A stretch of 64,000 nt of DNA from Geothrix limicola. GTDB taxonomy: Bacteria; Acidobacteriota; Holophagae; Holophagales; Holophagaceae. Below the pieces are notes generated by a model. The model worked only from the letters and a program-made list of their open reading frames with translations, ran no database searches and was not told where the DNA came from. This document shows, piece by piece, positions 1-64,000 of this stretch. The position numbers were made by a program, and so were the translations under genes. The stretch is from NCBI RefSeq assembly GCF_030268085.1, contig NZ_BSDE01000005.1, positions 1-64,000 on the forward strand. The letters are read 5' to 3'. The stretch's first letter is position 1. The number at the start of each line of letters is the position of its first letter.

Positions 1-325
1 TCAAAGACGCCCCCATGCTCCTCAGCATGGCCCAGAACGGCCTCTCAGCCCTTCCTGACACCTCGCAGCCTCAACCGCGCAGACATTCAGACTATCACCC
101 TCATCCTAAAGTGCAAGAGAAAATTTCCGCGGCCCTGCTACGTCTACGAGGCTCGCCTCGAAAAAGCCAAGCAAATCAGGGATTCCTCGGGGAATGAGTC
201 CCAGGGCCGGACTGGGCTTCGCGAGGCACTCATCTCTGGACCGCCGGCCCACAGTCACCCAAAAACCCTTCTCATTCCTGGCTTGGATCCTTGCCGTAGG
301 ATATCCCTCCACAAGGAGAAAGCCT
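1..325. other. Upstream region of trmFO without a confident gene
   Basis: No reading frame here can be supported as a gene. A 60-codon frame at 15-197 has no ribosome binding site, no recognisable domain and an unusual His/Pro/Gln-rich composition. A second plus frame is open from base 1 to about 390, so the tail of a gene entering from the left cannot be excluded. The only clear signal is the AAGGAGA ribosome binding site at about 313-319 that serves trmFO. Confidence 0.4.
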
Positions 326-1672
326 GTGATCCACATCGTCGGGGCGGGACTGGCTGGTTCGGAAGCCGCATGGCAATTGGCTTCACGGGGCCATGAAGTG
401 CTCCTCACTGAAATGCGCCCGCGCTGGACCACCCCGGCGCACACCACGGACCAGGCCGCCGAGATGGTGTGCTCGAACTCCTTCAAGAGCGACGATCCTG
501 CCTCTGCCACCGGCATCCTGAAGGCCGAAATGAAACGGATGGACTCGCTGATCCTCCACTGCGCCGAAGCCACTCGGGTGCCTGCGGGCAACAGCCTTGC
601 CGTCGATCGGAACGCCTTCTCTGAGCTGGTGACCCGAACCCTCAAGGGCCATCCGGGCATCCGATGGCAAGAAGCCCAGGTGACCGAACTGGACCTTTCA
701 TCCCAGACCATTCTCGCCACGGGTCCGCTCACCTCCGAACCCCTTGCGGCCTGGCTGGCCTCGACCACAGGCTGCGGGCAGCTGCACTTCTACGACGCCA
801 TCGCGCCCATCGTCGAACGCGACAGCATTGACATGGATATCGCCTGGATGGCCGCCCGCTATGACAAGGGAGGCCCCGACTTCATCAACTGCCCGCTCGA
901 CAAGACCCAGTACGAGCGGTTTCTGGACGCGCTCATCGCGGCAGAACGGGTGCCCCTGCATGAAGTGGACACGCCTTATTTCGAGGCCTGCCTGCCCATC
1001 GAGGTCATGGCCGACCGGGGACGGGAAACCCTGAGGCACGGCCCCATGAAGCCCGTGGGACTGGATGATCCTCGAACGGGTCGGTGGCCGCACGCGGTCG
1101 TGCAGCTGCGCCAGGACACCCTGGCAGGTGAACATTTCAACCTCGTGGGCTTCCAGACCCGCCTCAAGTGGGGCGCCCAGAGGGAGGTCTTCAACCTCAT
1201 CCCGGGCCTCGCACAGGCTGAATACGCGCGGTTCGGAAGCATCCACCGGAACACCTACATCCAGGCTCCGTCCATTCTGAATGCGACATTGAATGTCAAA
1301 TCTACCCCGCAGCTTTGGGTCGCGGGCCAGCTCTCTGGCGTGGAAGGCTATCTCGAATCCGCCGCGGGCGGCCTGGCGGCGGCCTTCGCGGTGGACCGCG
1401 CCGCTCGCGGACTGGCGCCGCTTCCCTTCCCTCCCGAAACCGTCCTGGGCAGCCTCCTCCACTACCTGGCCAACGCCTCCGCCAAGGATTTCGGCCCCAC
1501 CAACGCCATGCTCGGGCTCCTCCCGCCCCTGCCCGAAGGTGAGGTGGATGTCCGGGGCCTGAAGCGGGCCGGTGGCCTGCGTGCAGTCAAAGTGGCCAAA
1601 GGCGAGGCCCACCGGAAGCGCGCGCTGGCCGCCCTTGAGTCCTTCTTGGGGACGGCCGATCAGGCCATGTAA
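326..1672 (+). CDS. trmFO: Methylenetetrahydrofolate-tRNA-(uracil-5-)-methyltransferase TrmFO
   Basis: Flavoprotein that makes 5-methyluridine at position 54 of tRNA using methylene-tetrahydrofolate and FAD. The 448-residue product opens with the FAD-binding GAGLAGSEAAW motif (residues 6-16), followed by EMRP. Cys49, in MVCSNSFKSDDP, and Cys189, in FINCPLDK, match the two conserved family cysteines. I chose the GTG at 326 because it puts the FAD motif at the N-terminus as in the family and lies 6 nt after AAGGAGA; the open frame extends upstream to 194 but that part has no homology signal. The 3' end overlaps the convergent flgL by 13 bp. Identification is secure. Confidence 0.96.
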   Translation: MIHIVGAGLAGSEAAWQLASRGHEVLLTEMRPRWTTPAHTTDQAAEMVCSNSFKSDDPASATGILKAEMKRMDSLILHCAEATRVPAGNSLAVDRNAFSELVTRTLKGHPGIRWQEAQVTELDLSSQTILATGPLTSEPLAAWLASTTGCGQLHFYDAIAPIVERDSIDMDIAWMAARYDKGGPDFINCPLDKTQYERFLDALIAAERVPLHEVDTPYFEACLPIEVMADRGRETLRHGPMKPVGLDDPRTGRWPHAVVQLRQDTLAGEHFNLVGFQTRLKWGAQREVFNLIPGLAQAEYARFGSIHRNTYIQAPSILNATLNVKSTPQLWVAGQLSGVEGYLESAAGGLAAAFAVDRAARGLAPLPFPPETVLGSLLHYLANASAKDFGPTNAMLGLLPPLPEGEVDVRGLKRAGGLRAVKVAKGEAHRKRALAALESFLGTADQAM

Positions 1673-2565
1673 TCGAAGAGGCTCGTCTTGTTGGCCTTTG
1701 CCAACACGTTCAGCGTGGCCGATTGGATCGTCTGGTCCGTCGAGTACTCGGTGGCAGCCTTCGCAAAATCCGTATCCTGCAGGTTGTTCTGCAGGTCCTG
1801 CAGGTTCACGTTGAACCCGGTCAGGGTGTCCTTGAGGTTGATCAGCTGCGACTGCCGGCCGCCGAGGTCGGTCTGAACCTTGAGCAGGTTGTTCAGGCTG
1901 TTCTGCAGGTTCGTGGTGGCAGTGGCGACGAGAGCAGCATTATTGGTGGCCATGCCATCCCGGAGATCCGTGACCGCCTTGAAAAGGTCCGTGGTCGAGC
2001 CCTGGCCTCCCGCGCCGAAGAACACCGTGTCGCCAGGGATGTTGGTCGCAATGGTCGTCGTGGCCGTCACAGACAGGTTGACGGTGCCGGAGTTCCCCCA
2101 GTAGTTGATGGGGCCAGCCGGCGGCGCCGCATCCTCGAAGGGGAGGGGATGGGCGGCCGTCCCAAGCGTCTGAGTGCCCGCGAAGATGTACTTCCCCTGG
2201 ACCTGGGTGTTCGCCAGACCCAGCAGGCTGGTCCGGATCGCATCGATCTCCGGGGCCGACGCAGAGCTGACCGTCACAGCCAGCTCCTGCAGCCGTTCCA
2301 CATCGTTGATGGCCGAAGACACGACGTCCTCGGAGGTCGTCAGGAATCCCATCGCCGCATCGCCCTGCTTGACGAACTGGGTATTCGATTTCATGGATGT
2401 CCCGAGATCGAGGATCGAGGCCGCGGCGGCGGGATCATCACCCGGGCTCGTGAGACGGTTTCCCGTCGCAATGCGGGTCTGGTTCTGAACCAGCCGTGCC
2501 TGGGTCCGCTCCAGATCCAGAAGGGTCTGTCGGGTCTGGGTGGTGCTGGGGGTTCTCAGAGACAT
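1660..2565 (-). CDS. flgL: Flagellar hook-filament junction protein FlgL (HAP3)
   Basis: Forms the junction between hook and filament outside the cell. The 301-residue product has the flagellin-type N-terminal coiled coil (residues about 5-60, containing RIATGNRLTSPGDDPAAAA) and the matching C-terminal helix ending in a flagellin-like segment rich in Gln, Ala and Asn. The middle is Thr/Gly/Ala-rich and variable, as usual in FlgL. It is the last gene of the flagellar operon and lies 19 bp after flgK. The upstream GGCAGGTGATAC gives a weak ribosome binding site. Its 3' end overlaps convergent trmFO by 13 bp, so no separate terminator fits between them. Confidence 0.93.
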   Translation of the reverse strand: MSLRTPSTTQTRQTLLDLERTQARLVQNQTRIATGNRLTSPGDDPAAAASILDLGTSMKSNTQFVKQGDAAMGFLTTSEDVVSSAINDVERLQELAVTVSSASAPEIDAIRTSLLGLANTQVQGKYIFAGTQTLGTAAHPLPFEDAAPPAGPINYWGNSGTVNLSVTATTTIATNIPGDTVFFGAGGQGSTTDLFKAVTDLRDGMATNNAALVATATTNLQNSLNNLLKVQTDLGGRQSQLINLKDTLTGFNVNLQDLQNNLQDTDFAKAATEYSTDQTIQSATLNVLAKANKTSLFDYMA

Positions 2566-2584
2566 GTATCACCTGCCTTCAGGC

Positions 2585-4066
2585 TCATTGACCGAACTGG
2601 GTCACCAGCTGTTCGGTGAGCTGGTTGATCACGCTGAGAAAGCGCGCGGAGGCCTGGTAACCGCGCTGGAGGTTCATCATGTTGGCCGCCTCCTCGTTCA
2701 GATCCACGCCGGAGATGCTGTCCCGCTGGTTCTGCAGCGCCGTGACCAGGTTCTGTTGGGTGGTGCTTTGGGTGTGGTAAGACTGGGACTGGGTGCCGAC
2801 GTCGCTGACGAGGCTGCCCACCACGCTGCTGAAGGGCCCCGCATCGGTGATTCCATCCCCGTTCGTATCCACCGTGCTCGTCGCCGTCTGCAGGTTGCCG
2901 ATGGCATTGGCCCGGGCGTTGTCGCCCTGGGCCCCGGCCACACCGGCGGCCGCAATGAGAGAGGGATTGCCCACGATGGCCGCATTGACCGAGAGCGCGT
3001 TCACCATGCCCTTGTAGAAGGTCGCCGCCGAGACAGTGGTGGGAAGGCCCGTGCCACCATTCGCCACGCCGCTCTGGAAGAAATCATTGCCCGTGGTCAC
3101 GCCGTCAGCCGCGAATCCCGTCCGGTGCAACTGGTTCACCTGCCTGGCGACGCCGGCGGCGATCTGATCCAGCTGCCGCTGGAACCCCGCGAGGATGTTG
3201 TCCCGCAGGTCCAGCTTGCCGCCCAGTTGCCCATCCTTGATGCCGGCGGTCACATCCACCACCGTGCCGCCCATGACCGATTGCACGGCGAGGTGGTTAT
3301 CCAGCGCCGCCCCACCGGGAGAGGTCTGCAACTTGTAGGCGCTGCTGCCGCTGACAAGCACCCCGGCGCCCGTGTCCAGGGTGATCTGGTACTCGCCCTT
3401 GGAGCCTTCGAACACACTGATGCCCACCAATCCGGCGAGCTGATCGGTCAGGGCCTTCCGCTGGTCGCGGGCGTCGTTGTTGGCTCCCGGGTCGCTTTCG
3501 GTGGTGATCTGCTGATTCAGCTCGGCGATCTGGGATGTCAGGTTGTTCACCTGGGTCACCAGGCTGCCCACGGCCTGATCGGCGCTGTTCCGCTGATCAT
3601 CCAGCAGCCGGTACTGGGACTGGAGTCCCGTGATCATCGCCTGGGCCTTCCCCACCACGTTGGTCCGGAGGGCGGCGCTCTCCGGCTGGGCAGCCAGGGA
3701 TTGGAAGCTCTGAAAGAAGGACTGGATCTGGGCCGCGATGCCCGTGTCGCTCGTGTCTCCCACGACATTCGCGATCGCGTTGACCCCTGAATAGCGCTCC
3801 TCGGCCCCCGCCTGGCGGGCCGATTCGCGGTAGATCTGCAGGTCCAGGAATTTGTCCCGGACGCCTTGGACGCTGTTCAACGAGACGCCGGTCCCGAAGT
3901 AGATCTGCCCCTGGGGCTGGGCCTGGTTGGCGATCAAATCGGCGCGTTGCCGCGTGTAGCCGGGCGTATTCACGTTCGCAATGTTGTGGCCCACCACCCC
4001 GAGGGCCGCCTGCTGCGCCTGCAGGCCCGAGAGTCCGATGTAGAGGCTTGCGTTGAGTCCGGGCAT
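2585..4066 (-). CDS. flgK: Flagellar hook-associated protein FlgK (HAP1)
   Basis: First of the two hook-filament junction proteins, exported by the flagellar type III apparatus. The 493-residue product begins with the family signature LNASLYIGLSGLQAQQAALG and then NIANVNTPGYTRQR, and ends with the C-terminal flagellar rod/hook motif (NLNEEAANMMNLQRGYQASARFL type). The start at 4066 was chosen from this signature and from AAAAGG 8 nt upstream; the same frame stays open to 4489 but that stretch overlaps the preceding flgN-like gene. Only 2 bp separate it from the flgN-like stop, so the two are probably translationally coupled, as expected for chaperone and cargo. Confidence 0.95.
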   Translation of the reverse strand: MPGLNASLYIGLSGLQAQQAALGVVGHNIANVNTPGYTRQRADLIANQAQPQGQIYFGTGVSLNSVQGVRDKFLDLQIYRESARQAGAEERYSGVNAIANVVGDTSDTGIAAQIQSFFQSFQSLAAQPESAALRTNVVGKAQAMITGLQSQYRLLDDQRNSADQAVGSLVTQVNNLTSQIAELNQQITTESDPGANNDARDQRKALTDQLAGLVGISVFEGSKGEYQITLDTGAGVLVSGSSAYKLQTSPGGAALDNHLAVQSVMGGTVVDVTAGIKDGQLGGKLDLRDNILAGFQRQLDQIAAGVARQVNQLHRTGFAADGVTTGNDFFQSGVANGGTGLPTTVSAATFYKGMVNALSVNAAIVGNPSLIAAAGVAGAQGDNARANAIGNLQTATSTVDTNGDGITDAGPFSSVVGSLVSDVGTQSQSYHTQSTTQQNLVTALQNQRDSISGVDLNEEAANMMNLQRGYQASARFLSVINQLTEQLVTQFGQ

Positions 4067-4068
4067 GG

Positions 4069-4365
4069 CTACACCTTTTCCTGCAGGCGGGGCGCGAGCG
4101 CCGGAGCCTCGGCCTGGAGCCCTCCCCTGCCATAGGAAGGCGATCCGGATAGGCCAGCGAGGGTCGCGCGCAGCGGGGATTGAAGGCCGATGAGCAGCGT
4201 CTGGATCGAGGCAATGCGCTGTTTCAGCACCAGGGCGCTCTTCAGGTCCTCGGGCCACCAGACCAGCTCCGACCACCGGATGCTGGAGAGCAGGGCCGAA
4301 GGATCTTCGCCTTCGATCAGCTTTTCCTCGAGCGCATCCAAGAGTTCGGGCACGGCATGCAGCAT
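4069..4365 (-). CDS. flgN: FlgN-like flagellar export chaperone
   Basis: A 98-residue, largely helical, Leu/Glu-rich cytoplasmic protein placed directly before flgK with a 2-bp gap. FlgN-family proteins bind the C-terminal tails of FlgK and FlgL and keep them export-competent. Sequence similarity alone is weak for this fast-evolving family; the call rests on size, helical heptad-like pattern (VPELLDALEEKLIEG, LKSALVLKQRIASIQTLL) and position between flgM and flgK, the usual location. The C-terminal 25 residues are Gly/Pro/Ala-rich and probably disordered. Confidence 0.62.
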   Translation of the reverse strand: MLHAVPELLDALEEKLIEGEDPSALLSSIRWSELVWWPEDLKSALVLKQRIASIQTLLIGLQSPLRATLAGLSGSPSYGRGGLQAEAPALAPRLQEKV

Positions 4366-4397
4366 GGAAGACCTCCTCCCGGGTTCCTGGGCAAGCC

Positions 4398-4715
4398 TCA
4401 GGCCAAGAGGTCCAGGTGCATCCGGGCACCGTCTGCCGAGGTCTCCTCCGACTCTTCCCCGGGAAGGTCCTCCGAAGCTCCGGTCCCATGTCGTCGCTGC
4501 TGCTCGGCTTGTTCCTGATTGCCCTGTTCGGGCAGCTTCAGACCCTCGGTTTCAGACACATCCGACACATCGTGCATGGCCTCCGCCAGCCGGGCATCGA
4601 AAGCCTGCCGACGGGCCTGTTCCCGCTGCACCTGGGCCCCGCCCTCCATGGCCTGCCTCACCGTCTCGACGGCGGCGGTCTGGAGTATCTGGCGTTGTCC
4701 CAGGGGACTGATCAT
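4398..4715 (-). CDS. Hypothetical protein in flagellar operon
   Basis: 105 residues, not recognised. The first half is probably helical (ILQTAAVETVRQAMEGG, then an Arg/Gln/Ala-rich stretch), the second half acidic and Gln/Glu/Ser-rich, probably disordered. No signal peptide, membrane segment or cysteine. It starts 24 bp after flgM and ends 32 bp before the flgN-like gene on the same strand, so it is co-transcribed with the hook-junction genes. Possible roles are a small chaperone, a hook-length or export accessory, or a regulator of FlgM; nothing in the sequence decides among these. Confidence 0.6.
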   Translation of the reverse strand: MISPLGQRQILQTAAVETVRQAMEGGAQVQREQARRQAFDARLAEAMHDVSDVSETEGLKLPEQGNQEQAEQQRRHGTGASEDLPGEESEETSADGARMHLDLLA

Positions 4716-4739
4716 GCCCTCACCACGAGGGCCTGGGGG

Positions 4740-5042
4740 CTAGGAATGGCGTCCCTGCGCCATGTGTTCCTTGATGAGCCCTTCGGCCACGGCCTCTCCG
4801 TCGGGGTTGTAGGAATCGGCATCCAGACGGTTCTTGATGGCTTCGACCTTCTCCATCCGGATGTCCGGCACCACGGCCAGAGCCTCCTGGGCTACGGCCA
4901 CGAGCCGTGCCGCGGAAGAAACCTGGACCGCATCCGACGCGGAAGCCGAAGCGACTGGAGCCGACGCAGGCGTGGAGGACGTTTTGGGTCCCGTCGCGCT
5001 CTGGGTGCTGCCGACACCACTCGTTTTACCGCTCACGCGCAT
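4740..5042 (-). CDS. flgM: Anti-sigma-28 factor FlgM
   Basis: Holds the flagellar sigma factor FliA inactive until the hook is complete, and is then exported. The 100-residue product has the typical disordered Ser/Ala/Thr-rich N-terminal half and the sigma-28-binding C-terminal half (VSSAARLVAVAQEAL, then MEKVEAIKNRLDADSYNPDGEAVAEGLI). The spacing of V-x-x-IK-x-R-DA-Y is the FlgM signature. I prefer ATG at 5042, preceded by GAGG with 5-nt spacing, over the GTG two codons earlier. It starts 2 bp after the flgJ stop. Its operon also encodes two late junction proteins, FlgK and FlgL, consistent with checkpoint control. Confidence 0.9.
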   Translation of the reverse strand: MRVSGKTSGVGSTQSATGPKTSSTPASAPVASASASDAVQVSSAARLVAVAQEALAVVPDIRMEKVEAIKNRLDADSYNPDGEAVAEGLIKEHMAQGRHS

Positions 5043-5044
5043 AT

Positions 5045-5419
5045 TCACCTCGACAAAGTCCTATCGGCAGTTTGCCAAGAACCTTCAACACCCTGGAGGT
5101 TCTTTTTCACAGCCGCGGCCTCAGACTGAGCCCAGGAGGCCTTCAGGCGGTCCGCCAGACCCCATCCGTGGCCGGACGAGACGGCACGATCGACCACGGC
5201 CTGGTCCATCAGGTATTCATAGGTGGAGCGGGATTGGCCCGAATCACCAAACAATCCCGAAGGCTGAATGGTCTTGCGCATGGTCTGGAAGAGCAGCCCC
5301 ATCAAAAGGCCTTCGAATTGGCGAGCGGCTTTCTCGGTTTTTTCGTTGGCATCCGGCAGAGCCTTCGCCCCCTGGGCCTGGGCCAGGGGGTCGACGGCGG
5401 GAAGGCCCTGGGCGATCAC
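5045..5419 (-). CDS. flgJ: Rod-binding protein, FlgJ N-terminal domain only
   Basis: Rod-cap/rod-binding domain that assists assembly of the flagellar rod in the periplasm. The 124-residue product contains the rod-binding signature AARQFEGLLMGLLFQTMRKT and the following YEYLMDQAVVDRAVSSGHGWGLAD. It lacks the C-terminal muramidase (glucosaminidase) domain present in enterobacterial FlgJ (about 310 residues), so peptidoglycan cleavage must be supplied by another protein; single-domain FlgJ is common outside gamma-proteobacteria. Its ATG overlaps the flgI stop in ATGA, which indicates coupled translation. Confidence 0.9.
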   Translation of the reverse strand: MIAQGLPAVDPLAQAQGAKALPDANEKTEKAARQFEGLLMGLLFQTMRKTIQPSGLFGDSGQSRSTYEYLMDQAVVDRAVSSGHGWGLADRLKASWAQSEAAAVKKNLQGVEGSWQTADRTLSR

Positions 5420-6525
5420 AGGACCCTCAGGTCGGCCTGAAGGGCGCCGGCTTCCTTGATGGCCTGGAGGATGGCCACCAGGTCGCGGGGACTGACGCCC
5501 ATGCCGTTCAGCAGTTCGGCCAATTTGCCCACGCTGACTCCCGGCTCGACCGTCACGGTCTTGGGCTTCTCCTCGACCGCGGTGACATCCTTCTTCGTCG
5601 CAGTAACCGTCTTGCCCTGACTCAAGGGAGCCGGCTGACTCACGAGGGGCGTGGAACTCACCATGATGCTCAACCCTCCCTGGACGATGCTCACGGCGCC
5701 GATACGGACATCCGAGCCGAGGATGACGGTCCCTGTCTTCTCATTCACCACCACCCGGGCACGAGGTTGCAGCTGCACGTTCAGGTTCTCCAGCCGCGCC
5801 ACCAGTTCGACAGCCCTTCCCTCGAACTCCTTGGGGATCTTCAGTTCCACGGTGCGGGCATCCAGGGGATGCGCCACCTTTTCGCCCAGTTCCTCATTGA
5901 TGGCATGCACCACGCGGACGGCGGTGGTGAAATCCTCCTCCACCAGGCTGTAGCGCAGGGTCGCACGGCCGTTGAAATCACCGCCCACCTCGCGCTCGAT
6001 GATGCCTCCGTCCGGCACGCGCCCCACGGTGGGATGGTTCTTGACCACCGAGGCACCCCCTGCCGACGCGCTGAATCCCCCGACCAGCAGCGGCCCCTGG
6101 GCCACCGCATAGGTCAGGCCATCGGGGCCCTGCAAGGCAGTCATCAGGAGCGTCCCACCCGCCAGAGATTTCGCGTCGCCCGTGCTCGACACCGTCACGT
6201 CCAAACGCGAGCCCGCCCGGGAGAAGGGCGGCAGCTCGGCCGTTACCATGACGGCCGCCACGTTCTTCACCTTCACCTGGACGGGGTTGACCGTCAGGCC
6301 CTGACGCGACATGAGGTTCGTGAGCGACTGGACCGTGAACTTGGTCTGATCCTTGTCGCCGGTCCCATCCAAGCCCACCACCACCCCGTATCCAAGCAGC
6401 TGGTTGCCCCGCACGCCCTGAAGCCGGGCCACGTCCCGAAGCTTGGATTCGACCTTCTTTTCGACCTTGGCAGTCTCGGCCCCGCAGAGGGCCAGGGCCG
6501 CCAGAAAGAGCGCAGCGACTCGCAT
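5416..6525 (-). CDS. flgI: Flagellar P-ring protein FlgI
   Basis: Forms the P-ring bushing around the flagellar rod in the peptidoglycan layer. The 369-residue length is typical. A Sec signal peptide covers about residues 1-16 (MRVAALFLAALALCGA). The family signature follows: LQGVRGNQLLGYGVVVGLDGTGD, then LPPFSRAGSRLDVTVSSTGDAKSLAGGTLLMT. The C-terminal signature VSVGKLAELLNGMGVSPRDL with EAGALQA close behind is also present. A 25-residue Lys/Thr/Val-rich linker before the C-terminal block is longer than usual. Located between flgH (9 bp) and flgJ (4-bp overlap). Confidence 0.97.
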   Translation of the reverse strand: MRVAALFLAALALCGAETAKVEKKVESKLRDVARLQGVRGNQLLGYGVVVGLDGTGDKDQTKFTVQSLTNLMSRQGLTVNPVQVKVKNVAAVMVTAELPPFSRAGSRLDVTVSSTGDAKSLAGGTLLMTALQGPDGLTYAVAQGPLLVGGFSASAGGASVVKNHPTVGRVPDGGIIEREVGGDFNGRATLRYSLVEEDFTTAVRVVHAINEELGEKVAHPLDARTVELKIPKEFEGRAVELVARLENLNVQLQPRARVVVNEKTGTVILGSDVRIGAVSIVQGGLSIMVSSTPLVSQPAPLSQGKTVTATKKDVTAVEEKPKTVTVEPGVSVGKLAELLNGMGVSPRDLVAILQAIKEAGALQADLRVL

Positions 6526-6534
6526 GGAAACCTC

Positions 6535-7206
6535 CTAGAAGGGCCAGATGTAGGCCAGGAGCCGGCTGATGTAGCCCGGCTTCAACGTTTCGTCCACCAC
6601 ACCCTGACCGCCGTACCCGACGCGCAACTCAGCCACCTGACCAGAGGTGATGGTGTTGGTGGCGTCGAGCATGTGCGGATCCAGCATGCCGGCCACGTAG
6701 AGCCGCTGGGTTTCATTGTTCAGCTGGATGTCGCGGAAACCTTCGAAGATGAGGTTGCCGTTGCCCACCACCTTCACCACCCGCGCGGTCACGGTCGTTG
6801 TGAACGTGGCGCTGCGCCCCGTGGTCCCGGTGCCCGCGTACTTGTTGGTGGTGGCAGTGGATTTATCCGAGGTGCTGCTGCCGATCCCGAATCCGGCGAG
6901 TGCCCCGAAGAGGGTGGGGCTGCTCAATTTGTTGCTGCCAGCCCGGTTCGTCGCGACATCGGCCTTGGTGATGGCATTGGTGCTTTCGCTGATCTTCAGG
7001 GTCACTAGATCATTCACCCTGTACGCACGCAGGTCGGCGATCACCGGCCGATCCCGCCAGAGGCTGCCCTCGTTCAGCGCCTGCATGGGCGGGGCCTCTT
7101 CCACATAGGGAATGGCGGGTTTCTTGGCCAGGTTGGCATCGTGGCGCTTGGGAAGGGAGCAACCGAATCCCGCGAGCAGCAGGATGATGGGCAGCATTTT
7201 CCGCAT
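6535..7206 (-). CDS. flgH: Flagellar L-ring lipoprotein FlgH
   Basis: Outer-membrane ring subunit of the flagellar basal body. The 223-residue product has a lipoprotein signal with lipobox LAGFGC (Cys16), then the conserved SLWRDRP and YRVNDLVTLKISESTNA blocks, and the C-terminal block with NLIFEGFRDIQLNNETQ and YVAGMLDP. It ends in a hydrophobic aromatic tail (LLAYIWPF). It is the first gene of the flagellar operon in this window; flgG and flgA, often adjacent, are absent. GGAGGT lies 5 nt before the start, and a sigma-54-like promoter (7230-7246) would start transcription about 13 nt before the ATG. Confidence 0.95.
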   Translation of the reverse strand: MRKMLPIILLLAGFGCSLPKRHDANLAKKPAIPYVEEAPPMQALNEGSLWRDRPVIADLRAYRVNDLVTLKISESTNAITKADVATNRAGSNKLSSPTLFGALAGFGIGSSTSDKSTATTNKYAGTGTTGRSATFTTTVTARVVKVVGNGNLIFEGFRDIQLNNETQRLYVAGMLDPHMLDATNTITSGQVAELRVGYGGQGVVDETLKPGYISRLLAYIWPF

Positions 7207-7229
7207 GAGGCACCTCCAAGCCCTTTCAG

Positions 7230-7246
7230 GGCGAGGACGATGCCAA
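7230..7246 (-). promoter_or_regulatory. Candidate sigma-54 (-24/-12) promoter of the flgH operon
   Basis: On the minus strand the sequence reads TTGGCATCGTCCTCGCC. It has the invariant GG and GC separated by 10 nt and agrees with the YTGGCA half of the consensus. The predicted transcription start, about 12 nt past the GC, falls near 7218-7219, leaving a short leader that contains just the GGAGGT ribosome binding site of flgH. Sigma-54 control of ring and hook genes is common in bacteria with hierarchical flagellar regulation. The site sits next to the prmC stop codon. Confidence 0.5.
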
Positions 7247-7250
7247 TCCC

Positions 7251-8081
7251 TCAGGCCAGGGCCACCAGCAGGCGATCATGACCGGCAAAATCCTGATGAA
7301 TCATAGCTTTAGCCCATCCGATACCCATGGCGCGCCGGCACAACTCGCCCCCCTGGCCTGCCCCGATTTCCAGCAGACAGGCTGGGGCCTGCCTTTGCTT
7401 GGCCTGCCGAAGGAGGGCCTCAGAGAGGGCCAAACCCCGATCCGGCGCGAAAAGGGCCGAGGCGGGTTCGAAGCCCAGCTCCCGTTGCAGGGTCGGCTGA
7501 TCCGCCGGATCCACATAGGGCAGGTTGGCCACCACCAGTCCCGTCGGATCCGGAATGGGATCCAGGAGGTTTCCCTCAAAGAACCGCAGGGAGGCCCCCA
7601 GGCTCTGCGCGTTTTCCTTGGCGACCTTCAGGGCCCTGGCGCTTTGATCCGAGGCGGTCACTTGCCAGTCGGTCTCCAGCGCCAGACAGATGCCGATGAT
7701 GCCGCTGCCCGTACCCACATCCACGCAACGATCCACCTTCAGGCGCCGGCCCACGTCCAGGGCCGCCTCCACCAGCAGCTCGGTCTCGGGACGCGGAATC
7801 AGCGTGGCGGGCGTGACTTTGAAGCGGTGGTTCCGGAAGAGGCTCCAGCCCAGGATGTAGGCCCAGGGTTCGCCCTTGCGGCGACGCCGAACCCAGCCAC
7901 TGACGCGCCGCCGGACCTCGGGCGGAACTTCTTCTGTTCCGTGGGCCGCGATCCAGCTTCGAGAAAGGTCCAACCCCTCCTCGAACCACCGGATGCATTC
8001 TGCATGGGCCTCTTCGGGGTCCAGGAACACGGCCAGGGCGGCAGCAAGGTCGAGGCGGAGTTGAAGGTACGTCTGGCCCAT
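7251..8081 (-). CDS. prmC: Peptide chain release factor N5-glutamine methyltransferase PrmC
   Basis: Methylates the GGQ glutamine of release factors RF1 and RF2 using S-adenosylmethionine. The 276-residue product has the N-terminal helical PrmC domain (with GEPWAYILGWSLFRNHRF, the substrate-side signature), LIPRPETELLVE, the SAM motif VDVGTGSGIIGICLA and the catalytic (N)xPY motif as NLPYVD. NPPY is more usual in PrmC; NLPY occurs in some members. The start at 8081 directly follows GGAGGG and a -10-like TAGGCT, suggesting its own promoter rather than read-through from the fumarase genes 46 bp upstream. Confidence 0.93.
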   Translation of the reverse strand: MGQTYLQLRLDLAAALAVFLDPEEAHAECIRWFEEGLDLSRSWIAAHGTEEVPPEVRRRVSGWVRRRRKGEPWAYILGWSLFRNHRFKVTPATLIPRPETELLVEAALDVGRRLKVDRCVDVGTGSGIIGICLALETDWQVTASDQSARALKVAKENAQSLGASLRFFEGNLLDPIPDPTGLVVANLPYVDPADQPTLQRELGFEPASALFAPDRGLALSEALLRQAKQRQAPACLLEIGAGQGGELCRRAMGIGWAKAMIHQDFAGHDRLLVALA

Positions 8082-8087
8082 CCCTCC

Positions 8088-8093
8088 AGCCTA
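8088..8093 (-). promoter_or_regulatory. -10-like hexamer before prmC
   Basis: TAGGCT on the minus strand, followed by 6 nt (GGAGGG) and then the ATG. The distance would place the transcription start at or beside the start codon. No clear -35 is visible. It belongs to a recurring pattern in this window described in the findings. Confidence 0.3.
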
Positions 8094-8127
8094 TCGCGGG
8101 AGGGTTAAATCCAAAACGCCTGCTTTT

Positions 8128-8706
8128 TCAGGCCATCAAGGCCTTGGCCCGCTCCTGGCTCTGCTGGGCGACGAGCTCATGCAAGCTGCCGCCGTGGCTG
8201 TCCATGGTGACCACGAGGGGGAAGTCCTCCACCTCGATGATCCAGAAGGCCTCGGGGCTGCCGAATTCTTCGAGCATCTTCACGTCGACCACGCGCTTCA
8301 CGCGCTCGGCCAGGAGGCTGCCCGCGCCGCCCGTGGCGTGGAGGTAGACGGCGCCGGTCTTCTGCAGGCCCTCGCTGGTCTTCTTGCCCATGCCGCCCTT
8401 GCCGATCACGCCGCGCACCTTGTAGGTGTCGATAACGTCTGCCTGATAGGGCTCTTCGCGGATGGAGGTGGTGGGGCCCGCGGCCACGAAGGAATAGTGG
8501 CCGTCCTCGTGCTTCTTCACGACGGGGCCGCAATGGTAGATGACCATGTTCTCGAGGATGGGCTTCAGCCACTCGGGCTTCTGCTCTTTCATGAACTTGT
8601 GGCCCATGTCGCGGCTGAGGACGACGCGGCCATTGAGCAGCACTTCGTCCCCAACCTTGAGCTGGCGGATCTGGTCTTCGGTGATGGGGGTGGTGAGACG
8701 GATCAT
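8128..8706 (-). CDS. Fumarate hydratase class I, beta subunit (C-terminal domain protein)
   Basis: Partner of the alpha subunit encoded 15 bp upstream; together they hydrate fumarate to malate with a [4Fe-4S] cluster. The 192-residue product carries the Fumerase C-terminal domain: GDEVLLNGRVVLSRDMGHK, IYHCGPVV, GPTTSIRE (substrate-binding), GVIGKGGMG and the C-terminal VVTMDSHGGSLHE. The length matches stand-alone beta subunits of two-subunit class I fumarases in anaerobes and deep-branching bacteria. The closely related L(+)-tartrate dehydratase beta subunit cannot be excluded from sequence alone, but the central TCA role is far more likely here. Confidence 0.88.
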   Translation of the reverse strand: MIRLTTPITEDQIRQLKVGDEVLLNGRVVLSRDMGHKFMKEQKPEWLKPILENMVIYHCGPVVKKHEDGHYSFVAAGPTTSIREEPYQADVIDTYKVRGVIGKGGMGKKTSEGLQKTGAVYLHATGGAGSLLAERVKRVVDVKMLEEFGSPEAFWIIEVEDFPLVVTMDSHGGSLHELVAQQSQERAKALMA

Positions 8707-8721
8707 GGGAGCCTCGTCAAA

Positions 8722-9702
8722 TCAATCGAAGGACACTTCGCCGTTGGCGTCGATCTTCATCACCAGGCGGCGGCTGCTCCAGCACATGTAGCTGATGCTC
8801 ACGTAGAAGCTGGCCGGATGGCGGAACATCTCCTCGGCGAGCACCCCCAGCACCGTGGTGTTGCCGCCGTAGCCCATGGGGCCGATGCCCAGGGTGTTCA
8901 GATCGCTGACCATCTCCTTTTCGAAGGCGTCCATGGCCGGCACCGGGTTCTTCGACCCCAGCTTGCGCAGGATGACCTCCTTGCTCTTCTCATAGCTGGT
9001 GACGCGGTCGCCGCCGATGGCGACGCCGAGGATGCCCGGGCTGCAGCCCTGGCCCTGGGCCTTCACGACGGCATCGATGACGCACTTGCGGACCCCCTTG
9101 AGGTCGCGGCCCGCGCCGAGGGCGGCGTCCGGCAGGCGGTACTGGGCGCCCACGTTCTCGCAGCCGCCGCCCTTGAGCATGACGGCCACTTCGATGCCGG
9201 GCTTGTCCCACTCCTCGAAGTGCACGACGGGATGGCCCTCGTGGAAGGGATCCATGTTGTTGCCCGAGTTCTTGCCGCTGAGGGCCTCCACGCAGTTCGG
9301 CCTCAGGTAGACATTCTGCGTGGCCAGCTTCACGGCTTCGCGGATCTGCTTCTTCACCGCCACCTGGCTCAGGCCGTAGGGATGGCGCACCCAGAAGATC
9401 ACCGTGCCCGTGTCCTGGCAGAGCGGCGTCACGTGGCCGTCCGCCAGCAGGATGTTCTTCACCATGTCATTCAGGGTGTTGAAGGCGCGACTGCCCTCTT
9501 CTTCCGCATCGCGGCCCTTCACCAGGGCATCGATCACGTCCTGAGGCAGGCGGCTGGTGGTGCGGCGAAGCAGCTCCAGGACGGCCTGGGTGAGGTCCAG
9601 CCCCTTCAGGTTCGACAGATCGGCCTTCCATCCGGCGGGCAGTACGGATTTTGATTGCACCACCTCGCTCGAGGTGAGGGTGGGAATGACGCATTCAGAC
9701 AT
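8722..9702 (-). CDS. Fumarate hydratase class I, alpha subunit
   Basis: Catalytic [4Fe-4S] subunit of oxygen-sensitive fumarase. The 326-residue product has the three cluster-ligand cysteine regions: PLCQDTGTVIFW, GGGCENVGAQ and GQGCSPGILGVAIGGDR. The VYLRPNCVEALSGKNSGNN segment is also typical. The start at 9702 was chosen because GGAGG lies 4 nt upstream and the protein then begins at the expected point; an in-frame start 6 codons earlier overlaps that ribosome binding site. Followed by the beta subunit after 15 bp. An iron-sulfur fumarase fits an anaerobic or facultative lifestyle, as does the redox operon at 43.7-48.3 kb. Confidence 0.93.
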   Translation of the reverse strand: MSECVIPTLTSSEVVQSKSVLPAGWKADLSNLKGLDLTQAVLELLRRTTSRLPQDVIDALVKGRDAEEEGSRAFNTLNDMVKNILLADGHVTPLCQDTGTVIFWVRHPYGLSQVAVKKQIREAVKLATQNVYLRPNCVEALSGKNSGNNMDPFHEGHPVVHFEEWDKPGIEVAVMLKGGGCENVGAQYRLPDAALGAGRDLKGVRKCVIDAVVKAQGQGCSPGILGVAIGGDRVTSYEKSKEVILRKLGSKNPVPAMDAFEKEMVSDLNTLGIGPMGYGGNTTVLGVLAEEMFRHPASFYVSISYMCWSSRRLVMKIDANGEVSFD

Positions 9703-9781
9703 GGGCCCTCCGGAAATCAAGCCTTCATGATCCGCCCGGCGAAGCTCATGCTCAAGTGATCAATGTCCGCTTCGTCGGGCT

Positions 9782-10804
9782 TCAGCGTCCCCAGGCCCGG
9801 CAAAGGGCGAGGGTGAGGTCCAGCAGCGGCGCCTCGCTGCGGGACAGGGCCATCCCCTTCAGGTCCTTCTCGCATTGGTTGACCCGGGACAGCAGGGCTT
9901 TCACGCCGCGGGGCTTGAGCTTGGCCAGGGCGCCTCGGTAGCCGTCCAGGAGAAAGGCCTGTTTGGGCGAAAGCCCCAGTGCGCCGAGGATCTCGCCCCC
10001 CTTGAGCCCGGCGGCCTCGGCCTCGACCAGCCTCAGCAGGCGGTCCACTTCCCGTCGGACCTGGCCCAGCATCATCAGCGGTTCGTCCCCGTCTTCCAGC
10101 GCGGTGCGCAACGCCTTCAGGGCCCCTGCGGCATCCCCCTTCTGCCAGGCGCCGGACCAGGCGAAGGCCTTCTGCTCGGCCAGACGGAAGGTCACCTGAT
10201 CGACCATGGCTTCGTTCACCCGCCGGTCTTCCGCCAGCAGATCCAGCACCTCCAGGGCCCGCTTGATGAGCCCGGGGTTTCCACCCTGACGCTGGGCCAG
10301 CAGGCTGGAGGCGGCGCCTTGAAGCACCAATCCGAGTCGCTTCGCCTCGGTTTCGATGAAGGCCGGGATCTCCAGGGCGTCCAGGGCGCCCACCTTCAGG
10401 ATGCGACCTGCCTTGGTCCAGTCGGTCCAGGGCTTTGCCCCCAGCGCTTTCCCGGGCGCCGCCGGAAGGGTGTTCCAGGCCACCAGCAGCAGGTTCACGC
10501 CGGCCGGGGGCTTCTCCAGCACCGCTTTCACCGAAGCCGGCAATTCCTTGGCTCGGGTGAACAGGTTGTCGGCCGCGGGCACGAGCACCGTGCGGGCATC
10601 CACCCCAAGAGGCGCGGCTTCCTGCAGCGCCGCCATGACCTCGGGCCAGGGGCAGCCCTCCGAACAGATCGTGAGCGAGAAATCGGCCCACTCGGGATCC
10701 ACGTGCTTGCGCTTCCAGGCTTCGACCGCCTCGCGGCGCCCATCACTGTCCTCGCCATGCACCAGGGCGAAGGACTGGTTCAGCCAGGCGGCGGGCGCGG
10801 CCAT
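9782..10804 (-). CDS. holA: DNA polymerase III delta subunit HolA
   Basis: Clamp-loader subunit that opens the beta clamp. The 340-residue product has the divergent AAA-like N-terminal region (ALVHGEDSDGRREAV, TVLVPAADNLF, VNLLLVAWNTLPAAPGKAL) and the C-terminal helical domain (DEPLMMLGQVRREVDRLLRLVEAEA, then a final ALCRAWGR). Family sequence identity is always low; the arrangement directly after an LptE-like lipoprotein gene, as in the conserved lptE-holA pair of many Gram-negatives, supports the call. Its ATG overlaps the lptE stop as ATGA. An open frame continues upstream to 11422 but belongs to the shadow of lptE. Confidence 0.86.
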   Translation of the reverse strand: MAAPAAWLNQSFALVHGEDSDGRREAVEAWKRKHVDPEWADFSLTICSEGCPWPEVMAALQEAAPLGVDARTVLVPAADNLFTRAKELPASVKAVLEKPPAGVNLLLVAWNTLPAAPGKALGAKPWTDWTKAGRILKVGALDALEIPAFIETEAKRLGLVLQGAASSLLAQRQGGNPGLIKRALEVLDLLAEDRRVNEAMVDQVTFRLAEQKAFAWSGAWQKGDAAGALKALRTALEDGDEPLMMLGQVRREVDRLLRLVEAEAAGLKGGEILGALGLSPKQAFLLDGYRGALAKLKPRGVKALLSRVNQCEKDLKGMALSRSEAPLLDLTLALCRAWGR

Positions 10805-11364
10805 CAGTCCACGCCTTCCAGAAGCTGCGTGAGGAAGCTTTCGGCGAAATCGTCGGCCAGGTTTTCGAGCACCTGGAGCTCGCGGCTGTCGAAGCTGGCG
10901 AAGTTCTGATCCACCCGGTACTGGTTCGAGAAGGTCAGGCCGCGGCGGGACAGCACGGACACGCCGGTCTGCCCATCCAGCAGCTCCACGCTGGCCACCA
11001 CCACCACCTCCACGCGGGAAGCCGTGCCCGCGCTGGCCCGGTTCTTGTCGTTGCCCAGGGAGAGGCCGATGGGGCGGGATCGGTATTCTTCCAGCGTTCC
11101 CTGGAGCACCCAGCGCGAGGGTTCCCCCTGGGCCACCAGTCGCCACGGACTCGCCGCCACCACGCGGTTCTCCAGAGCCTTGGTGAAGCGGTCCTCCAGC
11201 CCCAGTCGCGGCGTCAGGTTGCGGAACCTGGCCAGGCGGATGGTCTCGCCCTGCTTGGCCCAGGCCGCCGACCGCTGTTGCCGGTCCAGGCGGTGGTACC
11301 CGCAGCCGGAGGAAAGCAGAAGCCAGGACAGGAGGAGGGCCCCTCCGGCAGATGAACGCTTCAC
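10804..11364 (-). CDS. lptE: LptE-like LPS-assembly lipoprotein
   Basis: Outer-membrane lipoprotein that plugs the LptD barrel and helps deliver LPS to the cell surface. The 186-residue product has a lipoprotein signal with lipobox LSSGC followed by GYH, the classic CGYH-type start of LptE, and then a compact domain typical for the family (IRLARFRNLTPRLGLEDRFTKALENRV, then LQGTLEEYRSRPIGLS). It starts with GTG overlapping the hpt stop in GTGA and is followed by holA with a 4-bp-type overlap, so hpt-lptE-holA form a coupled operon. Confidence 0.85.
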   Translation of the reverse strand: MKRSSAGGALLLSWLLLSSGCGYHRLDRQQRSAAWAKQGETIRLARFRNLTPRLGLEDRFTKALENRVVAASPWRLVAQGEPSRWVLQGTLEEYRSRPIGLSLGNDKNRASAGTASRVEVVVVASVELLDGQTGVSVLSRRGLTFSNQYRVDQNFASFDSRELQVLENLADDFAESFLTQLLEGVD

Positions 11365-11882
11365 GGGTGGTACACGCCCACGTAGGGCAGGTTGCGGAGC
11401 TTGCCATCGAGATCCAGGCCATAGCCGACGACGAAATGATCCTCGATGGTGAAGCCGACGTAATCCACGGGGACTTCGACCTTGCGGCGGCTGGGTTTAT
11501 CGAGCAGGGTGCAGATCTTCAGGCTGAGGGGTTCGCGGTCCTTCAGCAGGTTGCTGACCTTGAACAGCGTGAGGCCCGTGTCGACGATGTCTTCCACCAC
11601 CAGGGCGTGCCGGCCCTGGATGCTGCGGTCGAGATCCTTGAGGATGTGGACTTCTCCCGTGCTTTCCATGCCGCCGCCATAGCTGGTCACCTGCATGAAG
11701 CTGACGTCGATGTCCAGGTCCATGGCCCGGACCAAGTCCGCGAAGAAGGGGAACACCCCATTGAGCAGCCCCACGACCACCAGATCCTTGCCCTGGTAGT
11801 CCCGTGTCAGTTCGGCCCCCAGCTCCTTGACCCGCTCGCGGATCTGGGCCTCCGACAACAAGGGGGTGACGCGGTCTCGCAT
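11361..11882 (-). CDS. hpt: Hypoxanthine phosphoribosyltransferase
   Basis: Purine salvage enzyme converting hypoxanthine (and guanine) plus PRPP to IMP/GMP. The 173-residue product has VVGLLNGVFPFFADLVRAMDLDIDVSFMQ, the flexible-loop SYGGGMESTGEV and the PRPP-binding motif ALVVEDIVDTGLTL, then VGYGLDLDGKLRNLPYVGVY at the C-terminus. The start at 11882 was chosen because AGGAG lies 5 nt upstream; the longer open frame to 12095 has no homology. It heads the hpt-lptE-holA operon and is divergent from the ECF sigma gene, leaving 118 bp of intergenic DNA. Confidence 0.95.
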   Translation of the reverse strand: MRDRVTPLLSEAQIRERVKELGAELTRDYQGKDLVVVGLLNGVFPFFADLVRAMDLDIDVSFMQVTSYGGGMESTGEVHILKDLDRSIQGRHALVVEDIVDTGLTLFKVSNLLKDREPLSLKICTLLDKPSRRKVEVPVDYVGFTIEDHFVVGYGLDLDGKLRNLPYVGVYHP

Positions 11883-12000
11883 GAAGACTCCTGAGGGTGA
11901 AGATGGCGGACTTGCGCCTGGTCCATTCAACCCTAGGAAGCCCGGCCGGGTCCATCCATTGAGGGCGGATTGTGCTTGATCGCCGCCTTCGGAGCCGAAC

Positions 12001-12648
12001 ATGATGGCGACAGCCACCTTCTGCGAGCCCTTGATGATCCAGACGGCCCCAACGACCGCCGACCGGACCCCCGATCCGGGCTCGCCGTACCACACGCCCG
12101 AGGTGCTTGCCTGGGTAGAAGCCGCCCAGCGCGGGGATCAGAACGCCTTCGGATCCCTCGTGCGCCTCTTCTCCCGCGACGTCTACGGCAAGGCCTTCTC
12201 CATCCTGAAGAACCACCAGGATGCCGACGACGTGGTTCAGGAGACCTTCATCCGCGTGTTCCGCGCCCTGCCCGGCTTCCGGTTTGAATCCTCGTTCCGC
12301 ACCTGGCTCATCACCATCACCACGCGCCAGGCCTTGAACTACCGCGAGCGGGTGACCCGGGATCATGAAAGCCTCGACGGGCCCGAAGGCACCCTTGAGC
12401 ATGCCGCGCTCCGGGTGGAAGAGACCCAGATCGCCTCCCTGCTCGATCAGGAGGCCCGGCGCCTGCTCCACGAAGCCCTCCCCAAGCTGCCCAAGCGGCA
12501 GAAGGAGGCCCTGACGCTGAAGCTCCAGCATGATTGGAAGTACGAGCAGATCGCCCAGGCCATGGGCACCTCCGTGGGCAGCGTGAAGGCCCACATCTTC
12601 CATGCGATCCAGAACCTGACCCGATACGTGAAAGGAGGCCGAGCTTGA
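12001..12648 (+). CDS. ECF-type RNA polymerase sigma-70 factor
   Basis: Alternative sigma factor that would direct RNA polymerase to its own regulon. The 215-residue product contains region 2 (ALVRLFSRDVYGKAFSILK-like block with DADDVVQETFIRVFRAL and FRFESSFRTWLITITTRQALNY, about residues 50-115) and region 4 (LPKRQKEALTLKLQHDWKYEQIAQAMGTSVGSVKAHIFHA, about 165-205). It lacks region 3, as ECF factors do. GGAG lies 7 nt before the ATG at 12001. The stop overlaps the TTG start of a zinc-finger anti-sigma gene. The regulon is probably envelope stress, judging from the two genes that follow. Confidence 0.92.
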   Translation: MMATATFCEPLMIQTAPTTADRTPDPGSPYHTPEVLAWVEAAQRGDQNAFGSLVRLFSRDVYGKAFSILKNHQDADDVVQETFIRVFRALPGFRFESSFRTWLITITTRQALNYRERVTRDHESLDGPEGTLEHAALRVEETQIASLLDQEARRLLHEALPKLPKRQKEALTLKLQHDWKYEQIAQAMGTSVGSVKAHIFHAIQNLTRYVKGGRA

Positions 12649-13169
12649 GCCAGCCCCTTCCAACCCCCGAGACCTGCGCGGCCATCACCGAGGCCGTGCT
12701 GGCGAACCCCCTCGACCCCGGCGCCGAGGCCGAGGCCCATATGCAGATCTGCCGCGCCTGTTCCGAAGCCCGAGTCGCCTACCTGGCCCAGGAGGAGGCT
12801 CCTGAGCCCCTGGCCCCTGCCGGCTACTACGACCGCCTGCCGGAGCGCGTGCTGCGCAAGCTTCCCGCCCGTCCCCGCCTGCATCAGCGCTTACGGCCCT
12901 TCACATGGGCCGCGGCCGCTGCGCTGCTGGTGGCCGTCGGCGCCAGCAGTTTCTGGGCCGGCCGGGCCAACCGGGCGCCCCTGGTGGAAGCCAATCTCAA
13001 ACCCGCTTCCGAAGCCCAGGAACTCGTGACGGAAACCCCATTCCAGGATCACGAGGATGCCGATAACGAGGACGCCGTGACCCAGTTGACAGCCCTTTCC
13101 GATGAAGATGCGAACGCTGTCATCCGCACCCTCGCCAACCAGGCGGCCCACCCCGCCGTCGCGCCGTGA
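12645..13169 (+). CDS. Zinc-finger-containing transmembrane anti-sigma factor
   Basis: Likely binds and inactivates the preceding sigma factor at the inner membrane. The 174-residue product begins with a short helical domain containing HxxxCxxC (HMQICRAC, about residues 29-36), the zinc-binding anti-sigma motif. A single membrane helix (about 86-105, FTWAAAAALLVAVGASSFW) and a small acidic periplasmic tail follow. The TTG start at 12645 overlaps the sigma stop as TTGA and has a strong AAAGGAGG 7 nt upstream; no ATG fits. The periplasmic tail ends in a short helical segment (SDEDANAVIRTLANQAA) that could be a docking site for a sensor. Confidence 0.82.
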   Translation: MSQPLPTPETCAAITEAVLANPLDPGAEAEAHMQICRACSEARVAYLAQEEAPEPLAPAGYYDRLPERVLRKLPARPRLHQRLRPFTWAAAAALLVAVGASSFWAGRANRAPLVEANLKPASEAQELVTETPFQDHEDADNEDAVTQLTALSDEDANAVIRTLANQAAHPAVAP

Positions 13170-13195
13170 TTTTCCGCATCCCCCGGAGACGTCCC

Positions 13196-13726
13196 ATGCC
13201 CTTCCGAACGGCCCTCCTCCTCAGCCTGACCGCGCTCTCCCTGGGCGCGGCCCAGGGCCGTCTCATGCCGGAACGACCCCGCCGGGAGCCCATGCCCATG
13301 GAGCGGGAGCGCCCCTTCCTGGCCCGCCGGGACCGCATCGTGACGCAGCTCCACGAGATCCGCACCCGCAAGCTCCAGCAGTCCCTGGGCCTCTCCGAGG
13401 AAAAGGCCAAATCCATCGCGGACCGCTGGTCCCAGTTCGACGTGGAGTCCTTCGCCCGCCGGCGGCAGATGAACCAGCTCCGCCAGCAGATGAACTCGAC
13501 GCTCATGGGGCCGGGCAGCGAGGACGAGAAGAACAAGCGGATCACGCCCCTCGTGGGGCAGCTTGCAGACCTTCGTCAGCAGCAGCAGGAATCGAGACGA
13601 CACCTGGAGGATGACATCCGGAGTTCGCTCACCCCGGCCCAGCAGGGGCGCTTCATCATCCTCGTCGACGAATTCCAGAAATCACTGCAGGAAGCCATCC
13701 GCGAGCAGCGTCGGGAACGCCCCTAA
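13196..13726 (+). CDS. Periplasmic Spy/CpxP/CnrX-like helical protein
   Basis: 176 residues with a Sec signal peptide (MPFRTALLLSLTALSLGAAQG) and a long Arg/Gln/Glu-rich helical body. It includes LQQSLGLSEEKAKSIADRW and a C-terminal LTPAQQGRF, the LTxxQ motif of the Spy/CpxP/CnrX/ZraP family. These proteins are periplasmic chaperones or metal/envelope-stress sensors. GGAGA lies 6 nt before the ATG at 13196. Coming directly after sigma and anti-sigma genes, it is arranged like CnrX in CnrYXH, so a sensor role upstream of the anti-sigma factor is possible. It has few His or Met residues that would make a strong metal site. Ends convergent with rnj, sharing 3 bp. Confidence 0.75.
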   Translation: MPFRTALLLSLTALSLGAAQGRLMPERPRREPMPMERERPFLARRDRIVTQLHEIRTRKLQQSLGLSEEKAKSIADRWSQFDVESFARRRQMNQLRQQMNSTLMGPGSEDEKNKRITPLVGQLADLRQQQQESRRHLEDDIRSSLTPAQQGRFIILVDEFQKSLQEAIREQRRERP

Positions 13727-15435
13727 CTCGGCGCGTCGAGGATCACGGGGATCACCAGGGGCCGGGTCTGGGTGGTCTTCCGGATGATCCTCCGCAAGGC
13801 CAGGCGCAGGGTGTCGCGCAGCGCATCCCCATCCTTGCGGGCCTCGGGCGGCGCGTCCTCGTAGGTCTGGCGGGCCACACCCGCCAGCAGCTCCGCGTAG
13901 GCTTCGTCATCGGACAGCATCACGAACCCGCGGCTGAGGATGCTCGGGGGTGCGGCGAGCTGGCCCGTCTGCGGGTCCACCAGCAGGGTCACGAACACGA
14001 CGCCATCCTCCTGGAGGATGAGGCGGTCCTTCACCACGCGGGCATCGACCATGTGGTCCACCCCCTCGTGCACAAAGCATTTGCCCACGGGCACGCTGCC
14101 CGGCATGTCCACGCGGCCGTCTGTGAACAGGCGCAGGCAGAGCCCTCCGTCCAGGAGGGAAATCCGTTCGGGCGTCCAGCCGAGCGAAGCGGCCAGAGCC
14201 CCGTGGGCCCTCAGGTTCCGGTAGGTGCCATGCACGGGCACCATCTGCTTGGGCCGCACGGCTCGGATCAGATCCGCCAGCTCGTCGCGGCTCCCGTGAC
14301 CCGACGCATGCACGGGTCCCAGCCCTTCGAGGGAAGTCTCCGCGCCCAGCCTTTCGGCCGTATCCAGCATGCGGGAGATGGACACCTCGTTGCCGGGGAT
14401 GGCGCGGGCGCTCACCACCAGGCGATCCCCGGGCTCGATGGGCAGGCCCTTCACTTCGCGCCGGAGCAGCCGCGCAAGGCCGCTCATGGGCTCGCCCTGG
14501 CTTCCCGTGCAAAGCACCAGCAACTCATCCTTGTCGAAGAGCTGGGCGTCCTTGGGCTCGATGAGGATGTCGTCGGGGAGGGCCAGGCGCTTGAGCGAGC
14601 GCGCCAAGGTCAGGTTGCGATCCAGGCTCCGGCCCAGCAACACCACGCGACGGCGGAATTCATAGGCCAGATCTACCAGCATCTGAAGGCGGTGAATGTT
14701 CGAGCTAAAGGTGGTGACGAAAAGCCGCCCCTTCGTCTGCTCGAACGCGGCTTCCAGGCCCTGCCGGCACACGGATTCCGAGGGCGACCGGCCGGGTCGG
14801 CCCACGTTGGTCGAATCCGCCATGAGCAGACGCACGCCCGCGTCGCCCAGGGCCCTCAGGCGATCCAGGCCCGTCAGGCGGCCATCCAGAGGCTCGGGAT
14901 CCAGCTTGAAATCGCCGGAATGCACCACCACGCCCTGGGGCGTGTGCAGGGCCAAGGCGCAGGCATCCGGAATGCTGTGGGTGACCGGGATCCACTCCGC
15001 TTCGATCTCGCCATTTCCCACCTTCACGCGGCCGTAATCCGGCACGACGCGCAGCAGTTCGGGATCCAGGCCGTGCTCCCGCAGCTTGCCTTCCACCAGG
15101 CCCAGCGTGAAGGCCGTGCCGTAGACCGGCACCGGCCAGCGCCGCAGGAAATACGGCAGGGCGCCGATGTGATCCTCGTGTCCGTGGGTGAGCAGGACCG
15201 CCTGCAGCTGATCCGCAAAGGGTTCCAGATACGCGAAATCGGGAACGATGGAATCGATGCCCGGCTGATCATCCGAAGGGAAGAGCTGGCCGCAGTCCAC
15301 CAGGAAGAGGCTCTTGGCGCTGTGCACCACCAGGGCGTTCATGCCGAACTCGCCGAGCCCGCCGATGGGGATAAGGCGCAATTCGTCGGGAGCGGGAGCC
15401 TCGGTCCAGGCTTCGAATTCGGGTGCGACGGACAC
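13723..15435 (-). CDS. rnj: Ribonuclease J
   Basis: Metallo-beta-lactamase-type exo/endoribonuclease for mRNA decay and rRNA maturation. The 570-residue product shows the beta-CASP architecture: IPIGGLGEFGMNALVV at the start, the metal motif THGHEDHIGALPYF, HSIPDACALAL, HSGDFKLD, then the beta-CASP block STNVGRPGRSPSE, CTGSQGEPMSGL and HASGHGSRDELADLIRAVRPKQMVPVHG, and a C-terminal domain. The start is taken as GTG at 15435, overlapping the ksgA stop; GGAGG is about 13 nt upstream, so the exact start is less certain. Co-transcribed with ksgA. Confidence 0.93.
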   Translation of the reverse strand: MSVAPEFEAWTEAPAPDELRLIPIGGLGEFGMNALVVHSAKSLFLVDCGQLFPSDDQPGIDSIVPDFAYLEPFADQLQAVLLTHGHEDHIGALPYFLRRWPVPVYGTAFTLGLVEGKLREHGLDPELLRVVPDYGRVKVGNGEIEAEWIPVTHSIPDACALALHTPQGVVVHSGDFKLDPEPLDGRLTGLDRLRALGDAGVRLLMADSTNVGRPGRSPSESVCRQGLEAAFEQTKGRLFVTTFSSNIHRLQMLVDLAYEFRRRVVLLGRSLDRNLTLARSLKRLALPDDILIEPKDAQLFDKDELLVLCTGSQGEPMSGLARLLRREVKGLPIEPGDRLVVSARAIPGNEVSISRMLDTAERLGAETSLEGLGPVHASGHGSRDELADLIRAVRPKQMVPVHGTYRNLRAHGALAASLGWTPERISLLDGGLCLRLFTDGRVDMPGSVPVGKCFVHEGVDHMVDARVVKDRLILQEDGVVFVTLLVDPQTGQLAAPPSILSRGFVMLSDDEAYAELLAGVARQTYEDAPPEARKDGDALRDTLRLALRRIIRKTTQTRPLVIPVILDAPS

Positions 15436-16244
15436 TACGATGGGAACACCTCCGGGTGTTGATGGATGAGTTGGCGGGTGGCTTCCAGCCAGGTGGCCGG
15501 CGCGATCACTTCCGCACGAAGGGCCGGGCCCAGGCCCGCATGAGCCAAGGCATCTGCAGGAAGAACCCCCTGCCAGTTGTTCGCGAGGGTTTTCCGACGA
15601 TGGGAAAAGGAGCGGTGGAGTACCGTCAACAACGCGCGGCGTTCGGCCAGGGTGGGTGACGGACTGAGCGGCTCGAACAGCACCACCGCCGAATCCACCT
15701 TGGGCGCGGGGCGAAAGGATCCGGGCCCCAGCTTCACCAACCGGGTCAGGCGCGCACAAAGCTGGGCCAGCACCGACAGGGGACCATAGGCCTTGGTGCC
15801 GGGTACCCCCATGAGCTTCTGAGCCACTTCCAGCTGGAACATGAGCACCATGCGATCCCAGGCGATGCCCTCCGTCAGCAGCCGCGCCAGAATGGGCGTG
15901 GCCGCGTTGTAGGGCAGGTTGCCGATGACCGACCAGGCCTCGCCTTCCGGCAGGGGAATCCGCACGGCATCTCCCTGTAACAGGTGGAACTGAGGTCGAT
16001 CAGCGAAGCGCTCCTGCAGCAACTCGCAGGCTTCGGGATCCAGATCCACCGCCCACAAGGGCCTGCCATCCGCCAGGAGCCGCTCCGTCAGCACCCCCGG
16101 CCCCGGCCCGATCTCCAGGATGCGCGAGGCCCCGGACGCCAGCGCCGATCCGACGATGGTCCCAATGGCCCCCTCGTTCACCAGGAAATTCTGGCCAAAG
16201 GCCTTTTTCGGGCGGAGGCGGGCAATGGGGGAAGGATCGGACAC
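15435..16244 (-). CDS. ksgA: 16S rRNA (adenine1518/1519-N6) dimethyltransferase KsgA
   Basis: Dimethylates two adjacent adenines in helix 45 of 16S rRNA. The product of about 269 residues has RPKKAFGQNFLVN, the SAM motif ILEIGPGPGVLTERLL, DLDPEA, the catalytic NLPYNAATPIL and FRPAPKVDSAVV, all diagnostic. Two GTG starts are possible, at 16259 and 16244. I prefer 16244 because a -10-like TACGCT lies 5 nt before it, and the family begins close to the KKxxGQNFL motif. It lies downstream of the pilY1 terminator, so it should have its own promoter, and it is followed directly by rnj. Confidence 0.92.
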   Translation of the reverse strand: MSDPSPIARLRPKKAFGQNFLVNEGAIGTIVGSALASGASRILEIGPGPGVLTERLLADGRPLWAVDLDPEACELLQERFADRPQFHLLQGDAVRIPLPEGEAWSVIGNLPYNAATPILARLLTEGIAWDRMVLMFQLEVAQKLMGVPGTKAYGPLSVLAQLCARLTRLVKLGPGSFRPAPKVDSAVVLFEPLSPSPTLAERRALLTVLHRSFSHRRKTLANNWQGVLPADALAHAGLGPALRAEVIAPATWLEATRQLIHQHPEVFPS

Positions 16245-16249
16245 GTTCC

Positions 16250-16255
16250 AGCGTA
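16250..16255 (-). promoter_or_regulatory. -10-like hexamer before ksgA
   Basis: TACGCT on the minus strand, 5 nt before the GTG at 16244, between the pilY1 terminator and ksgA. The implied start point coincides with the start codon. The same hexamer at the same distance precedes the thioesterase gene at 61193. No -35 is evident. Confidence 0.33.
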
Positions 16256-16302
16256 CCACGACCGACCGAGGCCCGACGGCTGCCCGGCACAGCTCTCAAA
16301 AC

Positions 16303-16336
16303 AATCAGGCGGATCCCCGATCGGATCCGCCTGATT
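16303..16336 (-). terminator. Rho-independent terminator of the pil operon
   Basis: Perfect 14-bp inverted repeat (AATCAGGCGGATCC and its complement) with a 6-nt loop. On the minus strand it is followed by GTTTTG. It lies 17 bp beyond the pilY1 stop codon. Confidence 0.8.
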
Positions 16337-16353
16337 CATTCATCGCCTAAAAC

Positions 16354-19300
16354 CTAGTGAACGGTGCGCCAGACGCGGGCTTTGGGGTACTGCTGGGTCT
16401 GCCGACCCACAATGGTCTTGAGGGAGAGCGCCGTTTTCGAAGCGCCGATGGGCGGATTCGCCACCGGTGTCGCACCGCCCTGAATGACCCCTCGGGTGCC
16501 ATACGCCATGAAGGTCGAAGCTACGCCGGACCAGGTAGTCTGATTGCCGCTGTTGCACGTGACATTGGTACGCGAATCACTGGCCATGGGACGGTACACG
16601 TCGCAGATCAGGTTGCTGTAGGTTGTGCCATCTCCACCGGAGCAGACATCCACCGTCGTCGGCTTGAAGTAGGAGTAGAAAAGGCTTCCTGCGACGACGA
16701 TGGGCTCGGTGATGCCCTTGGGGACGAAGTAGTCCGGCGACGGTCCTACCCCGGGCAGGGAGATGTAATAACCGAAATAAGGGCTTCCGCCATTGGTGAG
16801 GTAGAAGGTATCCGATCCAGGGGTGATGAGTTTGCTCTGGGTGGTCCCGGTCCCTGGAGGTTCCGTCTGGCTGCTGAAATTGATCAGATTGGTGTCCTGG
16901 ATTCCCGTGCTATCCAGATTCCAGGCCTTGCTGTCCTGCCGATCGAACACCACCGTCAGCCGATGGCCCGTGGGCCGGTTGCTCCCGACTCCAGAGGTGT
17001 ACTGAAGGTCGACGGGGTTGTTGCGGTCTCCGCTGATCATGGCCACACCCACCGCCGCGGGCGTCGGAGCCGTCACGCCACTGACCGTTTTACCGTTACC
17101 AAGGAAGGTGCCCACTCGGAAGGGGGCGGGAAGCGTGGTGTACTTGGCATTGTTCCCCGAACCGTCCGCGGCGACTTTCCGCACACTGGAAGTACCGGTG
17201 GACGTACCGTCGGCAGTCCACATGGCCAGATCCGACGAGTCATTCCGGTAATCCTTGAAGGCCCCGGAGGCATTGGTCAGCCCTGAGCCCCAGCTCCACA
17301 AGCCGCCTCCGTAATCCAGGAAGTAGGCCCGTTGGGCCATGCCTGAATTCACGAAGAACTCAAAGGGAACCACACCCGCGGGGATGCAGTTGATCGTGGA
17401 ACTGATCGTGGTCATGTCCACGGCAGCAAGGACCTCGCCCGTGTAAACATCCAGCGCGAGCACCGAACGCCCCAGCTTCGTGGCAACACCATTGATGTCC
17501 TTGAAATTGGCTTCGACATCCGGGGTACTGTAGCCGCCGCTGAAGAACACGGCATCACGCACCACCCCGTTGAAGAGCACGCGGCCGAGCGCTGGGCTCG
17601 CGGTCGAGAAGCCCATGGTCCCCAGAACGTTCTTGACGGTGGTCAGCGGGGGGCCACCAGCCGCGATGCGGGAACTGGGGAAGTAGGCGACTTCATCAGG
17701 GCAAAGCGACCATTTCAAAGAGGGATTGAACGGGTCATGGATATCGATGGCGTAATAGCTGCGGCCACCTTTTTTCAGACCGATGATCGCGATGGCCCGT
17801 TCGGTACTGTCGACGGTGCCGTTGCCGCTGCCACCGGTGGAGGGTGGCAAATCGAGGTGATAGATCAGCGGCGCGCCGTCCACCAGGAAACGGTGGGGAT
17901 TCCCGCTGGAGTTGCCGTACACGTAATCCAGCTGGCCCAGGAAATCCGTCGGCATGAAGCTCCACAGTTCATCCACGGCCCCCTTCACGAGGGTCTGGCT
18001 GACGCCCGAGCCGTCGACGATGGTGGTGTCCTTGGTGACCTCACCGAAAGCATGCAGCCAGCCCTGGTTCGTTCCCACCAGCACCAGCCGGAACCGATCA
18101 CCATTGAGGGTAGAGAGGGCCGTGGTGAATTGGCCCTTCAGGCTGTCCGTCATGGTGTAGGGAATGGCGGCAGGATTGGAATCGATCACGTCGCCCATGA
18201 TGTTGGCGCGGTTGGCCGTCGGCCTGCCCGTTGATGGATCCGGGGTGCTCTTCAAATCCGCGCCCATGGCCTTCTGGATGACGGCCTGTTTGGTTGGGTC
18301 GTCGACGGCCGGGGAACGGGCCACCGAAGGGTACGGCCCCGTGGTCGGACTGGTGGTGCCATCCGGCCCCTTGGTCATGATCTCGCCCTTGATGGCGGTG
18401 AAAGCCGTACCGGTATCACTGAAGGTCGTGAAGCCTTTTTCGGCTGTGTTCGAATCACCCGGGAGCCGAGTGTACAGTTTCCGGGCGCTCCAAAGCCGGT
18501 TGTTGAACAGGGCCGCACCGGCCGACCACTGGGCCGTCGTGGAATCCAGGGTCGTCGTCGCATTCCCAGCGCTATCGATAATCTGGGTTTGGCTGTTCAC
18601 TTCCTTCGTGGCGAACATGAGCAGGTCACCCGACCAGATGGGCCCGCCGGTGCTGGGTGGCACGAACTTGCCCAGGTAGATCTGCTTGCCGAGGCTCGCC
18701 CCGATGAAGGGCAGGTTCGGGTTGCTGGTCGAATTGATGTTGGCCGGCTGCTGGGTGGCCTGGATGGCGCGCTGTAGCATGAGGGCCAACTTTTCGGGAT
18801 TGGAACCGTCGAAGAAGTAGGTGGCCCCGGTTTTCCGAAGGCCGACATCCGGGTAATCCGCCGGATCCGCGGGATTCACGATCCAATCCGAGGCCGGGTC
18901 GAAACCATGGAAACTCGTCACGGCTCCCGATGTGATGGAAGGATCTCCCAGCAGCGCGGCGCGGTAGAGGGCGCGTTTGCCGCTGACCGGGTAGGCCGTT
19001 TCATCATCCGCGTAATATCCGCCCAGACTCACGCCCACCGTCATGGTGGTCACGCGGTGTCCCGCGGAGCCGAAATCGACTGAGCCACGCTTTTTGATCG
19101 CGAAGGGAAGGAAGGAGTGCGGGGTGGCGGAGGTTCCGGCCGCAGCCTGAGTGGCGGCCAGGTAATCCACGCCGGGGTTGGTGCCCAGGGAGGTATCCGC
19201 CATGTGGGCGGCGACGGCGGCAAAGTTGAAGATGTTCCACCAGCTGCCTAAACGGTCGATGGAGGTCGGGTACTTGATGACCTGTTGATTCCCGTTCAGG

Positions 19301-21189
19301 GGGTTGACGGCGCCGTTGAGGATATAGGGTGTCGTAGCGTTCGGATTCAGCGTGCCGGAATTGTTGTTGTCGTTGCCGTCCGTGAACACGATGAGGAAGT
19401 GGCTCATACACGTGGAAGGCGCATCATTGCCCGTTTCGATGGCGCTGAACACGTTGTTGGGATCGTTGAACTGGGCCAGGGCGTTGGCGGTGGCGTAGGT
19501 CAAGGGTGTGGAATTGCCCGCGGTTAGGATGGCGATCCGCTTCATGTTCGTCACGGAATTTCCCGTGGTGGAATTGATGCCCTGGGCCGCCGTATTGTTC
19601 AGCAGGCTCCACCCGGAATCGCGTCCGGTCTGTGCGCTCGTCGGCACGCCCGCCGTAACATTCATGGTGGTCGCTGAATTATTGTGAATGTTGGTGCCGT
19701 TCGGCGCCCCTTCCGAAGTGGGATCCAGGAAGCGGAAGGCCCAGAGGACGGAGGCTTGGTTCTGGATCCAGGTTTCAATGGCCGCTCGTTTCACGGCCTG
19801 GATGCGGGACATGCCCGGGACGATATTGACTGAAGCATCCGCCGTAACATCGGTTACATACGAGCCATCGACATCGCTGAATTTTGGTACGTAGATGCTA
19901 TGACCCGCTGCAGCAGCCCCCCACCCTTGCCCCCAGCTGACATCGAGCTGATTGGGAACAAGGCTCTTATCGGCCGCATCGTAGATGATGTACTTCTTGG
20001 AGAAGTTGGAGTAGGTCCCGTTGGCATAGGTGGCCGTGAAGAGCCAGCCCATGTAGTCCGTCCGATGGGACACCATATTGAGGGTGGTGGTGGTGGAATT
20101 GGCAGACAGGACGTTGTCACCATTGTTGAGGGTGTAGGTCGAATCCAGCTCCATCTGCAGGCCGCTGCCATAGGTGACATTCTTGCGGACAATCTGATCC
20201 AGAACCTTGCGGGAACTCAGCGGGTTGCCCGTGGAATTGGCATCCGTGATCTCCCAGGGAATGGGGATATCGATAGTGCGTTTATCGCCATTGACCATGG
20301 CATAGTACCGAGCATGGCTCGCGGCGCGCACCCAATTTCGGATATCACTATGTTTGGGGTTGGCGCTGACGCCTGACATGGTGCCGGTTGCACTGTCCGC
20401 GAGAGTTGCATCCACCAGCGTTCCCTGCGGGGTTACAAGACCCACGAACACGGGTGAAACTCCGTCCGCATACAGGGTACTAGTCACATAAGCAGGAGTC
20501 CCGGTGCTGTTATAGGAAGGGACGGTCCAAGTCGTGGTGTTGGTCCGCGACGCAGAAGAACCTCTGGACACAGTCACATCGTTGGTATGCGTCGACGGGC
20601 TCAATGTCGAAGTCGGAGAACTGCTCCAGGTATCTCCGAAATGCATTGGATTGCTAGTTGAGTTGTTCGTGATGTAAACCGTCCAACTCAGGGTGATGGT
20701 TCCCGATGTTCCAGAGACGGAAATATCCGAACTGCCCGTTGAAATGTTGTTGCTCGTGCGCATGGTTGGATATAGGTAGCTATGCTGCCGGTTTGAAACA
20801 GTCACGTTGCCGGAGCTGTTCACCGTGAGATCCACCGAAGCCCATACACGGCTGTTCTGGGCGGAGGTGGCGGTAATGGTATATGTGTTATTCGCTGGTG
20901 TATCAGGAACGAGCGTAAACGACATGTTCTGCGTGTTGTTGTTATCATCCCGATCCAAATTTTGGTATAGCGGATGGAACATGAGCGCTTCCATCGACCC
21001 CGAGAAGTCGAAGACCGTGACGACCTCAGGCTTCAGGGCCGCCGTGGTGGACTTCTGATAGAGGTCCAGGAAGTCCGTCTTGGTGGCCTGCAGCCTCGTA
21101 TCCAGCTGGGCTTGGAGCGGGCAGAGCGCGGCAAAACCAAGCATCAGGCCCAGGAAAGCTCGAAGGAAATTGCGGTCGAATCTGAACAT
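16354..21189 (-). CDS. pilY1: PilY1-like type IV pilus tip/adhesin protein
   Basis: Large secreted protein thought to sit at the pilus tip with the minor pilins, and to act in adhesion, twitching and surface sensing. The 1611-residue product has a signal peptide (about 1-27) and a von Willebrand A-like domain starting with VVTVFDFSGS, the DxSxS MIDAS motif at residues 61-65. This domain is interrupted by a Ser/Thr/Asn-rich insertion (about 75-250), then resumes with FLIVFTDGND near residue 600. The C-terminal half (about 1000-1500) is the PilC/PilY1 beta-propeller (LVGTNQGWLHAFGE, LWSFMPTDFLGQL, RAIAIIGLKKGGRSYYAID). Last gene of the operon. The insertion is encoded by DNA of visibly lower GC. 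Confidence 0.93.
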   Translation of the reverse strand: MFRFDRNFLRAFLGLMLGFAALCPLQAQLDTRLQATKTDFLDLYQKSTTAALKPEVVTVFDFSGSMEALMFHPLYQNLDRDDNNNTQNMSFTLVPDTPANNTYTITATSAQNSRVWASVDLTVNSSGNVTVSNRQHSYLYPTMRTSNNISTGSSDISVSGTSGTITLSWTVYITNNSTSNPMHFGDTWSSSPTSTLSPSTHTNDVTVSRGSSASRTNTTTWTVPSYNSTGTPAYVTSTLYADGVSPVFVGLVTPQGTLVDATLADSATGTMSGVSANPKHSDIRNWVRAASHARYYAMVNGDKRTIDIPIPWEITDANSTGNPLSSRKVLDQIVRKNVTYGSGLQMELDSTYTLNNGDNVLSANSTTTTLNMVSHRTDYMGWLFTATYANGTYSNFSKKYIIYDAADKSLVPNQLDVSWGQGWGAAAAGHSIYVPKFSDVDGSYVTDVTADASVNIVPGMSRIQAVKRAAIETWIQNQASVLWAFRFLDPTSEGAPNGTNIHNNSATTMNVTAGVPTSAQTGRDSGWSLLNNTAAQGINSTTGNSVTNMKRIAILTAGNSTPLTYATANALAQFNDPNNVFSAIETGNDAPSTCMSHFLIVFTDGNDNNNSGTLNPNATTPYILNGAVNPLNGNQQVIKYPTSIDRLGSWWNIFNFAAVAAHMADTSLGTNPGVDYLAATQAAAGTSATPHSFLPFAIKKRGSVDFGSAGHRVTTMTVGVSLGGYYADDETAYPVSGKRALYRAALLGDPSITSGAVTSFHGFDPASDWIVNPADPADYPDVGLRKTGATYFFDGSNPEKLALMLQRAIQATQQPANINSTSNPNLPFIGASLGKQIYLGKFVPPSTGGPIWSGDLLMFATKEVNSQTQIIDSAGNATTTLDSTTAQWSAGAALFNNRLWSARKLYTRLPGDSNTAEKGFTTFSDTGTAFTAIKGEIMTKGPDGTTSPTTGPYPSVARSPAVDDPTKQAVIQKAMGADLKSTPDPSTGRPTANRANIMGDVIDSNPAAIPYTMTDSLKGQFTTALSTLNGDRFRLVLVGTNQGWLHAFGEVTKDTTIVDGSGVSQTLVKGAVDELWSFMPTDFLGQLDYVYGNSSGNPHRFLVDGAPLIYHLDLPPSTGGSGNGTVDSTERAIAIIGLKKGGRSYYAIDIHDPFNPSLKWSLCPDEVAYFPSSRIAAGGPPLTTVKNVLGTMGFSTASPALGRVLFNGVVRDAVFFSGGYSTPDVEANFKDINGVATKLGRSVLALDVYTGEVLAAVDMTTISSTINCIPAGVVPFEFFVNSGMAQRAYFLDYGGGLWSWGSGLTNASGAFKDYRNDSSDLAMWTADGTSTGTSSVRKVAADGSGNNAKYTTLPAPFRVGTFLGNGKTVSGVTAPTPAAVGVAMISGDRNNPVDLQYTSGVGSNRPTGHRLTVVFDRQDSKAWNLDSTGIQDTNLINFSSQTEPPGTGTTQSKLITPGSDTFYLTNGGSPYFGYYISLPGVGPSPDYFVPKGITEPIVVAGSLFYSYFKPTTVDVCSGGDGTTYSNLICDVYRPMASDSRTNVTCNSGNQTTWSGVASTFMAYGTRGVIQGGATPVANPPIGASKTALSLKTIVGRQTQQYPKARVWRTVH

Positions 21190-21206
21190 CGCTCAGCTCC
21201 TCGGAA

Positions 21207-21815
21207 CTATTGTCGGACAGCGGTGGAAACCCACGCCTCTTTCGCGTGGATGAAAGTCATGCCGCCCTGCTGGACCTGGGCGTCAGACCGGACGGCCCAG
21301 AGGTCGGGAGCCAGCAACTGGGGGCCGCCTGAGGCGGGCGTGAATGCGCCCGTGCCCGCGCCCTGGCTCATGTCGACGATGGGCAGCTTCCCCATGCGAG
21401 TCAGTCCGATGGTGAACCCCTGCGTAACGCCAGTGGGTCCGGGCAAGCTCATGACCGTGTTCAGGGTTCCGCCGGGGACGTAATCAGACCCATCCATGAT
21501 GTTCTTGGCCCGGCCCGCCAAAGTGTCATCCCGCAGGAGCGCGAGTTGTTCGGCACCCACCTTCGCCGCGGTTCCGGTGGCGACCGCGCTGTTATTGCTG
21601 GTGATCCAGTAGACGGACCATTCGATGCCTGAATCGGCGACGTTCCGGGCCATGGCCCCCTGCCGGGTGAAACCCGAGGTCACGATCTCCCGGAGGGAGT
21701 TCCGGGACATGGCCACGGCCGCCACGGTGAGCAGCACGAGGAGCATGAGCGCCACGATGATGGTGACGCCACCCGCTTGAGGATCTTGCAGATCACGCTG
21801 TCTGGAACGAAGCAT
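21207..21815 (-). CDS. pilX: PilX-like minor pilin / pilus assembly protein
   Basis: 202 residues with a single N-terminal membrane helix (about 15-38, GGVTIIVALMLLVLLTVAAVAMSRNSL) followed by a soluble periplasmic domain. The sequence around the helix, including the MSRN-x-x-RE segment and the FTRQGAMARNVADSGIEW stretch, resembles PilX N-terminal domains. It sits between pilW and pilY1, the standard place for pilX. PilX helps prime pilus assembly and present PilY1 at the tip. It lacks a canonical G-F/M-T-L-I-E prepilin cleavage site; GGVTIIVAL is the nearest match and is atypical for class III signals, as in other PilX proteins. Confidence 0.75.
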   Translation of the reverse strand: MLRSRQRDLQDPQAGGVTIIVALMLLVLLTVAAVAMSRNSLREIVTSGFTRQGAMARNVADSGIEWSVYWITSNNSAVATGTAAKVGAEQLALLRDDTLAGRAKNIMDGSDYVPGGTLNTVMSLPGPTGVTQGFTIGLTRMGKLPIVDMSQGAGTGAFTPASGGPQLLAPDLWAVRSDAQVQQGGMTFIHAKEAWVSTAVRQ

Positions 21816-21825
21816 GGCGAGCCTT

Positions 21826-23028
21826 TCAGTTCAGGGGCAGACCAGAATGCCGAGGCACGAAGACCAGGCTCTGGGTGAGGTTTCGGTACGCCAGCGTATT
21901 CCCGGCCGCCGAGTATTCCGTGCGCTGGGTGGCGGTGCGCGTGGTGACATCCACCCGGATCAACGTGGGCACGGAACGGATCCAATGCTCCGTCGACCGG
22001 GTCGATTTGAAGTCCGGGCGCCCGGAGGCCGCGAGCTGGGCATCCACTTCCGCGCGAATGCCCTGATCCCATCCGTTGGTGAATCCCGTGTAGGTCGCCG
22101 GGGTTCCGCTCGCCTGCATCCCCGCCCACGAGGTGCCCGCATTGGTGCTCATGTACACCTTGAACCCCGAGACGTTCTCCGCGATCACCTGCTGGGGCGC
22201 CGTGGCCGTGAAGGTGGTGGGGTCGTAGTTCCCCTGGTCGCGCACCAGGCAGGGGATTCCGTTGGGGTTGGCGGGGTCCAGGTTCAGGATCTGGATCCGG
22301 TAGCGGACCATCTGGGCTGGCTGGACAAACACAACCCCACTCTGGGGGAGATGCTTGGCCTTGGCCGGAAGCCCCGCCGACCCCACACCCGTCACCGCGG
22401 CGTTCGGCGCCGGGCCCGCGACCACGGTGACCGAGCTCCCAGTGGGCGCGTTGGGGATATCCTGAATGTAGGCGGCCTCCCAGGAATCCTTGAAGATGAA
22501 GACCTGGCCCTTCGCCACCAGTTTCGCGTAGGACGCATTATCAGAACAGTTGATGGTGTAAGTATTGTCTGCCACCGTCGGTGCTACACCTGCAACCACC
22601 AGTTCCGAAGCCGTCCGCTGAGGTGCCACGGTCCCAAGCGTTCCTTCGAAACCAAGGGCCTGGTCCATGTAGAAGTAAAGTTCGTCGGCCGTGGCCGGGT
22701 CATTGGTGCTGGGCACAGGCGCGCCATCTTTCTGGATGGGCATGTTGGGCAGGATGTAGAACGGGGGAACAGCCGCACTCACGGTAGGCGTGGTCGAGAG
22801 ATCCGTCAGGTACATGCATGAGGTGTTCAGATCATCAATCAGCAGATCCACCGACATGCGGTTGCGGCGCACGCTGGAGAGGGTTTCTCCTGAGGTGTAG
22901 TAGGTGGAAAGGCTGGCCTTGAAAACATTGGCCATGCCCGCCATGAGCACCATGGTGAAGAACAGGGCGATCAGCAGCTCCACGAGGGAGAAGCCCTGTT
23001 CGGCGAAGCGAAGACGGCGCTTAGCCAT
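21826..23028 (-). CDS. pilW: PilW-like prepilin protein
   Basis: 400-residue minor pilin. The class III prepilin signal is clear: a short basic leader ending in EQG, then FSLVELLIALFFTMVLMAGMANVF, with Glu at mature position 5. The large C-terminal domain is Thr/Ala/Pro/Asn-rich. The start at 23028 follows GGAGGG with 7-nt spacing; it overlaps the pilV 3' end by 8 bp. Its position after pilV and before pilX-pilY1 fits the minor pilin set that initiates pili. Substrate of the prepilin peptidase PilD, which is not in this window. Confidence 0.85.
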   Translation of the reverse strand: MAKRRLRFAEQGFSLVELLIALFFTMVLMAGMANVFKASLSTYYTSGETLSSVRRNRMSVDLLIDDLNTSCMYLTDLSTTPTVSAAVPPFYILPNMPIQKDGAPVPSTNDPATADELYFYMDQALGFEGTLGTVAPQRTASELVVAGVAPTVADNTYTINCSDNASYAKLVAKGQVFIFKDSWEAAYIQDIPNAPTGSSVTVVAGPAPNAAVTGVGSAGLPAKAKHLPQSGVVFVQPAQMVRYRIQILNLDPANPNGIPCLVRDQGNYDPTTFTATAPQQVIAENVSGFKVYMSTNAGTSWAGMQASGTPATYTGFTNGWDQGIRAEVDAQLAASGRPDFKSTRSTEHWIRSVPTLIRVDVTTRTATQRTEYSAAGNTLAYRNLTQSLVFVPRHSGLPLN

Positions 23029-23548
23029 GGACGACCCTCCTAGCCAGCGAGACCTTGCGGTTGATCTTCGTCCCGGACTTGTCGACCTGGTCCGTGAAAT
23101 TGACCTCGACCGTGAAATCGGACAAGGAGCCAAAGGCGGCTGGCGCCAAGGCCGTCCGTGTCGTGGTGACCGTGTAGAACTTGGCTGCATCCGTCGCGGC
23201 GACCGCATCGCCGTTGAGGTCGAAGTAGTTGTTCAGGCTCGTGCCATCGGCGAGGGTGACGTAGGTAAGGCTCGGCAGGTCGGCGTTCGAGGCCGTTTTC
23301 GAATCCGTATTGCTGATGTTGAGCCAGCTGAGACGGCCCTCCATCTCGACCCGGTCCATCAGGTGCTCGCCCACCAGAACCGCCGTCGTGAGACTGCGGC
23401 TGCCGCGGGATGCCTTCATGGACATCACCTGCAGCATGGTGAGCCCGAGGATTCCGACGGCCATGATGAAAGCCGTGATCAGCATTTCCACCATGCTGAA
23501 TCCGGCCTGCCCTCGCCTAGGGATGACGATTCGAGGATGCGCGCGCAT
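23021..23548 (-). CDS. pilV: PilV-like prepilin protein
   Basis: 175-residue minor pilin. The prepilin motif is GQAG followed by FSMVEMLITAFIMAVGILGLTMLQ, with Glu at mature position 5 and the GILGL-x-LQ pattern typical for PilV. A short soluble domain follows. The ATG at 23548 overlaps the fimT stop by one base (TGATG) and has GGAGGAG upstream, so translation is coupled. It precedes pilW with an 8-bp overlap. Confidence 0.88.
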   Translation of the reverse strand: MRAHPRIVIPRRGQAGFSMVEMLITAFIMAVGILGLTMLQVMSMKASRGSRSLTTAVLVGEHLMDRVEMEGRLSWLNISNTDSKTASNADLPSLTYVTLADGTSLNNYFDLNGDAVAATDAAKFYTVTTTRTALAPAAFGSLSDFTVEVNFTDQVDKSGTKINRKVSLARRVVHG

Positions 23549-24318
23549 CAGATTCTCCTCCATTGCCCATCGGAATCCCTGATTCCTGGGTTGTAGAACT
23601 TGTAGATGGAGCCGCCGTTGCCGAGCACCACGATCATGCCCATGGGTCCTCCGGGAAGGGCCCCGCCGTTGGTGTTGGTCCCGACCACCGGAATAATGAT
23701 GGTGCTGGCGAAACGCTTGTTGCTGCCGCTGATGACGAACCGGCGAAGGGTGGATGAGAATGTGAAAAGGTTGTTCGCGTCATCCAGCAGGCCCGTCATG
23801 GGCCCGGTCTTGAACGGCTCCACCTCCGTGAGCACCTGGTTCTTCGTCCCCGAAGCCGTGGGGAGCATCACATTCGTCCACTGCGTCGAGCCCAACGAGA
23901 CGATGCGGGCCCGCATCTGGCTGGGATCTCCCGGCTGAAAGCTAAAGGGAACGGCCACGGTCTGCCCGGCGGCACCCAGGGCCGCATCCGGAGGCGTGCC
24001 CGCCAGCAGGTTGTTGGCCGTGGTCTGGATATCCGTGTCCTTGAGCGACGCGACACCGTGAGCCACCCTGAAGGGCGTGGTGGTATCCCAGGTACCCCAA
24101 GTCACGATGGCCACATCCGCGCCCGTGGCGGTCGCCGATTTGTGGGCATTGGACAGGACACCTTCCATTTCATCCAGCAGCGAGCGTACGGCCCCGGATT
24201 GCCGGTTTCCGATCATCGTCACACCGACGATGCTGAGGATGCCCACGATGGCGAGCACCACGAGCAGCTCGATCAGCGAATAGCCTGATGCGACTCGGCC
24301 CCTAGGATGGGTGGTCAT
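23548..24318 (-). CDS. fimT: FimT/GspH-type pseudopilin
   Basis: 256 residues. The prepilin site is VASG followed by YSLIELLVVLAIVGILSIVGVTMIGNRQS, with Glu at mature position 5. The rest is a GspH/FimT-like soluble domain, longer than most FimT proteins (about 170 residues). The start at 24318 has AAAGGG 6 nt upstream. First gene of the pilus operon; the 143 bp between it and priA must hold the promoter. I found neither a good sigma-54 nor a well-spaced sigma-70 motif there; a TTTACA element with AT-rich DNA downstream is the best weak candidate. Confidence 0.8.
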   Translation of the reverse strand: MTTHPRGRVASGYSLIELLVVLAIVGILSIVGVTMIGNRQSGAVRSLLDEMEGVLSNAHKSATATGADVAIVTWGTWDTTTPFRVAHGVASLKDTDIQTTANNLLAGTPPDAALGAAGQTVAVPFSFQPGDPSQMRARIVSLGSTQWTNVMLPTASGTKNQVLTEVEPFKTGPMTGLLDDANNLFTFSSTLRRFVISGSNKRFASTIIIPVVGTNTNGGALPGGPMGMIVVLGNGGSIYKFYNPGIRDSDGQWRRI

Positions 24319-24461
24319 GGCGAACCCTTTCGATGGATTCAAGATTCGACAAATCTGGCGCTTGTCTTATCTGAATATTATTTCTTCCAGTGTAAACACT
24401 TGGGCAAAGGGCAAGAGCCGATGTCGGGATGGGATTGAGGTGAGTGTATATTTTTTATACA

Positions 24462-26732
24462 TCACCCAAATTGGATGGGATCCCGGTCCAGGCTGATGGC
24501 TCCCGCCGGATCCAGGGGCTGGCGGGCGAGCACTTCGCCCAGAACCCCGCGGCTGCCCTTCAGGAGCAGATGCATGCGCCAGCGATCCTTGATCCTCGGC
24601 ACCGGGGCCTCCAGCGGTCCGAGCACCCGCAGACCTGGAACCGACAATCGCTGTCGAAAAGCCTCCAGGGCCTCCCGGGCTTCGCGCAGCGTGTCTGCTT
24701 CCGCCCGATAAAGGGATAGAGCCGTGAACGGCGGGTAGCCCAAGCCCTCGCGGAAGGGCAGTTCCGAGGCCGCGAAGCCTTCGAAGTCCTGGGCCAGGGC
24801 GAAGGTGATGGCCGGGTGCTCGGGCGAATAGGTCTGGAGGATCACCCGGCCGGGAAGTTCCGCGCGCCCGGCCCGGCCCGCGACCTGGGTGAGCAGTTGG
24901 AAAGTGCGCTCCGAAGCCCGGAAATCGGCCACCTTGAGCCCCTGATCCGCGTTGAGCACGCCCACGAGCGTGAGTCCCGGAAAGGTGTGCCCCTTGGCCA
25001 GCATCTGGGTGCCCACGAGGATGTCCACGTGGCCGGCCTCGGTGGCGAGAAGGCCGGCTTCCAGGGAACCCCGGCGCCGTGTCGTATCACGGTCCAGGCG
25101 CAGGATGCGGGCCCCGGGGAAGAGCTGGTTCAGGTGCTCCTCCACCTGCTCGGTGCCCTCGCCCACGCCGCGCAGGTGATCGGCGCCGCAGTCGGGGCAA
25201 GCCTCGGGCGGTACGGTCTCGTGCCCGCAGAGGTGACACCGCAGGCGGAAATCCCCGCGATGATAGGTGAGCGAAATGGCGCAATGCGGGCAACCCAGCG
25301 TCTTCCCGCAGGCCCGGCACATCCAGAAGTTTTCGTACCCGCGGCGGTTCAGCAGGAGCAGGGCCTGCTCACCCCTGGCCAGGGTTTCGGCCAGGGCCTG
25401 CATCAGGGGCGGTGCGATGATCACCTTGCGCCGCATCTTCCGGTAGGTCTCCCTCAGATCGACGATCTCGACCTTGGGCAGCGTGATGCCCGCGGGCCGC
25501 TGCTTCAGCTGCAGCAGGTGGTAGCGCCCGCTCTGGGCCGCCTGCCAGCTCTCCAGGCTGGGCGTGGCGCTGCCGAGCACGATGGAACAGCCTTCGAGCT
25601 GCGCCCGCTTGATGGCCAGGTCGCGCGCATGGATGCGGGGATGCTCCTCCGACTTGTACGAGCCCTCGTGCTCCTCGTCCACGATGATGAGCCCGATGTC
25701 GCGAAGCGGCGCCAGCACGGCATTCCGGACGCCGACAAAGATGTCCGCGCCGTTGAAGAGGAGACGCACGACGTCGCCGTGCTTCTCGCCCGCGTTGAGC
25801 CCCGCGTGCCCCACGGCGACGCGGCCGGGAAAGCGCGCCTCCAGGCGATCGAGCAGGCGCGAGGTGAGGCCGATTTCCGGCACCAGCCACAGCACCCTGC
25901 GTCCCTCGGCCAGAGCCCGCTCCGCCAACGCGAGGTAGACCTCCGTCTTGCCCGAACCCGTGACGCCCTGGAGGAGGTGGACCCCGAAATGCCCCAGCGG
26001 CACCGCGTCCAGGGCCGTCTGCTGCTCGGCGTTCAGGGTCACGGTCCGGTCCGTTCCCGCTTCGCGACGCTGGGCCAGCAGGTCCACCCGCTTCATGCGC
26101 GCCACCAGCCCGCGCTTTTCCAGGGTTCCCAGCACGGAGGCGCCCACACCTGCGCTCTCCAGCAATTCAGGTTCCATCAGCGCGCCACCGGCCTCTTCCA
26201 GCGCCAGCAGGATCTTCGCCTGGGCCGGCGTCACGCGGGGCGGATGGGGCTGGCCCGTGAGGCGCACTTCGGTGAAGCCGGATCCCCGCAGGGCCGAGCG
26301 GTGAAGCAGTGTGGGCAGGATGGAGGGGTCGCGGTGCCAGGCTTCGCCGAGATCGGCCAGTACGTCCCAGGCGCCGCGCTCGCGGTGAAAGGACAACCGT
26401 TGTCCATCCTCGTCGGCCTCCCAGTGGGGAAGCAGGGCCTGGGGCAGGCTCAGGGGCAGCAGGTGGGCTTCGAGGCAGCCGTAGTAGCGGGCGGCGAAGG
26501 ACTGCAGCTCGCGCAGCTTCGGCGGCAGCAGGGGAAAGGGATCCAGCACGGCTTCGATGGGCCGCAACTTTGCCGCGGGCGGGGCGGGATCGGCCCCCAT
26601 GGCCAGGCCGAAGGAAAGGCTGTTCCGGACCTTCACGCGCACCCTCACGCCCGCGGGCAGCCCCTCCGGGGCCAGGTAGGTGAGGGGAGGCAGGGGGCGG
26701 TTCAGCTGGACGCGCGTGGGGACGAGGTTCAT
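24462..26732 (-). CDS. priA: Primosomal replication restart helicase PriA
   Basis: 3'-to-5' superfamily 2 helicase that reloads the replisome at stalled forks. The 756-residue product has the N-terminal DNA-binding region and Walker A GVTGSGKTEVYLAL. It also has DEEH (LIIVDEEHEGSYKSEEHPRIHARDLA) and GSATPSLES. The zinc-binding cysteine cluster follows (CRACGKTLGCPHC, then CHLCG and CPDCGADH), then VGTQMLAKGHTFPGL and VAGRAGRAELPG. Start ATG at 26732; the open frame extends to 27887 but that part is antisense to tsaD. Only 24 bp separate its start from that of tsaD, and a TATCCT hexamer lies 8 nt before its ATG. Ends next to a TGTATA-N6-TATACA palindrome (about 24445-24462). Confidence 0.96.
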   Translation of the reverse strand: MNLVPTRVQLNRPLPPLTYLAPEGLPAGVRVRVKVRNSLSFGLAMGADPAPPAAKLRPIEAVLDPFPLLPPKLRELQSFAARYYGCLEAHLLPLSLPQALLPHWEADEDGQRLSFHRERGAWDVLADLGEAWHRDPSILPTLLHRSALRGSGFTEVRLTGQPHPPRVTPAQAKILLALEEAGGALMEPELLESAGVGASVLGTLEKRGLVARMKRVDLLAQRREAGTDRTVTLNAEQQTALDAVPLGHFGVHLLQGVTGSGKTEVYLALAERALAEGRRVLWLVPEIGLTSRLLDRLEARFPGRVAVGHAGLNAGEKHGDVVRLLFNGADIFVGVRNAVLAPLRDIGLIIVDEEHEGSYKSEEHPRIHARDLAIKRAQLEGCSIVLGSATPSLESWQAAQSGRYHLLQLKQRPAGITLPKVEIVDLRETYRKMRRKVIIAPPLMQALAETLARGEQALLLLNRRGYENFWMCRACGKTLGCPHCAISLTYHRGDFRLRCHLCGHETVPPEACPDCGADHLRGVGEGTEQVEEHLNQLFPGARILRLDRDTTRRRGSLEAGLLATEAGHVDILVGTQMLAKGHTFPGLTLVGVLNADQGLKVADFRASERTFQLLTQVAGRAGRAELPGRVILQTYSPEHPAITFALAQDFEGFAASELPFREGLGYPPFTALSLYRAEADTLREAREALEAFRQRLSVPGLRVLGPLEAPVPRIKDRWRMHLLLKGSRGVLGEVLARQPLDPAGAISLDRDPIQFG

Positions 26733-26740
26733 GGTTGGCC

Positions 26741-26750
26741 AGGATACACT
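26741..26750. promoter_or_regulatory. Overlapping divergent -10-like elements of priA and tsaD
   Basis: The 24-bp gap between priA and tsaD contains AGGATACACT. Read on the plus strand, TACACT (26745-26750) is 6 nt from the tsaD ATG. Read on the minus strand, TATCCT (26746-26741) is 8 nt from the priA ATG. The two hexamers share two base pairs. Any -35 contacts would have to lie inside the opposite coding region; none is obvious. Neither gene has a Shine-Dalgarno sequence in the gap. Confidence 0.4.
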
Positions 26751-26756
26751 TGGCTC

Positions 26757-27779
26757 ATGCTGGTCCTGGGTCTCGAATCTTCCTGCGACGACTGCTCCGC
26801 CGCCGTGGTGGAGGAGACGGCCACCGGCCCGCAACTCCGCTCGCTCGTCCGGGAAAGCCAGGATGCCATCCACGGCCCCTTCGGCGGCGTGGTGCCAGAG
26901 CTCGCGGCCCGCGAACACCTTCTGCAGGTGCGCGCCGTGATGGCGAGCGCCCTTGCCCAGGCGGGCATCGGACTGGAGGAACTGGACCGCATCGCCGTCA
27001 CCCGGGGCCCGGGCCTCGTGGGCAGCCTGCTCGCCACCTTCAGCGCCAGCAAGGCCGTGGCCTGGCGCCACCAGATCCCCTGGGTGGGCGTCCACCACCT
27101 GCTGGGGCACCTCAACGCCGCGCGCTTCGCCGCGCCCGATCTGGCCTTTCCGGCCCTGGTGCTGCTGGTCTCCGGGGGCCACACGCATCTCTACCTCGCG
27201 AAGGACTGGACCTCGCTCCACCTGCTGCAGAAGACGCGCGACGACGCCGCGGGTGAAGCCTTCGACAAGACGGCCCGCATGCTGAACCTGGGCTACCCCG
27301 GCGGCCCGCTGGTGGACGCCTGCTCCCAGGCCGCGCCCAAGGCGGCCGATCCCTTCACACCGCCCAAATTCCGGGACGGCAAGGCCTCCTGGAGTTTCTC
27401 CGGTCTCAAGACCGGCGTGAAGCTTCGAGTGGAGCGGGATCCCCGCTTGGCTGAGGCCGGTGCGTCGGATCCCGAAGTGCAGGGCCTCTGCCGCAGCCTT
27501 CAGGAGGCCATCTCCGCCTGGTTGCTGAAGCCGGTTCCCGATCTGGCGACCGAGCACGGCGCCCGCAGCCTGGTGATCAGCGGCGGGGTGGCCTGCAATT
27601 CCAGGCTGCGGGCCGACGCCGCCGCCATGGCCGCCCGCCTGGGCCTGAGACTGGCCATCCCCGAGCCGCGCCTCTGCACGGATAATGGCGCGATGATCGC
27701 CTCCGCCGGTGCGCTGCTGGAACCCGGGGCCGAGCCTTGGGATCAGAATGCCGATGCGGATCTGAAGCTGGGAGTCTGA
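26757..27779 (+). CDS. tsaD: tRNA threonylcarbamoyladenosine transferase TsaD
   Basis: Transfers the threonylcarbamoyl group to A37 of ANN-decoding tRNAs, with TsaB and TsaE. The 340-residue product has LGLESSCDDCSAAVV at the N-terminus, GGVVPELAAREHL, and the metal-binding HHLLGHLNAA (HxxxH). It also has LLVSGGHTHL, the GEAFDKTARML loop, LVISGGVACNSRLR and LCTDNGAMIA. All signature elements are intact. The ATG at 26757 starts the family signature immediately; the upstream open frame is the antisense of priA. gatC follows after 1 bp. Confidence 0.96.
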   Translation: MLVLGLESSCDDCSAAVVEETATGPQLRSLVRESQDAIHGPFGGVVPELAAREHLLQVRAVMASALAQAGIGLEELDRIAVTRGPGLVGSLLATFSASKAVAWRHQIPWVGVHHLLGHLNAARFAAPDLAFPALVLLVSGGHTHLYLAKDWTSLHLLQKTRDDAAGEAFDKTARMLNLGYPGGPLVDACSQAAPKAADPFTPPKFRDGKASWSFSGLKTGVKLRVERDPRLAEAGASDPEVQGLCRSLQEAISAWLLKPVPDLATEHGARSLVISGGVACNSRLRADAAAMAARLGLRLAIPEPRLCTDNGAMIASAGALLEPGAEPWDQNADADLKLGV

Positions 27780-27780
27780 G

Positions 27781-28065
27781 ATGGAAGTGACCCGAGAGGA
27801 TGTGCTGCGCTGCGCCAAGCTGGCCCACCTGAGCCTTCGCGAGGAGGAGATCGAGCCCATGCGCCAGGCCATGACGCAGATGCTCACCCATGCGGCCAGT
27901 CTGGATGAGCTGCCGCTCGATCAGGTCGAACCCATGGTCGCGGGACTGGGCCGTCCCCTGCCCCGCCGGGAGGACGTGCCCCGTGAGACCTTCACCCAGG
28001 CCGAGGCCCTGTCCAACGCGCCGGAACAGGACCGGGGCTTCTTCGTGGTGCCGAAGGTGCTGTAG
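27781..28065 (+). CDS. gatC: Aspartyl/glutamyl-tRNA amidotransferase subunit C
   Basis: Small subunit of the GatCAB amidotransferase that converts misacylated Glu-tRNA(Gln) or Asp-tRNA(Asn). The 94-residue product matches GatC: EVTREDVLRCAKLAHLSL, then a Leu-rich helix, VEPMVAGLGRPLPRREDVP and the C-terminal NAPEQDRGFFVVPKVL. It begins one base after the tsaD stop, so it is co-translated. gatA and gatB are not in the window. A hairpin follows 13 bp after the stop. Confidence 0.95.
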   Translation: MEVTREDVLRCAKLAHLSLREEEIEPMRQAMTQMLTHAASLDELPLDQVEPMVAGLGRPLPRREDVPRETFTQAEALSNAPEQDRGFFVVPKVL

Positions 28066-28078
28066 CCCAGACAGCGGA

Positions 28079-28098
28079 ACGGCCCCCGAAAGGGCCGT
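28079..28098. terminator. Hairpin between convergent gatC and TonB-receptor gene
   Basis: ACGGCCC-N6-GGGCCGT, a 7-bp GC-rich stem in the 54-bp gap between convergent genes. It has no strong T-run on either strand, so its activity as an intrinsic terminator is uncertain. Confidence 0.45.
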
Positions 28099-28119
28099 CC
28101 GGTCCGCATTTGAAAGGGA

Positions 28120-30858
28120 TCAGAAGCTGTAGCGCAGGCCCAGCCGCACGGAGCGCGGGGCCTGGAAGGTGGTCGGAACCTTGAAATACTGGTTGGTCTG
28201 GCCGACGTCGAGGCCGCTGAAGTTGTACCGCTGGTCCACGGTGAGGGCGGATTGGCTGTTGAGCACGTTGGTGATGTCGAGCATGAGGCGGAGCTGCTGC
28301 TGCTTGGTGAGCTTGAAGGAATAGCCCAGGTTCAGGTCCAGCCGTGTCGTGTCCGCGGTGCGCCCTTCGCTGCCGCGGGGGGTGAGGAACAGCTCGTAGC
28401 GGTTGTAGGGGAAGGGCTGCACCTGGTCCGCGAATCCGAGGCGGTTGATGGGCGTGCCCGTGGCGTAGGTGAACGAGGCGCCGAGCGAGAGCCCGAACTC
28501 CCACTCGTAGAACCCGTTGCCCTTGACCTGGTGGGTGCGGTCCCCGCTGAGCCGTCCCGCACTGTTGACGACGAAGGCCGGTTCATCGAAGGCGGAATTG
28601 ATGTTCGGATCCAGCTGTCCCGTGCCATCCGGCCCACCCACGCCCTGGTAGGCGCCCTCGTAGTTGCCGTCCAGCTGGCTCCAGAGGTACGAGGCCTGCC
28701 AGGTGAAGTGATCCGCGAGCTTGCGCTTCACGCTCACTTCGAAACCCTTGTAGTCGCGCACGGCGCGGGGGTACTGCTTGCCCGTCTGGCTGAAGCCGGG
28801 GTTCATGATGAAGTAGTCGCCCGTGGTGCTGTTCACGTCCAGCGAATCCTCGATGGCGCGACCCATGTACCGCCGGATGTACTTGGCCCCCAGAATGTAG
28901 TTGGACGCCACCGTGGTTTCGGCGCCGAGAATGAGTTCATCCGAATACTGGCCCTTGATATCAGGATCCACGGGTTCGATGTAGGAGCCGACGATGGCGC
29001 TGGTGCCCGCGGCGGGGTTGGGCGTCATGCTGGTGGGGCTGTAGTTGAAGATCAGCGGATTGCTTTCGTCGCTGAAGGAGCGGATCACCAGATCCAGGGG
29101 CACCTGCTCATAGAACCGCGAAAGGCTCAGGTAGACCTTGTCCTGCCCCTTCCCCGCCCAGTCCCAGATGAGGCCCAGTCGCGGCGCCCACTGGTCCCTG
29201 AGCTCGATCTTGGTGACGCCGTGCTGGTCCTTGATCTTGGTGGTGTCCAGGCGGGCGCCGAGGTTCAGCGTGAAAGAGGGCGTGACATCCCACTTGTCCT
29301 GCACGAAGTAGCCCGCGCTCTCGTGCTTGGGCGAGGCATGAAAGATGATGCTCGGCGCGTTATTCACGTCCGAACCCGCGATGGTCCAGTAGTAGTGGGT
29401 GTAGACCCTGGATGTGGGCGTGTTCAGCCCATCGTCGGACATGAGGGTGACCTGCTGGCCGCCCGAATAGCCCCGGTTGATGGTGGCCTTGTCGGTCTGG
29501 AGGTCGAAGCCGCCCTTCAGTTCGTGGGAGCCGAGATACCAGGTGGCCGATCCTGCAAGGTTCGTGCGGGTGAAGTCCTTGTCGTCGTAGCGGCCGAAGC
29601 CGCCGCTGTTCCGGCCCGTGTTGTTGTCCACGAACTGGATGACCGAGGCCCCGTCCGCCCCGGGCAGGATGGAATTCTTCTCCTCGTGCTGGCTGCCCTG
29701 CAGCTGGACGAACCAGGATTGCCCCGTCAGCTCATAACGCAGGCTCAGGTCCGTGCCGCCGATCTTGTGCTCGCCTTCCCAGGTGGAGGACGGCCCCTGG
29801 GGGTCCTTCACGGCTCCCGTGACCTTTTCGGGATCACCCAGCACCGAGGCGATGAGGGTCTGGTTATCGGCCAACTTCCAGGTCAATTTGACGGCGTAGA
29901 GGTCCCGCGTGGAATCGCTGGGCGCCTTGATTCCGAAGTCGTCTCCCAGCACCCGGACCTGGGATTCCTGCTTGTTCGTACGGCGGTCATAGGCGGCGAA
30001 AAACCAGAGCTTGTCCTTGATGATGGGGCCGCCGACATCGAAGCCGAACTCGGTGGTCTTGTTCTCCAGGAGGAGGGGTTTAAAGCGCAGGTTCTCATCA
30101 TTGACGTGTTCGTTCCCGCTCTTGAAGAACTGGCCTTCGGAGTAGGCGAAGACATCCCCCGAGAACTCGTTGCCGCCGGACTTGGTGATCACGTTGATGA
30201 TGCCGCCCGTGGCCTTGCCGTACTCCGCCTCGTAGCCGCCGGTCTTGACCTGGAATTCCTGGATGAACTCCTGGGGGATCTTCTTGCCCTGGGTGCCGAA
30301 CTCCACGTTGGTGGTGTTGATGCCGTCCACCACGAAGTTGTTCTCCGCACCGGAGGCCCCGTAGACCTTGAAGCCGACGTTGTCCTGGGTCACGCCGGGC
30401 GAGAGCAGGGCGATGTTGGCGAAGTCGCGGGTGGTGGGCAGGTTCAGGATCGATTCGCTGGTGAAGTTGGCGCCCGTCGTGGTGGCCTTCATATCGACGG
30501 CGGTGCTGGTTTCGGTCACCTCCACCACCGCCGAGGCCACGGCGTTCATGACGATGTCGACGGTGGCCGTGTGATCGAGGCCGATCTGGGCCTGAACCTT
30601 GGCCGTGTTCAGCCCTTCCTTCGTGGCCGTGATGGTGCAGGGCCCAGGGGGAAGCAAGCCGATCCGGTACGCGCCGGATTCATCGGTCATCACGCTCCGG
30701 CCGCCCTGAAAGGAGGGGCCGCTGAGAACCACCTTGGCACCGGCCACTGGCCGGCCCTTGGGGTCGAGCACGCGCCCCTGCAGGCCGCCCGTGGTCTGGG
30801 CCGACAGCACGGCCCCGGATGCGAGAAGGAAGGACAGATATCGCAAGCGACGGCTCAT
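28120..30858 (-). CDS. TonB-dependent receptor with N-terminal carboxypeptidase-regulatory-like domain
   Basis: 912-residue outer-membrane receptor. Signal peptide about 1-20 (LRYLSFLLASGAVLSAQ). A CarboxypepD_reg-like domain (about 25-105, GLQGRVLDPKGRPVAGAKVVL, ESGAYRIGLLPPG) is followed by the plug (VYGASGAENNFVVDGINTTN, then GGYEAEYGKATGGIINVITKSGGNEFSG), and a 22-strand-type barrel ending in LGLRYSF with the C-terminal aromatic needed for Bam insertion. This Oar-like architecture is expanded in Acidobacteriota. No substrate genes are linked, so the ligand is unknown. The start at 30858 has GGGAG 8 nt upstream; the longer frame to 31221 is not coding. Confidence 0.9.
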   Translation of the reverse strand: MSRRLRYLSFLLASGAVLSAQTTGGLQGRVLDPKGRPVAGAKVVLSGPSFQGGRSVMTDESGAYRIGLLPPGPCTITATKEGLNTAKVQAQIGLDHTATVDIVMNAVASAVVEVTETSTAVDMKATTTGANFTSESILNLPTTRDFANIALLSPGVTQDNVGFKVYGASGAENNFVVDGINTTNVEFGTQGKKIPQEFIQEFQVKTGGYEAEYGKATGGIINVITKSGGNEFSGDVFAYSEGQFFKSGNEHVNDENLRFKPLLLENKTTEFGFDVGGPIIKDKLWFFAAYDRRTNKQESQVRVLGDDFGIKAPSDSTRDLYAVKLTWKLADNQTLIASVLGDPEKVTGAVKDPQGPSSTWEGEHKIGGTDLSLRYELTGQSWFVQLQGSQHEEKNSILPGADGASVIQFVDNNTGRNSGGFGRYDDKDFTRTNLAGSATWYLGSHELKGGFDLQTDKATINRGYSGGQQVTLMSDDGLNTPTSRVYTHYYWTIAGSDVNNAPSIIFHASPKHESAGYFVQDKWDVTPSFTLNLGARLDTTKIKDQHGVTKIELRDQWAPRLGLIWDWAGKGQDKVYLSLSRFYEQVPLDLVIRSFSDESNPLIFNYSPTSMTPNPAAGTSAIVGSYIEPVDPDIKGQYSDELILGAETTVASNYILGAKYIRRYMGRAIEDSLDVNSTTGDYFIMNPGFSQTGKQYPRAVRDYKGFEVSVKRKLADHFTWQASYLWSQLDGNYEGAYQGVGGPDGTGQLDPNINSAFDEPAFVVNSAGRLSGDRTHQVKGNGFYEWEFGLSLGASFTYATGTPINRLGFADQVQPFPYNRYELFLTPRGSEGRTADTTRLDLNLGYSFKLTKQQQLRLMLDITNVLNSQSALTVDQRYNFSGLDVGQTNQYFKVPTTFQAPRSVRLGLRYSF

Positions 30859-30956
30859 TGTGGCCGCTCCCGAAGAATGGCCACCCCCAGGCGGCCGACA
30901 TGAAAGAGAAAGTGGACCCATCATGGCCAAGCCATCAGATGAATCAACGAAAATTT

Positions 30957-30999
30957 CAGGCCGTGTATGGCGATATTCACATCGCCAATACACGGCCTG
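30957..30999 (-). terminator. Long stem-loop, probable terminator of the zinc-ribbon gene
   Basis: An 18-bp inverted repeat (starting CAGGCCGTGTAT) with one extra A in one arm and a 6-nt loop. On the minus strand it is followed by AAATTTTCG. It lies about 60 bp beyond the stop of the minus-strand gene at 31061 and about 100 bp before the TonB-receptor start. The stem is unusually long for a simple terminator and might also act as a protein-binding palindrome. Confidence 0.6.
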
Positions 31000-31060
31000 A
31001 GGTCCCTTCCCTTCCGGGCGAATCCGCCCCGCCCTCGGCGAAGCGCAGCCGTGTTCGGGT

Positions 31061-31669
31061 TTACCAGTCTCCGCCGGAGTCACCGCCCCCCGAGTCACCG
31101 CCACCCCAATCGCCGCCACCGCCACCGGAATCGCCCCAGTCGCCGGAGCCCGCATCGGACTCACCCCAGTCGCTGGAGGACCGGTCGGAGGAACCGCCGC
31201 CCCAGCCGTCGGCATCGCCATTTCCCATGTGGTCGTGATGGTGATGGTCGCCGCCCATCATGCTGCCGATCATCATGCCGGTCAGCAGGCCACCCATGCC
31301 CCCGCCGGGCTGGCCGTAGCCGCCCTGTTGCATGGGCATGGAACCCTGCGCCGGCGCGTCCAGGCCCAGCAGGCGACGCGCCGAAGGCGGCAATTCCTCA
31401 TCCTTGAGCGTCTGAACGCCGGCCAGGGCGCCGCAGTAGCCACAGGTCCACTTCACCGCCCGCAGGCCGTCCCAGTCCTGCTTCATCTTGTCGCCCGAGG
31501 CGCCGCAGGTGGGGCACTTGGGATAGGGGCACGGGAAGGCGTGAGGTTCGAGAGGCCCCGTGGGAAGGGCGCGGCGCGAGGCGCCGAGCTGCTCGGGCTG
31601 GTCCCGTTTGCCGCGCATCGCGAAATAGATCACGGCGCCAATGATGAGAAGCACGAACAACATCGTCAT
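31061..31669 (-). CDS. Membrane-anchored zinc-ribbon protein with Gly/Asp/Trp-rich tail
   Basis: 202 residues, function not recognised. An N-terminal membrane helix (about 3-18, MLFVLLIIGAVIYFAM) is followed by a basic stretch and a four-cysteine zinc ribbon (CPTCGAS and CGYCGAL, about residues 50-85, after a CPYPKCPTC-like run). Then comes a Gly/Met-rich segment, a His-rich patch (DHHHHDH) and a 50-residue tail of Gly, Ser, Asp and Trp repeats such as SSDWGESD and GGGDWGGGD. The tail resembles the low-complexity ends of some TPM/YgcG-type and 'DUF' membrane proteins. The start follows GGGGG. Divergent from anmK. The His patch and acidic tail could bind metal. Confidence 0.7.
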   Translation of the reverse strand: MTMLFVLLIIGAVIYFAMRGKRDQPEQLGASRRALPTGPLEPHAFPCPYPKCPTCGASGDKMKQDWDGLRAVKWTCGYCGALAGVQTLKDEELPPSARRLLGLDAPAQGSMPMQQGGYGQPGGGMGGLLTGMMIGSMMGGDHHHHDHMGNGDADGWGGGSSDRSSSDWGESDAGSGDWGDSGGGGGDWGGGDSGGGDSGGDW

Positions 31670-31738
31670 GGGAACCCCCGGCGCCCCAGGGTACCCCGAA
31701 TCGGCCGGCAGGCGGTACTTGGTGGCATCATCAGCAGC

Positions 31739-32860
31739 ATGCAGCCCCGCATCCTGATCCCCGAGGACCGGCCCTGGCGCGTGCTGGGCCTGATGTCGGG
31801 CACCAGCGCCGACGGCGTGGATGCCGTCGCCATCGAGGTGGATCCCTTCGGTTTCGAAGGCGGGCGCCCCTTCCGCGGCCTCCTGCAACACCACGCGGAA
31901 CCTTATCCTGGCCCGCTCCGCGACCAGGTGCTCGCGGCCGCTTCCAACCGGCTGGATCCCGCCGGCCTATGCGTGCTTCAGCGGCGCCTGGGCGACCACC
32001 ACGCGCGCGCCGCGCGGCATCTGTGCGAGACGCTCCACCTGGCGCCGGACCTGGCCTCCCTGCACGGCCAGACCGTCCAGCACCACCCCGCCGAGGGCGC
32101 GAGCCTCCAGTTGGCGGATCCCTACGTGCTGGCCGAAACCCTGGACTGTCCCGTGGTGTGGGACCTGCGGCGCCGCGATCTGGCGCTGGGCGGCCAGGGC
32201 GCGCCCCTGGTGCCCCTGCCCGAACGCTGGCTCCACGGGGCCGATCCCTGGATGGCCCTGAACCTCGGCGGCATCGCGAACCTCACTTGGTGGGACGGGC
32301 AACGCACCCGGGCCTGGGACACGGGACCCGGCATGTCCCTGCTGGATCTCGCCGCGCAGCGTTGGCTGGGACGGCCCTTCGACCCCGAAGGTTCCGCCGC
32401 GTCGGGCCAGGTCGCGGAGCCCCTGCTGAAGGCCTGGCTCGCCCATCCCTACTTCCAGGCATCGCTTCCCAAATCCACGGGTCGGGAAATGTTCGGCGAA
32501 GCCTGGATAAACGCCGAAGCCCCTGCGCTCGAGGCCCTTCCCCTGGCTGATCGGCTGGCCACGCTGGCGGCCTTCACCGCCGCCTCCGTCGCCCTCGAAG
32601 CCGCGCGGCTCGCCCCATGGCCACCGGGAACCAAGGCTCTCGTCAGCGGGGGCGGGGCGCGCCACCGCCGCCTGCGCGCCGAGCTGGAGGCCCGCCTTGC
32701 CCTGGGCCTGGAAGACGATGCCACCTTCCCCTCCGGCGCGAGGGAAGCCGTGAGCTGGGCCCTGCTGGGTGCCGCCAGCGCCCTGGGGATTCCGGGCAAC
32801 CTGCCGGAGGTCACCGGCGCGTCGCGTGCGGCGGTGCTGGGGAGCTGGGTGTGGCCTTGA
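31739..32860 (+). CDS. anmK: Anhydro-N-acetylmuramic acid kinase
   Basis: Phosphorylates 1,6-anhydro-MurNAc during peptidoglycan recycling. The 373-residue product has LGLMSGTSADGVDAVAIEVD at the N-terminus, LHGQTVQHHP, DLRRRDLALGGQGAPLVP, LNLGGIANLTWW, DTGPGMSLLD and VSGGGARHRRL, all typical for AnmK. The ATG at 31739 precedes the signature at the normal distance; upstream frame is antisense. It lacks a Shine-Dalgarno sequence but has CATCAT 7 nt upstream. It overlaps the start of the following transglutaminase gene by 10 bp. Confidence 0.95.
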   Translation: MQPRILIPEDRPWRVLGLMSGTSADGVDAVAIEVDPFGFEGGRPFRGLLQHHAEPYPGPLRDQVLAAASNRLDPAGLCVLQRRLGDHHARAARHLCETLHLAPDLASLHGQTVQHHPAEGASLQLADPYVLAETLDCPVVWDLRRRDLALGGQGAPLVPLPERWLHGADPWMALNLGGIANLTWWDGQRTRAWDTGPGMSLLDLAAQRWLGRPFDPEGSAASGQVAEPLLKAWLAHPYFQASLPKSTGREMFGEAWINAEAPALEALPLADRLATLAAFTAASVALEAARLAPWPPGTKALVSGGGARHRRLRAELEARLALGLEDDATFPSGAREAVSWALLGAASALGIPGNLPEVTGASRAAVLGSWVWP

Positions 32861-34815
32861 GGTGGGCCCGGTGGATCGACCACCTGCCCCTCTGGGTGGC
32901 CTGGGGCGCCACGCTGTCCATGGGCATCTACGAGCCCGGTGAGCTGGCCCTCATGGGGATGCCCCTCCTTGCCGCCGCCGCGGTGGAGGTGCGGCGCTGG
33001 GATGTGAGCCGCCATCATCGCTGGCTCGAGGTCGGCGCCCTGCTCTATTTCCTCGGCCAGCTCGCGCGCGGGCACGGGTTCTTCACCGCGGCCATCCACA
33101 CCCTGTTCCTGCTCGCGGGCGTGCGTCTGGTCCTGCCCAGGGAAGCGGCTCAACAGCGCCAGCTGGTGCTCATGAGCTTCCTGCTCTTCCTGTCCACCGC
33201 CATGGGCCCCACCGATGCGAGCTTCCTCGTCTGGACGCTGGGATGGTTCACCACCGCCGCCTGGGCCCTGCTTCAGCAGAGCTGGGAGCCCTCGGCCGCG
33301 CTGCGGCGGGGCTCCCTGTCCCGGCCCCCCTTCGGCCGGGTGCCGCTCTGGATGGGAGCGGCCCTGCTGCTGGGCACCGGCTTCTTCCTCATCATGCCCC
33401 GTCTGAACGTGGGACTCCGGCCCCGCTTCCTTCCCGGCACCTCCACCCCCTTCGGCCAGGCGGGCCTCAGCGACCGGCTGGACCTGTCGGGGAACGGCCC
33501 CATCGATCCCAATCCGGACGTCGCCCTGCGGATCACGCCTCCCCCCGGCATCGATCCGACCCGCGATCCCGGCTGGATCCGCGGCCTGGAACTGCTCCGG
33601 GGCATCACCCTGGAATCCGTGAGGGACCAGCGCTGGGAACCCGCCGTGCTGACGCCCTCCCTGAACCTTCCTCCCGATCGCGGTCCCGAGGAGAAGCGCG
33701 CCGAATTCCTCTACACCTCGAACCCCTACGGCATCCTGGCCCTGCCCACGGGCCGCGTGCGGCTCGAACCGCCGGATCTGCCGCTCATGCAGGGGCCGGG
33801 CGCCAGCGCGCGATGGCAGTTCTTCCGGGCCCGCATCACGCCCATCACCGTGGTCTGGAATCCGGCGCAGGCCGAGCCGCGGGAGGCGCGGCTATCGACC
33901 CGCCGCCTGGATCTCCTCACCCATCTGGAACCATCCCACGAGGCCGCGCGCCGCGCCAGTTTCCGCTTCGCGCCCAGCATCCTCCCCGTTCCCCAGCTCG
34001 CCCGCACGCTGGAACAGGCGCTGCGGAACTTCACTTACACTCTGGACAATCCTTCCGGAAAGGCCGCCAACCCGCTCGAGGATTTCCTGGAGCGGACCCA
34101 GGCCGGTCACTGCGAATACTTCGCCTCGGCCATGACCCTGATGCTGCGAGCCCGGGGCGTGCCCGCCCGCGTGGTCAACGGCTACCGGTTGGGCCCCTGG
34201 ATTCCCGAAGGCGGCTATTTCCGCGTGAGCCAGAACGAGGCCCACAGCTGGGTGGAGTACTGGCACGAGGGCCGCTGGTGGACGGCGGATCCCACCCCCA
34301 TCGGGACCGCGGCGGGGGGCGCCAGATCCGAGGATCTGGGTGTCTTCACCCGCTGGCTGGACGCCCTCGCCTACCGCTGGGATCGCTATGTCGTGCGCTT
34401 TTCGGACCAGGACCAGCAGACCGGCCTGTCGTGGATCCAGACACGGATGCAGGACTGGGAGTGGCACTGGAAGACCCCGAAGACTCCGGTCCTGGCCGCC
34501 CTCGGCCTGATGGTGGTCGCGTGGGCACTCTGGCGCACGCGCGATCGCTGGCAGCCCGAGGCGCCATCCCCGGCCCGCATCCGCGCGTTGCGCCCGATGC
34601 TGCTGAGCACACGCCGCCAGGCGCCGCCTCTCCCAGGCGAAACGGCCCGCACCTGGCTGATGCGGTTGAGCGCCCTCCGGCCCGAGCGACTGGAGGCGCT
34701 CCGCCAGCTGGCCGACAGCGTGGATGCCCAGGCCTACGGCTCGGGAAACGCCACGGCCGTCGATCAAGCGAAGGCCGAGGCGGCTGCATGGCGCGGGTGG
34801 AAACCGCCCGCCTGA
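32851..34815 (+). CDS. TgpA-like membrane transglutaminase (DUF3488/transglutaminase core)
   Basis: 654-residue inner-membrane protein. About five N-terminal membrane helices (residues 1-190), then a large periplasmic region with a transglutaminase core and a C-terminal helix near 550 with a DUF4129-like tail. The catalytic triad is intact: Cys421 in AGHCEYFASAM, His465 in NEAHSWVEYW and Asp480 in WTADPTP. TgpA family members are essential in Pseudomonas aeruginosa, with a still unclear envelope role. GTG at 32851 (GGGGAG 6 nt upstream) overlaps anmK; TTG at 32857 is the alternative. In many genomes TgpA is linked to MoxR-DUF58; here the DUF58 gene is 23 kb away. Confidence 0.88.
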   Translation: MALRWARWIDHLPLWVAWGATLSMGIYEPGELALMGMPLLAAAAVEVRRWDVSRHHRWLEVGALLYFLGQLARGHGFFTAAIHTLFLLAGVRLVLPREAAQQRQLVLMSFLLFLSTAMGPTDASFLVWTLGWFTTAAWALLQQSWEPSAALRRGSLSRPPFGRVPLWMGAALLLGTGFFLIMPRLNVGLRPRFLPGTSTPFGQAGLSDRLDLSGNGPIDPNPDVALRITPPPGIDPTRDPGWIRGLELLRGITLESVRDQRWEPAVLTPSLNLPPDRGPEEKRAEFLYTSNPYGILALPTGRVRLEPPDLPLMQGPGASARWQFFRARITPITVVWNPAQAEPREARLSTRRLDLLTHLEPSHEAARRASFRFAPSILPVPQLARTLEQALRNFTYTLDNPSGKAANPLEDFLERTQAGHCEYFASAMTLMLRARGVPARVVNGYRLGPWIPEGGYFRVSQNEAHSWVEYWHEGRWWTADPTPIGTAAGGARSEDLGVFTRWLDALAYRWDRYVVRFSDQDQQTGLSWIQTRMQDWEWHWKTPKTPVLAALGLMVVAWALWRTRDRWQPEAPSPARIRALRPMLLSTRRQAPPLPGETARTWLMRLSALRPERLEALRQLADSVDAQAYGSGNATAVDQAKAEAAAWRGWKPPA

Positions 34816-34923
34816 GCAGGATTCGACCCGTGTCCGAAAATGGCACCGTCCTATCAATCCGCTGTCACAACCGCCAAGTACACCTGGATGGCGACACCTA
34901 CCTGTCCCCATTTCGGAGGCCTC

Positions 34924-36504
34924 TTGGCACCCCTGCACCGACTCCACCGAAAACCGCCCCATGCTTCGCTCCTCGCCTGCATCGGGCTCCTCGGGCTGCT
35001 GGCCTGCGGAGGCTCGACCAAAACCAGCTCGCCGACGGCGGCTGCGGACGTCACCTCCAAAATCGAAACCGTGGTGGTGATCTACGGCGAAAACCGTTCC
35101 TTCGACAACCTCTACGGCACCTTCCCAGGCGCGAACGGCATCGCCAACGCCCTGAAGACACCCGCCCTGTACCAGCAGGTGGACCTCGACGGAAAGACAG
35201 TGCTGGCCAACCTCCCCGCGGTCTGGGGCAGCACTGCTGACCCTACCTGGAGCAAGGTGAGCAGCCTCCCCAACCTGCCCTACCGCCTGGATGCGGCCCC
35301 CATCAGCGCCGGCTCCAACGTGGTCACGCCCGATCTGGTGCACCGCTTCTACCAGGATCAGATGCAGATCAACGGCGGGGCCAACAACATGTATGCCGCC
35401 TACTCCAACCGGGGCGGCCTCTCCATGGGCTACTACGACGGTTCCAGCCTGCCCATGTTCAAGCTCGCCCAGCAGTACACGCTGTGCGACAACTTCTTCC
35501 AGGGCGCCTTCGGCGGCTCCTTCCTGAACCACCAGTTCCTCATCGCCGCCGCCGCGCCCCAGTACCCCAACGCCCCCGCGAACCTGAAGGCCGTGCTGGA
35601 CGCCAACGGGAACCTGGCCATCGATCCCACCTCGCCCACCAGCGTCACCAAGGGTGCGGTGAAGTTCACCCAGGATGGCTGCGTGTCCCCTGATGGTTAT
35701 GCCATCAACACCATCCTCCCGCCCTACCAGCCCAGCGCCGCGCCCGCGGCGCCCGGCCAGGACTGGCGTCTTGCGAATCCCGCGGGCGACGCCTACGAAG
35801 GTTCCGCCGTGCTGCCTCCGATCACGGGGGTGACGACCATCGGCGATACGCTCACGGCCCAGAACATCAACTGGAAGTGGTACGCGGGCCTGTGGAATGC
35901 CGCGCTGCAGGAAGGCCTCACGGTTACCGACAGCAAGAACTACCAGATCATCTGGACCGAAAACCCCGGCCAGCCTGATTTCGAGCCTCACCATCAGCCC
36001 TTCAACTACCACGTGCGGTTCGATCCCACCACCGCCAACGGCGCCGCCGAACGCGCCGCCCACCTGAAGGATTATGAGGATCTGCTCTCAGACGCCGCCA
36101 ACGGAACCCTGCCCCCCGTCGTCTTCTACAAGCCTCAGGGCGACGTCAACGAGCATCCGGGCTACGCGGACGTGGCGACCTCCGACGCCCACATCGCCAG
36201 CGTGATCGCCAAGCTCCAGGCCAGCCCGCAGTGGAAGAAGATGGCCATCATCGTCACCTACGACGAGAACGGCGGCTTCTGGGATCACGTGGCGCCGCCC
36301 AAGGGCGACCGCTGGGGGCCCGGAACCCGCGTGCCCACCATCATCATCTCCCCCTACGCCAAGACCGGCTACGTGGACACCACGATGTACGACACCACGT
36401 CGATCCTGAAGTTCATCACGCGCCGCTTCAACCTCAAGCCCCTGGCGGGCGTGCGCGCCAATGCCGGTGACCTCACGAACGCCTTCGACTTCACCAAGCC
36501 CTGA
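34924..36504 (+). CDS. Phosphoesterase-family lipoprotein (AcpA-type acid phosphatase/phospholipase C-like)
   Basis: 526-residue member of the PF04185 phosphoesterase family, related to acid phosphatase AcpA and bacterial phospholipase C. Lipobox LLACGGS after a basic leader (HRLHRK). The family signatures follow: VVVIYGENRSFDNLYGTFPGANG at the start of the catalytic domain, NNMYAAYSNRGGLSMGYYDGS, EPHHQPFNYH and VTYDENGGFWDHV, which carry the metal and nucleophile regions. TTG at 34924 preceded by GGAGG is preferred because it gives a normal lipoprotein leader; ATG at 34888 or 34840 is possible. Phosphatase and phospholipase activity cannot be separated by sequence. Followed by a strong terminator. 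Confidence 0.85.
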   Translation: MAPLHRLHRKPPHASLLACIGLLGLLACGGSTKTSSPTAAADVTSKIETVVVIYGENRSFDNLYGTFPGANGIANALKTPALYQQVDLDGKTVLANLPAVWGSTADPTWSKVSSLPNLPYRLDAAPISAGSNVVTPDLVHRFYQDQMQINGGANNMYAAYSNRGGLSMGYYDGSSLPMFKLAQQYTLCDNFFQGAFGGSFLNHQFLIAAAAPQYPNAPANLKAVLDANGNLAIDPTSPTSVTKGAVKFTQDGCVSPDGYAINTILPPYQPSAAPAAPGQDWRLANPAGDAYEGSAVLPPITGVTTIGDTLTAQNINWKWYAGLWNAALQEGLTVTDSKNYQIIWTENPGQPDFEPHHQPFNYHVRFDPTTANGAAERAAHLKDYEDLLSDAANGTLPPVVFYKPQGDVNEHPGYADVATSDAHIASVIAKLQASPQWKKMAIIVTYDENGGFWDHVAPPKGDRWGPGTRVPTIIISPYAKTGYVDTTMYDTTSILKFITRRFNLKPLAGVRANAGDLTNAFDFTKP

Positions 36505-36532
36505 TCCTGAACCTCCGGATCCCGACGAAGAA

Positions 36533-36556
36533 GAGGCCGCTCAAAGGAGCGGCCTC
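36533..36556 (+). terminator. Rho-independent terminator after the phosphoesterase gene
   Basis: GAGGCCGCTC-AAAG-GAGCGGCCTC followed by TTTCGTT on the plus strand: a perfect 10-bp stem, 29 bp after the stop. On the minus strand it is followed by TTCTTC, so it may also terminate the convergent slipin transcript. Confidence 0.85.
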
Positions 36557-36579
36557 TTTCGTTGACGGAAGATGAACCT

Positions 36580-37350
36580 CTACTTTCCCGTGAACTTCTC
36601 GAAGGCCTTCATGAGTTCCATGGGCAGCGGGAAAACGATGGTGCTGTTCTTCTCCACGGCGATTTCCGTGAGGGTCTGCAGGTAGCGCATCTGAATGGCA
36701 GTGGGGTTCTGGCTGATCTTGTCGGCGGCTTCCAGCAACTGCTGGGAAGCCATCAGCTCGCCTTCGGCGGCGATGATCTTCGCGCGCTTTTCCCGCTCGG
36801 CCTCGGCCTGTTTGCCCATGGCGCGCTGAATCTGCTCGGGCAGATCCACGCTCTTGAGTTCGACGCTGTTCACCTCCACGCCCCAGGGTTCGGTGGAGCG
36901 GTCGATGATCTCCCGCAGCCGCATGCTGAGCTTTTCGCGGTCCGCCAGCAGCTCGTCCAGGCTCACTTCGCCTAGAATCGAGCGCAGCGTCGTCTGGGCG
37001 ATCTGGCTGGTGGCGTAGTAGTAGTTCTCGACGCCGATGATGGCCTGCTTGGGATCGAGCACCCGCGAATAGACGACGGCGCTCACCTTCAGGCTCACGT
37101 TGTCCCGCGTGATGATGTCCTGGCTCGGCACCTCCAGCACCGTGGTGCGCAGCGAGACCAGCACGGCCTTCTGGAAGGGCCGCCAGATGAAGACCAGGCC
37201 CGGCCCCTTGGGCGTGTTGTTGACCTTGCCGAGGGTGAAGACGACAGCCCTTTCATATTCGTTGATGACCTTGAGGCAGCTCAGCGCCCAGATCAGCGCG
37301 AAGAGGGCCACCGGGCCGAAACAGCCGAAGGAGGTGAGGAGTGCATCCAT
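36580..37350 (-). CDS. Slipin (stomatin-like SPFH/band 7 membrane protein)
   Basis: 256-residue stomatin homologue. N-terminal hydrophobic segment (about 5-25), then the SPFH domain (INEYERAVVFTLGKVNNTPKGPGLVFIWRP, VSLRTTVLEVPSQDIITRDNVSLKVSAVVYSRVLDP) and the C-terminal helical region (QAEAEREKRAKIIAAEGELMASQQLLEAA). Slipins form membrane-associated oligomers in microdomains. They are often paired with an NfeD protease-like protein; none is adjacent here. AGGAGA precedes the ATG with 4-nt spacing. Convergent with the phosphoesterase gene. Confidence 0.92.
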   Translation of the reverse strand: MDALLTSFGCFGPVALFALIWALSCLKVINEYERAVVFTLGKVNNTPKGPGLVFIWRPFQKAVLVSLRTTVLEVPSQDIITRDNVSLKVSAVVYSRVLDPKQAIIGVENYYYATSQIAQTTLRSILGEVSLDELLADREKLSMRLREIIDRSTEPWGVEVNSVELKSVDLPEQIQRAMGKQAEAEREKRAKIIAAEGELMASQQLLEAADKISQNPTAIQMRYLQTLTEIAVEKNSTIVFPLPMELMKAFEKFTGK

Positions 37351-37419
37351 GAGATCTCCTAGGAGGACGAGGGAAGTCTACCCCTGCATCCTCATATCCG
37401 GCGGAAGATCTCGCACTTC

Positions 37420-38043
37420 TTAGCGATGAACGAAGGGATTGGAGTCGGCTTCCTGCCCGATGGTCGTGCTGGGGCCGTGCCCCGGAATGACCAGGGTGGC
37501 ACCATCGAGCACGTAGAGTTCGCGCCGGATGCTCTGTTCGAGGTGATCCCAGCTTCCGCCCCAGAGGTCCGTGCGGCCCACGCCGCCGCGGAAGAGTGTG
37601 TCGCCCGCCAGCAGCAGCTTCCCCTTGGCGAATTCCCCGTGAAAACAGCAGGAACCCGGCGTGTGGCCCGGGGTGTGGAGGGTGGTGAGATCCAGATGCC
37701 GATCTCCCGCGTTCAGGCCGACCATCTCGGGCTGGGGGATGGCGGGCATCCCGAACATGCCGGTCTGCTGGGGCAGCGCGTCGATGAGGAAGGTGTCGTC
37801 GCCGTGCAGGTGGGCCGGGCACTGCCACAGGTCCTGAAGCTCGCGGGTGGCGCCCACGTGATCGAAATGGGCGTGCGTGTGCAGCAGCGCCGTCACCTTG
37901 AAGCCGAGGGTCTCGACGCGCGTGCGGATCTTGGCGCCATCACCGCCCGGATCCACCACCACGCCCAGGCCCGTCGCCGCATCCCACAGCAGGGAACAGT
38001 TGCAGCCCAGGGGGCCCACGGGGAAGGTTTCGAGGTTCAGCAT
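37420..38043 (-). CDS. MBL-fold hydrolase, glyoxalase II-like
   Basis: 207-residue metallo-beta-lactamase-fold enzyme. The metal-binding signature HTHAHFDHVGA, then HTPGHTPGSCCF, LLAGDTLFRGGVGRTD and the final IPGHGPSTTIGQE give a complete binuclear site. This matches the short GloB/YcbL-type hydroxyacylglutathione-hydrolase-like group (about 210 residues) rather than full-length glyoxalase II (about 250). Substrate is unknown. Transcribed away from the DUF1648 gene with 38 bp between starts; GACACT lies 6 nt before its ATG. Confidence 0.9.
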   Translation of the reverse strand: MLNLETFPVGPLGCNCSLLWDAATGLGVVVDPGGDGAKIRTRVETLGFKVTALLHTHAHFDHVGATRELQDLWQCPAHLHGDDTFLIDALPQQTGMFGMPAIPQPEMVGLNAGDRHLDLTTLHTPGHTPGSCCFHGEFAKGKLLLAGDTLFRGGVGRTDLWGGSWDHLEQSIRRELYVLDGATLVIPGHGPSTTIGQEADSNPFVHR

Positions 38044-38049
38044 GCTTCC

Positions 38050-38074
38050 AGTGTCTCAAATCCGGGGCTACATT
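38050..38074. promoter_or_regulatory. Divergent -10-like elements, MBL hydrolase and DUF1648 gene
   Basis: In the 38-bp gap, TACATT (38069-38074, plus) is 7 nt from the DUF1648 ATG. GACACT (38055-38050, minus) is 6 nt from the MBL gene ATG. Neither gene has a convincing Shine-Dalgarno sequence, and no -35 motifs are visible. Confidence 0.33.
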
Positions 38075-38081
38075 GGGGACC

Positions 38082-38723
38082 ATGGCTGATGCGCCCCGTT
38101 CCCCCTGGCTTTCCCGTTGGGACCTTCTGCCTCTGCTGGGAGCGGCAGCCTTGGCCCTCGCCCTGCCTTCGCTGATGAAGGGGCTACCCGATCCCATTCC
38201 CACGCACTTCGACCGCCTGGGCCACCCCAACGGCTGGACGCCCCAGGCCTTCTACCCCTGGATCGCCTTCGGCCTGCCGGCCTTCCTCTGGTTGCTGATC
38301 CTCCTCACGGGCCGAGCCATCGTCGGCACCAAGCAGGATCCCGACGGTCGCAAAGCCCTCGCCATGGCGCCCCTTCGCGGCCTCATGGCCCTGGGCGTGC
38401 TCGTCCTCATGGCAGCCGTTCCCCTTATCTCCCGCTTCGGTCTGGGCCTCATGTTCTGGGCCATGGGGCTGTTCCTCGGGCTGCTCATCCTCGGCACGGT
38501 GCTCCTGGTGCGCAAACTCAAGGCCGAAGGCCCGCTCGACGATCCGTCCCACCTCTATCGGTGGGGCCTGTTCTACGTGAACTCCGAGGATCCCCGCATC
38601 TGGGTGCCCAAGCGAATCGGGATAGGATGGACGCTGAATTTCGGCCACGGCCTCAGCTGGTTCCTGATGTTCCTGCTGCTGCTCATCCCCGCCCTTCTGG
38701 TTGGATTCGCGCTGGCCCACTGA
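38082..38723 (+). CDS. DUF1648/DUF5808-type membrane protein (SdpI-like)
   Basis: 213 residues with about five membrane helices. The N-terminal part has the DUF1648 signature (LPDPIPTHFDRLGHPNGWTP). The C-terminal part has DDPSHLYRWGLFYVNSEDPRIWVPKRIGIGWTLNFGH, the DUF5808 motif. This architecture is common for uncharacterised relatives of SdpI/YhdC-like membrane proteins; some DUF1648 proteins give immunity to signalling toxins, but nothing here indicates that. ATG at 38082 is preferred over TTG at 38073 because TACATT lies 7 nt before it. Confidence 0.82.
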   Translation: MADAPRSPWLSRWDLLPLLGAAALALALPSLMKGLPDPIPTHFDRLGHPNGWTPQAFYPWIAFGLPAFLWLLILLTGRAIVGTKQDPDGRKALAMAPLRGLMALGVLVLMAAVPLISRFGLGLMFWAMGLFLGLLILGTVLLVRKLKAEGPLDDPSHLYRWGLFYVNSEDPRIWVPKRIGIGWTLNFGHGLSWFLMFLLLLIPALLVGFALAH

Positions 38724-38792
38724 GGAATGCATGCCCCACCCGCTTCACCGCACCCTGCCCGCTTTCACGGCCACTGAGGCCTGAGCCGACCC

Positions 38793-40607
38793 GTGGCCGC
38801 GATCCGCACCAACCTCGAAAAATCCCCCTTCCTCAAGCGCAAGCTCGGGGATCTGCCCCTGCGTCCCGGCTGCTACCTCTACCGCGACGAGGGCGGCAAC
38901 CTGCTCTACGTGGGCAAGGCCAAGGTGCTGCGCAACCGCGTGAAGTCCTACTTCCAGCAGAAACGCCTGGACGCCAAGACACGGCGGCTCGTGGCGCGCA
39001 TCTGGGACATCGAACTCATCGTCTGCGAGACCGAACTCGAAGCCCTCATCCTCGAGAACAACCTCATCAAGGAGCACTGGCCGCCCTTCAACATCCTGCT
39101 GAAGGACGACAAGAGCTACCCCTACGTGAAGCTCACATGGAAGGAGGCCTTTCCGAAGGTCTACGTCACGCGCAAGGTGCGCAAGGACGGCAGCCTCTAC
39201 TTCGGCCCCTTCTTCCCCGCCAGCACTGCCTACCGCACGGCTGAACTGGTCTACCGCTTCTTCCAGATCCGCGACTGCGACATCGAGATCGATGGCAAGC
39301 GAGGCCGCGCCTGCCTCAAGTACCAGCTGCACCGCTGCACGGCGCCCTGCATCGCCGCCGTGAGCCAGGAGTCCTACCGCGAGCAGGCCAAGGAGGCGCG
39401 CCTCTTCCTCGAAGGCAAGCGCGACGAATTGAAGGCCCGGCTGGAGGCCGCCATGTGGAAGGCCGCCGAGGCCGCCGCCTTCGAGCAGGCCGCTCAGCAC
39501 CGCGACGCCCTCCAGCAGGTGGACGCCTGGTTTACCCGCCAGAAGGCCGCCAGCGCGGATCTCGACGATACGGATGTCTACGGCAGCGCCGTGCTGGATG
39601 GGCGTGCCTGCGTGCACCGCCTCATGCTCCGGGAAGGGCGAATGGTGGGCCGTCAGGAGTATTTGCTGGACGATGTCGAAGTCTTCGACGGCGCCGTGCT
39701 GGCCCAGGTGATCCAGCGCGTCTACAGCGCGGACCCCGTGCCCGCCAAGCTCCTCGTGGAAATCGAACCCGAGGAGGGCGACCTGCTCGGCGAATGGCTG
39801 TCGGGCCTTCGGGGCACCAAGGCCCGCATCCACGTGCCCCAGAAGGGCGAGAAGGTCGATCTGCTGGCCATGGCCCAGGAGAACGCGCGCCTGGCCCTGG
39901 AGCGCAAATTCGAACCCGCGCGGCTCAACGAAGCCGTGCTCGAAGGGCTGCAGGCCTTCCTCGGCCTCAGCCACCTGCCCCGCCGCCTCGAATGCTTCGA
40001 CATCAGCCACGGCCAGGGCCGCGAGGTGGTGGCCAGCTGCGTGGTGTTCAGCGAGGGCGTGCCCGACAAGGCCCGCTACCGCCGCTTCAAGATGACCAAC
40101 GAGCAGAACGACGACTTCGCCAACATGCACGAAGCGGTGACGCGCCGCTACCGGCGCATGAGGGACGAGGGGCAGGAATTCCCGGACCTGGTGCTCATCG
40201 ACGGCGGCCTGGGTCAGCTGCACGCGGCGGAAGCGGCCTTGAAGGAACTGGGCCTGGAACAGCTGGAACTGGCCAGCCTCGCGAAGAAGGAGGAACTGGT
40301 CTTCCGGCCCGGCTCCAGTGAGCCCCTGCGCATTCCGAAATCCTCACCGGTGCTGCAGCTGCTGCAGCGCATCCGGGACGAAGCTCACCGCTTCGCCATC
40401 ACGTACCACCGGGCCCTGCGGGCCAAGCGCACGCTGCAGACCGAACTCACGCAGATCCCCGGCGTGGGCCCCGCCACGGCGAAGAAGCTGCTGCAGACCT
40501 TCGGCAGCGCCACCAAGGTGCGCGAGGCCGAGGAAGCCGAACTCAGCCAGGCTGTGGGCGCCGCGGCGGCCAAAAAAGTAATCGCCTGGCGCGCGGTGAA
40601 ACCCTAG
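38793..40607 (+). CDS. uvrC: Excinuclease ABC subunit C (UvrC)
   Basis: Endonuclease making both incisions in nucleotide excision repair. The 604-residue product has the N-terminal GIY-YIG domain (PLRPGCYLYRDEGGNLLYVGKAKVLRNRVKSYF), a UVR motif (RLFLEGKRDELKARLEAAM-like region), the RNase H-like C-terminal nuclease (ECFDISHGQGREVVASCVVF, LVLIDGGLGQLHAAEAAL) and tandem helix-hairpin-helix motifs (LTQIPGVGPATAKKLLQTFGS). Starts with GTG at 38793; no ribosome binding site stands out. Its stop shares the bases CTAG with the stop of the convergent Sel1-like gene. Confidence 0.96.
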   Translation: MAAIRTNLEKSPFLKRKLGDLPLRPGCYLYRDEGGNLLYVGKAKVLRNRVKSYFQQKRLDAKTRRLVARIWDIELIVCETELEALILENNLIKEHWPPFNILLKDDKSYPYVKLTWKEAFPKVYVTRKVRKDGSLYFGPFFPASTAYRTAELVYRFFQIRDCDIEIDGKRGRACLKYQLHRCTAPCIAAVSQESYREQAKEARLFLEGKRDELKARLEAAMWKAAEAAAFEQAAQHRDALQQVDAWFTRQKAASADLDDTDVYGSAVLDGRACVHRLMLREGRMVGRQEYLLDDVEVFDGAVLAQVIQRVYSADPVPAKLLVEIEPEEGDLLGEWLSGLRGTKARIHVPQKGEKVDLLAMAQENARLALERKFEPARLNEAVLEGLQAFLGLSHLPRRLECFDISHGQGREVVASCVVFSEGVPDKARYRRFKMTNEQNDDFANMHEAVTRRYRRMRDEGQEFPDLVLIDGGLGQLHAAEAALKELGLEQLELASLAKKEELVFRPGSSEPLRIPKSSPVLQLLQRIRDEAHRFAITYHRALRAKRTLQTELTQIPGVGPATAKKLLQTFGSATKVREAEEAELSQAVGAAAAKKVIAWRAVKP

Positions 40608-41242
40608 GGCCTGCCTTCGATCTGCTTCAGTTCGGCCTTGGCCGCATCGCTGCCCTTCTCGGCGGCCTTGCGGTACCAGTAGAGGCCCTTTTCACGATCC
40701 TGGGGCACGTTCAGGCCGTTGTAGTAGTAGGCGCCGAGCATGCGCATGGCATGCACGTCCCCGGCCTTGGCCTGCTCCAGGTAGACCTGCACGCCGACGG
40801 GTGTGGATTCCGGGGTGGCTGCGGTTTGCGAATACGGTGCGGGCAGTGGCGCAGAGGCTCTCGGATAAAAGAGGTAGCCCGCGACGCCCAGCCCCGCCAG
40901 CACAAGCAAGGCCAGCGGCAGCTTCCAGCCAAAGCCCGAGACAGACCTGGGCGCATCAGCCGGTCGCTGAAGGGTCTGCCCGGCGGCCTCGGCGGGAGCA
41001 TCCATCCTCTGCACCCGGATGGGTGGCTCATCCAACCGCGGCAGCGCCGATTTCAGAGTCTGATCTGCCGGTGGTTCCGGGGCCCCCGCGGGCATTTTCA
41101 GGGTGCCTTCGGCCTCTAGGTGGGCGCCGATGTTCATGGCCTGGGTGGCGCGCGGATCGGCCGGCGCGCCGAGAGGCAGACGCTGGGTGGCGTCCGGGGA
41201 CGGTTCGGGCTTCGCGGGATCGATGGGCTTGGGATCGCTCAT
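40604..41242 (-). CDS. Membrane protein with Sel1-like repeat
   Basis: 212 residues. A long Pro/Ala/Asp-rich cytoplasmic region (1-110) is followed by one membrane helix (about 113-133, WKLPLALLVLAGLGVAGYLFY) and a small C-terminal domain with Sel1-type TPR sequence (VHAMRMLGAYYYNGLNVPQDREKGLYWYRKAAEKGSDAAKAEL). Sel1 repeats mediate protein-protein contacts. The N-terminal region contains repeated short Pro-rich segments. Start at 41242 with AAGG upstream. Probably the last gene of the scpA operon, after a 58-bp gap. Function unknown. Confidence 0.75.
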   Translation of the reverse strand: MSDPKPIDPAKPEPSPDATQRLPLGAPADPRATQAMNIGAHLEAEGTLKMPAGAPEPPADQTLKSALPRLDEPPIRVQRMDAPAEAAGQTLQRPADAPRSVSGFGWKLPLALLVLAGLGVAGYLFYPRASAPLPAPYSQTAATPESTPVGVQVYLEQAKAGDVHAMRMLGAYYYNGLNVPQDREKGLYWYRKAAEKGSDAAKAELKQIEGRP

Positions 41243-41300
41243 GCACCTTCCTCGACGGATGGGGTTCCCAAGCATACCGAAACAAAAGCCTTCCGATACG

Positions 41301-41756
41301 TCAGCTATCCAGGCTTTCCATCCAATGGCCAAGCCGGGGCACCAGGGCCAGGAAGAGCACCGGGGTCAGGAGGATGAAGCCCCAGGCGTGGCGGGCGGCC
41401 TGGGTGCCCACCAGCGTCCAGTAGACCAGCCCGCAGAGGCTGCTGAGTTCGAAGGCCGCGGCGTACATCAGGCTTTCCCGCAGAATCGTCGCCGGACGCT
41501 GGGCCTCAGGTTGGGCCTTGAACTCGCGCAGCACCCGCCCGCGGCGCCACCACACCCAGGCACCCGATAGGAAGACCAGACCCGTGAACAGGTAGCCCAC
41601 CTGCTGGTAAATCCCCTCCGGACGCTCCAGTCCCGGCGGCACCACGCCCGACAGGATCAGCCCCGCGATCAGGGCCGGCGTGCCCAGGCACAACAGCAGC
41701 CCCAGGGCGTAGGCCAGGCGGTGGGCCCTCCGAAGCCCCTGGGCATCTTCCTTCAT
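41301..41756 (-). CDS. Hypothetical four-helix membrane protein
   Basis: 151 residues with four predicted membrane helices (about 16-38, 48-67, 92-112 and 118-140), basic loops and no recognised domain. Starts 8 bp after the scpA stop on the same strand, preceded by GGGGCGG. The open frame reaching 42236 is the shadow of scpA in another frame. Its only clue is its place in the scpA operon. Confidence 0.7.
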   Translation of the reverse strand: MKEDAQGLRRAHRLAYALGLLLCLGTPALIAGLILSGVVPPGLERPEGIYQQVGYLFTGLVFLSGAWVWWRRGRVLREFKAQPEAQRPATILRESLMYAAAFELSSLCGLVYWTLVGTQAARHAWGFILLTPVLFLALVPRLGHWMESLDS

Positions 41757-41764
41757 GCCGCCCC

Positions 41765-42604
41765 TCACGCCGCTTCGGCGGATTTGACGCGGATCTCGCC
41801 GAAGGTCTCGCCCTGCACCAGCGAAATGCGGCCCGTGCGCACGAGTTCGAGGAGGGCCAGGAAGGTGAGCACCAGCTCCTCCCGAGTGCGGACCTCGCTC
41901 AGCAGGCCCTGGAAGGGCTTCCACAGGCCGTCCTGGAGGTTGCTCAGCACCTCCATCACCCGCTGCTCCAGCGTCTTGGGCTGGGTGCGAACCTGCACGG
42001 GCGGGGGCGGCATCAGGCGCTTCAGCGCCTCGCGGTAGGCGCCCAGGAGGTCGAAGAGCGTGGCGCGGATGGGCTCGTCCTCCACGCGCTTGTGGTCCTC
42101 CAGATCGATGCCGGGCGCGAAGGCGATCTTCTGCCAATCGGACTCGCGTTCCGACAGCACCACGGCGGCGGCCTTCACCTGCTGGTAGTCCAGCAGGCGC
42201 TGCACCAGCGCCTCGCGGGGATCCTCCTCGCCGCATTCCTGGGGCGGGCGGGGCAGCATGAGCCGCGACTTGATCTGCAGCAGCTGGGCCGCCATGGCCA
42301 CGAACTCCGCCGCGATCTCCAGGTTCAGCTCTTCCATGAGCTTCAGGTAGTCCATGTACTGGCGCGTCACATCGGCCATGGGCAGGTTCAGGATGTCCAG
42401 CTTCTGCTCGTGGATGAGGTGCAGCAGCAGGTCCAGCGGGCCGTCGAAGGCCGTGAGGTGGAGCGCCAGGCCGCGAAACTTCGTTTCAAAGCCCTTGGGA
42501 GGCTCGAAGGTTCGAGGCGTCTCCGGTGCAGGGGCCTCAACCGCCTCCGGCGCGGGCGCAACTTCAGCCACGGATTCGGGAACTTCCTGGGGGGTGTCGG
42601 ACAT
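41765..42604 (-). CDS. scpA: Segregation and condensation protein A (ScpA)
   Basis: Kleisin subunit of the Smc-ScpA-ScpB complex. The 279-residue product has an Ala/Pro/Glu-rich N-terminal extension (about 1-35), then the ScpA signature FDGPLDLLLHLIHEQKLDILNLPMADVTRQYMDYL, AAEFVAMAAQLLQIKSRLMLP and the C-terminal winged-helix region (LVLTFLALLELVRTGRISLVQGETFGEIRV). scpB is not adjacent, unlike in many genomes. First gene of a three-gene unit with two uncharacterised membrane proteins. Confidence 0.95.
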   Translation of the reverse strand: MSDTPQEVPESVAEVAPAPEAVEAPAPETPRTFEPPKGFETKFRGLALHLTAFDGPLDLLLHLIHEQKLDILNLPMADVTRQYMDYLKLMEELNLEIAAEFVAMAAQLLQIKSRLMLPRPPQECGEEDPREALVQRLLDYQQVKAAAVVLSERESDWQKIAFAPGIDLEDHKRVEDEPIRATLFDLLGAYREALKRLMPPPPVQVRTQPKTLEQRVMEVLSNLQDGLWKPFQGLLSEVRTREELVLTFLALLELVRTGRISLVQGETFGEIRVKSAEAA

Positions 42605-42661
42605 GGCTCCATTCTACCCGGGACGAAGACGGGAACATCGTTCGTGGAAAGGCGGGGTTTG

Positions 42662-42730
42662 CCACAGATAAACACAGATAAGGATGGGGATAAATTCCGG
42701 CCCGGCCCGGTTCTCCGAGTTCGTCTGTGG
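42662..42730. repeat. Intergenic palindromic element with CCACAGA/TCTGTGG ends
   Basis: A 69-bp stretch between scpA and lipA. Terminal inverted repeats CCACAGA and TCTGTGG enclose two ACAGATAA repeats, then GATGGGGATAAATTCC and a CCCGG-rich part. It looks non-coding, is distinctly A-rich on one side and resembles the dispersed 'CACAGAT-AACACAGAT' palindromic elements seen between genes in many environmental bacteria. A second, differently sequenced hairpin element is at 52670-52751. Confidence 0.5.
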
Positions 42731-42763
42731 TGATCCGCGGCGGATCCCCCACAATGGAGGGCT

Positions 42764-43648
42764 ATGGCGCGTCCTCCCGTCCTCCCCGGCCCCCGTCCCG
42801 ATTGGCTGAAGATCCGCGTGCCGGCCCCGGAAGTCGTCGCCGAGGTGGAGGGCCTGATCCGAGAGCAGCGGCTGGTGACGGTCTGCGAGGAGGCCCGCTG
42901 TCCGAACCTGCACGAATGCTGGGGCATCCACCGCACGGCCACCTTCATGCTCATGGGTGACATCTGCACGCGGCACTGCGGCTTCTGCAATGTCGGCAAG
43001 GGGAAGCCCGGCACCCTGGACCCCGACGAACCCCAGCGGGTGGCCGAGGCCGTGGCCCGGCTCGGCCTGAAGTTCGCCGTGGTCACCTCCGTCAACCGCG
43101 ACGACCTGCCCGATGGCGGCGCGGCGCATTTCGCGGCCACCATCCAGTGGATCCGCACCCTGTCGCCCCACTGCGGCATCGAAGTGCTCATCCCCGATTT
43201 CCGCGGCAGCGAAGCGGCCCTCCGGACCGTTCTGGACGCGCGTCCCGACGTGCTGAACCACAACGTGGAGACCGTGCCGCACCTCTACAGGCGCGTGCGG
43301 CCCGATGCCGACTACGCCCAGAGCCTGGAAGTCCTTCGCCGCACGGCCGAGTGGCGGGACGTGCATGCGCCGGCCATGCGCGTGAAGAGCGGCATCATGG
43401 TGGGCCTGGGCGAAACGCCTGATCAGGTGCTTGAACTGATGGCCGACTGGCGGCGCCACCGCGTGGACATCGCCACCCTCGGACAATACCTGCCGCCCTC
43501 GGAGTTGCACCTTCCCCTGCACCGCTTCGTGGAACCCAGCGAGTTCGACATGTACCGCCAGAAGGGCCTGGAGATGGGCTTCCAGCGCGTGGAGTCGGCG
43601 CCCCTGGTGCGCTCCAGCTACCACGCCGGAGAAGGCTACGGAGCCTGA
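42764..43648 (+). CDS. lipA: Lipoyl synthase LipA
   Basis: Radical SAM enzyme inserting two sulfurs into octanoyl groups bound to lipoyl domains. The 294-residue product has both [4Fe-4S] motifs: the auxiliary cluster CEEARCPNLHECW and the radical SAM CTRHCGFCNV, with HRTATFMLMGDIC between. NHNVETVPHLYRRVRP, KSGIMVGLGE and the C-terminal RSSYHAGEGY are also present; the penultimate Ser-Ser-Tyr supplies the auxiliary-cluster serine ligand. GGAGG precedes the ATG closely. No lipB or lplA is nearby. The convergent neighbour encodes a lipoyl-domain protein, 38 bp away. Confidence 0.96.
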   Translation: MARPPVLPGPRPDWLKIRVPAPEVVAEVEGLIREQRLVTVCEEARCPNLHECWGIHRTATFMLMGDICTRHCGFCNVGKGKPGTLDPDEPQRVAEAVARLGLKFAVVTSVNRDDLPDGGAAHFAATIQWIRTLSPHCGIEVLIPDFRGSEAALRTVLDARPDVLNHNVETVPHLYRRVRPDADYAQSLEVLRRTAEWRDVHAPAMRVKSGIMVGLGETPDQVLELMADWRRHRVDIATLGQYLPPSELHLPLHRFVEPSEFDMYRQKGLEMGFQRVESAPLVRSSYHAGEGYGA

Positions 43649-43686
43649 GCCCCGCTGCCTTCGCCGGCTGATGGCGCTCCCGGGCT

Positions 43687-44808
43687 CTAGACCTGGGCGT
43701 GGACGTTCATGTTCAGGAACTTCTGTTCGAAGGCCGCCCAATCCAGCGTGCCCGCGCCCTGGGCGCCTTCGGGCGTGCGGAACCGGGTGATCTCCTCCTG
43801 GTACCAGTCGATGACCGGCTTGCCGATCTTCAGCGTGCCCAGTTCTGAAGCGAGGTCGCTGGGGGTCAGCAGGCAGACCCAGCCGCGATCGTAGGGGCTG
43901 TGGATGAGTTCGGCCGGGTCGGTCTTCAGGCCCGCATTGTCATGCTCGATCCGGCCGGAGATCGGCGCGGCGACGTGAACGATGCCCGCGGCACCCTTGA
44001 GGCTGAAGAGCGTGTCACCCTGCTTCACGGCCTTGCCCCGTTCGGGCAGCGTGATTTCCTTCACGGTGCCCAGGGCCTTGCTGATGAAGTCGTCGATGCC
44101 GATGCGCACCTGGCCCTCGGGCTCGATGCGGACCCAGGCGTGGCCGGGAGACAGGAAGGCGCCACCGGGCACGCAGAATTCGGTCGCCGGCACCACCTCG
44201 GCCATTTCCGGAGCCACCACGCGAACGTTGGGCAGCTTGGCTGCTTCGAGCCTCGCCTCGCGCTTGATGAGCAGCTTCCGGGCGAACTCGCCGAGTTCAT
44301 CGGCCGTGAAGGGCTTCTGCACATATTCACAGGCGCCCTGCTGCAGCGTCTGGACGGCGGTCTCGATGCTGCCGTAGCCCGTGATTACCACCACATCCAT
44401 GTCGGGGCGCAGGTGCTTCACGGACTTCACCACCTCCACGCCGTCCATGTCCGGCATCTTCAAGTCGGTGAAGACGAAATCGTAGTCGTGGCGCTGGATC
44501 AGGCCCAGGGCCTCGGGGCCGTGCTCCACCGTGTCCACACTGAACCCTTCGAGCACGAGGATGCGCCGGAAGGAATCGAGCACCACGGCCTCGTCGTCCA
44601 CGGCGAGGATACGTGCCTTGGGATTGGGCACCTCGACCCGCTTGAGACTCTTGGCCTCGTGGGTGAAATCGAGGCGGATGGAGGTGTTCAGGACGGCCTC
44701 GCGGGCCTGGCGCGCGCGCTTCTCCTGCATGCGCCGCAGGTTGGTACGCACGAGGAAGTCAATGCCGACGAAGGCCACGAACATGAATAGGATCAGAACG
44801 GCGGTCAT
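43687..44808 (-). CDS. Membrane-anchored response regulator receiver fused to a GcvH-like lipoyl domain
   Basis: 373 residues. One N-terminal membrane helix (about 2-20) and a basic linker. A receiver domain (about 65-180) follows, with acidic pair DD, phosphoacceptor Asp115 in FTDLKMPDMDG, Thr in ITGYGS and Lys165 in QKPF. A complete GcvH-like domain (about 215-340) comes next: GHAWVRIEPEGQVRIGIDDF, LGTVKEITLPERGKAVKQGD, the lipoyl site SLKGAAG with Lys271, APISGRIEHDN and SPYDRGWVCLL. Lys271 aligns with the lipoylated lysine of glycine-cleavage H protein. There is no DNA-binding domain, so output is not ordinary transcription control. ATG at 44808 has GGAGG 6 nt upstream. Last gene of the redox operon, 4-9 bp after the kinase. 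Confidence 0.88.
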   Translation of the reverse strand: MTAVLILFMFVAFVGIDFLVRTNLRRMQEKRARQAREAVLNTSIRLDFTHEAKSLKRVEVPNPKARILAVDDEAVVLDSFRRILVLEGFSVDTVEHGPEALGLIQRHDYDFVFTDLKMPDMDGVEVVKSVKHLRPDMDVVVITGYGSIETAVQTLQQGACEYVQKPFTADELGEFARKLLIKREARLEAAKLPNVRVVAPEMAEVVPATEFCVPGGAFLSPGHAWVRIEPEGQVRIGIDDFISKALGTVKEITLPERGKAVKQGDTLFSLKGAAGIVHVAAPISGRIEHDNAGLKTDPAELIHSPYDRGWVCLLTPSDLASELGTLKIGKPVIDWYQEEITRFRTPEGAQGAGTLDWAAFEQKFLNMNVHAQV

Positions 44809-44817
44809 GACCACCTC

Positions 44818-46344
44818 CTAGGTGAGGGTTGGAATGATGGGTTTGCCGATTTCGGAGCCGGGGACCGTGGGCAGGCGCAGCGTGAAGCAGGTCCCCTGGC
44901 CGGGCTCGCTCTGCGCCTCCAGGGACCCGCCGTGGGCCTCTACGATGCCCCAGCTGACCGCCAGGCCCAGGCCCGTGCCGTGATTGCCCTTGGTGGTGAA
45001 GAAGGGTTCGAAGATGCGCGGAAGGTCCTCGGCGGGAATGCCGTAGCCGCTGTCCTGCAGGAGGAATTCGATGGAATCTGAGGGCCCGGGGCGGGTCGTC
45101 GCTCGAATGGTGCCGCCCTCGGTCCCGATGGCATCCGCCGCGTTCAGCAGGAGGTTCACGATCACCTGTTCGATCTGATTCGCGTCCGCGTGGGCCGTCG
45201 GAAGGTCCTGGGCCAGGTCGAGGGAGAGATCCACGTGGTTCAGCGACAGCTGGGTCATCACCACGGACACGGATTTCCGGATCACGTCATTGAGGTCCAT
45301 GGGCTTGCGGGCCGGAGCCGCGGGCCTTGCGAAGTCCAGCAGGCCACGGATGATGCCTCGGCAGCGCACCGTCTCGCGCACGATCACGTCCAGATCCTCA
45401 CAGGCGGAGGCGTCGTGCTCCATGCGCTTGCGCAGGAGTGAGGCGTAGCTCAGCACGCCCGTCAGGGGGTTGTTGATCTCGTGGGCGATGCCGGCCGCCA
45501 AGCGGCCCACGGAGGCGAGCTTGTCGGCCTGGGCCAGCTGGCGGTGGGTATCCGCCAGTTTGCCTGTCATCTCGTTGAAGGCCGCCGCGAGCTGGCTGAG
45601 CTCGTGCCGGCCGTTCACGGGAATGGTGCTTCCCAGATCGCCCTCACTCACGCGGCGCGTGCCTTCGACGAGCGCCGCCACCGGACGCACCACCAGGCGG
45701 CGGTTGAGCCACCAGAGCATGGAACTGCCGGCGAGGATGGCGAGGATCGCCGACGATACGATCACCATGCGGCTGTGGGCGATTTCGCGATCCACCTCGT
45801 CGAGGGAGACGTTCACATCCAGCACGCCCAGCAGGCTCTGCTTGGCGCTGTGGGCATGGCAGGCGGCGGTGGAGCAGGAGGGTTCGTTAGGGATGGGCGC
45901 GATGACGCCCAGGACCCGCGCTCCGTCCGCGGTCCGGAAGGTGCGCGCGCGGGCCTGGATCTCCAGGCGCTCCAGGGGCCTGCCCTCCGCGTGGCAGGCG
46001 TAGCAGGCCTCACCGCGGATATCCAGGCTGGTGCCGATCTCCTCCGCCGCGGAGGAGAACATGATCTTGCCTTCCTTGTTGAAGACCCGCACTTTCCGGA
46101 TGCCCTGCTCCTGCAGCCCGCCGACGGAGCGGATCTGCCGGTGCAGGTTCTCCCGGCGGTTCTCGAGCATGTCGAAATGGGTCGAGCTGCGGATGGTTTC
46201 ACTGAGCTGGTCGGCGCTGCGGGTGCGCTCGGCCAGCAGTTGCGCGGTGTGCGACCGCAGGACGGCCACGGCCATCCCGCCGATCACCAGCGCCGTCGCG
46301 AGGCCGGCGCCGAAGATCAGACGGGTGCCGATGCGGGTTCGCAT
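44818..46344 (-). CDS. Sensor histidine kinase with two c-type haem motifs in its periplasmic domain
   Basis: 508 residues. First membrane helix about 9-29. The periplasmic sensor (30-190) contains CYACH (Cys114-His118) and CSTAACH (Cys157-His163), a CxxCH and a CX4CH covalent haem-binding motif. A second membrane helix (about 193-214) leads to a HAMP domain, then HisKA with GRLAAGIAHEINNPLTG (His288). The HATPase domain has N box QVIVNLLLNAADAI and G boxes DSGYGIP and GTGLGLAVSWGIVEAHGG. Periplasmic haem-c sensors of redox potential are known in Geobacter-type signalling proteins. Expected partner: the receiver-GcvH protein encoded next. It follows the NrfD gene after 3 bp. Confidence 0.9.
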   Translation of the reverse strand: MRTRIGTRLIFGAGLATALVIGGMAVAVLRSHTAQLLAERTRSADQLSETIRSSTHFDMLENRRENLHRQIRSVGGLQEQGIRKVRVFNKEGKIMFSSAAEEIGTSLDIRGEACYACHAEGRPLERLEIQARARTFRTADGARVLGVIAPIPNEPSCSTAACHAHSAKQSLLGVLDVNVSLDEVDREIAHSRMVIVSSAILAILAGSSMLWWLNRRLVVRPVAALVEGTRRVSEGDLGSTIPVNGRHELSQLAAAFNEMTGKLADTHRQLAQADKLASVGRLAAGIAHEINNPLTGVLSYASLLRKRMEHDASACEDLDVIVRETVRCRGIIRGLLDFARPAAPARKPMDLNDVIRKSVSVVMTQLSLNHVDLSLDLAQDLPTAHADANQIEQVIVNLLLNAADAIGTEGGTIRATTRPGPSDSIEFLLQDSGYGIPAEDLPRIFEPFFTTKGNHGTGLGLAVSWGIVEAHGGSLEAQSEPGQGTCFTLRLPTVPGSEIGKPIIPTLT

Positions 46345-46347
46345 GGC

Positions 46348-47520
46348 TCAGGCCCCTGTTCCCGGCAGCTTGGGACTGGCCAAGGGGCCGTCGGGAAAGA
46401 TCGGGAAGGTCCGCACTGCGAAGGCGAAGACCGCCATGCCCGTCGCCACGAGGCCCAGGGACACGATGACTTCCATGCCCGAAGGCAGGTAGCGGACGCC
46501 GGAGGCGGCTTCCATGCCCGTGATGCTCACGTTCAGGCGGTTCATCACGAAGCCGAGCACCGCCATGAAGGCCCCGGCCACCAGCCAGTCCGGGTTGGAG
46601 CGCAGGCGGCGGAAGGACATCAGCACCACCGGGAGGATGACGCCCAGGCTGAATTCGAGGAGGAACATCTTCCCCTCGTACCCGAATTCAAGGATGCTGC
46701 CGAAGGCATGGTTGCGGCGGATCGCCTGGATGCGCATGAGTCCGTAGATGCCGAGCGCGACGACCATCCCGCGGGCGAGCGGTTCGAGCAGGTCCAGCTC
46801 CAGATGACGCTGGAAGGCCCGCCCGCTCAGGTAGGATTCGAGAATCATCATGCCGATGCCCGCGCCGATGGCGGAGATGTAGAAGTGGAGCGGCAGCATG
46901 GGGGAATACCAGAGCGGATGCAGCTTGCTCGGCACGATGAGGTAGAGGGATCCCAGCGAGGACTGGTGCAGGGTCGAGAGGATCACGCCGAGGATGACGA
47001 GGGGCGTGATGAGGCGGTGGATGAGCCGCGCCGGAGCATGGAACCCGAAACGTTCGAAGACCACCGGCGAAAACTCCACGGCCAGCACGGTGGTGTAGAG
47101 CATCACGCACCAGGCCACCTCGAACATGACGGAGTGCGGATTCCAGTAGACGATGGCGTGCCAGATGCGCCATGGCTGGCCCAGATCCAGCAGCAGGGCC
47201 ACGATGACGAAGGCGTAACCGAGGAAACCCGTCAGGATCGTGGGCCGCACGATGGGCTCGAAGCGCTTCAGGTTGAAGAGGTGGACGATGGCCGTGAGCG
47301 TGAAGGCGCCGGCGGCAAGCCCCACCCCGCAGAGCAGGTCGAAGCCGATCCAGAGCCCCCAGGGGAACTGGTTGCTTAGGTTGGTGACCGCGCCCAGCCC
47401 CTTGGTGAAGCGGATCACGGTGACGGCGCAGAAGGCCAGGAACAGGACGACAAAGATCGCCGTCCAGAAGCCGGGGCGGAATCGGCGCGGCAGAGTCGCG
47501 GCGGCAGCGGCGATGTTCAT
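46348..47520 (-). CDS. NrfD/HybB-type polysulfide-reductase-like quinone membrane subunit
   Basis: 390-residue integral membrane protein with about ten helices. NrfD-family proteins exchange electrons or protons with menaquinone in complexes such as hydrogenase 2, nitrite reductase and Qrc. Family features include GLWIGFDLLCGVGLAAGAFTLTAIVHLF, LLLDLGQPWRIWHAIVYWNPHSVMFEVAWCVMLYTTVLAVEF and LHQSSLGSLYLIVPSKLHPLWYSPMLPLHFYISAIGAGIGMMI. These place it nearest HybB. The ATG overlaps the ferredoxin-subunit stop by 4 bp (ATGA). No hydrogenase, molybdopterin or multihaem catalytic subunit is encoded nearby. Confidence 0.9.
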   Translation of the reverse strand: MNIAAAAATLPRRFRPGFWTAIFVVLFLAFCAVTVIRFTKGLGAVTNLSNQFPWGLWIGFDLLCGVGLAAGAFTLTAIVHLFNLKRFEPIVRPTILTGFLGYAFVIVALLLDLGQPWRIWHAIVYWNPHSVMFEVAWCVMLYTTVLAVEFSPVVFERFGFHAPARLIHRLITPLVILGVILSTLHQSSLGSLYLIVPSKLHPLWYSPMLPLHFYISAIGAGIGMMILESYLSGRAFQRHLELDLLEPLARGMVVALGIYGLMRIQAIRRNHAFGSILEFGYEGKMFLLEFSLGVILPVVLMSFRRLRSNPDWLVAGAFMAVLGFVMNRLNVSITGMEAASGVRYLPSGMEVIVSLGLVATGMAVFAFAVRTFPIFPDGPLASPKLPGTGA

Positions 47521-48269
47521 GATCGGTCCTCCCGTCCATTGGTATGGTTCGCGGCCTTCGCCACGGCTTCCCGGCGCGCGGTGATCCAGTGCACGCCATA
47601 CAGGAAGACGCCCCAGACGCCGACGAAATCAGGGATGTTGGAAAGCACCTGCCAGGTGCGCATGGCCGGCGGATCCGCGGGCAGGTTCGACTTCAGGCCG
47701 AGTTTCTCGAATGGCACGCTGGAAATCATCATCACCGAGGTGCCGCCGGCCTCCGTGAGGCCGTAGATCTGGTTCACGTAATCGCCGGGCTTCTGGCGGA
47801 TGCGCGTCCTGGCCTCCCAGATCAGATCCTCCTTCTTGCCGAAGGTGGTGGCGCCGTACTGGCAGGCTTCGGCGCAGGCGGTGGGCTTACCGTCCTTGAC
47901 CCGGCCTGCGCACATGATGCACTTGCCGACGACGGGAACCGGGCGGTCCCACTGGTATTTCGGGATCTCGAAGGGACAGGCCATCATGCAGTAGCGGCAG
48001 CCCATGCAGCGCTCGGCGTCATAGACCACGGGGCCATCCGGCGTCTTCTTCAGCGCCGCGACAGGACACACGGAAGCACAGGTGGGCACTTCGCAGTGCA
48101 TGCACAGGCGGCGGACGTTGAGACCTTCGTGCTCGTGGACCGTGGTCCACGTGTAGGCCGTCAACACCTCCTCTACCTGGCCTGGTAGCTTGTTCTGCTC
48201 CTTGCATGCGGAGCTGCAGGCGCCGCAACCGATGCAGCGCGTGGCGTCGATGAGAAGGCCCATGCCCAT
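47517..48269 (-). CDS. Four-cluster ferredoxin-like iron-sulfur subunit (DmsB/HybA/NrfC type)
   Basis: 250 residues with four Cys clusters: CIGCGACSSAC (from Cys12), CMHCEVPTCASVC, CMGCRYCMMACPF and CIMCAGRVKDGKPTACAEAC. Together they hold up to four [4Fe-4S] clusters. The C-terminal helix DFVGVWGVFLYGVHWI probably anchors it to the membrane, as in HybA. It has no Tat or Sec signal, unlike HybA, so it may face the cytoplasm. The start at 48269 follows AGGAGA with 4-nt spacing; the open frame upstream to 48482 is AT-rich leader. First gene of the four-gene operon and expected electron partner of the NrfD-like protein. Confidence 0.9.
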   Translation of the reverse strand: MGMGLLIDATRCIGCGACSSACKEQNKLPGQVEEVLTAYTWTTVHEHEGLNVRRLCMHCEVPTCASVCPVAALKKTPDGPVVYDAERCMGCRYCMMACPFEIPKYQWDRPVPVVGKCIMCAGRVKDGKPTACAEACQYGATTFGKKEDLIWEARTRIRQKPGDYVNQIYGLTEAGGTSVMMISSVPFEKLGLKSNLPADPPAMRTWQVLSNIPDFVGVWGVFLYGVHWITARREAVAKAANHTNGREDRS

Positions 48270-48326
48270 GGGTTCTCCTGCCTGATCAATCGCCCTCGAG
48301 AGGGATTCCCGGGGGATTCGGTTGGA

Positions 48327-48355
48327 AGCATGCGCCCGGCCAATTCGATAGTCAA
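48327..48355 (-). promoter_or_regulatory. Candidate sigma-70 promoter of the redox operon
   Basis: On the minus strand TTGACT (48355-48350), a 17-nt spacer and CATGCT (48332-48327). The -35 is 5/6 to consensus, the -10 weak, which suits an activated promoter. The start would be near 48320, about 50 nt before the first ATG. Confidence 0.42.
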
Positions 48356-48375
48356 CCCTCTGGTAGTAATTAAAA

Positions 48376-48388
48376 ACAACTTTGTTGT
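48376..48388. promoter_or_regulatory. Palindrome ACAAC-TTT-GTTGT, possible activator site
   Basis: Perfect 5-bp inverted repeat around TTT in AT-rich DNA. Its centre lies about 62 bp upstream of the transcription start predicted from the neighbouring promoter, the usual distance for a class I activator. It does not match FNR or CRP half-sites, so the binding protein is unknown. Confidence 0.35.
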
Positions 48389-48560
48389 CATTATTAAGAT
48401 AAAAGCCCGAGAGGTGGCCTTCATCTAGAGATAAACAGGGGTATTTTGAATTAGGGACTTCGATAGGTTTTGATTTTTGCAAATTCCCCCAAGAGGTCCA
48501 CTAAGTTGCGCCGAAGCCTCCGTGGGCCAAGCCCTCCTTCGTGTACGCTGCAAAGAAAAA

Positions 48561-48578
48561 GCCCCGCTTGCGCGGGGC
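48561..48578 (-). terminator. Rho-independent terminator of groESL
   Basis: GCCCCGC-N4-GCGGGGC, followed on the minus strand by TTTTTCTTTG. It lies 29 bp after the groEL stop. Confidence 0.9.
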
Positions 48579-48606
48579 CTTTTCTCGAACCGCAGGTCGC
48601 GGCTGA

Positions 48607-50262
<1,656 letters not shown>

Positions 50263-50550
50263 TTAGCCGACGATCGCGAGGATTTCGTCTTCGCGCACGA
50301 TCACGTGGTCGACGCCGTCGATCTTCACTTCCGTGCCGCTGTACTTGCCGATCAGCACCTTCTGGCCGGCCTTGACGGACATCGGATTGCGCGTGCCGTT
50401 GTCGTTGATCTTGCCTTCGCCGACGGCCACCACTTCAGCCTCCATGGGCTTCTCCTTGGCGGTGTCGGGGATGATGATGCCGCCCTTGACGGTTTCAGCG
50501 GCGTCGACGCGCTTCAGCACGACGCGGTCGGACAGGGGCTTGATGGCCAT
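50263..50550 (-). CDS. groES: 10 kDa co-chaperonin GroES
   Basis: Lid of the GroEL chamber. The 95-residue product has IKPLSDRVVLKRVDAAETVKGGIIIPDTAKEKP, including the mobile loop, then GKYSGTEVKIDGVDHVIVREDEILAIV. The start at 50550 has AAGGAGG directly upstream. First gene of the bicistronic groES-groEL operon, with promoter and CIRCE within 100 bp. Confidence 0.98.
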   Translation of the reverse strand: MAIKPLSDRVVLKRVDAAETVKGGIIIPDTAKEKPMEAEVVAVGEGKINDNGTRNPMSVKAGQKVLIGKYSGTEVKIDGVDHVIVREDEILAIVG

Positions 50551-50595
50551 GGGACCTCCTTGGAAAGAGATGAGGTGAGAGAGCAAAAGGAGCTG

Positions 50596-50622
50596 TTAGC
50601 ACTCACCAACAGCGAGTGCCAA
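50596..50622. promoter_or_regulatory. CIRCE operator (HrcA binding site) of groESL
   Basis: TTAGCACTC-N9-GAGTGCCAA, differing from the CIRCE consensus (TTAGCACTC-N9-GAGTGCTAA) by one base. It lies just downstream of the predicted -10, where HrcA would block transcription. Confidence 0.95.
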
Positions 50623-50651
50623 AGTCTCCCATTCGCTGGAACCTGAGTCAA
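50623..50651 (-). promoter_or_regulatory. groESL promoter
   Basis: Minus strand TTGACT (50651-50646), 17-nt spacer, GAGACT (50628-50623), followed immediately by CIRCE. The -35 is strong and the -10 moderate. Confidence 0.6.
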
Positions 50652-50753
50652 GTCGAATTAGGCGCGTTGCGAAAAAATCTTAGTCTTCAGGATTAGATTT
50701 TCTTCTTCTATTGCCGCCAATGGAAAGCCCCCCTCGGTTTTCTCGCGGAGGTG

Positions 50754-50759
50754 TAGCCT
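50754..50759 (+). promoter_or_regulatory. -10-like hexamer before the C4 zinc-ribbon gene
   Basis: TAGCCT, 6 nt before the ATG at 50766, with no ribosome binding site at useful distance (GGAGG is 15 nt upstream of the ATG). It fits the leaderless pattern described in the findings. Confidence 0.33.
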
Positions 50760-50765
50760 CAATCC

Positions 50766-51464
50766 ATGGAACAACTGACCACCCTTCGCGATCTGCAGGC
50801 CACCTTGGATTACCTGGCGACCATCCATCGCGAGTTATCAGCCCTTCCCCCGGATCTCGCCATTCTGGATGCCAAGGTCAAGGCCGCCGAGAAGCAGATC
50901 GCCGAAAAGACCAAGGCCCTGGACGTGGCCCGGGCCCAGATTCTGTCGAGATCAAAGGAGCTGGTCCAGGCCCAGAAGGATGAGGATCGCGCTCGAGCCG
51001 CCGTGAAGGCCACCCATCAGAAGGTCCAGTACACCGCCGCCATCCGCGAACTGGACGAGAAGGAGCGTCTCAAGGCCTCCGTTTCCAAGCCCCTCAAGGC
51101 CCTCGAAGAGACCGCAAAGAACCTGGAACACGCCCTTGCCGGCCTCCAGACCGAACTCACCGCGGCCCAGGCTCAGTTCGACGAACTCCACGCCGTCTTC
51201 CTGGAAGAACACGCCAACCAGGTGGAGGGGCGGAAACAGCTGCAGGCCAAGCAGGCCAAGCTCGAATCCAAGATGTCGCCGACCGAGGTGGCACGCTTCC
51301 ACCGCCTCGCCGCCGCCCGTCAGGGCCGCGCCGTCGTGGCCGTGGAAAACGGCGCCTGCTCGGGCTGCAACGTCAAGCTGCGCGGCCCGATCCTCTTCCA
51401 ACTCAAGGAAGGCAAGACCCTCATCACCTGCGAGTCCTGCCAGCGGACCCTCTTCCTCCCGTGA
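50766..51464 (+). CDS. C4-type zinc-ribbon coiled-coil protein (DUF164/CT398-like)
   Basis: 232 residues. A long antiparallel coiled coil (about 10-175, rich in Lys, Glu, Ala and Gln) is followed by a zinc ribbon with CSGCNVKL and CESCQRTLF (about 195-230). This is the architecture of the widespread zf-RING_7/CT398 family, reported in other bacteria to associate with secretion or flagellar components and with ribosome-linked functions; the role is unsettled. It overlaps yggS by 4 bp (GTGA), an arrangement seen in several genomes. Confidence 0.85.
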   Translation: MEQLTTLRDLQATLDYLATIHRELSALPPDLAILDAKVKAAEKQIAEKTKALDVARAQILSRSKELVQAQKDEDRARAAVKATHQKVQYTAAIRELDEKERLKASVSKPLKALEETAKNLEHALAGLQTELTAAQAQFDELHAVFLEEHANQVEGRKQLQAKQAKLESKMSPTEVARFHRLAAARQGRAVVAVENGACSGCNVKLRGPILFQLKEGKTLITCESCQRTLFLP

Positions 51465-52126
51465 GCCTGGGCGAGCGCTACGAGAACCTGCGGAACCGCA
51501 TCCAGCGGGCCTGCGAGGCCGCAGGCCGCGACCCCCAGAATGTCGAACTGCTGCCCGTCTCGAAGAAGCAGCCCACGGCGCTCATCCGCGAAGCCGCGAC
51601 CTTGGGCTTCACGCGCTTCGGCGAGAACTACGTGCAGGAGGGCGCCGACAAGGCGGCCGCTTCTCCCGATCTCAGCTTCGTCCTGCTGGGACCCCTCCAG
51701 CGCAACAAGGCCAAGCCAGCCCTCCAGCACTTTGCGGAGATCCAGAGCCTCGACCGACCCGAACTCGCCGAGCGCCTGCGCCGCCTCGCCGAGGAACTCG
51801 ATGTGGTACGGCCCGTCTGGATCCAGGTGGATCTCTGGGAAGAGGCCACCAAGCTGGGCGGATGCGCCGAGACCGATCTGCCAGCCCTCTTCGCAGCCCT
51901 CGGCGACGATCCTCGCCTGCCCCTGCGCGGCTTCATGGCCATCCCCCCGCCGGACGATGAAAGCGCCTTCGTCCAGATGGCCGAGCTGCGCGACCGGGTG
52001 CAGCAACAGCTCGGACAGCCCCTGCGCCTGAGCATGGGCATGAGCGGTGATCTGGAAGCCGCCATCGCTGCGGGTTCCGACCAGATCCGCATCGGCACCG
52101 CCCTCTTCGGCGAACGCGCCTACTGA
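51461..52126 (+). CDS. yggS: Pyridoxal-phosphate homeostasis protein (YggS/PLPBP family)
   Basis: Single-domain PLP-binding TIM-barrel protein that buffers cellular PLP. The 221-residue product has VELLPVSKKQP (Lys that binds PLP), GFTRFGENYVQE, VLLGPLQRNKAKPAL, a VDLWEEATKLGG block, RGFMAIPPP, LSMGMSGDLEAAIAAGSDQIRIGTALFG. The catalytic-type lysine region reads SKK instead of SKT. GTG at 51461 overlaps the zinc-ribbon stop. Confidence 0.93.
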   Translation: MSLGERYENLRNRIQRACEAAGRDPQNVELLPVSKKQPTALIREAATLGFTRFGENYVQEGADKAAASPDLSFVLLGPLQRNKAKPALQHFAEIQSLDRPELAERLRRLAEELDVVRPVWIQVDLWEEATKLGGCAETDLPALFAALGDDPRLPLRGFMAIPPPDDESAFVQMAELRDRVQQQLGQPLRLSMGMSGDLEAAIAAGSDQIRIGTALFGERAY

Positions 52127-52207
52127 TCGAATGATCTGCCTTCCCGGAAGTAGGGCCTCGCCCTGCCGCGCCCTTCATGGTTCGATGCTTCATACCCCGG
52201 AGTCGAC

Positions 52208-52633
52208 ATGACCACGCTCAAAACCGCCACAGCCTCGCTGCCCGTCTCCGCGGACCGGCTGTACGCCTTCCTTTCCGACCTGTCCAAGCACCGCACCTTC
52301 CTCGAACCCGCCGCCATGAACTTCCAGGGCGAGGCTGACAAACACAGCTACGTCATCGAAGTCATGGGCATGAAGATGCCGCAGGAACTGGTGGCCAAGA
52401 CCCGCGTCCCCGGCCAACTCGTGAGCCTCGTCCCCGGCGCCAAGAAGATGTTCGATCACGAACTGCGCTTCGAAATCGCCTCGAACGGTGAAGGCTCCAC
52501 CCTGCGCCTCGTCGACGAGGCCGACATCCCCATGATGATGGCCATGATGGGCGCCGAGAAGCTGCTGCAGGGCCAGCTCGACACGGCGCTGGCGCGGATT
52601 CAAGAGCTCGCCGGCCAGGGAAAGCTGGTCTGA
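52208..52633 (+). CDS. SRPBCC/START-like fold protein
   Basis: 141 residues with the START-like ligand-binding fold: N-terminal beta strand (TATASLPVSADRLYAFLSDLSKHRTFL), central strands and a long C-terminal helix (GAEKLLQGQLDTALARIQELAGQ). Similar proteins include polyketide cyclase/CoxG-like and lipid-binding proteins. Met-rich patches (EVMGMKMPQ and MMMAMMG) line what may be the pocket. GGAG precedes the ATG by 6 nt. The only cytoplasmic candidate in this stretch; ligand unknown. An 82-bp hairpin element follows 36 bp downstream. Confidence 0.78.
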   Translation: MTTLKTATASLPVSADRLYAFLSDLSKHRTFLEPAAMNFQGEADKHSYVIEVMGMKMPQELVAKTRVPGQLVSLVPGAKKMFDHELRFEIASNGEGSTLRLVDEADIPMMMAMMGAEKLLQGQLDTALARIQELAGQGKLV

Positions 52634-52669
52634 ACCGCAAGCCTCAACGGATCCATCTGAAAAAATTTG

Positions 52670-52751
52670 AACCGGTGATGGACGGAGATGAACGGTGATA
52701 AAGAAAGCGCCCTTTCTTTTCATCACTGTCCATCACTGTTCATCACCGGTT
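52670..52751. repeat. 82-bp hairpin element between SRPBCC and DUF4139 genes
   Basis: Imperfect palindrome with 39- to 40-nt arms and a 4-nt loop (CGCC at about 52708-52711). The outer 11 bp (AACCGGTGATG and CATCACCGGTT) and the inner AAGAAAG/CTTTCTT pair perfectly. Each arm is built from GGTGATG-like units with A/GAC spacers. It is AT-richer than the genes around it. It may terminate transcription of the gene before it; the size and internal repeats suggest a dispersed palindromic element. Confidence 0.7.
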
Positions 52752-52899
52752 GACTCTCTTTTCGAGGCCCGATCGTGGTTTAGGTACGCCACATCTTGCA
52801 GACTCTCCATCTTTTGCTTTTTCTGTGAAAGGATCTCCCTGGTCAAGGCATGACCAGGTATCGGGCCATTGTTCCGCCCGCCACCACCCCGGAGGTCTC

Positions 52900-54333
52900 A
52901 TGCGCCCCGCCCTGCTCCTCGCCACCCTGCCTGCCCTGCTGGCCGCCCAGGAAACCACCACGACGCTGAGGGATCAGAAGGCGCTGGCGGTAACGATCTA
53001 CAACGACAACCTGGCCCTCGTGAAGGATTCGCGTGAAGTGCGACTGCCCAAGGGCGAGACGCGCCTGGCCTTCCAGGAGGTCTCGGCCCAGATCCGGCCT
53101 GAGACGGCGTTGCTGCGCAATCTCACGGCGCCCAAGGATTTCTGGGTGGCGGAACAGAACTTCGATTTCGACCTGCTCACGCCGCAGAAGCTGTTGGAGA
53201 AATACGTCGGCGAGAAGGTGACAGTGGTCCGTAGCGTGCCCAACGCTGACGGCGCCGGGTCGAAGGAGGTGCGCGAGGAGGCCACCGTGCTGGCCACCAA
53301 CAACGGCACCGTGCTGCAGTTCACCGACCGCATCGAAACGAGCGTCCCCGGCCGCATCGTCTATCCAAAGGTCCCGGGCAACCTGCGCGCCCGGCCCACC
53401 CTCGTCATCAGCCTCAACAGCGGCGTCGACAAGCTGCAGCAGCTGGAGCTGAGCTACCTCACGGGCGGCCTCTCCTGGCGCGCGGACTACGTCGCCAACC
53501 TGTCTCCGGATGAAAAGACCCTGGACCTCAGCGGCTGGGTGACCCTCACCAACCAGAGCGGCGCCGCCTATCCCAACGCAACACTGCAACTGGTGGCGGG
53601 GGACGTGAATCGGGTGCGGGAGCGCCGGCCCGAAGCCATGGCCATGATGGCGGCGGGGATGGCCCGATCCGACAAGGCCGCCCCGAAGATGGCCGAGGAG
53701 AGCCTCTTCGAATACCACCTCTACACCCTGGACCGCCCCACCACGTTGGCCGCGAACCAGACCAAGCAGGTGGCCCTGCTGAGCGCCGGCACAGTACCCG
53801 TCCGCAAGGAATACCTGCTCCAGGGCCAGAACTACTACTACTCCGGCAGCTACGGCGACCTGGGCGAGAAGCAGAAGGTGGGCGTCTTCGTCGAATTCGA
53901 TAACAAGGAGTCCAGCCGCCTGGGCATGCCTCTGCCCAAGGGCATCATCCGCGTCTACAAGCGCGACAGCGAGGGTCGCGCCCAGTTCGTCGGCGAGGAC
54001 AACGTGGACCACACGCCGAAGAACGAGACCGTGCGCCTCAAGCTGGGCGACGCCTTCGACGTGACCGCCAAGCGCAAGCAGACCGACTACAAGAGCCTCG
54101 GACGTCAAGGAAAGTTCGGATTCGTGCATGAATCCGCCTTCGAGGTGGAATTGAAGAATGCCAAGAAGGAACCCGTCACCGTGAACCTTCTTGAGCCGAT
54201 GCCCGGCGACTGGGAGGTGCTGCAGAGCAGCCACCCCTACACCAAGGAGGCCGCCGGCACCGCGCGGTTCAAGGTCACCGTGCCCGCCGAAGGCAGCGCC
54301 ACATTGACGTACCGCGTGCGGGTGAAGTGGTAA
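52900..54333 (+). CDS. Secreted DUF4139 domain protein
   Basis: 477 residues with a Sec signal peptide (MRPALLLATLPALLAAQ) and a DUF4139 beta-rich domain (LAVTIYNDNLALVKDSREVRLPKGETRLAFQEVSAQI at the start, LSYLTGGLSWRADYVANLSPDEKTLDLSGWVTLTNQSGAAYPNATLQLVAGDVN in the middle, EVELKNAKKEPVTVNLLEPMPGDWEVL near the end). Function of the family is not established; members are predicted periplasmic or surface proteins. GGAGG lies 4 nt before the ATG at 52900. A second DUF4139 gene follows after 39 bp, so they are probably co-expressed and may interact. Confidence 0.86.
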   Translation: MRPALLLATLPALLAAQETTTTLRDQKALAVTIYNDNLALVKDSREVRLPKGETRLAFQEVSAQIRPETALLRNLTAPKDFWVAEQNFDFDLLTPQKLLEKYVGEKVTVVRSVPNADGAGSKEVREEATVLATNNGTVLQFTDRIETSVPGRIVYPKVPGNLRARPTLVISLNSGVDKLQQLELSYLTGGLSWRADYVANLSPDEKTLDLSGWVTLTNQSGAAYPNATLQLVAGDVNRVRERRPEAMAMMAAGMARSDKAAPKMAEESLFEYHLYTLDRPTTLAANQTKQVALLSAGTVPVRKEYLLQGQNYYYSGSYGDLGEKQKVGVFVEFDNKESSRLGMPLPKGIIRVYKRDSEGRAQFVGEDNVDHTPKNETVRLKLGDAFDVTAKRKQTDYKSLGRQGKFGFVHESAFEVELKNAKKEPVTVNLLEPMPGDWEVLQSSHPYTKEAAGTARFKVTVPAEGSATLTYRVRVKW

Positions 54334-54372
54334 CCGACGACTGTTCCGCCAACCCATGTTCTCGGAGTCTTC

Positions 54373-56109
54373 GTGCGCCACACCTTGGTGATCTCTAGCC
54401 TGACGGTCTGCCTCGCGGCACAATCGCCCATTCCCGTGAAGGCGCCCATTCAGCGGGTGCGTCTCCATCCCGACGAGGCCTGGGTCACCCGGATCGGGAA
54501 GACCACCCTGCCCGAGGCGGGCACCCATCACCTCCAGCTTTCAGATCTGCCCACGGGGCTTCGCCTGGATGATCTCCAGGTCAGCGCCAAGGGCCCCTCG
54601 GGCACCCGTTTGGGCGATGTGGCCGTTCGCGCCGACCCCCGCGAGGTCACCGAAACCCCGGAATGGAAGCGCCTGATGGCCGACCGGGAAGCCCTGCGGA
54701 GCAAGCGCGACACGATGGAATCCCAGCTGGAATCCATCCGCCAGGAACAAGCCTTCCTCAAGGGGCTGATGGCCACCCACGACAAGGAATTGTCCGGCCG
54801 GATGACCTACACCCTCCCCAGTGCCGCGCCCCTCGTGGAGCTGGCCCGCCAGATGCAGACGCGGCTGTCCGCCCTGATGTTCCAGGATCGCCAGCTCAAG
54901 CGGGATCTGGAGAAACTCACCGCCGAAGAAACCCGGCTGAACGGCGAGTTGCAGCAGCGCCAGGGCCAGCAGCGCACGGCTCCCAGCCGCGTGACCGTGG
55001 AACTGACCAGCCCGGGGCCCGGCCCCGTGGTGCTGGAAGTCAGCTACCGTCAGCGGCGCGCGCGATGGACACCGGTCTATGAGGCACGGCTCTCCGAGGA
55101 CCGCAAAACCCTTGGCCTGGCCCTGTACGCCGCCGTGGTGCAGACCACGGGCGAGACCTGGGAGGGGGTGCATCTGGAGATCAGCAACGCCAAGCCGGGT
55201 CGCAACCTGACCACGCCCAGCTTCGAAGGGTCCCAGGAGATCTCCTGGGCACCTCCCGTGCCCTTGCCAAAGCAGGATCACAGCCTCGGTGGCGTCCCCG
55301 GAGGGGTTCCCAGTGGGATTCCCGGCGGCGTCATCGGCGGTGTGGTGGGCGGTGTGGTCGGTGGCAGCGGCAAGGTCGTTGACTTTTCCACGGAAGCCGT
55401 GATGTCGGCGCCACCCCCGCCACCTCCTCCGCCGGTGGCCGCCCTGGAGGCCTCCGCCAGGACCCTCGAGGAGGCCTCGGGCCTCGCCACCACGTTCGTG
55501 CTGGATGGCTCCAAGGACATCCCTTCGGATGGGGAGCCCCACCGCTTCAAGGTGCTGACCCAGGACCTCCAGCCGCAGATGAAGATCGTCGCGTTCCCGC
55601 GGCTCGATGCGGCGGGCTATCAGGTGGCCCAGTTCCCCGCCCCTGAACGGTTCCCCATCTTCCCCGAGGCGCCCGTGGTCCAGTTTGCGGGGACGCAGCG
55701 CCTGGGCCAGGCTCCGATGAAACTCCCGGCCACGGGCCAGCCGTTCCAGCTGGGATTCGGGCCCATGAAGGGCCTTCGGGTCAGCCTCCGGCGTCTCGAC
55801 CACAAACTGGAAACCATCGGTGCCTTCACCAAGCAGCGCCAGTGGACCCTCAGAGAGGCCCTGGAACTGAGCAACGACACGAATGAATCCCTGGAGGTGG
55901 AAGTCCAGGACCGCATGCTCAAATCCACCGTAGACTCGGTGAAAATCTCCTCCCTACCTGAGAGCACCAGTGGCGCGGTGGAGCGGCAACCCGGGGTGCT
56001 CACCTGGACCCTCCGGATCCCCAAGGGGCAGACCGCCACGATCACCGAGGCCGTTCAGATCCGCGCCCCCCAAGATGGCGAGGTCGAGGGCCTGGAGGAC
56101 CTGAACTGA
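54373..56109 (+). CDS. Secreted DUF4140/DUF4139 protein (MuiA-like) with GGVPGG insert
   Basis: 578 residues. Signal peptide about 1-16; N-terminal DUF4140-like domain (VRLHPDEAWVTRIGKTTLPEAGTHHLQLSDLP); coiled coil (about 95-205); then DUF4139 (LEVSYRQRRARWTPVYEARLSEDRKTLGLALYAAVVQTTGETWEGVHLEISNA). This is the mucoidy-inhibitor MuiA-like architecture. A low-complexity insert (about 308-355) has GGVPGGVPSGIPGG and eight consecutive prolines. Similar GGVPGG linkers occur in TonB-like energy transducers of Acidobacteriota. GTG start, GGAG 6 nt upstream. Possible partner of the preceding protein; role unknown. Confidence 0.84.
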   Translation: MRHTLVISSLTVCLAAQSPIPVKAPIQRVRLHPDEAWVTRIGKTTLPEAGTHHLQLSDLPTGLRLDDLQVSAKGPSGTRLGDVAVRADPREVTETPEWKRLMADREALRSKRDTMESQLESIRQEQAFLKGLMATHDKELSGRMTYTLPSAAPLVELARQMQTRLSALMFQDRQLKRDLEKLTAEETRLNGELQQRQGQQRTAPSRVTVELTSPGPGPVVLEVSYRQRRARWTPVYEARLSEDRKTLGLALYAAVVQTTGETWEGVHLEISNAKPGRNLTTPSFEGSQEISWAPPVPLPKQDHSLGGVPGGVPSGIPGGVIGGVVGGVVGGSGKVVDFSTEAVMSAPPPPPPPPVAALEASARTLEEASGLATTFVLDGSKDIPSDGEPHRFKVLTQDLQPQMKIVAFPRLDAAGYQVAQFPAPERFPIFPEAPVVQFAGTQRLGQAPMKLPATGQPFQLGFGPMKGLRVSLRRLDHKLETIGAFTKQRQWTLREALELSNDTNESLEVEVQDRMLKSTVDSVKISSLPESTSGAVERQPGVLTWTLRIPKGQTATITEAVQIRAPQDGEVEGLEDLN

Positions 56110-56125
56110 TCCATACTTGGCAGAT

Positions 56126-56890
56126 ATGCCCCTTCCCGCCCGCTTCCTCGCCCGCCTGCGACGCCTGCCCCTGCGGCTGCGCGGGCGATTGAGCGGGGGC
56201 ACCGAGGGCCTGCACCCCTCCAAGGTCAAGGGCGCGGGCCTCACCTTCGTCGAGAACCGCCCCTACGTGCCGGGCGATGATCCCCGCTTCATCAACTGGC
56301 CTCTGACGGCGCGGACCGGCGAACCGATCATGAAGCGATTCGAAAGCAGCCGCGACCTGGTGCTCTGGCTGGTGGTGGATCCTTCGCCCTCCATGTTCCT
56401 CGGTGACCCCGTCTCGCCCCTGCGCTGGGCCCTCGAACTCTGCGGCGCCGCCGTCGCCACGCTGCAGGCCACGGGCGATCGCCTGGGCCTCATCGTCCCC
56501 GGTGACGGCCGCACACCGGCCCTGCGCATCGCCCCCAAGCGCGGCCGCATCCATGGCCTGCGAATCCTCGAGACGTTGGTGGAGCGGGGGCCTTCCATCC
56601 CCACCGAAGCGGCCTGGCGCGAGGCCCTCGGCCACTGGGGCGAGCACGGCAAGGGACACCGCCTCTGGCTCTTCAGCAATGGCTCGGGGCTGCGAGGCCT
56701 GGCGCCTCTCCTGAAGCCGTTGGCGACGCGGCACCGCCTCATCTGGTTCAAGCCCGAGGATTCCGCCGATCAACGCGGAGTGAACTGGCCCGATCCCGGC
56801 TTCACGCCCGCCATCGAACAACAGTGTTGGGACCTGGCCGAGGATCCCGTGGTGAAACTGAACGCGTGGTTCCGGGCGGGGGGCGCGTGA
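56126..56890 (+). CDS. DUF58 domain protein
   Basis: 254 residues. DUF58 signature at the N-terminus (LRGRLSGGTEGLHPSKVKGAGLTFVENRPYVPGDDPRFINWPLTARTGEPIMKRFE), then a vWA-like fold with LVVDPSPSMF in place of a classical MIDAS DxSxS. DUF58 proteins normally work with a MoxR AAA ATPase and the Bat VWA proteins encoded next to them. The VWA genes follow, but no moxR gene precedes; the upstream neighbours are DUF4139 genes. ATG at 56126; CATACT lies 8 nt upstream and there is no ribosome binding site. Confidence 0.88.
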   Translation: MPLPARFLARLRRLPLRLRGRLSGGTEGLHPSKVKGAGLTFVENRPYVPGDDPRFINWPLTARTGEPIMKRFESSRDLVLWLVVDPSPSMFLGDPVSPLRWALELCGAAVATLQATGDRLGLIVPGDGRTPALRIAPKRGRIHGLRILETLVERGPSIPTEAAWREALGHWGEHGKGHRLWLFSNGSGLRGLAPLLKPLATRHRLIWFKPEDSADQRGVNWPDPGFTPAIEQQCWDLAEDPVVKLNAWFRAGGA

Positions 56891-57675
56891 AGGGTCTCGC
56901 GTCCATTCGGCCATTGGCCCTGATCCTGGCCTCGGCAGGCGCCTTCGCAGCTCCTACCTGGAAAGCCCCGGCTCAGCTGAAGCTCGGGGAACTGCAGGTT
57001 CTGGAACTCCGCGAGGAGGATCCCTCCAAGCCCGCGCCGCCGCGGCCCACGGTGGAGGACCGCCTGGGGCCCCTGCGCCTGCGCGCCATGGAGCTGCTGC
57101 CGGACGGACGTGGGTGGCGCTTCCAGGTGCAGGCCCTGGAACCGGGTCTGGCCGTGGTTCCGCCCCTGGACCTCGGCAACGAACAGCGCAGTCCGGAGCT
57201 GAGAATCGAAGTGCCCCGCGACATCCCCTACGGCGGCCCATGGATGGGCTTCGGTGGCGGCAACGACGACCGGCTGCCCGCCCTCCCCTTCCCCTGGACC
57301 TGGGCCAGCCTGCTGCTGTTGCCGCCCCTGGCGCTGATCGCCGCCCTGATCCGCCAATGGCGGAAAGGCTCGACCAAGCGCCGGCTGCGCCATGCGACCC
57401 ACGCTTTCAGGCACCGGTGGCCCCCCACGAACCGCGAACGCGGCACGCTGGATGCGGCCCACGACCTGGGACGCGATCTGCTTGCGGCGCGCTTCGGCGA
57501 TGCGGCGCGCGCCTGGGGTCCCGCCGATTTCCAGGCCCGCCACCTCGTGCCCTGGGATCAGTGGGCGAAGAGCCTCGACGCCGCCCGGTTTGGACACACG
57601 GAGCCACCCTTCCCCGCGCCCGAACCCCTCGTCGCGGCGCTCGAGGCCAAGGGCAAACAGGGAGGCGCGCGATGA
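56887..57675 (+). CDS. Membrane protein of the Bat/DUF58 operon (DUF4381-like position)
   Basis: 262 residues: signal peptide (about 1-20), a short periplasmic beta domain with Pro-rich linker, one membrane helix (about 138-158, WTWASLLLLPPLALIAALI) and a basic cytoplasmic helical tail. The place between DUF58 and the VWA genes and the topology match the DUF4381-type subunit of Bat operons; similarity itself is weak. GTG at 56887 overlaps the DUF58 stop (GTGA), and its own 3' end overlaps the next gene by 4 bp. Confidence 0.75.
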   Translation: MKGLASIRPLALILASAGAFAAPTWKAPAQLKLGELQVLELREEDPSKPAPPRPTVEDRLGPLRLRAMELLPDGRGWRFQVQALEPGLAVVPPLDLGNEQRSPELRIEVPRDIPYGGPWMGFGGGNDDRLPALPFPWTWASLLLLPPLALIAALIRQWRKGSTKRRLRHATHAFRHRWPPTNRERGTLDAAHDLGRDLLAARFGDAARAWGPADFQARHLVPWDQWAKSLDAARFGHTEPPFPAPEPLVAALEAKGKQGGAR

Positions 57676-58628
57676 TCGCCCTGCGCTATCCCCTGCTGCT
57701 GCTCCTGACCGTGCCCCTCGTCGTCTGGGCCTGGCGCGTCATCTACCGCTGGGGCATCCCTTCTTCGCGGCCCTCCAGCGCCCTGGCCCGCCTCAGCTCG
57801 CACTGGATTCCGGTGCTGCTGGCCCTGGCCCTGGGCTTCGCGGCAGCCGGCCCCGAATGGCGCAGGCCCCTGCGCGGCACGGCCCCCGTGGTGGATTTCG
57901 CCGTGGTGCTGGACGGCAGCAGCAGCATGCGCATCCTCGATCGCCCGGACGAGGACCGCTGGCACGCCGCGCGCCGCACCCTCGCGCAGTTCGTCCTGCG
58001 GCGCCCCGACGACCGCTTCGCGCTCATCCTCTTCAGCGCCCATCCCGTGACCCTGAGCCCGCTCACGGCCGATCACACGCGCCTGCTGCGCATGCTGGCG
58101 CGGCTGGACATCGACAGCCGCGATGATGGCACGGCCATCGGATCGGCCCTCATGACCGCCGTGCGGCGCCTGGAGGACAGCCCGGCCCGCAGCCGCGTCA
58201 TCCTGCTCATCACCGACGGCGTCCAGAACCGGGGCCGGGTGACGCCGATGGAGGCCGCCGAAGAGGCCCATCAGAACGGCATTCGCATTCACGCCGTGGC
58301 CATCGGCACCAACGGCGAAAGCCTCGTGCCCCTGGAGGGGGGCGGGTTCGCGAAGCTGCGCGTGGAGGTGGATCACGCCACCCTGCAGCAGGTGGCTCAC
58401 CTCACGGGCGGCGAATCCTTCAGTGCCGAGGATCCCGCGGGCCTGGAGCGCAGCCTGAGCTCCGTGGATCAGCTCGAAAAAACCCTGCTGCCCGTGGATC
58501 CCCCCAGCGAGGGGCGCCCCCTGGCGCGCTGGTTCCTGCTGGCGGCGGCCCTCCTGGCCCTGCCCCTGGCGGTGGACCTGGCCTTCAAGCGCGGGAAAGC
58601 CCGGCCCGCCTGGTTGGCGGCCTCATGA
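57672..58628 (+). CDS. BatA-like von Willebrand factor A membrane protein
   Basis: 318 residues. Membrane helices near the N-terminus (about 6-22 and 41-60) and at the C-terminus (about 285-303) flank a periplasmic VWA domain (about 70-270). The MIDAS is intact: DGSSS in FAVVLDGSSSMRIL, Thr in DDGTAIGSAL and Asp in LLITDGVQNRG. This is the BatA/BatB architecture linked to envelope stress tolerance in Bacteroides, Leptospira and Francisella. The ATG overlaps the preceding stop as ATGA; GGAGG is 7 nt upstream. Confidence 0.9.
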   Translation: MIALRYPLLLLLTVPLVVWAWRVIYRWGIPSSRPSSALARLSSHWIPVLLALALGFAAAGPEWRRPLRGTAPVVDFAVVLDGSSSMRILDRPDEDRWHAARRTLAQFVLRRPDDRFALILFSAHPVTLSPLTADHTRLLRMLARLDIDSRDDGTAIGSALMTAVRRLEDSPARSRVILLITDGVQNRGRVTPMEAAEEAHQNGIRIHAVAIGTNGESLVPLEGGGFAKLRVEVDHATLQQVAHLTGGESFSAEDPAGLERSLSSVDQLEKTLLPVDPPSEGRPLARWFLLAAALLALPLAVDLAFKRGKARPAWLAAS

Positions 58629-60172
58629 ACCTGCCCTTCTCCCATCCCTGGGCCCTGATCCCAGCCGCGATCCTGGTCCTGTTCATCCTGGTGGCGGCGC
58701 TCATCGCCCATCTGCGTCCCGGCCTCGGCGTGCAGGTGGTCGGTCAGAAACCCCTTTGGCAGGGGCTGGGGCTGGCCCTGATGGCCGCGGGCCTGGGCCT
58801 GGGCCTGGCGGAGCCGCGCTGGGGCTTTCCGGAGTTTCCCCGCCTCACGGTGCACGTGGTGCTTGACGCCAGCCGCTCCATGACCGTGCCAGACGTCCAG
58901 GGCCGCAGCCGCTGGGAAGCCGCCGTGACGAGCCTGGACCGCATCTGGTCGCGCCCCCAGCCCGGCCTTCGCTGGAGCCTGGATCTGATCACCGGCGACG
59001 CCATTCCCGTGCAACCGCCGGGCGAGGATCGCACCCTGCTGCGCGAGGCCCTGCACGCCGTCAGCCCCGGCGAAGTGGGGTCGCCCGGAACGAGCCTGGG
59101 GCGCGGCCTTCCGCAGGTGGCGGCCCAGGTGGACGCGGACCTTCCCGCCGTGATCCTCCTCCTCAGCGACGGCGAGGAAACCTGGGAGGCCCCCGAAGAG
59201 GCCCTGAACCACGCCGTGGCACCGCTCAAGAAGGCCCGGCTCCCCGTGTGCGTGATGGCCTTCGGCGACGGTCAGTCCCACGGCGTTCCGCGCCGATCCG
59301 GATCCGCCGACTCCGGCGCCAATTCCGGCAATAGTCCTAGCGCCGAGCCCGCCATGAGCACCGCGCATCCCGAGTTCCTGGCCCGTCTGGCCGAGGCCAC
59401 CGGCGGCCAGGTCTTCAAGGACGGCGAATCCGCCGCCGAGGGCCTCCAGGCCCTGGCCGCGGGCCGGTTGCCCCTGCCCGCCCGCCGCTCCCTCCAACCC
59501 GCCCATCCCGAAGTGGGTGCCTGGCTTGGTCTCGCGGGCCTCGTCCTGTGGCTGCTATGTGCCGGAAAGCCCCTCGCCAAATGGCGGCCGGTCCTGCTGT
59601 TGGTGGCGGCTTTGACGTCCTCCTCCCTCTCCGCCCAGCCCGAAACCCATACCGACGTCGCGCGCTGGGCTCCCCCCAGCGTGAAGGCCTGGCTGGCCCA
59701 GCGCGCCATAGAAGAGGGCGATCTGCCCGGCGCCCGTCGCTGGCGCCCCGGCGACGCCAAGCCCAGCCACGTGCTGCTGGCCGCCCTCATCGACCTGCGC
59801 ACGGGCTTTCCTGAGGATACCCTGAAGGCGCTCTCCCCCTTGGTCGGTCAGGGTTCGCCTCGGCCTGTTCCCGCCTGGCGTGCCCCGGCCCTGCTGCTGG
59901 CGGCCCGCGCCCACCTGGAAGCCCGCCGCCCCGCGGAGGCTCGGGCCCTGCTGGAGCGCCTGCTGCTGGAACAGCCGGGCCAGCGGGAAGCCATCCACGA
60001 TCTGCAGACCCTGGTCCAGAACGCCACGCCCCCGCCGCCACCCAATCCGAAGAAGCCCCCCCCGCCGCCTCCGCCGCGCCCGAGCATGGGGGCGCAGCAG
60101 GACGAACTGGAGGGCCTCAAGCAGCGACTCCCCAAGCCGCCGAAATCCGCGGGCGGGGTGAAGGATTTGTGA
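58625..60172 (+). CDS. BatB-type VWA protein fused to C-terminal TPR/proline-rich region
   Basis: 515 residues. Two N-terminal membrane helices, a VWA domain with MIDAS DASRS (VHVVLDASRSMTVPD) and LLLSDGEETW, a membrane helix near 300, then a second region with signal-like helix (LLLVAALTSSSLSAQ), one or two TPR-like units (about 345-450, LLAARAHLEARRPAEARALLERLLLEQPGQREA) and a tail with two polyproline runs ending KQRLPKPPK. It therefore joins BatB and BatC functions in one chain. ATGA overlap with the previous gene. Last gene of the operon; 12 bp to the convergent thioredoxin gene. Confidence 0.87.
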   Translation: MNLPFSHPWALIPAAILVLFILVAALIAHLRPGLGVQVVGQKPLWQGLGLALMAAGLGLGLAEPRWGFPEFPRLTVHVVLDASRSMTVPDVQGRSRWEAAVTSLDRIWSRPQPGLRWSLDLITGDAIPVQPPGEDRTLLREALHAVSPGEVGSPGTSLGRGLPQVAAQVDADLPAVILLLSDGEETWEAPEEALNHAVAPLKKARLPVCVMAFGDGQSHGVPRRSGSADSGANSGNSPSAEPAMSTAHPEFLARLAEATGGQVFKDGESAAEGLQALAAGRLPLPARRSLQPAHPEVGAWLGLAGLVLWLLCAGKPLAKWRPVLLLVAALTSSSLSAQPETHTDVARWAPPSVKAWLAQRAIEEGDLPGARRWRPGDAKPSHVLLAALIDLRTGFPEDTLKALSPLVGQGSPRPVPAWRAPALLLAARAHLEARRPAEARALLERLLLEQPGQREAIHDLQTLVQNATPPPPPNPKKPPPPPPPRPSMGAQQDELEGLKQRLPKPPKSAGGVKDL

Positions 60173-60184
60173 GCCGCTAGGCCC

Positions 60185-60607
60185 CTAGCGGGTCGCGGTT
60201 TCCAGCCAGGCGGCGAATTCGGCGCCACTGCGGAAGGCCCCCACGTTGCGGCGCACTTCCTTCCCGTTCTGATCAAGGATCACCAGGGTGGGGAAGGCGT
60301 TCAGCTGGAAGGTCTCAGAAAGCTTGGTGCCTTCGGGCAGGGGCGTGCCATCCCGCTTCTGCACCAGGGACGAGAAGGGCACCACCTTGGCGAGGGCCGC
60401 CTGGCCTTCGGGGCTCGGGAACACGTTCTTCTGCAGGAGCTGGCAGGGGCCGCACCATTCGGCCCAGAGGTCCATGAAGATGAGCTTCTTCTCCGCCTTC
60501 GCTCGCTTGAGGGCGGACTGGTAGTCGTGTTCCCAGCGGGTGGGTCCCTGGGCGGCCAGGGAGAGAGCCAGGGGCGCGGCGAAAAGAAGGGCTGCGAGAC
60601 GCTTCAT
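60185..60607 (-). CDS. Periplasmic thioredoxin-family protein
   Basis: 140 residues. Sec signal peptide (about 1-20, LAALLFAAPLALSLAAQG) and a DsbD-gamma/thioredoxin_7-like domain with active site WAEWCGPCQ. The cis-Pro segment is AFPTLVILD. It likely works as a disulfide reductase or thiol-disulfide carrier outside the cytoplasm. Start at 60607 with GGAG 8 nt upstream; the longer frame to 60673 has no support. Convergent with the Bat operon. Confidence 0.88.
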   Translation of the reverse strand: MKRLAALLFAAPLALSLAAQGPTRWEHDYQSALKRAKAEKKLIFMDLWAEWCGPCQLLQKNVFPSPEGQAALAKVVPFSSLVQKRDGTPLPEGTKLSETFQLNAFPTLVILDQNGKEVRRNVGAFRSGAEFAAWLETATR

Positions 60608-60770
60608 GAGGGAACTCCGAGGGGCGGGCAGGCCGCAACAGGTTGGATGGAACTCGTCCTGCTTCCGTTCCAAGGTCCAGGATACCCGAGGCTAATCCGT
60701 AGGATCGGCCCCCCGTAATCCCATGTGATCCGGCGAGTGCCGAACCCCCACCCTTCCAAGGAGGCCGCCC

Positions 60771-61121
60771 ATGCGCGCCATCATGATCCCGCTGGCCTTA
60801 GCGGCCAGCCTCAGCCTTCCTCTGGCCGCGCAGACCGCGCGCTTCATCAAGGTCGACGTCGTGTCCAAGACCGTGATGCAGCACCACGCCAAGCATCACG
60901 ACGTGGATGGCCCCACCGAAGTCCACATCCGCATGCCCATCAGCCTCGCCAAGGGCATCCTGGACATGGCCGGCGACGGCGAGATCAAGGTCAATGGCGA
61001 GACCAAGAAGGGCATGAAACCCGAACAGCTCCAGAAGCTGCTGTCCGACGCCAAGCCGGGCGACCTTCTCCTGGAAATCACCACGGACAAGGGCGATCAC
61101 GTCCGCGTCACCATCGAGTAA
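60771..61121 (+). CDS. Small secreted hypothetical protein
   Basis: 116 residues with a signal peptide (about 1-20) and a mature domain of about 95 residues containing VMQHHAKHHDVDGPTEVHIRMPISLAKGILDMAGDGEIKVNG and a final DHVRVTIE. The His-rich patch could bind metal. I do not recognise the family. Strong AAGGAGG 6 nt before the ATG. A terminator follows 30 bp after the stop, so it is monocistronic. Confidence 0.75.
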   Translation: MRAIMIPLALAASLSLPLAAQTARFIKVDVVSKTVMQHHAKHHDVDGPTEVHIRMPISLAKGILDMAGDGEIKVNGETKKGMKPEQLQKLLSDAKPGDLLLEITTDKGDHVRVTIE

Positions 61122-61151
61122 CCGGGAGCCCGGATCTGTGGTGAGTTCTTC

Positions 61152-61173
61152 AAGCCCCGCTCCGGCGGGGCTT
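61152..61173 (+). terminator. Rho-independent terminator
   Basis: AAGCCCCGC-TCCG-GCGGGGCTT, then CTTCTTCG. It separates the small secreted protein from the thioesterase gene, whose -10-like element begins 8 bp later. Confidence 0.75.
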
Positions 61174-61180
61174 CTTCGTG

Positions 61181-61186
61181 TACGCT
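61181..61186 (+). promoter_or_regulatory. -10-like hexamer before the thioesterase gene
   Basis: TACGCT, 6 nt before the ATG at 61193, directly after a terminator hairpin. No Shine-Dalgarno sequence lies between. Identical in sequence to the element before ksgA. Confidence 0.38.
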
Positions 61187-61192
61187 CGAACC

Positions 61193-61585
61193 ATGGAATC
61201 GCTGACCGAACTCCGAGTGCGCTACGCCGAAACCGACGCCATGGGCATCGTCCACCACGCGACGTATCCCGTGTGGATGGAGCTGGGCCGCAGCGACTTC
61301 CTGCGGGAACTGGGGCAAAGCTACGCGGAATGGGAGGCCCGGGGCGTGCGGTTGGTGGTCAACGAGATCCGCGTACGCTTCCGCGCCCCGGCGCGCTACG
61401 ACGAGCTGGTGCAGGTGCGCACCAGCCTCCAGGAAACCGGCCGCCGTCGCGTCATCTTCGGCTACCGGATCGAACGCGACGGCACCCTCCTCGCCGAAGG
61501 GGAAAGCGTCCACCTCGTGGCGGGCTCTGACAACCGCGCCCGGGTCCTGCCCGAGGATCTGCTGGCCCTGATCCAGCGCCCTTGA
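61193..61585 (+). CDS. Acyl-CoA thioesterase, YbgC/4-hydroxybenzoyl-CoA type hotdog fold
   Basis: 130 residues matching the YbgC group: LRVRYAETDAMGIVHHATYPVWMELGRSDFLRELG with the catalytic Asp in ETDAMGIVHH, then RVRFRAPARYDELVQVRT and a final hotdog strand. These enzymes hydrolyse short- or medium-chain acyl-CoA; in proteobacteria YbgC sits with tol-pal, which is absent here. ATG at 61193 puts the motif at the usual distance; a TTG-type start upstream (61178) lies across the -10-like element. Confidence 0.9.
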   Translation: MESLTELRVRYAETDAMGIVHHATYPVWMELGRSDFLRELGQSYAEWEARGVRLVVNEIRVRFRAPARYDELVQVRTSLQETGRRRVIFGYRIERDGTLLAEGESVHLVAGSDNRARVLPEDLLALIQRP

Positions 61586-61589
61586 ATTC

Positions 61590-62225
61590 CTAGATCGGAA
61601 CGCGCGCTTCCAGGCAGGTGGACATCAGCCCGACCAGGGCATCCATCACCCGCCGCCGGCTTTCGCTGAACGCATCGGTCTGGAAACTCTGGAAGCTCAC
61701 CAGTCCGATGGGCCGCTTGCCGTGGCCGAGGGGCACCCCGTACCAGGAATGGGGGATCAGCCCCGTCGCCTGCTCCGCGGCCGTCAGCAGGCTGCCCGCC
61801 GCGTGGCCTTCCTCCATGGTCCGCATGTAGACGGACCGGTGGCCCGAGAGCACCCGCTCCGAAAGCCCCGCGCGATCCGACAGGCGCCGGGAGGGATGGT
61901 TCCGGGCCCTTCCCCCCTCGTGGTAGAGCACGAAGCGAAGGAGATCCTCCTCCCAATCCGCCGCGGCCACGAAGAAGCAGGCGAGCCCCAGGGGTTTGAA
62001 GCTGATGTCCAACAGGATCTGGGCCAGGTCCTGGATCGCTCCCCCGGGCCGCATGAGCTCCAGGGCGCCCAGCAGCAGGTCCCGATCCTCATCCAGGTGC
62101 CGGACCAGCTCCTGGGTGCCTTCCAGCCGGGACTGGACGGCCCTGCATTCGGCCTCGAGCTTCCTTAGGTGTTCATCGCGCGCTTCCAGCGCTTGGTCCT
62201 GCTTTCTGGCACGGAACAAACTCAT
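61590..62225 (-). CDS. Coiled-coil GAF domain protein
   Basis: 211 residues. N-terminal coiled coil (about 10-50, ALEARDEHLRKLEAECRAVQSRLEGTQELV) followed by a GAF-like domain (about 65-205) ending SESRRRVMDALVGLMSTCLEA. No output domain, so it may bind a small molecule and act through protein contacts. Start chosen at ATG 62225; a TTG at 62255 is possible. Convergent with the thioesterase gene and divergent from cysS, with 50 bp between starts. Confidence 0.72.
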   Translation of the reverse strand: MSLFRARKQDQALEARDEHLRKLEAECRAVQSRLEGTQELVRHLDEDRDLLLGALELMRPGGAIQDLAQILLDISFKPLGLACFFVAAADWEEDLLRFVLYHEGGRARNHPSRRLSDRAGLSERVLSGHRSVYMRTMEEGHAAGSLLTAAEQATGLIPHSWYGVPLGHGKRPIGLVSFQSFQTDAFSESRRRVMDALVGLMSTCLEARVPI

Positions 62226-62275
62226 CTGGACACCGGGGCTTTGGATGGAAGGCAAAAAGATGGTTTCCTAGAACC

Positions 62276-63724
62276 ATGAAGATGCGGCGGACCCTATCCC
62301 TGTTCAACACCCTGACGCGGCGAGTGGACCCGGTGGTCCCCGTACAGGATGGGCAGATCTCCTTGTACACCTGTGGACCCACTGTCTACAACTACGCGCA
62401 TATCGGAAACCTGCGGACCTTCCTGTTCCAGGACCTCCTCAAGCGCACCTTCCGCGCCGCCGGCTACGACGTCAAGCACTGCATGAACATCACGGACGTC
62501 GAAGACAAGATCATCCGCGATTCCCAGGGCGGCCTGCCCGCCGATGCCTCCAACGAGGCCCGCCATGCGGCCATGAAGGCGCTCACCGACAAATTCACCG
62601 CCATCTTCCTCGAGGACCTGGACACGCTGGCCATCCAGCGGGCGGACCACCTGCCCAAGGCCACGGCCTACGTCCCCCAGATGATCCGCCTCGTGCAGGA
62701 TCTCGAGGCCAAGGGCCTGGCCTACGTGCGCGACGGCAGCGTCTACTACCGCATCGCCGGCCTCCCCCAGTACGGCTGCCTGGCCCACCTGGACCGCGAG
62801 GGCATGCAGGCCGGTGCCTCCGTGGACGCGGACGAATACGAGCGCGACTCAGTCACCGATTTCGTGCTGTGGAAGGCCACCAAGCCCGGCGAACCTTCCT
62901 GGGACAGTCCCTGGGGCCCCGGCCGGCCCGGCTGGCACATCGAGTGCTCGGCCATGGGCATGGAGCTGCTGGGCGAGCGCGTGGACATCCACAGCGGCGG
63001 CGTGGATCTCATCTTCCCCCACCACGAAAATGAGATCGCCCAGAGCGAAGGCTGCCTCGGCCACCGCTGGGTGAACCACTGGGTCCACGGTGAATTCCTC
63101 ATGGTCGAAGGTCAGAAGATGGCCAAGAGCCTGGGGAACTTCTTCACGCTGCGCGACCTCGTCGACAAGGGCGTGGACCCCACGGCGCTGCGCTACGCCA
63201 TCCAGAGCAACCACTACCGCAAGGTGCTGAACTTCAGCTTCGAGGGGCTGAGGGCCGCCGAGAATTCGCTCAAGCGCATCCGCGCCTTCCGCACGCGCAT
63301 GGAAGGTGATGGCCAGGCCGGCGGCGGTCCCTGGGCCGAGGCCATCGATCCCATGGCCCGCCTGGAGGTGGCCCGCGAAACCTTCTGGGCGGCCATGGCC
63401 GACGACCTCAACACGCCCGAAGCGCTGGCGGCGATCTTCACCCTCATCAGCGACCTGAACGCGCAGGACGACCACGTGGCGCTCACGCGGGAGGAACGCG
63501 ACGCTGTGCTGGCCTTCCTCGACGAGACGGATGCCATCTTCGCCGCCTGGCCCCACCTGTCGACGAGCCTGGATGCGGAGGTCGAAGCCCTCATCGAGGC
63601 CCGGAAGGCCGCCAAGGCCGCCAGGAACTGGGCCGAGGCCGATCGGGTGCGCGATCAACTGAAGGCCATGGGCATCGTGCTGGAGGACCGCAAGGACGGC
63701 AGCGTGGGCTGGCGCAAGGGATGA
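62276..63724 (+). CDS. cysS: Cysteinyl-tRNA synthetase
   Basis: Class I aminoacyl-tRNA synthetase charging tRNA(Cys). The 482-residue product has LYTCGPTVYNYAHIGNLRTFLFQDLL (HIGN for HIGH, zinc Cys in CGPT), NITDVEDKII, WHIECSAMGMELLG, VDIHSGGVDLIFPHHENEIAQSEG, KMAKSLGN (KMSKS variant) and a C-terminal anticodon-binding helix. Four N-terminal residues precede LSLFNTLTR. TTTCCT with an upstream TGG lies 6 nt before the ATG; no ribosome binding site. Followed by GC-rich repeats and hairpins. Confidence 0.97.
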   Translation: MKMRRTLSLFNTLTRRVDPVVPVQDGQISLYTCGPTVYNYAHIGNLRTFLFQDLLKRTFRAAGYDVKHCMNITDVEDKIIRDSQGGLPADASNEARHAAMKALTDKFTAIFLEDLDTLAIQRADHLPKATAYVPQMIRLVQDLEAKGLAYVRDGSVYYRIAGLPQYGCLAHLDREGMQAGASVDADEYERDSVTDFVLWKATKPGEPSWDSPWGPGRPGWHIECSAMGMELLGERVDIHSGGVDLIFPHHENEIAQSEGCLGHRWVNHWVHGEFLMVEGQKMAKSLGNFFTLRDLVDKGVDPTALRYAIQSNHYRKVLNFSFEGLRAAENSLKRIRAFRTRMEGDGQAGGGPWAEAIDPMARLEVARETFWAAMADDLNTPEALAAIFTLISDLNAQDDHVALTREERDAVLAFLDETDAIFAAWPHLSTSLDAEVEALIEARKAAKAARNWAEADRVRDQLKAMGIVLEDRKDGSVGWRKG

Positions 63725-63728
63725 TGCT

Positions 63729-63768
63729 CTCCGGGGGTTCCGCGCTGCGCGCACACCCCCGGACCCCC
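63729..63768. repeat. GC-rich palindromic repeat, copy 1
   Basis: CTCCGGGGGT-TCCGCGCTGCGCGC-ACACCCCCGG followed by ACCCCC. The outer CCGGGGGT/ACCCCCGG arms and inner GCGC/GCGC arms are inverted. It lies 4 bp after the cysS stop and recurs at 63856 and 63926. Confidence 0.7.
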
Positions 63769-63855
63769 GCGTCCGCCTTCGGCAAAGCCGCAGTCGGATT
63801 CTCCTCCTGACCTCCAGGAGTTCTCCCTACAGCGCATGCGCTGCGAGGAGCTATG

Positions 63856-63885
63856 GCCGCGCTGCACGCACACCCCCGGACCCCC
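63856..63885. repeat. GC-rich palindromic repeat, copy 2 (partial)
   Basis: GCCGCGCTGCACGC-ACACCCCCGG then ACCCCC. It keeps the right arm of copy 1 but lacks the left CCGGGGG arm, and has one base change (TGCACGC for TGCGCGC). It is followed directly by AAGCAGAAACC and a terminator-like hairpin. Confidence 0.65.
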
Positions 63886-63889
63886 AAGC

Positions 63890-63916
63890 AGAAACCCCGG
63901 CCGAGCCGGGGTTTCT
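63890..63916 (+). terminator. Terminator-like hairpin, copy 1
   Basis: AGAAACCCCGG-N5-CCGGGGTTTCT, an 11-bp stem followed by GTTCC. Likely the first real terminator after cysS. It is duplicated 81 bp further on with its flanking repeat. Confidence 0.65.
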
Positions 63917-63925
63917 GTTCCTATC

Positions 63926-63966
63926 CTCCGGGGGTCCCGCGCTGCGCGCACACCCCCGGGGCCCCC
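63926..63966. repeat. GC-rich palindromic repeat, copy 3
   Basis: CCTCCGGGGGT-CCCGCGCTGCGCGC-ACACCCCCGG then GGCCCCC. Both arms are present as in copy 1; it differs mainly at the right end. Confidence 0.7.
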
Positions 63967-63970
63967 AAGC

Positions 63971-63997
63971 AGAAACCCCGGCCGAGCCGGGGTTTCT
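63971..63997 (+). terminator. Terminator-like hairpin, copy 2
   Basis: Same AGAAACCCCGG-N5-CCGGGGTTTCT hairpin as at 63890-63916, reaching the window edge. The repeat-plus-hairpin unit is thus present twice in tandem. Confidence 0.65.
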
Positions 63998-64000
63998 GCT

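Follow-up and report, generated by a model that had tools for sequence, protein, structure and literature searches.

An operon of Holophagaceae joining an FeS/NrfD electron-transfer pair to a di-haem histidine kinase and a membrane-tethered receiver–pseudo-H-protein

Locus and gene content

The window analysed here is a stretch of 64,000 nucleotides from a Geothrix-like genome (Holophagaceae). The named relatives that carry the fusion protein described below are Geothrix species and metagenome-assembled genomes of Holophagaceae. In the window sequence, four genes occupy positions 43687-48269 of the minus strand, in the order FeS subunit, NrfD, histidine kinase and receiver-GcvH fusion. These genes and their main features are as follows.

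48561..48578, minus strand: stem-loop behind groEL, followed on this strand by TTTTTCTTT (T's); found by scan and in the sequence
48325..48357, minus strand: promoter-like element GGTTGACTAT-N14-GSATSCTTC ahead of the FeS gene, from aligned upstream regions
47517..48269, minus strand: FeS subunit, 250 aa (Pfam/NCBIfam); start ATG 48269 with GGAG ahead of it
46348..47520, minus strand: NrfD-family membrane subunit of HmcC/HybB type, 390 aa (Pfam/NCBIfam)
44818..46344, minus strand: sensor histidine kinase, 508 aa
45991..46005, minus strand: first c-haem motif of the kinase, CYACH (CX2CH), unchanged across 24 sequences of two families
45856..45876, minus strand: second c-haem motif of the kinase, CSTAACH (CX4CH), likewise unchanged in these 24
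45481..45483, minus strand: phospho-acceptor His288 of HisKA, invariant
43687..44814, minus strand: membrane-anchored fusion of a receiver with a GcvH-like domain (pseudo-H-protein), 373-375 aa depending on the start
44464..44466, minus strand: phospho-acceptor Asp115 of the receiver, invariant (numbered from ATG 44808)
43774..44178, minus strand: GcvH-like domain, residues 211-345 from ATG 44808
43987..43989, minus strand: codon 274, the lipoyl-lysine equivalent, encoding Ala (HMM alignment to 1onl/3a7a)

The FeS and NrfD genes overlap by 4 bp and a gap of 3 bp separates NrfD from the kinase. The gap between the kinase and the fusion gene is 3 bp if the latter begins at a GTG, or 9 bp if it begins at ATG 44808. 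A preliminary description of the locus had the coordinates, the gene order, the overlap and the gaps of 3-9 bp right. The operon is flanked by groEL upstream and by a convergent lipA downstream. The stem-loop would terminate groEL, leaving the operon as its own transcription unit.

At three or fewer mismatches, the promoter-like element has one match in the whole of the window genome. With only this copy in the genome, it was ruled out as a regulon marker. A scan for the sigma-70 consensus gave no match.

Conservation of the gene set

Of 47 loci taken from the species-level collection, 31 span the complete stretch. The four-gene order is kept in all 31, in Geothrix and also in other Holophagaceae with different flanks. 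Thirteen Geothrix loci have the four genes in place between groEL and lipA. In L096, L098 and L099 neither groEL nor lipA was detected beside the operon, and the order of the four genes is still kept. The proximity of lipA is a Geothrix-wide synteny, yet the gene is undetected next to these three operons; lipA was thus rejected as a functional neighbour, and its synteny is no evidence for lipoylation.

A class-wide scan gave strong matches to the GcvH part of the fusion in most Holophagaceae genera, and none in the reduced genus g16, in g17 and g25, or in family f3. Most genomes that have the fusion also have a close NrfD, and a member of the genus Geothrix without the fusion (G017) is also without such an NrfD. 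In G087 and G095 the fusion is present and NrfD was undetected; their contigs break off inside the kinase gene or directly ahead of it.

At three Geothrix loci (L040, L041 and L044) the FeS/NrfD pair found in the same place shares only 47-51% identity with the window's pair. This replaced pair is 68-77% identical to a second FeS/NrfD pair of the window genome, which is free-standing on contig C3 and adjoins a sigma-54 regulator. The same replacement in situ is seen in two genomes of another genus (G089 and G093). The four other relatives tested have one copy of the promoter-like element; L040, L041 and L044 have two, of which one precedes the replaced pair and one precedes the kinase. We read this duplication as a probable sign of selection for co-regulating the pair with the kinase and regulator.

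The constant order, the co-absence in G017 and the replacement of the pair in situ support the view that the electron-transfer pair and the signalling pair are one evolutionary unit. A joint set of this kind had been proposed in the preliminary description, and the case that it had named against itself, that the four genes are not neighbours in related genomes, was not encountered among the complete loci.

A related arrangement occurs in another family of the same class, f2. Here a gene for a TM-anchored, Cys-bearing GcvH-like protein lies close upstream of FeS and is followed by NrfD, a di-haem kinase and an NtrC-type sigma-54 regulator, and an M54-type peptidase gene closes the arrangement. 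The GcvH-like protein and the regulator are thus encoded separately in f2, whereas in Geothrix they form a single chain, an apparent Rosetta-stone link to the fusion. Spread beyond the Acidobacteriota is known only from L103, a contig binned as Bacteroidales. Its genes encode, in this order, a protein of PBP-like, TM and GcvH parts, a Tat-exported FeS subunit, NrfD and a TM-GcvH protein. This contig stops at the second GcvH-like gene, so a kinase beyond it could not show. FeS, NrfD and a membrane-anchored GcvH-like domain seem to make up the shared core.

Predicted properties of the four proteins

The FeS subunit contains 16 Cys, enough for four [4Fe-4S] clusters, and a C-terminal TM tail with positive residues after it. 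Its Pfam match is Fer4_11, and NrfD matches its own Pfam family at 1.1e-28. The best NCBIfam matches are HmcB for FeS (243.5 bits) and HmcC for NrfD (336.6 bits), both of which miss the curated cut-offs of 420 and 550 bits, respectively. FeS is closest to HmcB and HybA. The NrfD equivalents of HybB D58, D109, S129, E133, R89, Y99, E148, H184 and R265 are conserved in 32/32 Holophagaceae sequences; for D58, S129, R89, Y99, E148 and H184, a place in the quinone site or proton path of HybB has been established by mutation, and roles are as given in PMC8076601 and PMC13059093. FeS retains a Tyr between cluster ligands (CRYC), which we take as the likely match to QrcC Y113, by the description in PMC13059093. 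Judged by these residues the two proteins are an intact HybB-type quinone module, for which exchange with menaquinone is predicted. The electron-transfer pair of the preliminary description is thereby borne out.

Behind the tail helix, Holophagae FeS proteins have a mean of 3.6 K+R, versus 1.2 before it. Because of this tail charge and the HybB-like NrfD, the FeS domain is suggested to lie in the periplasm. FeS has no signal peptide, and no hidden upstream Tat signal was found in any Holophagae FeS. The absence of a Tat signal speaks against a periplasmic FeS domain.

From Pfam matches and the predicted structure, the kinase consists of a TM helix, a periplasmic di-haem sensor, a second TM helix, HAMP, HisKA and HATPase_c. 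Families f1 and f2 (24 sequences) show no change in H288, the N-box, the glycine boxes or either haem motif; by these residues the kinase is catalytically complete, and the periplasmic di-haem kinase described earlier holds with its CX2CH and CX4CH motifs. The second motif aligns with the Geobacter GSU0935/GSU0582 sensors, the match to GSU0935 (3b42) being weak (E 0.0058), and a Pfam match of the sensor to Mcp40H-20_sensor lies below the family cut-off. In a fold search with the kinase model the matches cover the kinase core only, so that the sensor fold was barely probed.

The fusion protein has an N-terminal TM helix, followed by Response_reg (9e-29) and GCV_H (1.7e-17). These are its only Pfam domains, in keeping with the earlier statement that the operon has no DNA-binding output. 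D71, D72, D115, T143 and K165 of the receiver are all invariant among the orthologues, and on this evidence the receiver is catalytically complete. The GcvH-like domain is placed in the cytoplasm by the predicted topology. In an AlphaFold2 model of the fusion (mean pLDDT 82.4) this domain superimposes on the E. coli H-protein (3a7l) with Z 19.8 and 1.1 A over 128 residues.

The HMM alignment to 1onl/3a7a is ungapped through the hairpin, and the lipoyl lysine falls on residue 274. Among 49 distinct orthologues this residue is A in 20, T in 13, S in 7, L in 4, E in 3, and K and G in one each, and is therefore not Lys in 48 of the 49. Lys271, three residues from the attachment position, is present in 41 orthologues and replaced in 8, and in seven the hairpin is without any lysine. 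Because the attachment lysine has been lost so widely and these seven hairpins contain no lysine, the domain is predicted to be no lipoyl carrier in the known sense. Of the receiver-GcvH fusion as first described, the GcvH fold thus stands and the lipoyl part does not. The genome has a separate GcvH match (G000:C1:991975-992274), as relatives likewise have a second match, and the fusion was ruled out as its housekeeping GcvH.

Candidate mechanism and alternatives

NrfD/FeS pairs belong to respiration, where they ordinarily serve a catalytic subunit. In the present operon there is no catalytic gene in any of the 31 complete loci, in line with the preliminary description, which had reported no hydrogenase, molybdopterin or multihaem subunit. 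Because an intact FeS/NrfD module is combined with a haem kinase and a tethered regulator that has no lipoyl site, the operon suggests a signalling pathway acting on a respiratory membrane complex and not on genes. We tentatively propose, at somewhat less than even confidence, that the four products form one signalling-plus-electron-transfer unit, in which the pseudo-H-protein of the tethered receiver docks on the FeS/NrfD module and gates it.

In such a unit the periplasmic haems might report either a redox state or the presence of a ligand such as NO; optionally, their electrons might be exchanged with the menaquinone pool through FeS/NrfD. The kinase would then set the phosphorylation state of the tethered receiver, and the receiver would move the pseudo-H-protein onto or off FeS/NrfD at the membrane, thus switching or tuning electron flow. 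Such a pathway would act directly on a respiratory module, not through transcription. The docking, the direction of electron flow and the membrane side of FeS are all three points that we infer. If the pseudo-H-protein does gate the pair, phosphorylation would give bacteria a rapid post-translational switch for quinone-linked electron flow. Across Holophagaceae, including the iron reducer Geothrix, the FeS/NrfD pair has been kept with the haem kinase and a regulator without transcriptional output.

Feeding of the kinase haems by FeS/NrfD is attractive because the tail charge and the HybB-like NrfD would put FeS in the periplasm. Combined with gating, it would close a redox feedback loop that bypasses transcription, the pseudo-H-protein controlling the module by contact and the module feeding the kinase haems; we regard the complete loop as rather unlikely. 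Against gating, the target of the receiver could be elsewhere. This is the case in the reverse wiring, where FeS/NrfD is input only, passing the menaquinone state to the kinase haems, and the target of the pseudo-H-protein is encoded elsewhere. An orientation of FeS beside the haem sensor, as expected from the HybB-like NrfD and the positive C-tail, would suit this arrangement, as would the exchangeable type of the FeS/NrfD pair and the sigma-54 NtrC-type regulator of f2 with its DNA target. However, FeS is without a Tat signal, and haem-Cache domains attached to signalling modules are reported to work as sensors of NO and not to accept electrons (PMC12889525). GcvH-like proteins accompany FeS/NrfD in L103 too, and on balance the reverse wiring seems fairly improbable.

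The operon might instead belong to an ordinary respiratory enzyme, with a Tat-exported catalytic subunit, encoded elsewhere, carrying the signal-less FeS, and with the two-component genes regulating it. A signal-less, tail-anchored FeS protein and a HybB-type protein have been described adjoining a Tat-lipoprotein [FeFe]-hydrogenase (PMC10924467), and such a pair lies beside a Tat [FeFe]-hydrogenase in the related genome G074 (L176). Profile searches (PF02906, PF00384, PF00374), however, yielded no partner that the two operon types share. In the window genome the NiFe large subunit profile gave a sub-threshold match only (PF00374, 25 bits), and the three PF02906 ([FeFe]) proteins have no Tat signal. 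For G039, which has the sister operon, the molybdopterin match is NuoG-like only and no NiFe hydrogenase or Tat [FeFe]-hydrogenase was found; a catalytic partner elsewhere is unlikely there. In Geothrix a partner may be encoded elsewhere because Tat-exported molybdenum enzymes are present (L134, L144). The proviso of the preliminary description, that the catalytic subunit might simply lie elsewhere, thus loses ground in G039 and keeps some in Geothrix. With no catalytic gene in 31/31 operons, we consider an ordinary enzyme improbable. The original model, in which lipoate on the GcvH domain exchanges electrons with FeS as a thiol/dithiol under phosphorylation control, is scarcely credible. It could draw on the H-protein fold, on the convergent lipA in Geothrix and on the lipoate role of the GcvH-like LbpA in sulfur oxidation (PMC6067878), but it is contradicted by the Ala at the attachment position, by the 48 of 49 orthologues without Lys there, by the loss of Lys271 in 8 and by the three operons beside which lipA was undetected.

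Gating of the FeS/NrfD module, the reading preferred here, can be set against described systems. Hmc (HmcB/HmcC) and E. coli Hyd-2 (HybA/HybB) likewise have a tail-anchored 4x[4Fe-4S] protein followed by a HybB-type NrfD. Unlike them, the operon is without the HmcA multihaem cytochrome, HmcD-F and hydrogenase genes, its FeS has no Tat signal, and it adds the kinase and receiver-GcvH genes. The Tat [FeFe]-hydrogenase module (PMC10924467) shares an FeS protein without signal peptide, a conserved C-tail and a neighbouring HybB-like gene, whereas the present operon contains no hydrogenase and no Tat [FeFe]-hydrogenase was found in the window genome. Haem-Cache kinases (Tll0287/DUF3365, GSU0582/GSU0935; PMC12889525, PMC3831638) are also periplasmic c-haem sensors with HAMP-HisKA, and some sensors of Anaeromyxobacter and Geobacter carry an additional haem motif. 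The kinase differs in its CX4CH motif, its weak sequence match and its genetic link to FeS/NrfD.

The GcvH-like domain has the H-protein fold, but differs from H-protein and LbpA in the absent lipoyl lysine, the membrane tether, the receiver fusion and an extra C-terminal region, and no glycine cleavage or sHdr genes are among the operon neighbours examined. Response regulators with a non-DNA output similarly couple a complete receiver to an effector domain; here, by contrast, the effector is a pseudo-H-protein. To our knowledge, no response regulator with such an effector has been described. Neither a system combining GcvH, receiver and NrfD nor a pseudo-H-protein response regulator was found in the open-licence literature, which agrees with the earlier remark that no characterised system has this four-gene set. 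The GcvH-like domain would represent a lipoyl carrier turned cofactor-free module, and automated pipelines will probably annotate it as GcvH.

Related operons and the promoter-like element

In the sister family the operon has the following composition:
L054, L055, L059 and L060: GcvH-like protein, FeS protein, NrfD, di-haem kinase and NtrC regulator

The GcvH-like protein of all four loci has a Cys-rich stretch and lacks the lipoyl lysine. An M54-type peptidase gene lies 3' of the operon in L059, and a similar gene is found there in L054 and L060.

In the window the following element lies upstream of the FeS gene:
48325-48357: promoter-like element, strongly conserved, spacing fixed at 14 bases

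This element occurs only once genome-wide.

Further copies and a module on a Bacteroidales-binned contig

L103, 1587-5996: genes for a PBP-like domain-TM-GcvH protein, a Tat-exported FeS protein, NrfD and a TM-GcvH protein, on a contig binned as Bacteroidales
G000:C3:614180-615283 with the neighbouring FeS gene (L126): second FeS/NrfD pair, in the genome that carries the window operon
G092:C98:11803-12303 (L178): divergent second receiver-GcvH fusion, ~45-54% identity

The L103 gene set suggests that GcvH-like/NrfD modules form a broader family extending outside Acidobacteriota. The L126 pair, which shares ~47-50% identity with the first pair and is of the type substituted for it in other genomes, adjoins a divergent PAS-sigma-54 activator; no catalytic subunit is found there. 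The neighbourhood of the second fusion (L178) contains no kinase, FeS or NrfD match.

Loci related to [FeFe]-hydrogenase

L176, 4065-7571: Tat-lipoprotein [FeFe]-hydrogenase, then signal-less FeS and HybB-like genes, in the Holophagaceae genome G074
G000:C9:108273-108962 (L179): 628-aa protein, [FeFe]-hydrogenase-like domain joined to an apparent PAS-type region

L176 is an Acidobacteriota instance of the module described in PMC10924467. The L179 protein possibly has a sensory or regulatory role.

Follow-up and report, generated by a model that had tools for sequence, protein, structure and literature searches.

The window analysed here comprises 64,000 nucleotides of a Geothrix limicola contig (NZ_BSDE01000005.1, positions 1 to 64,000). 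On its minus strand, the gene at 44818..46344 starts with ATG and encodes a sensor histidine kinase of 508 aa with two haem-c motifs, as judged from the open reading frame (ORF) and its domain matches. A unit of TM1, a Cache/PAS-like sensor and TM2 (residues 9-213; 45706..46320, minus; AlphaFold model, fold matches and hydrophobicity) is followed by HAMP (215-263), HisKA (280-341) and HATPase_c (387-493) domains in Pfam. The phospho-acceptor His288 (45481..45483, minus; domain match and box) lies in the HisKA H-box AHEINNP, and with the boxes NLLLNAAD (397), DSGYGIP (431) and GTGLGL (456) the protein has the features of a sensor histidine kinase. The first haem-c motif, CYACH, occupies residues 114-118 (45991..46005, minus), and the second, CSTAACH, a CX4CH motif, residues 157-163 (45856..45876, minus); His165 (45850..45852, minus) stands at +2 from the second haem His (CX4CHxH). 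The original prediction had placed both motifs between two membrane helices, which was confirmed by the ORF and hydrophobicity: they lie between hydrophobic 19-residue windows at about 8-29 and 195-213, and from this topology both are predicted to be periplasmic. Residues 31-195 contain four Cys, every one inside CYACH or CSTAACH; 200,000 shuffles of this stretch gave CxxCH in 0.3% and both motif types in 0.006%.

The operon, not mentioned in the original prediction, bears most on function. It starts with an HmcB/HybA-like 4Fe-4S protein (47517..48269, minus, from the likely start MGMGLLIDATRC; the longest ORF begins at 48482; ORF and family models) and an NrfD/HmcC/HybB-like membrane protein (PF03916; 46348..47520, minus; family models), followed by the kinase and a regulator (43687..44814, minus; Pfam and alignment). 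HmcB and HmcC overlap by 4 nt, and gaps of 3 nt separate HmcC from the kinase and the kinase from the regulator. The regulator combines an N-terminal membrane helix, predicted from sequence, with REC (69-175) and GcvH-like (225-324; Pfam E 1.7e-17) domains, and no DNA-binding domain was found in it with Pfam. Of the 42 Holophagaceae-type loci L039-L080, 41 have it after the kinase, the remaining locus stopping at a contig edge, and the REC residues D73, D74, D117, T145 and K167 are intact in all 42 regulators. Three loci (L041, L060, L078) have, next to kinase and regulator, an Fe-S/NrfD pair sharing no more than 47-51% identity with that of the window, while HmcC is 84-91% identical in most close loci, as if the pair had been swapped for a paralogue.

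No Tat signal was seen in the sequence of the Geothrix-type HmcB, which is probably cytoplasmic, and direct contact with a periplasmic haem would then be ruled out. Among matches under E 1e-40 in loci from L066 on, a Tat-like pattern occurs in the Fe-S protein of loci from the Desulfobacterota search, of Deltaproteobacteria-titled loci (L084, L089) and of Ignavibacteriales loci, with L263 as the exception among all these, and is missing in Geothrix and other Acidobacteriota loci (except L132 and L137).

For conservation of the motifs, 56 loci were collected by a scan of genome contigs with six peptide seeds, two of which held motif letters and biased the collection accordingly. Identity was at least 66% in 43 of the loci, titled Geothrix, Holophagaceae or Acidobacteria apart from one Deltaproteobacteria and one Bacillota title; the other 13, at 38-51%, were titled Zixibacteria, Ignavibacteriales, Aminicenantes, Deltaproteobacteria or Acidobacteria/Terriglobia. 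Of the 57 sequences thus compared (the window and the 56 loci), 56 have both motifs; the exception, L085, keeps the first motif and reaches the contig edge before the second. This rules out chance occurrence, and the second motif is not absent from close orthologues, one of the findings by which the original prediction was to be refuted. A whole-sensor search, independent of motif seeding, succeeded in 33 of 36 genomes of the genus, the three without a match being 72, 93 and 77% complete. In an alignment of 30 rows (window plus 29 of the 55 full-length loci), the Cys pairs and His of both motifs and Met59 (46168..46170, minus) are invariant. By profile search, 90 of the 297 genomes from the same phylum as the window have sensors, as do at least 96 of the 247 from the phylum to which genome G331 belongs.

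More distant members differ in both sites. A motif table was made from the contig-scan loci, loci of the phylum-wide profile searches and similar sources plus 100 chosen regions, weighted to divergent members and excluding near-copy loci such as those of the same-genus search; 4 of 184 distinct sensors spanning fewer than 125 residues were dropped, and clustering at 80% left 121 non-redundant sensors. The first motif is combined with an X4 second site in 83 and with X2 in 14, and X2 stands alone in 16; rarer are X4 alone (5), the first motif with X3 (2) and with X5 (1). The CX3CH form is CYTRCH (L195 1294-2907, L205 1318-2904) and the CX5CH form CYNSTLCH (L162 2602-4239). Identical site and spacing in 88 of the 121 sensors exclude CX4CH as a lineage quirk. 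The first motif is missing in 5 of these 88. His +2 after the second motif is present in 82 of the 88 X4 sensors compared with 1 of 30 X2 sensors, and its retention in all five X4 sensors lacking the first motif suggests that CX4CHxH is one unit independent of haem 1 and excludes His165 as a ligand required for haem 1. In a quick tree built without the motif columns (of 119 inner branches 35 starred, 51 open), the first motif takes 4 changes and second-site spacing 9. Two sensors without the first motif, L136 and L140, are nested (97*) inside an otherwise two-motif clade (99*), which points to loss of this motif.

The relation of the sensor to known haem sensors was examined by profile and structure comparison. 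Its match to PF21563 is weak (21.4 bits, cut-off 27), so the kinase sensor is not filed under this family, and with Pfam at E up to 1 the window protein gave no match to PF11845 (DUF3365/sCache_heme). A profile of the 30 sensors searched against the PDB ranked 3b42 (GSU0935) first (E 4.3e-7). With an insertion of two residues, CX4CH aligned over the only C-x2-CH of 3b42, and Met59 over Met60 of GSU0935, with the register counted by hand (His144 being chain position 110 and Met60 thus position 26). The AlphaFold model of residues 28-200 is Cache/PAS-like with pLDDT 85, falling to 65 and 69 at the motif loops (model residues 91-100 and 131-140). Foldseek placed WalK sensors on top and GSU0935 at rank 3 (E 7e-5, 23% identity); the superposition on 3b42 is poor (TM 0.38 by query, rmsd 13.8), perhaps due to the swapped-dimer structure of the latter. 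VIA-align fitted the model to a WalK sensor with Z 15.1 and rmsd 2.4 over 137 residues; 3b42 is absent among the 50 VIA-align matches listed, which excludes nothing. Profile, fold matches and the Met59/Met60 alignment thus support the suggested haem-c PAS-type sensor akin to Geobacter chemoreceptors. Since CX4CH lies over the single haem site of GSU0935, it would be the core site, and CYACH, by the same alignments, the extra one, without which some relatives exist. Of the original two-haem sensor, the conservation of both motifs holds, with the correction that the unusual CX4CH stands at the family core site and the ordinary CYACH is the addition.

Neighbourhoods were compared after removal of those representatives, 21 kinases and 2 others out of 118, whose flanks came to less than 4 kb in all. 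Matches to HmcB-like and HmcC-like models within 5.5 kb were found for 40 of 64 X4 kinases but for none of the 11 kinases of the one-haem CxxCH type (Fisher 8.5e-5), and at 50% clustering for 19 of 31 vs 0 of 7 (p 0.008); these values are rough, as the rows share descent, and the HmcB model may also catch other ferredoxin-like proteins. For 24 of the 64 X4 kinases no such pair lies within the flanks covered. X4 kinases have the pair with the first motif (36/59) and without it (4/5), so haem 1, and hence two haems, is not strictly needed for the association. Kinases whose two sites are both CxxCH have the pair as well, in 4 of 10 cases (0/2 for X3, 0/1 for X5), so the CX4CH spacing is not the only one that goes with it. 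Among the larger groups of this sample, only one-haem CxxCH kinases show no pair. The corresponding association with GcvH-like domains is not significant at 50% clustering (10/31 X4 vs 0/7, p 0.16).

The GcvH-like domain of the regulator lacks the lipoyl lysine: the column of the ESxK turn holds Ala276 in the window, K in 2 of 42 regulator orthologues, and K in 5 of the 82 readable of 99 GcvH-like stretches of the loci (17 unreadable), none preceded by ES. A lipoylated GcvH output is thereby excluded. In relatives that lack REC, a helix resembling that of the window regulator, as judged by eye, goes with a GcvH-like part, as if REC had been inserted between the two. Counting listed matches that start at profile position 9 or earlier, with distances counted by hand, 21 of the 22 TM-GcvH-like proteins among the matches listed (118 genomes) lie within 1.7 kb of an NrfD-like match, and the remaining one is close to where its contig ends; G366, a genome without a sensor among the matches listed, contributes two of the 21. 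Several GcvH-like proteins are clustered in L236 (3-4247), where they are fused to REC, and in genomes G384, G346 and G420. Although the GcvH-like domain has no lipoyl lysine, the regulator gene is convergent, at 32 of 42 loci (L039-L080), with an ORF (42764-43648 (+) in the window) that we take to be lipoyl synthase-like.

Two haem motifs in one sensor are not new. According to the accessible text of PMC8396549, GSU0599 and GSU0591 are signal transducers with two haem motifs of the signature CX2-4CH, GSU0599 being a two-component protein; an excerpt of PMC3831638 adds Adeh_2011 and Adeh_3383 as two-motif transducers, and both sources, as far as available, trace the Geobacter proteins to Londer et al. 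2006. With two CX2-4CH motifs in one predicted periplasmic sensor, the window kinase belongs, by its motifs, to the GSU0599 kind of two-haem sensor kinase. In two loci, L251 and L252, a two-motif kinase is accompanied by a REC protein (about 480-530 aa), a stand-alone two-motif protein and genes with 7 and 12 haem motifs, the gene between these last two being cytochrome b561-like in L252. Both loci look like the GSU0599/GSU0591 cluster kind, and their gene kinds (7-haem, cytochrome b, 12-haem) are those of GSU0591-0594, including cbcBA. In the portions available, GSU0594 and GSU0593 are named cbcA and cbcB (PMC7726332), GSU0592 is given 12 haem motifs (PMC2825233), and CbcBA is described as working near -0.2 V and induced when better acceptors are absent (PMC12307469). 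Not far from a two-motif kinase, within clusters of cytochrome or Fe-S/NrfD genes, stand-alone TM-Cache-TM proteins of ~280-310 aa with two haem motifs and no kinase domain are encoded (L248 5133-6023; L249 5929-6867; L250 9379-10269; L251 12814-13656; L252 4859-5767). The neighbour of the kinase in L246 is an NtrC-type (sigma-54) regulator. By locus order, an NtrC-type regulator presumably also stands beside GSU0599/GSU0591, and we take GSU0598 to be the cbcBA regulator BccR.

While two-haem sensors of this kind are already known, the operon setting of the window kinase was not found in print. A literature search, covering mostly titles and abstract starts and few subscription papers, returned no paper on the Fe-S/NrfD/kinase/REC-GcvH set and none linking CX4CH with a histidine kinase or BccR with CbcBA; by title, none on glycine cleavage, NrfD and a response regulator was on topic, and by titles and abstract starts the Geothrix kinase and heme literature contained none on the window kinase.

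On balance, we consider it fairly probable that the protein is a membrane-bound redox-sensing kinase with two covalent c-type haems, which senses a pool of electron carriers and has its output at the membrane via the REC-GcvH partner. Haem 2 would be held by Cys157, Cys162 and His163, with the invariant Met59 as likely distal ligand. In GSU0935-type sensors, oxidation frees the axial Met, which is thought to switch signalling (PMC8396549, available part), and the conservation of this ligand pair in the present sensors makes a redox switch at haem 2 the simplest explanation: oxidation would weaken the Met-iron bond, the helices would move and the kinase output would change. Haem 1 (CYACH) may be accessory, passing electrons to haem 2 or tuning its potential; the electron exchange or two-step redox sensing of the original prediction is a candidate mechanism. 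The redox signal would be coupled to the co-encoded Fe-S/NrfD pair, and because of the Fe-S/NrfD and cytochrome neighbours the kinase most likely reads the redox state of the menaquinone or periplasmic cytochrome pool. In the genus Geothrix it would phosphorylate the REC of the membrane-tethered partner; since the GcvH-like domain family is found by NrfD proteins, the output is probably at a membrane complex rather than a promoter. The sole PF01578 match of the genome is CcsB-like and below the NCBIfam cut-off (135.3 vs 187.6 bits), and maturation of the CX4CH site is thus assumed.

The same haem site could instead serve a gas sensor, in which NO or CO on the haem iron displaces Met59 and the kinase reports gas, not redox. 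GSU0582 and GSU0935 are stated to bind CO and NO (PMC8396549, in part), and DUF3365 haem-c Cache domains fused to signalling modules are ascribed properties typical of NO sensors (PMC12889525, in part), but the window protein has no DUF3365 match, gas binding needs no second haem, and what recurs next to the kinases, among the gene kinds searched for, is Fe-S/NrfD proteins and cytochromes; we regard this alternative as unlikely. Less probable still is that a single haem is attached and signals alone, be it haem 1 or haem 2, with the other motif vacant, structural or bound to another metal. The missing first site in 5 of 88 X4 sensors with the nested loss in L136/L140 and the X2, X3, X4 and X5 forms of the second site fit such a state, while every row of the 30-row alignment has the Cys and His of both motifs, the second-site variants keep C...CH, and the homologous site of GSU0935/GSU0582, whose haem ligands are stated, holds haem in crystal structures (PMC8396549, section available).

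A different objection concerns the output. Kinase and Fe-S/NrfD pair may be merely co-transcribed and the true output a distant DNA-binding regulator, as with the NtrC-type partners of relatives. Speaking for this are the sigma-54 regulator paired with the kinase in L246 and the finding that 34 of 38 two-motif X4 kinases with long flanks have, nearby, REC genes that encode no kinase domain; yet the adjacent Holophagaceae regulator has all REC residues in every case, and that of the window lies 3 nt downstream of the kinase and has no DNA-binding domain in Pfam, so we give a distant regulator a low probability.

Two conserved haem sites, an electron-transfer pair and a tethered regulator suggest that the cell keeps watch on its respiratory chain and adjusts it, and we favour the redox-sensing kinase with membrane output. 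Possible, though rather doubtful, is an extension to a respiratory feedback loop free of transcription, in which the two-haem kinase would read the quinone/cytochrome redox state at its periplasmic face and, via the REC placed between membrane helix and GcvH-like domain in a companion protein of the NrfD complex, would switch the Fe-S/NrfD complex of its own operon from the cytoplasmic side. How anaerobic bacteria, metal reducers among them, detect the potential of the electron chain is a question to which the sensor family brings a concrete candidate redox sensor: its members occur by Fe-S/NrfD pairs or by multihaem cytochromes at many loci of Acidobacteriota and Desulfobacterota type, and one of its locus kinds resembles that of the low-potential cbcBA oxidase. 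The lipoyl-less GcvH-like proteins by NrfD, and a regulator built from one, point to phosphorylation control of a respiratory complex that involves no transcription.

Compared with known systems, the window kinase shares the kind of fold, the position of the second motif, the axial Met60 (here Met59) and the order TM-sensor-TM-HAMP with GSU0935/GSU0582 (PDB 3b42, 3b47; PF21563), which differ in their single haem, CxxCH spacing and chemoreceptor output. The sCache_heme/DUF3365/Tll0287 proteins (PF11845) likewise have a periplasmic Cache fold with a c-type haem (PMC12889525, in the text available), the haem here being putative, but form a CXXCH family, unlike the window sensor with CX4CH and no PF11845 match. 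The Fe-S and NrfD pairs HmcBC, HybAB and QrcCD agree in domain pair and order, whereas the window proteins fall below the equivalog cut-offs (HmcB 243.5 vs 420 bits, HmcC 336.6 vs 550) and their four-gene operon has no catalytic or cytochrome subunit. By published description, GSU0599/GSU0591 of Geobacter sulfurreducens also have two CX2-4CH motifs, with GSU0599 annotated as two-component; these sit by cbcBA-type cytochromes, while the window kinase sits by an HmcB/HmcC-like pair and a TM-REC-GcvH regulator.
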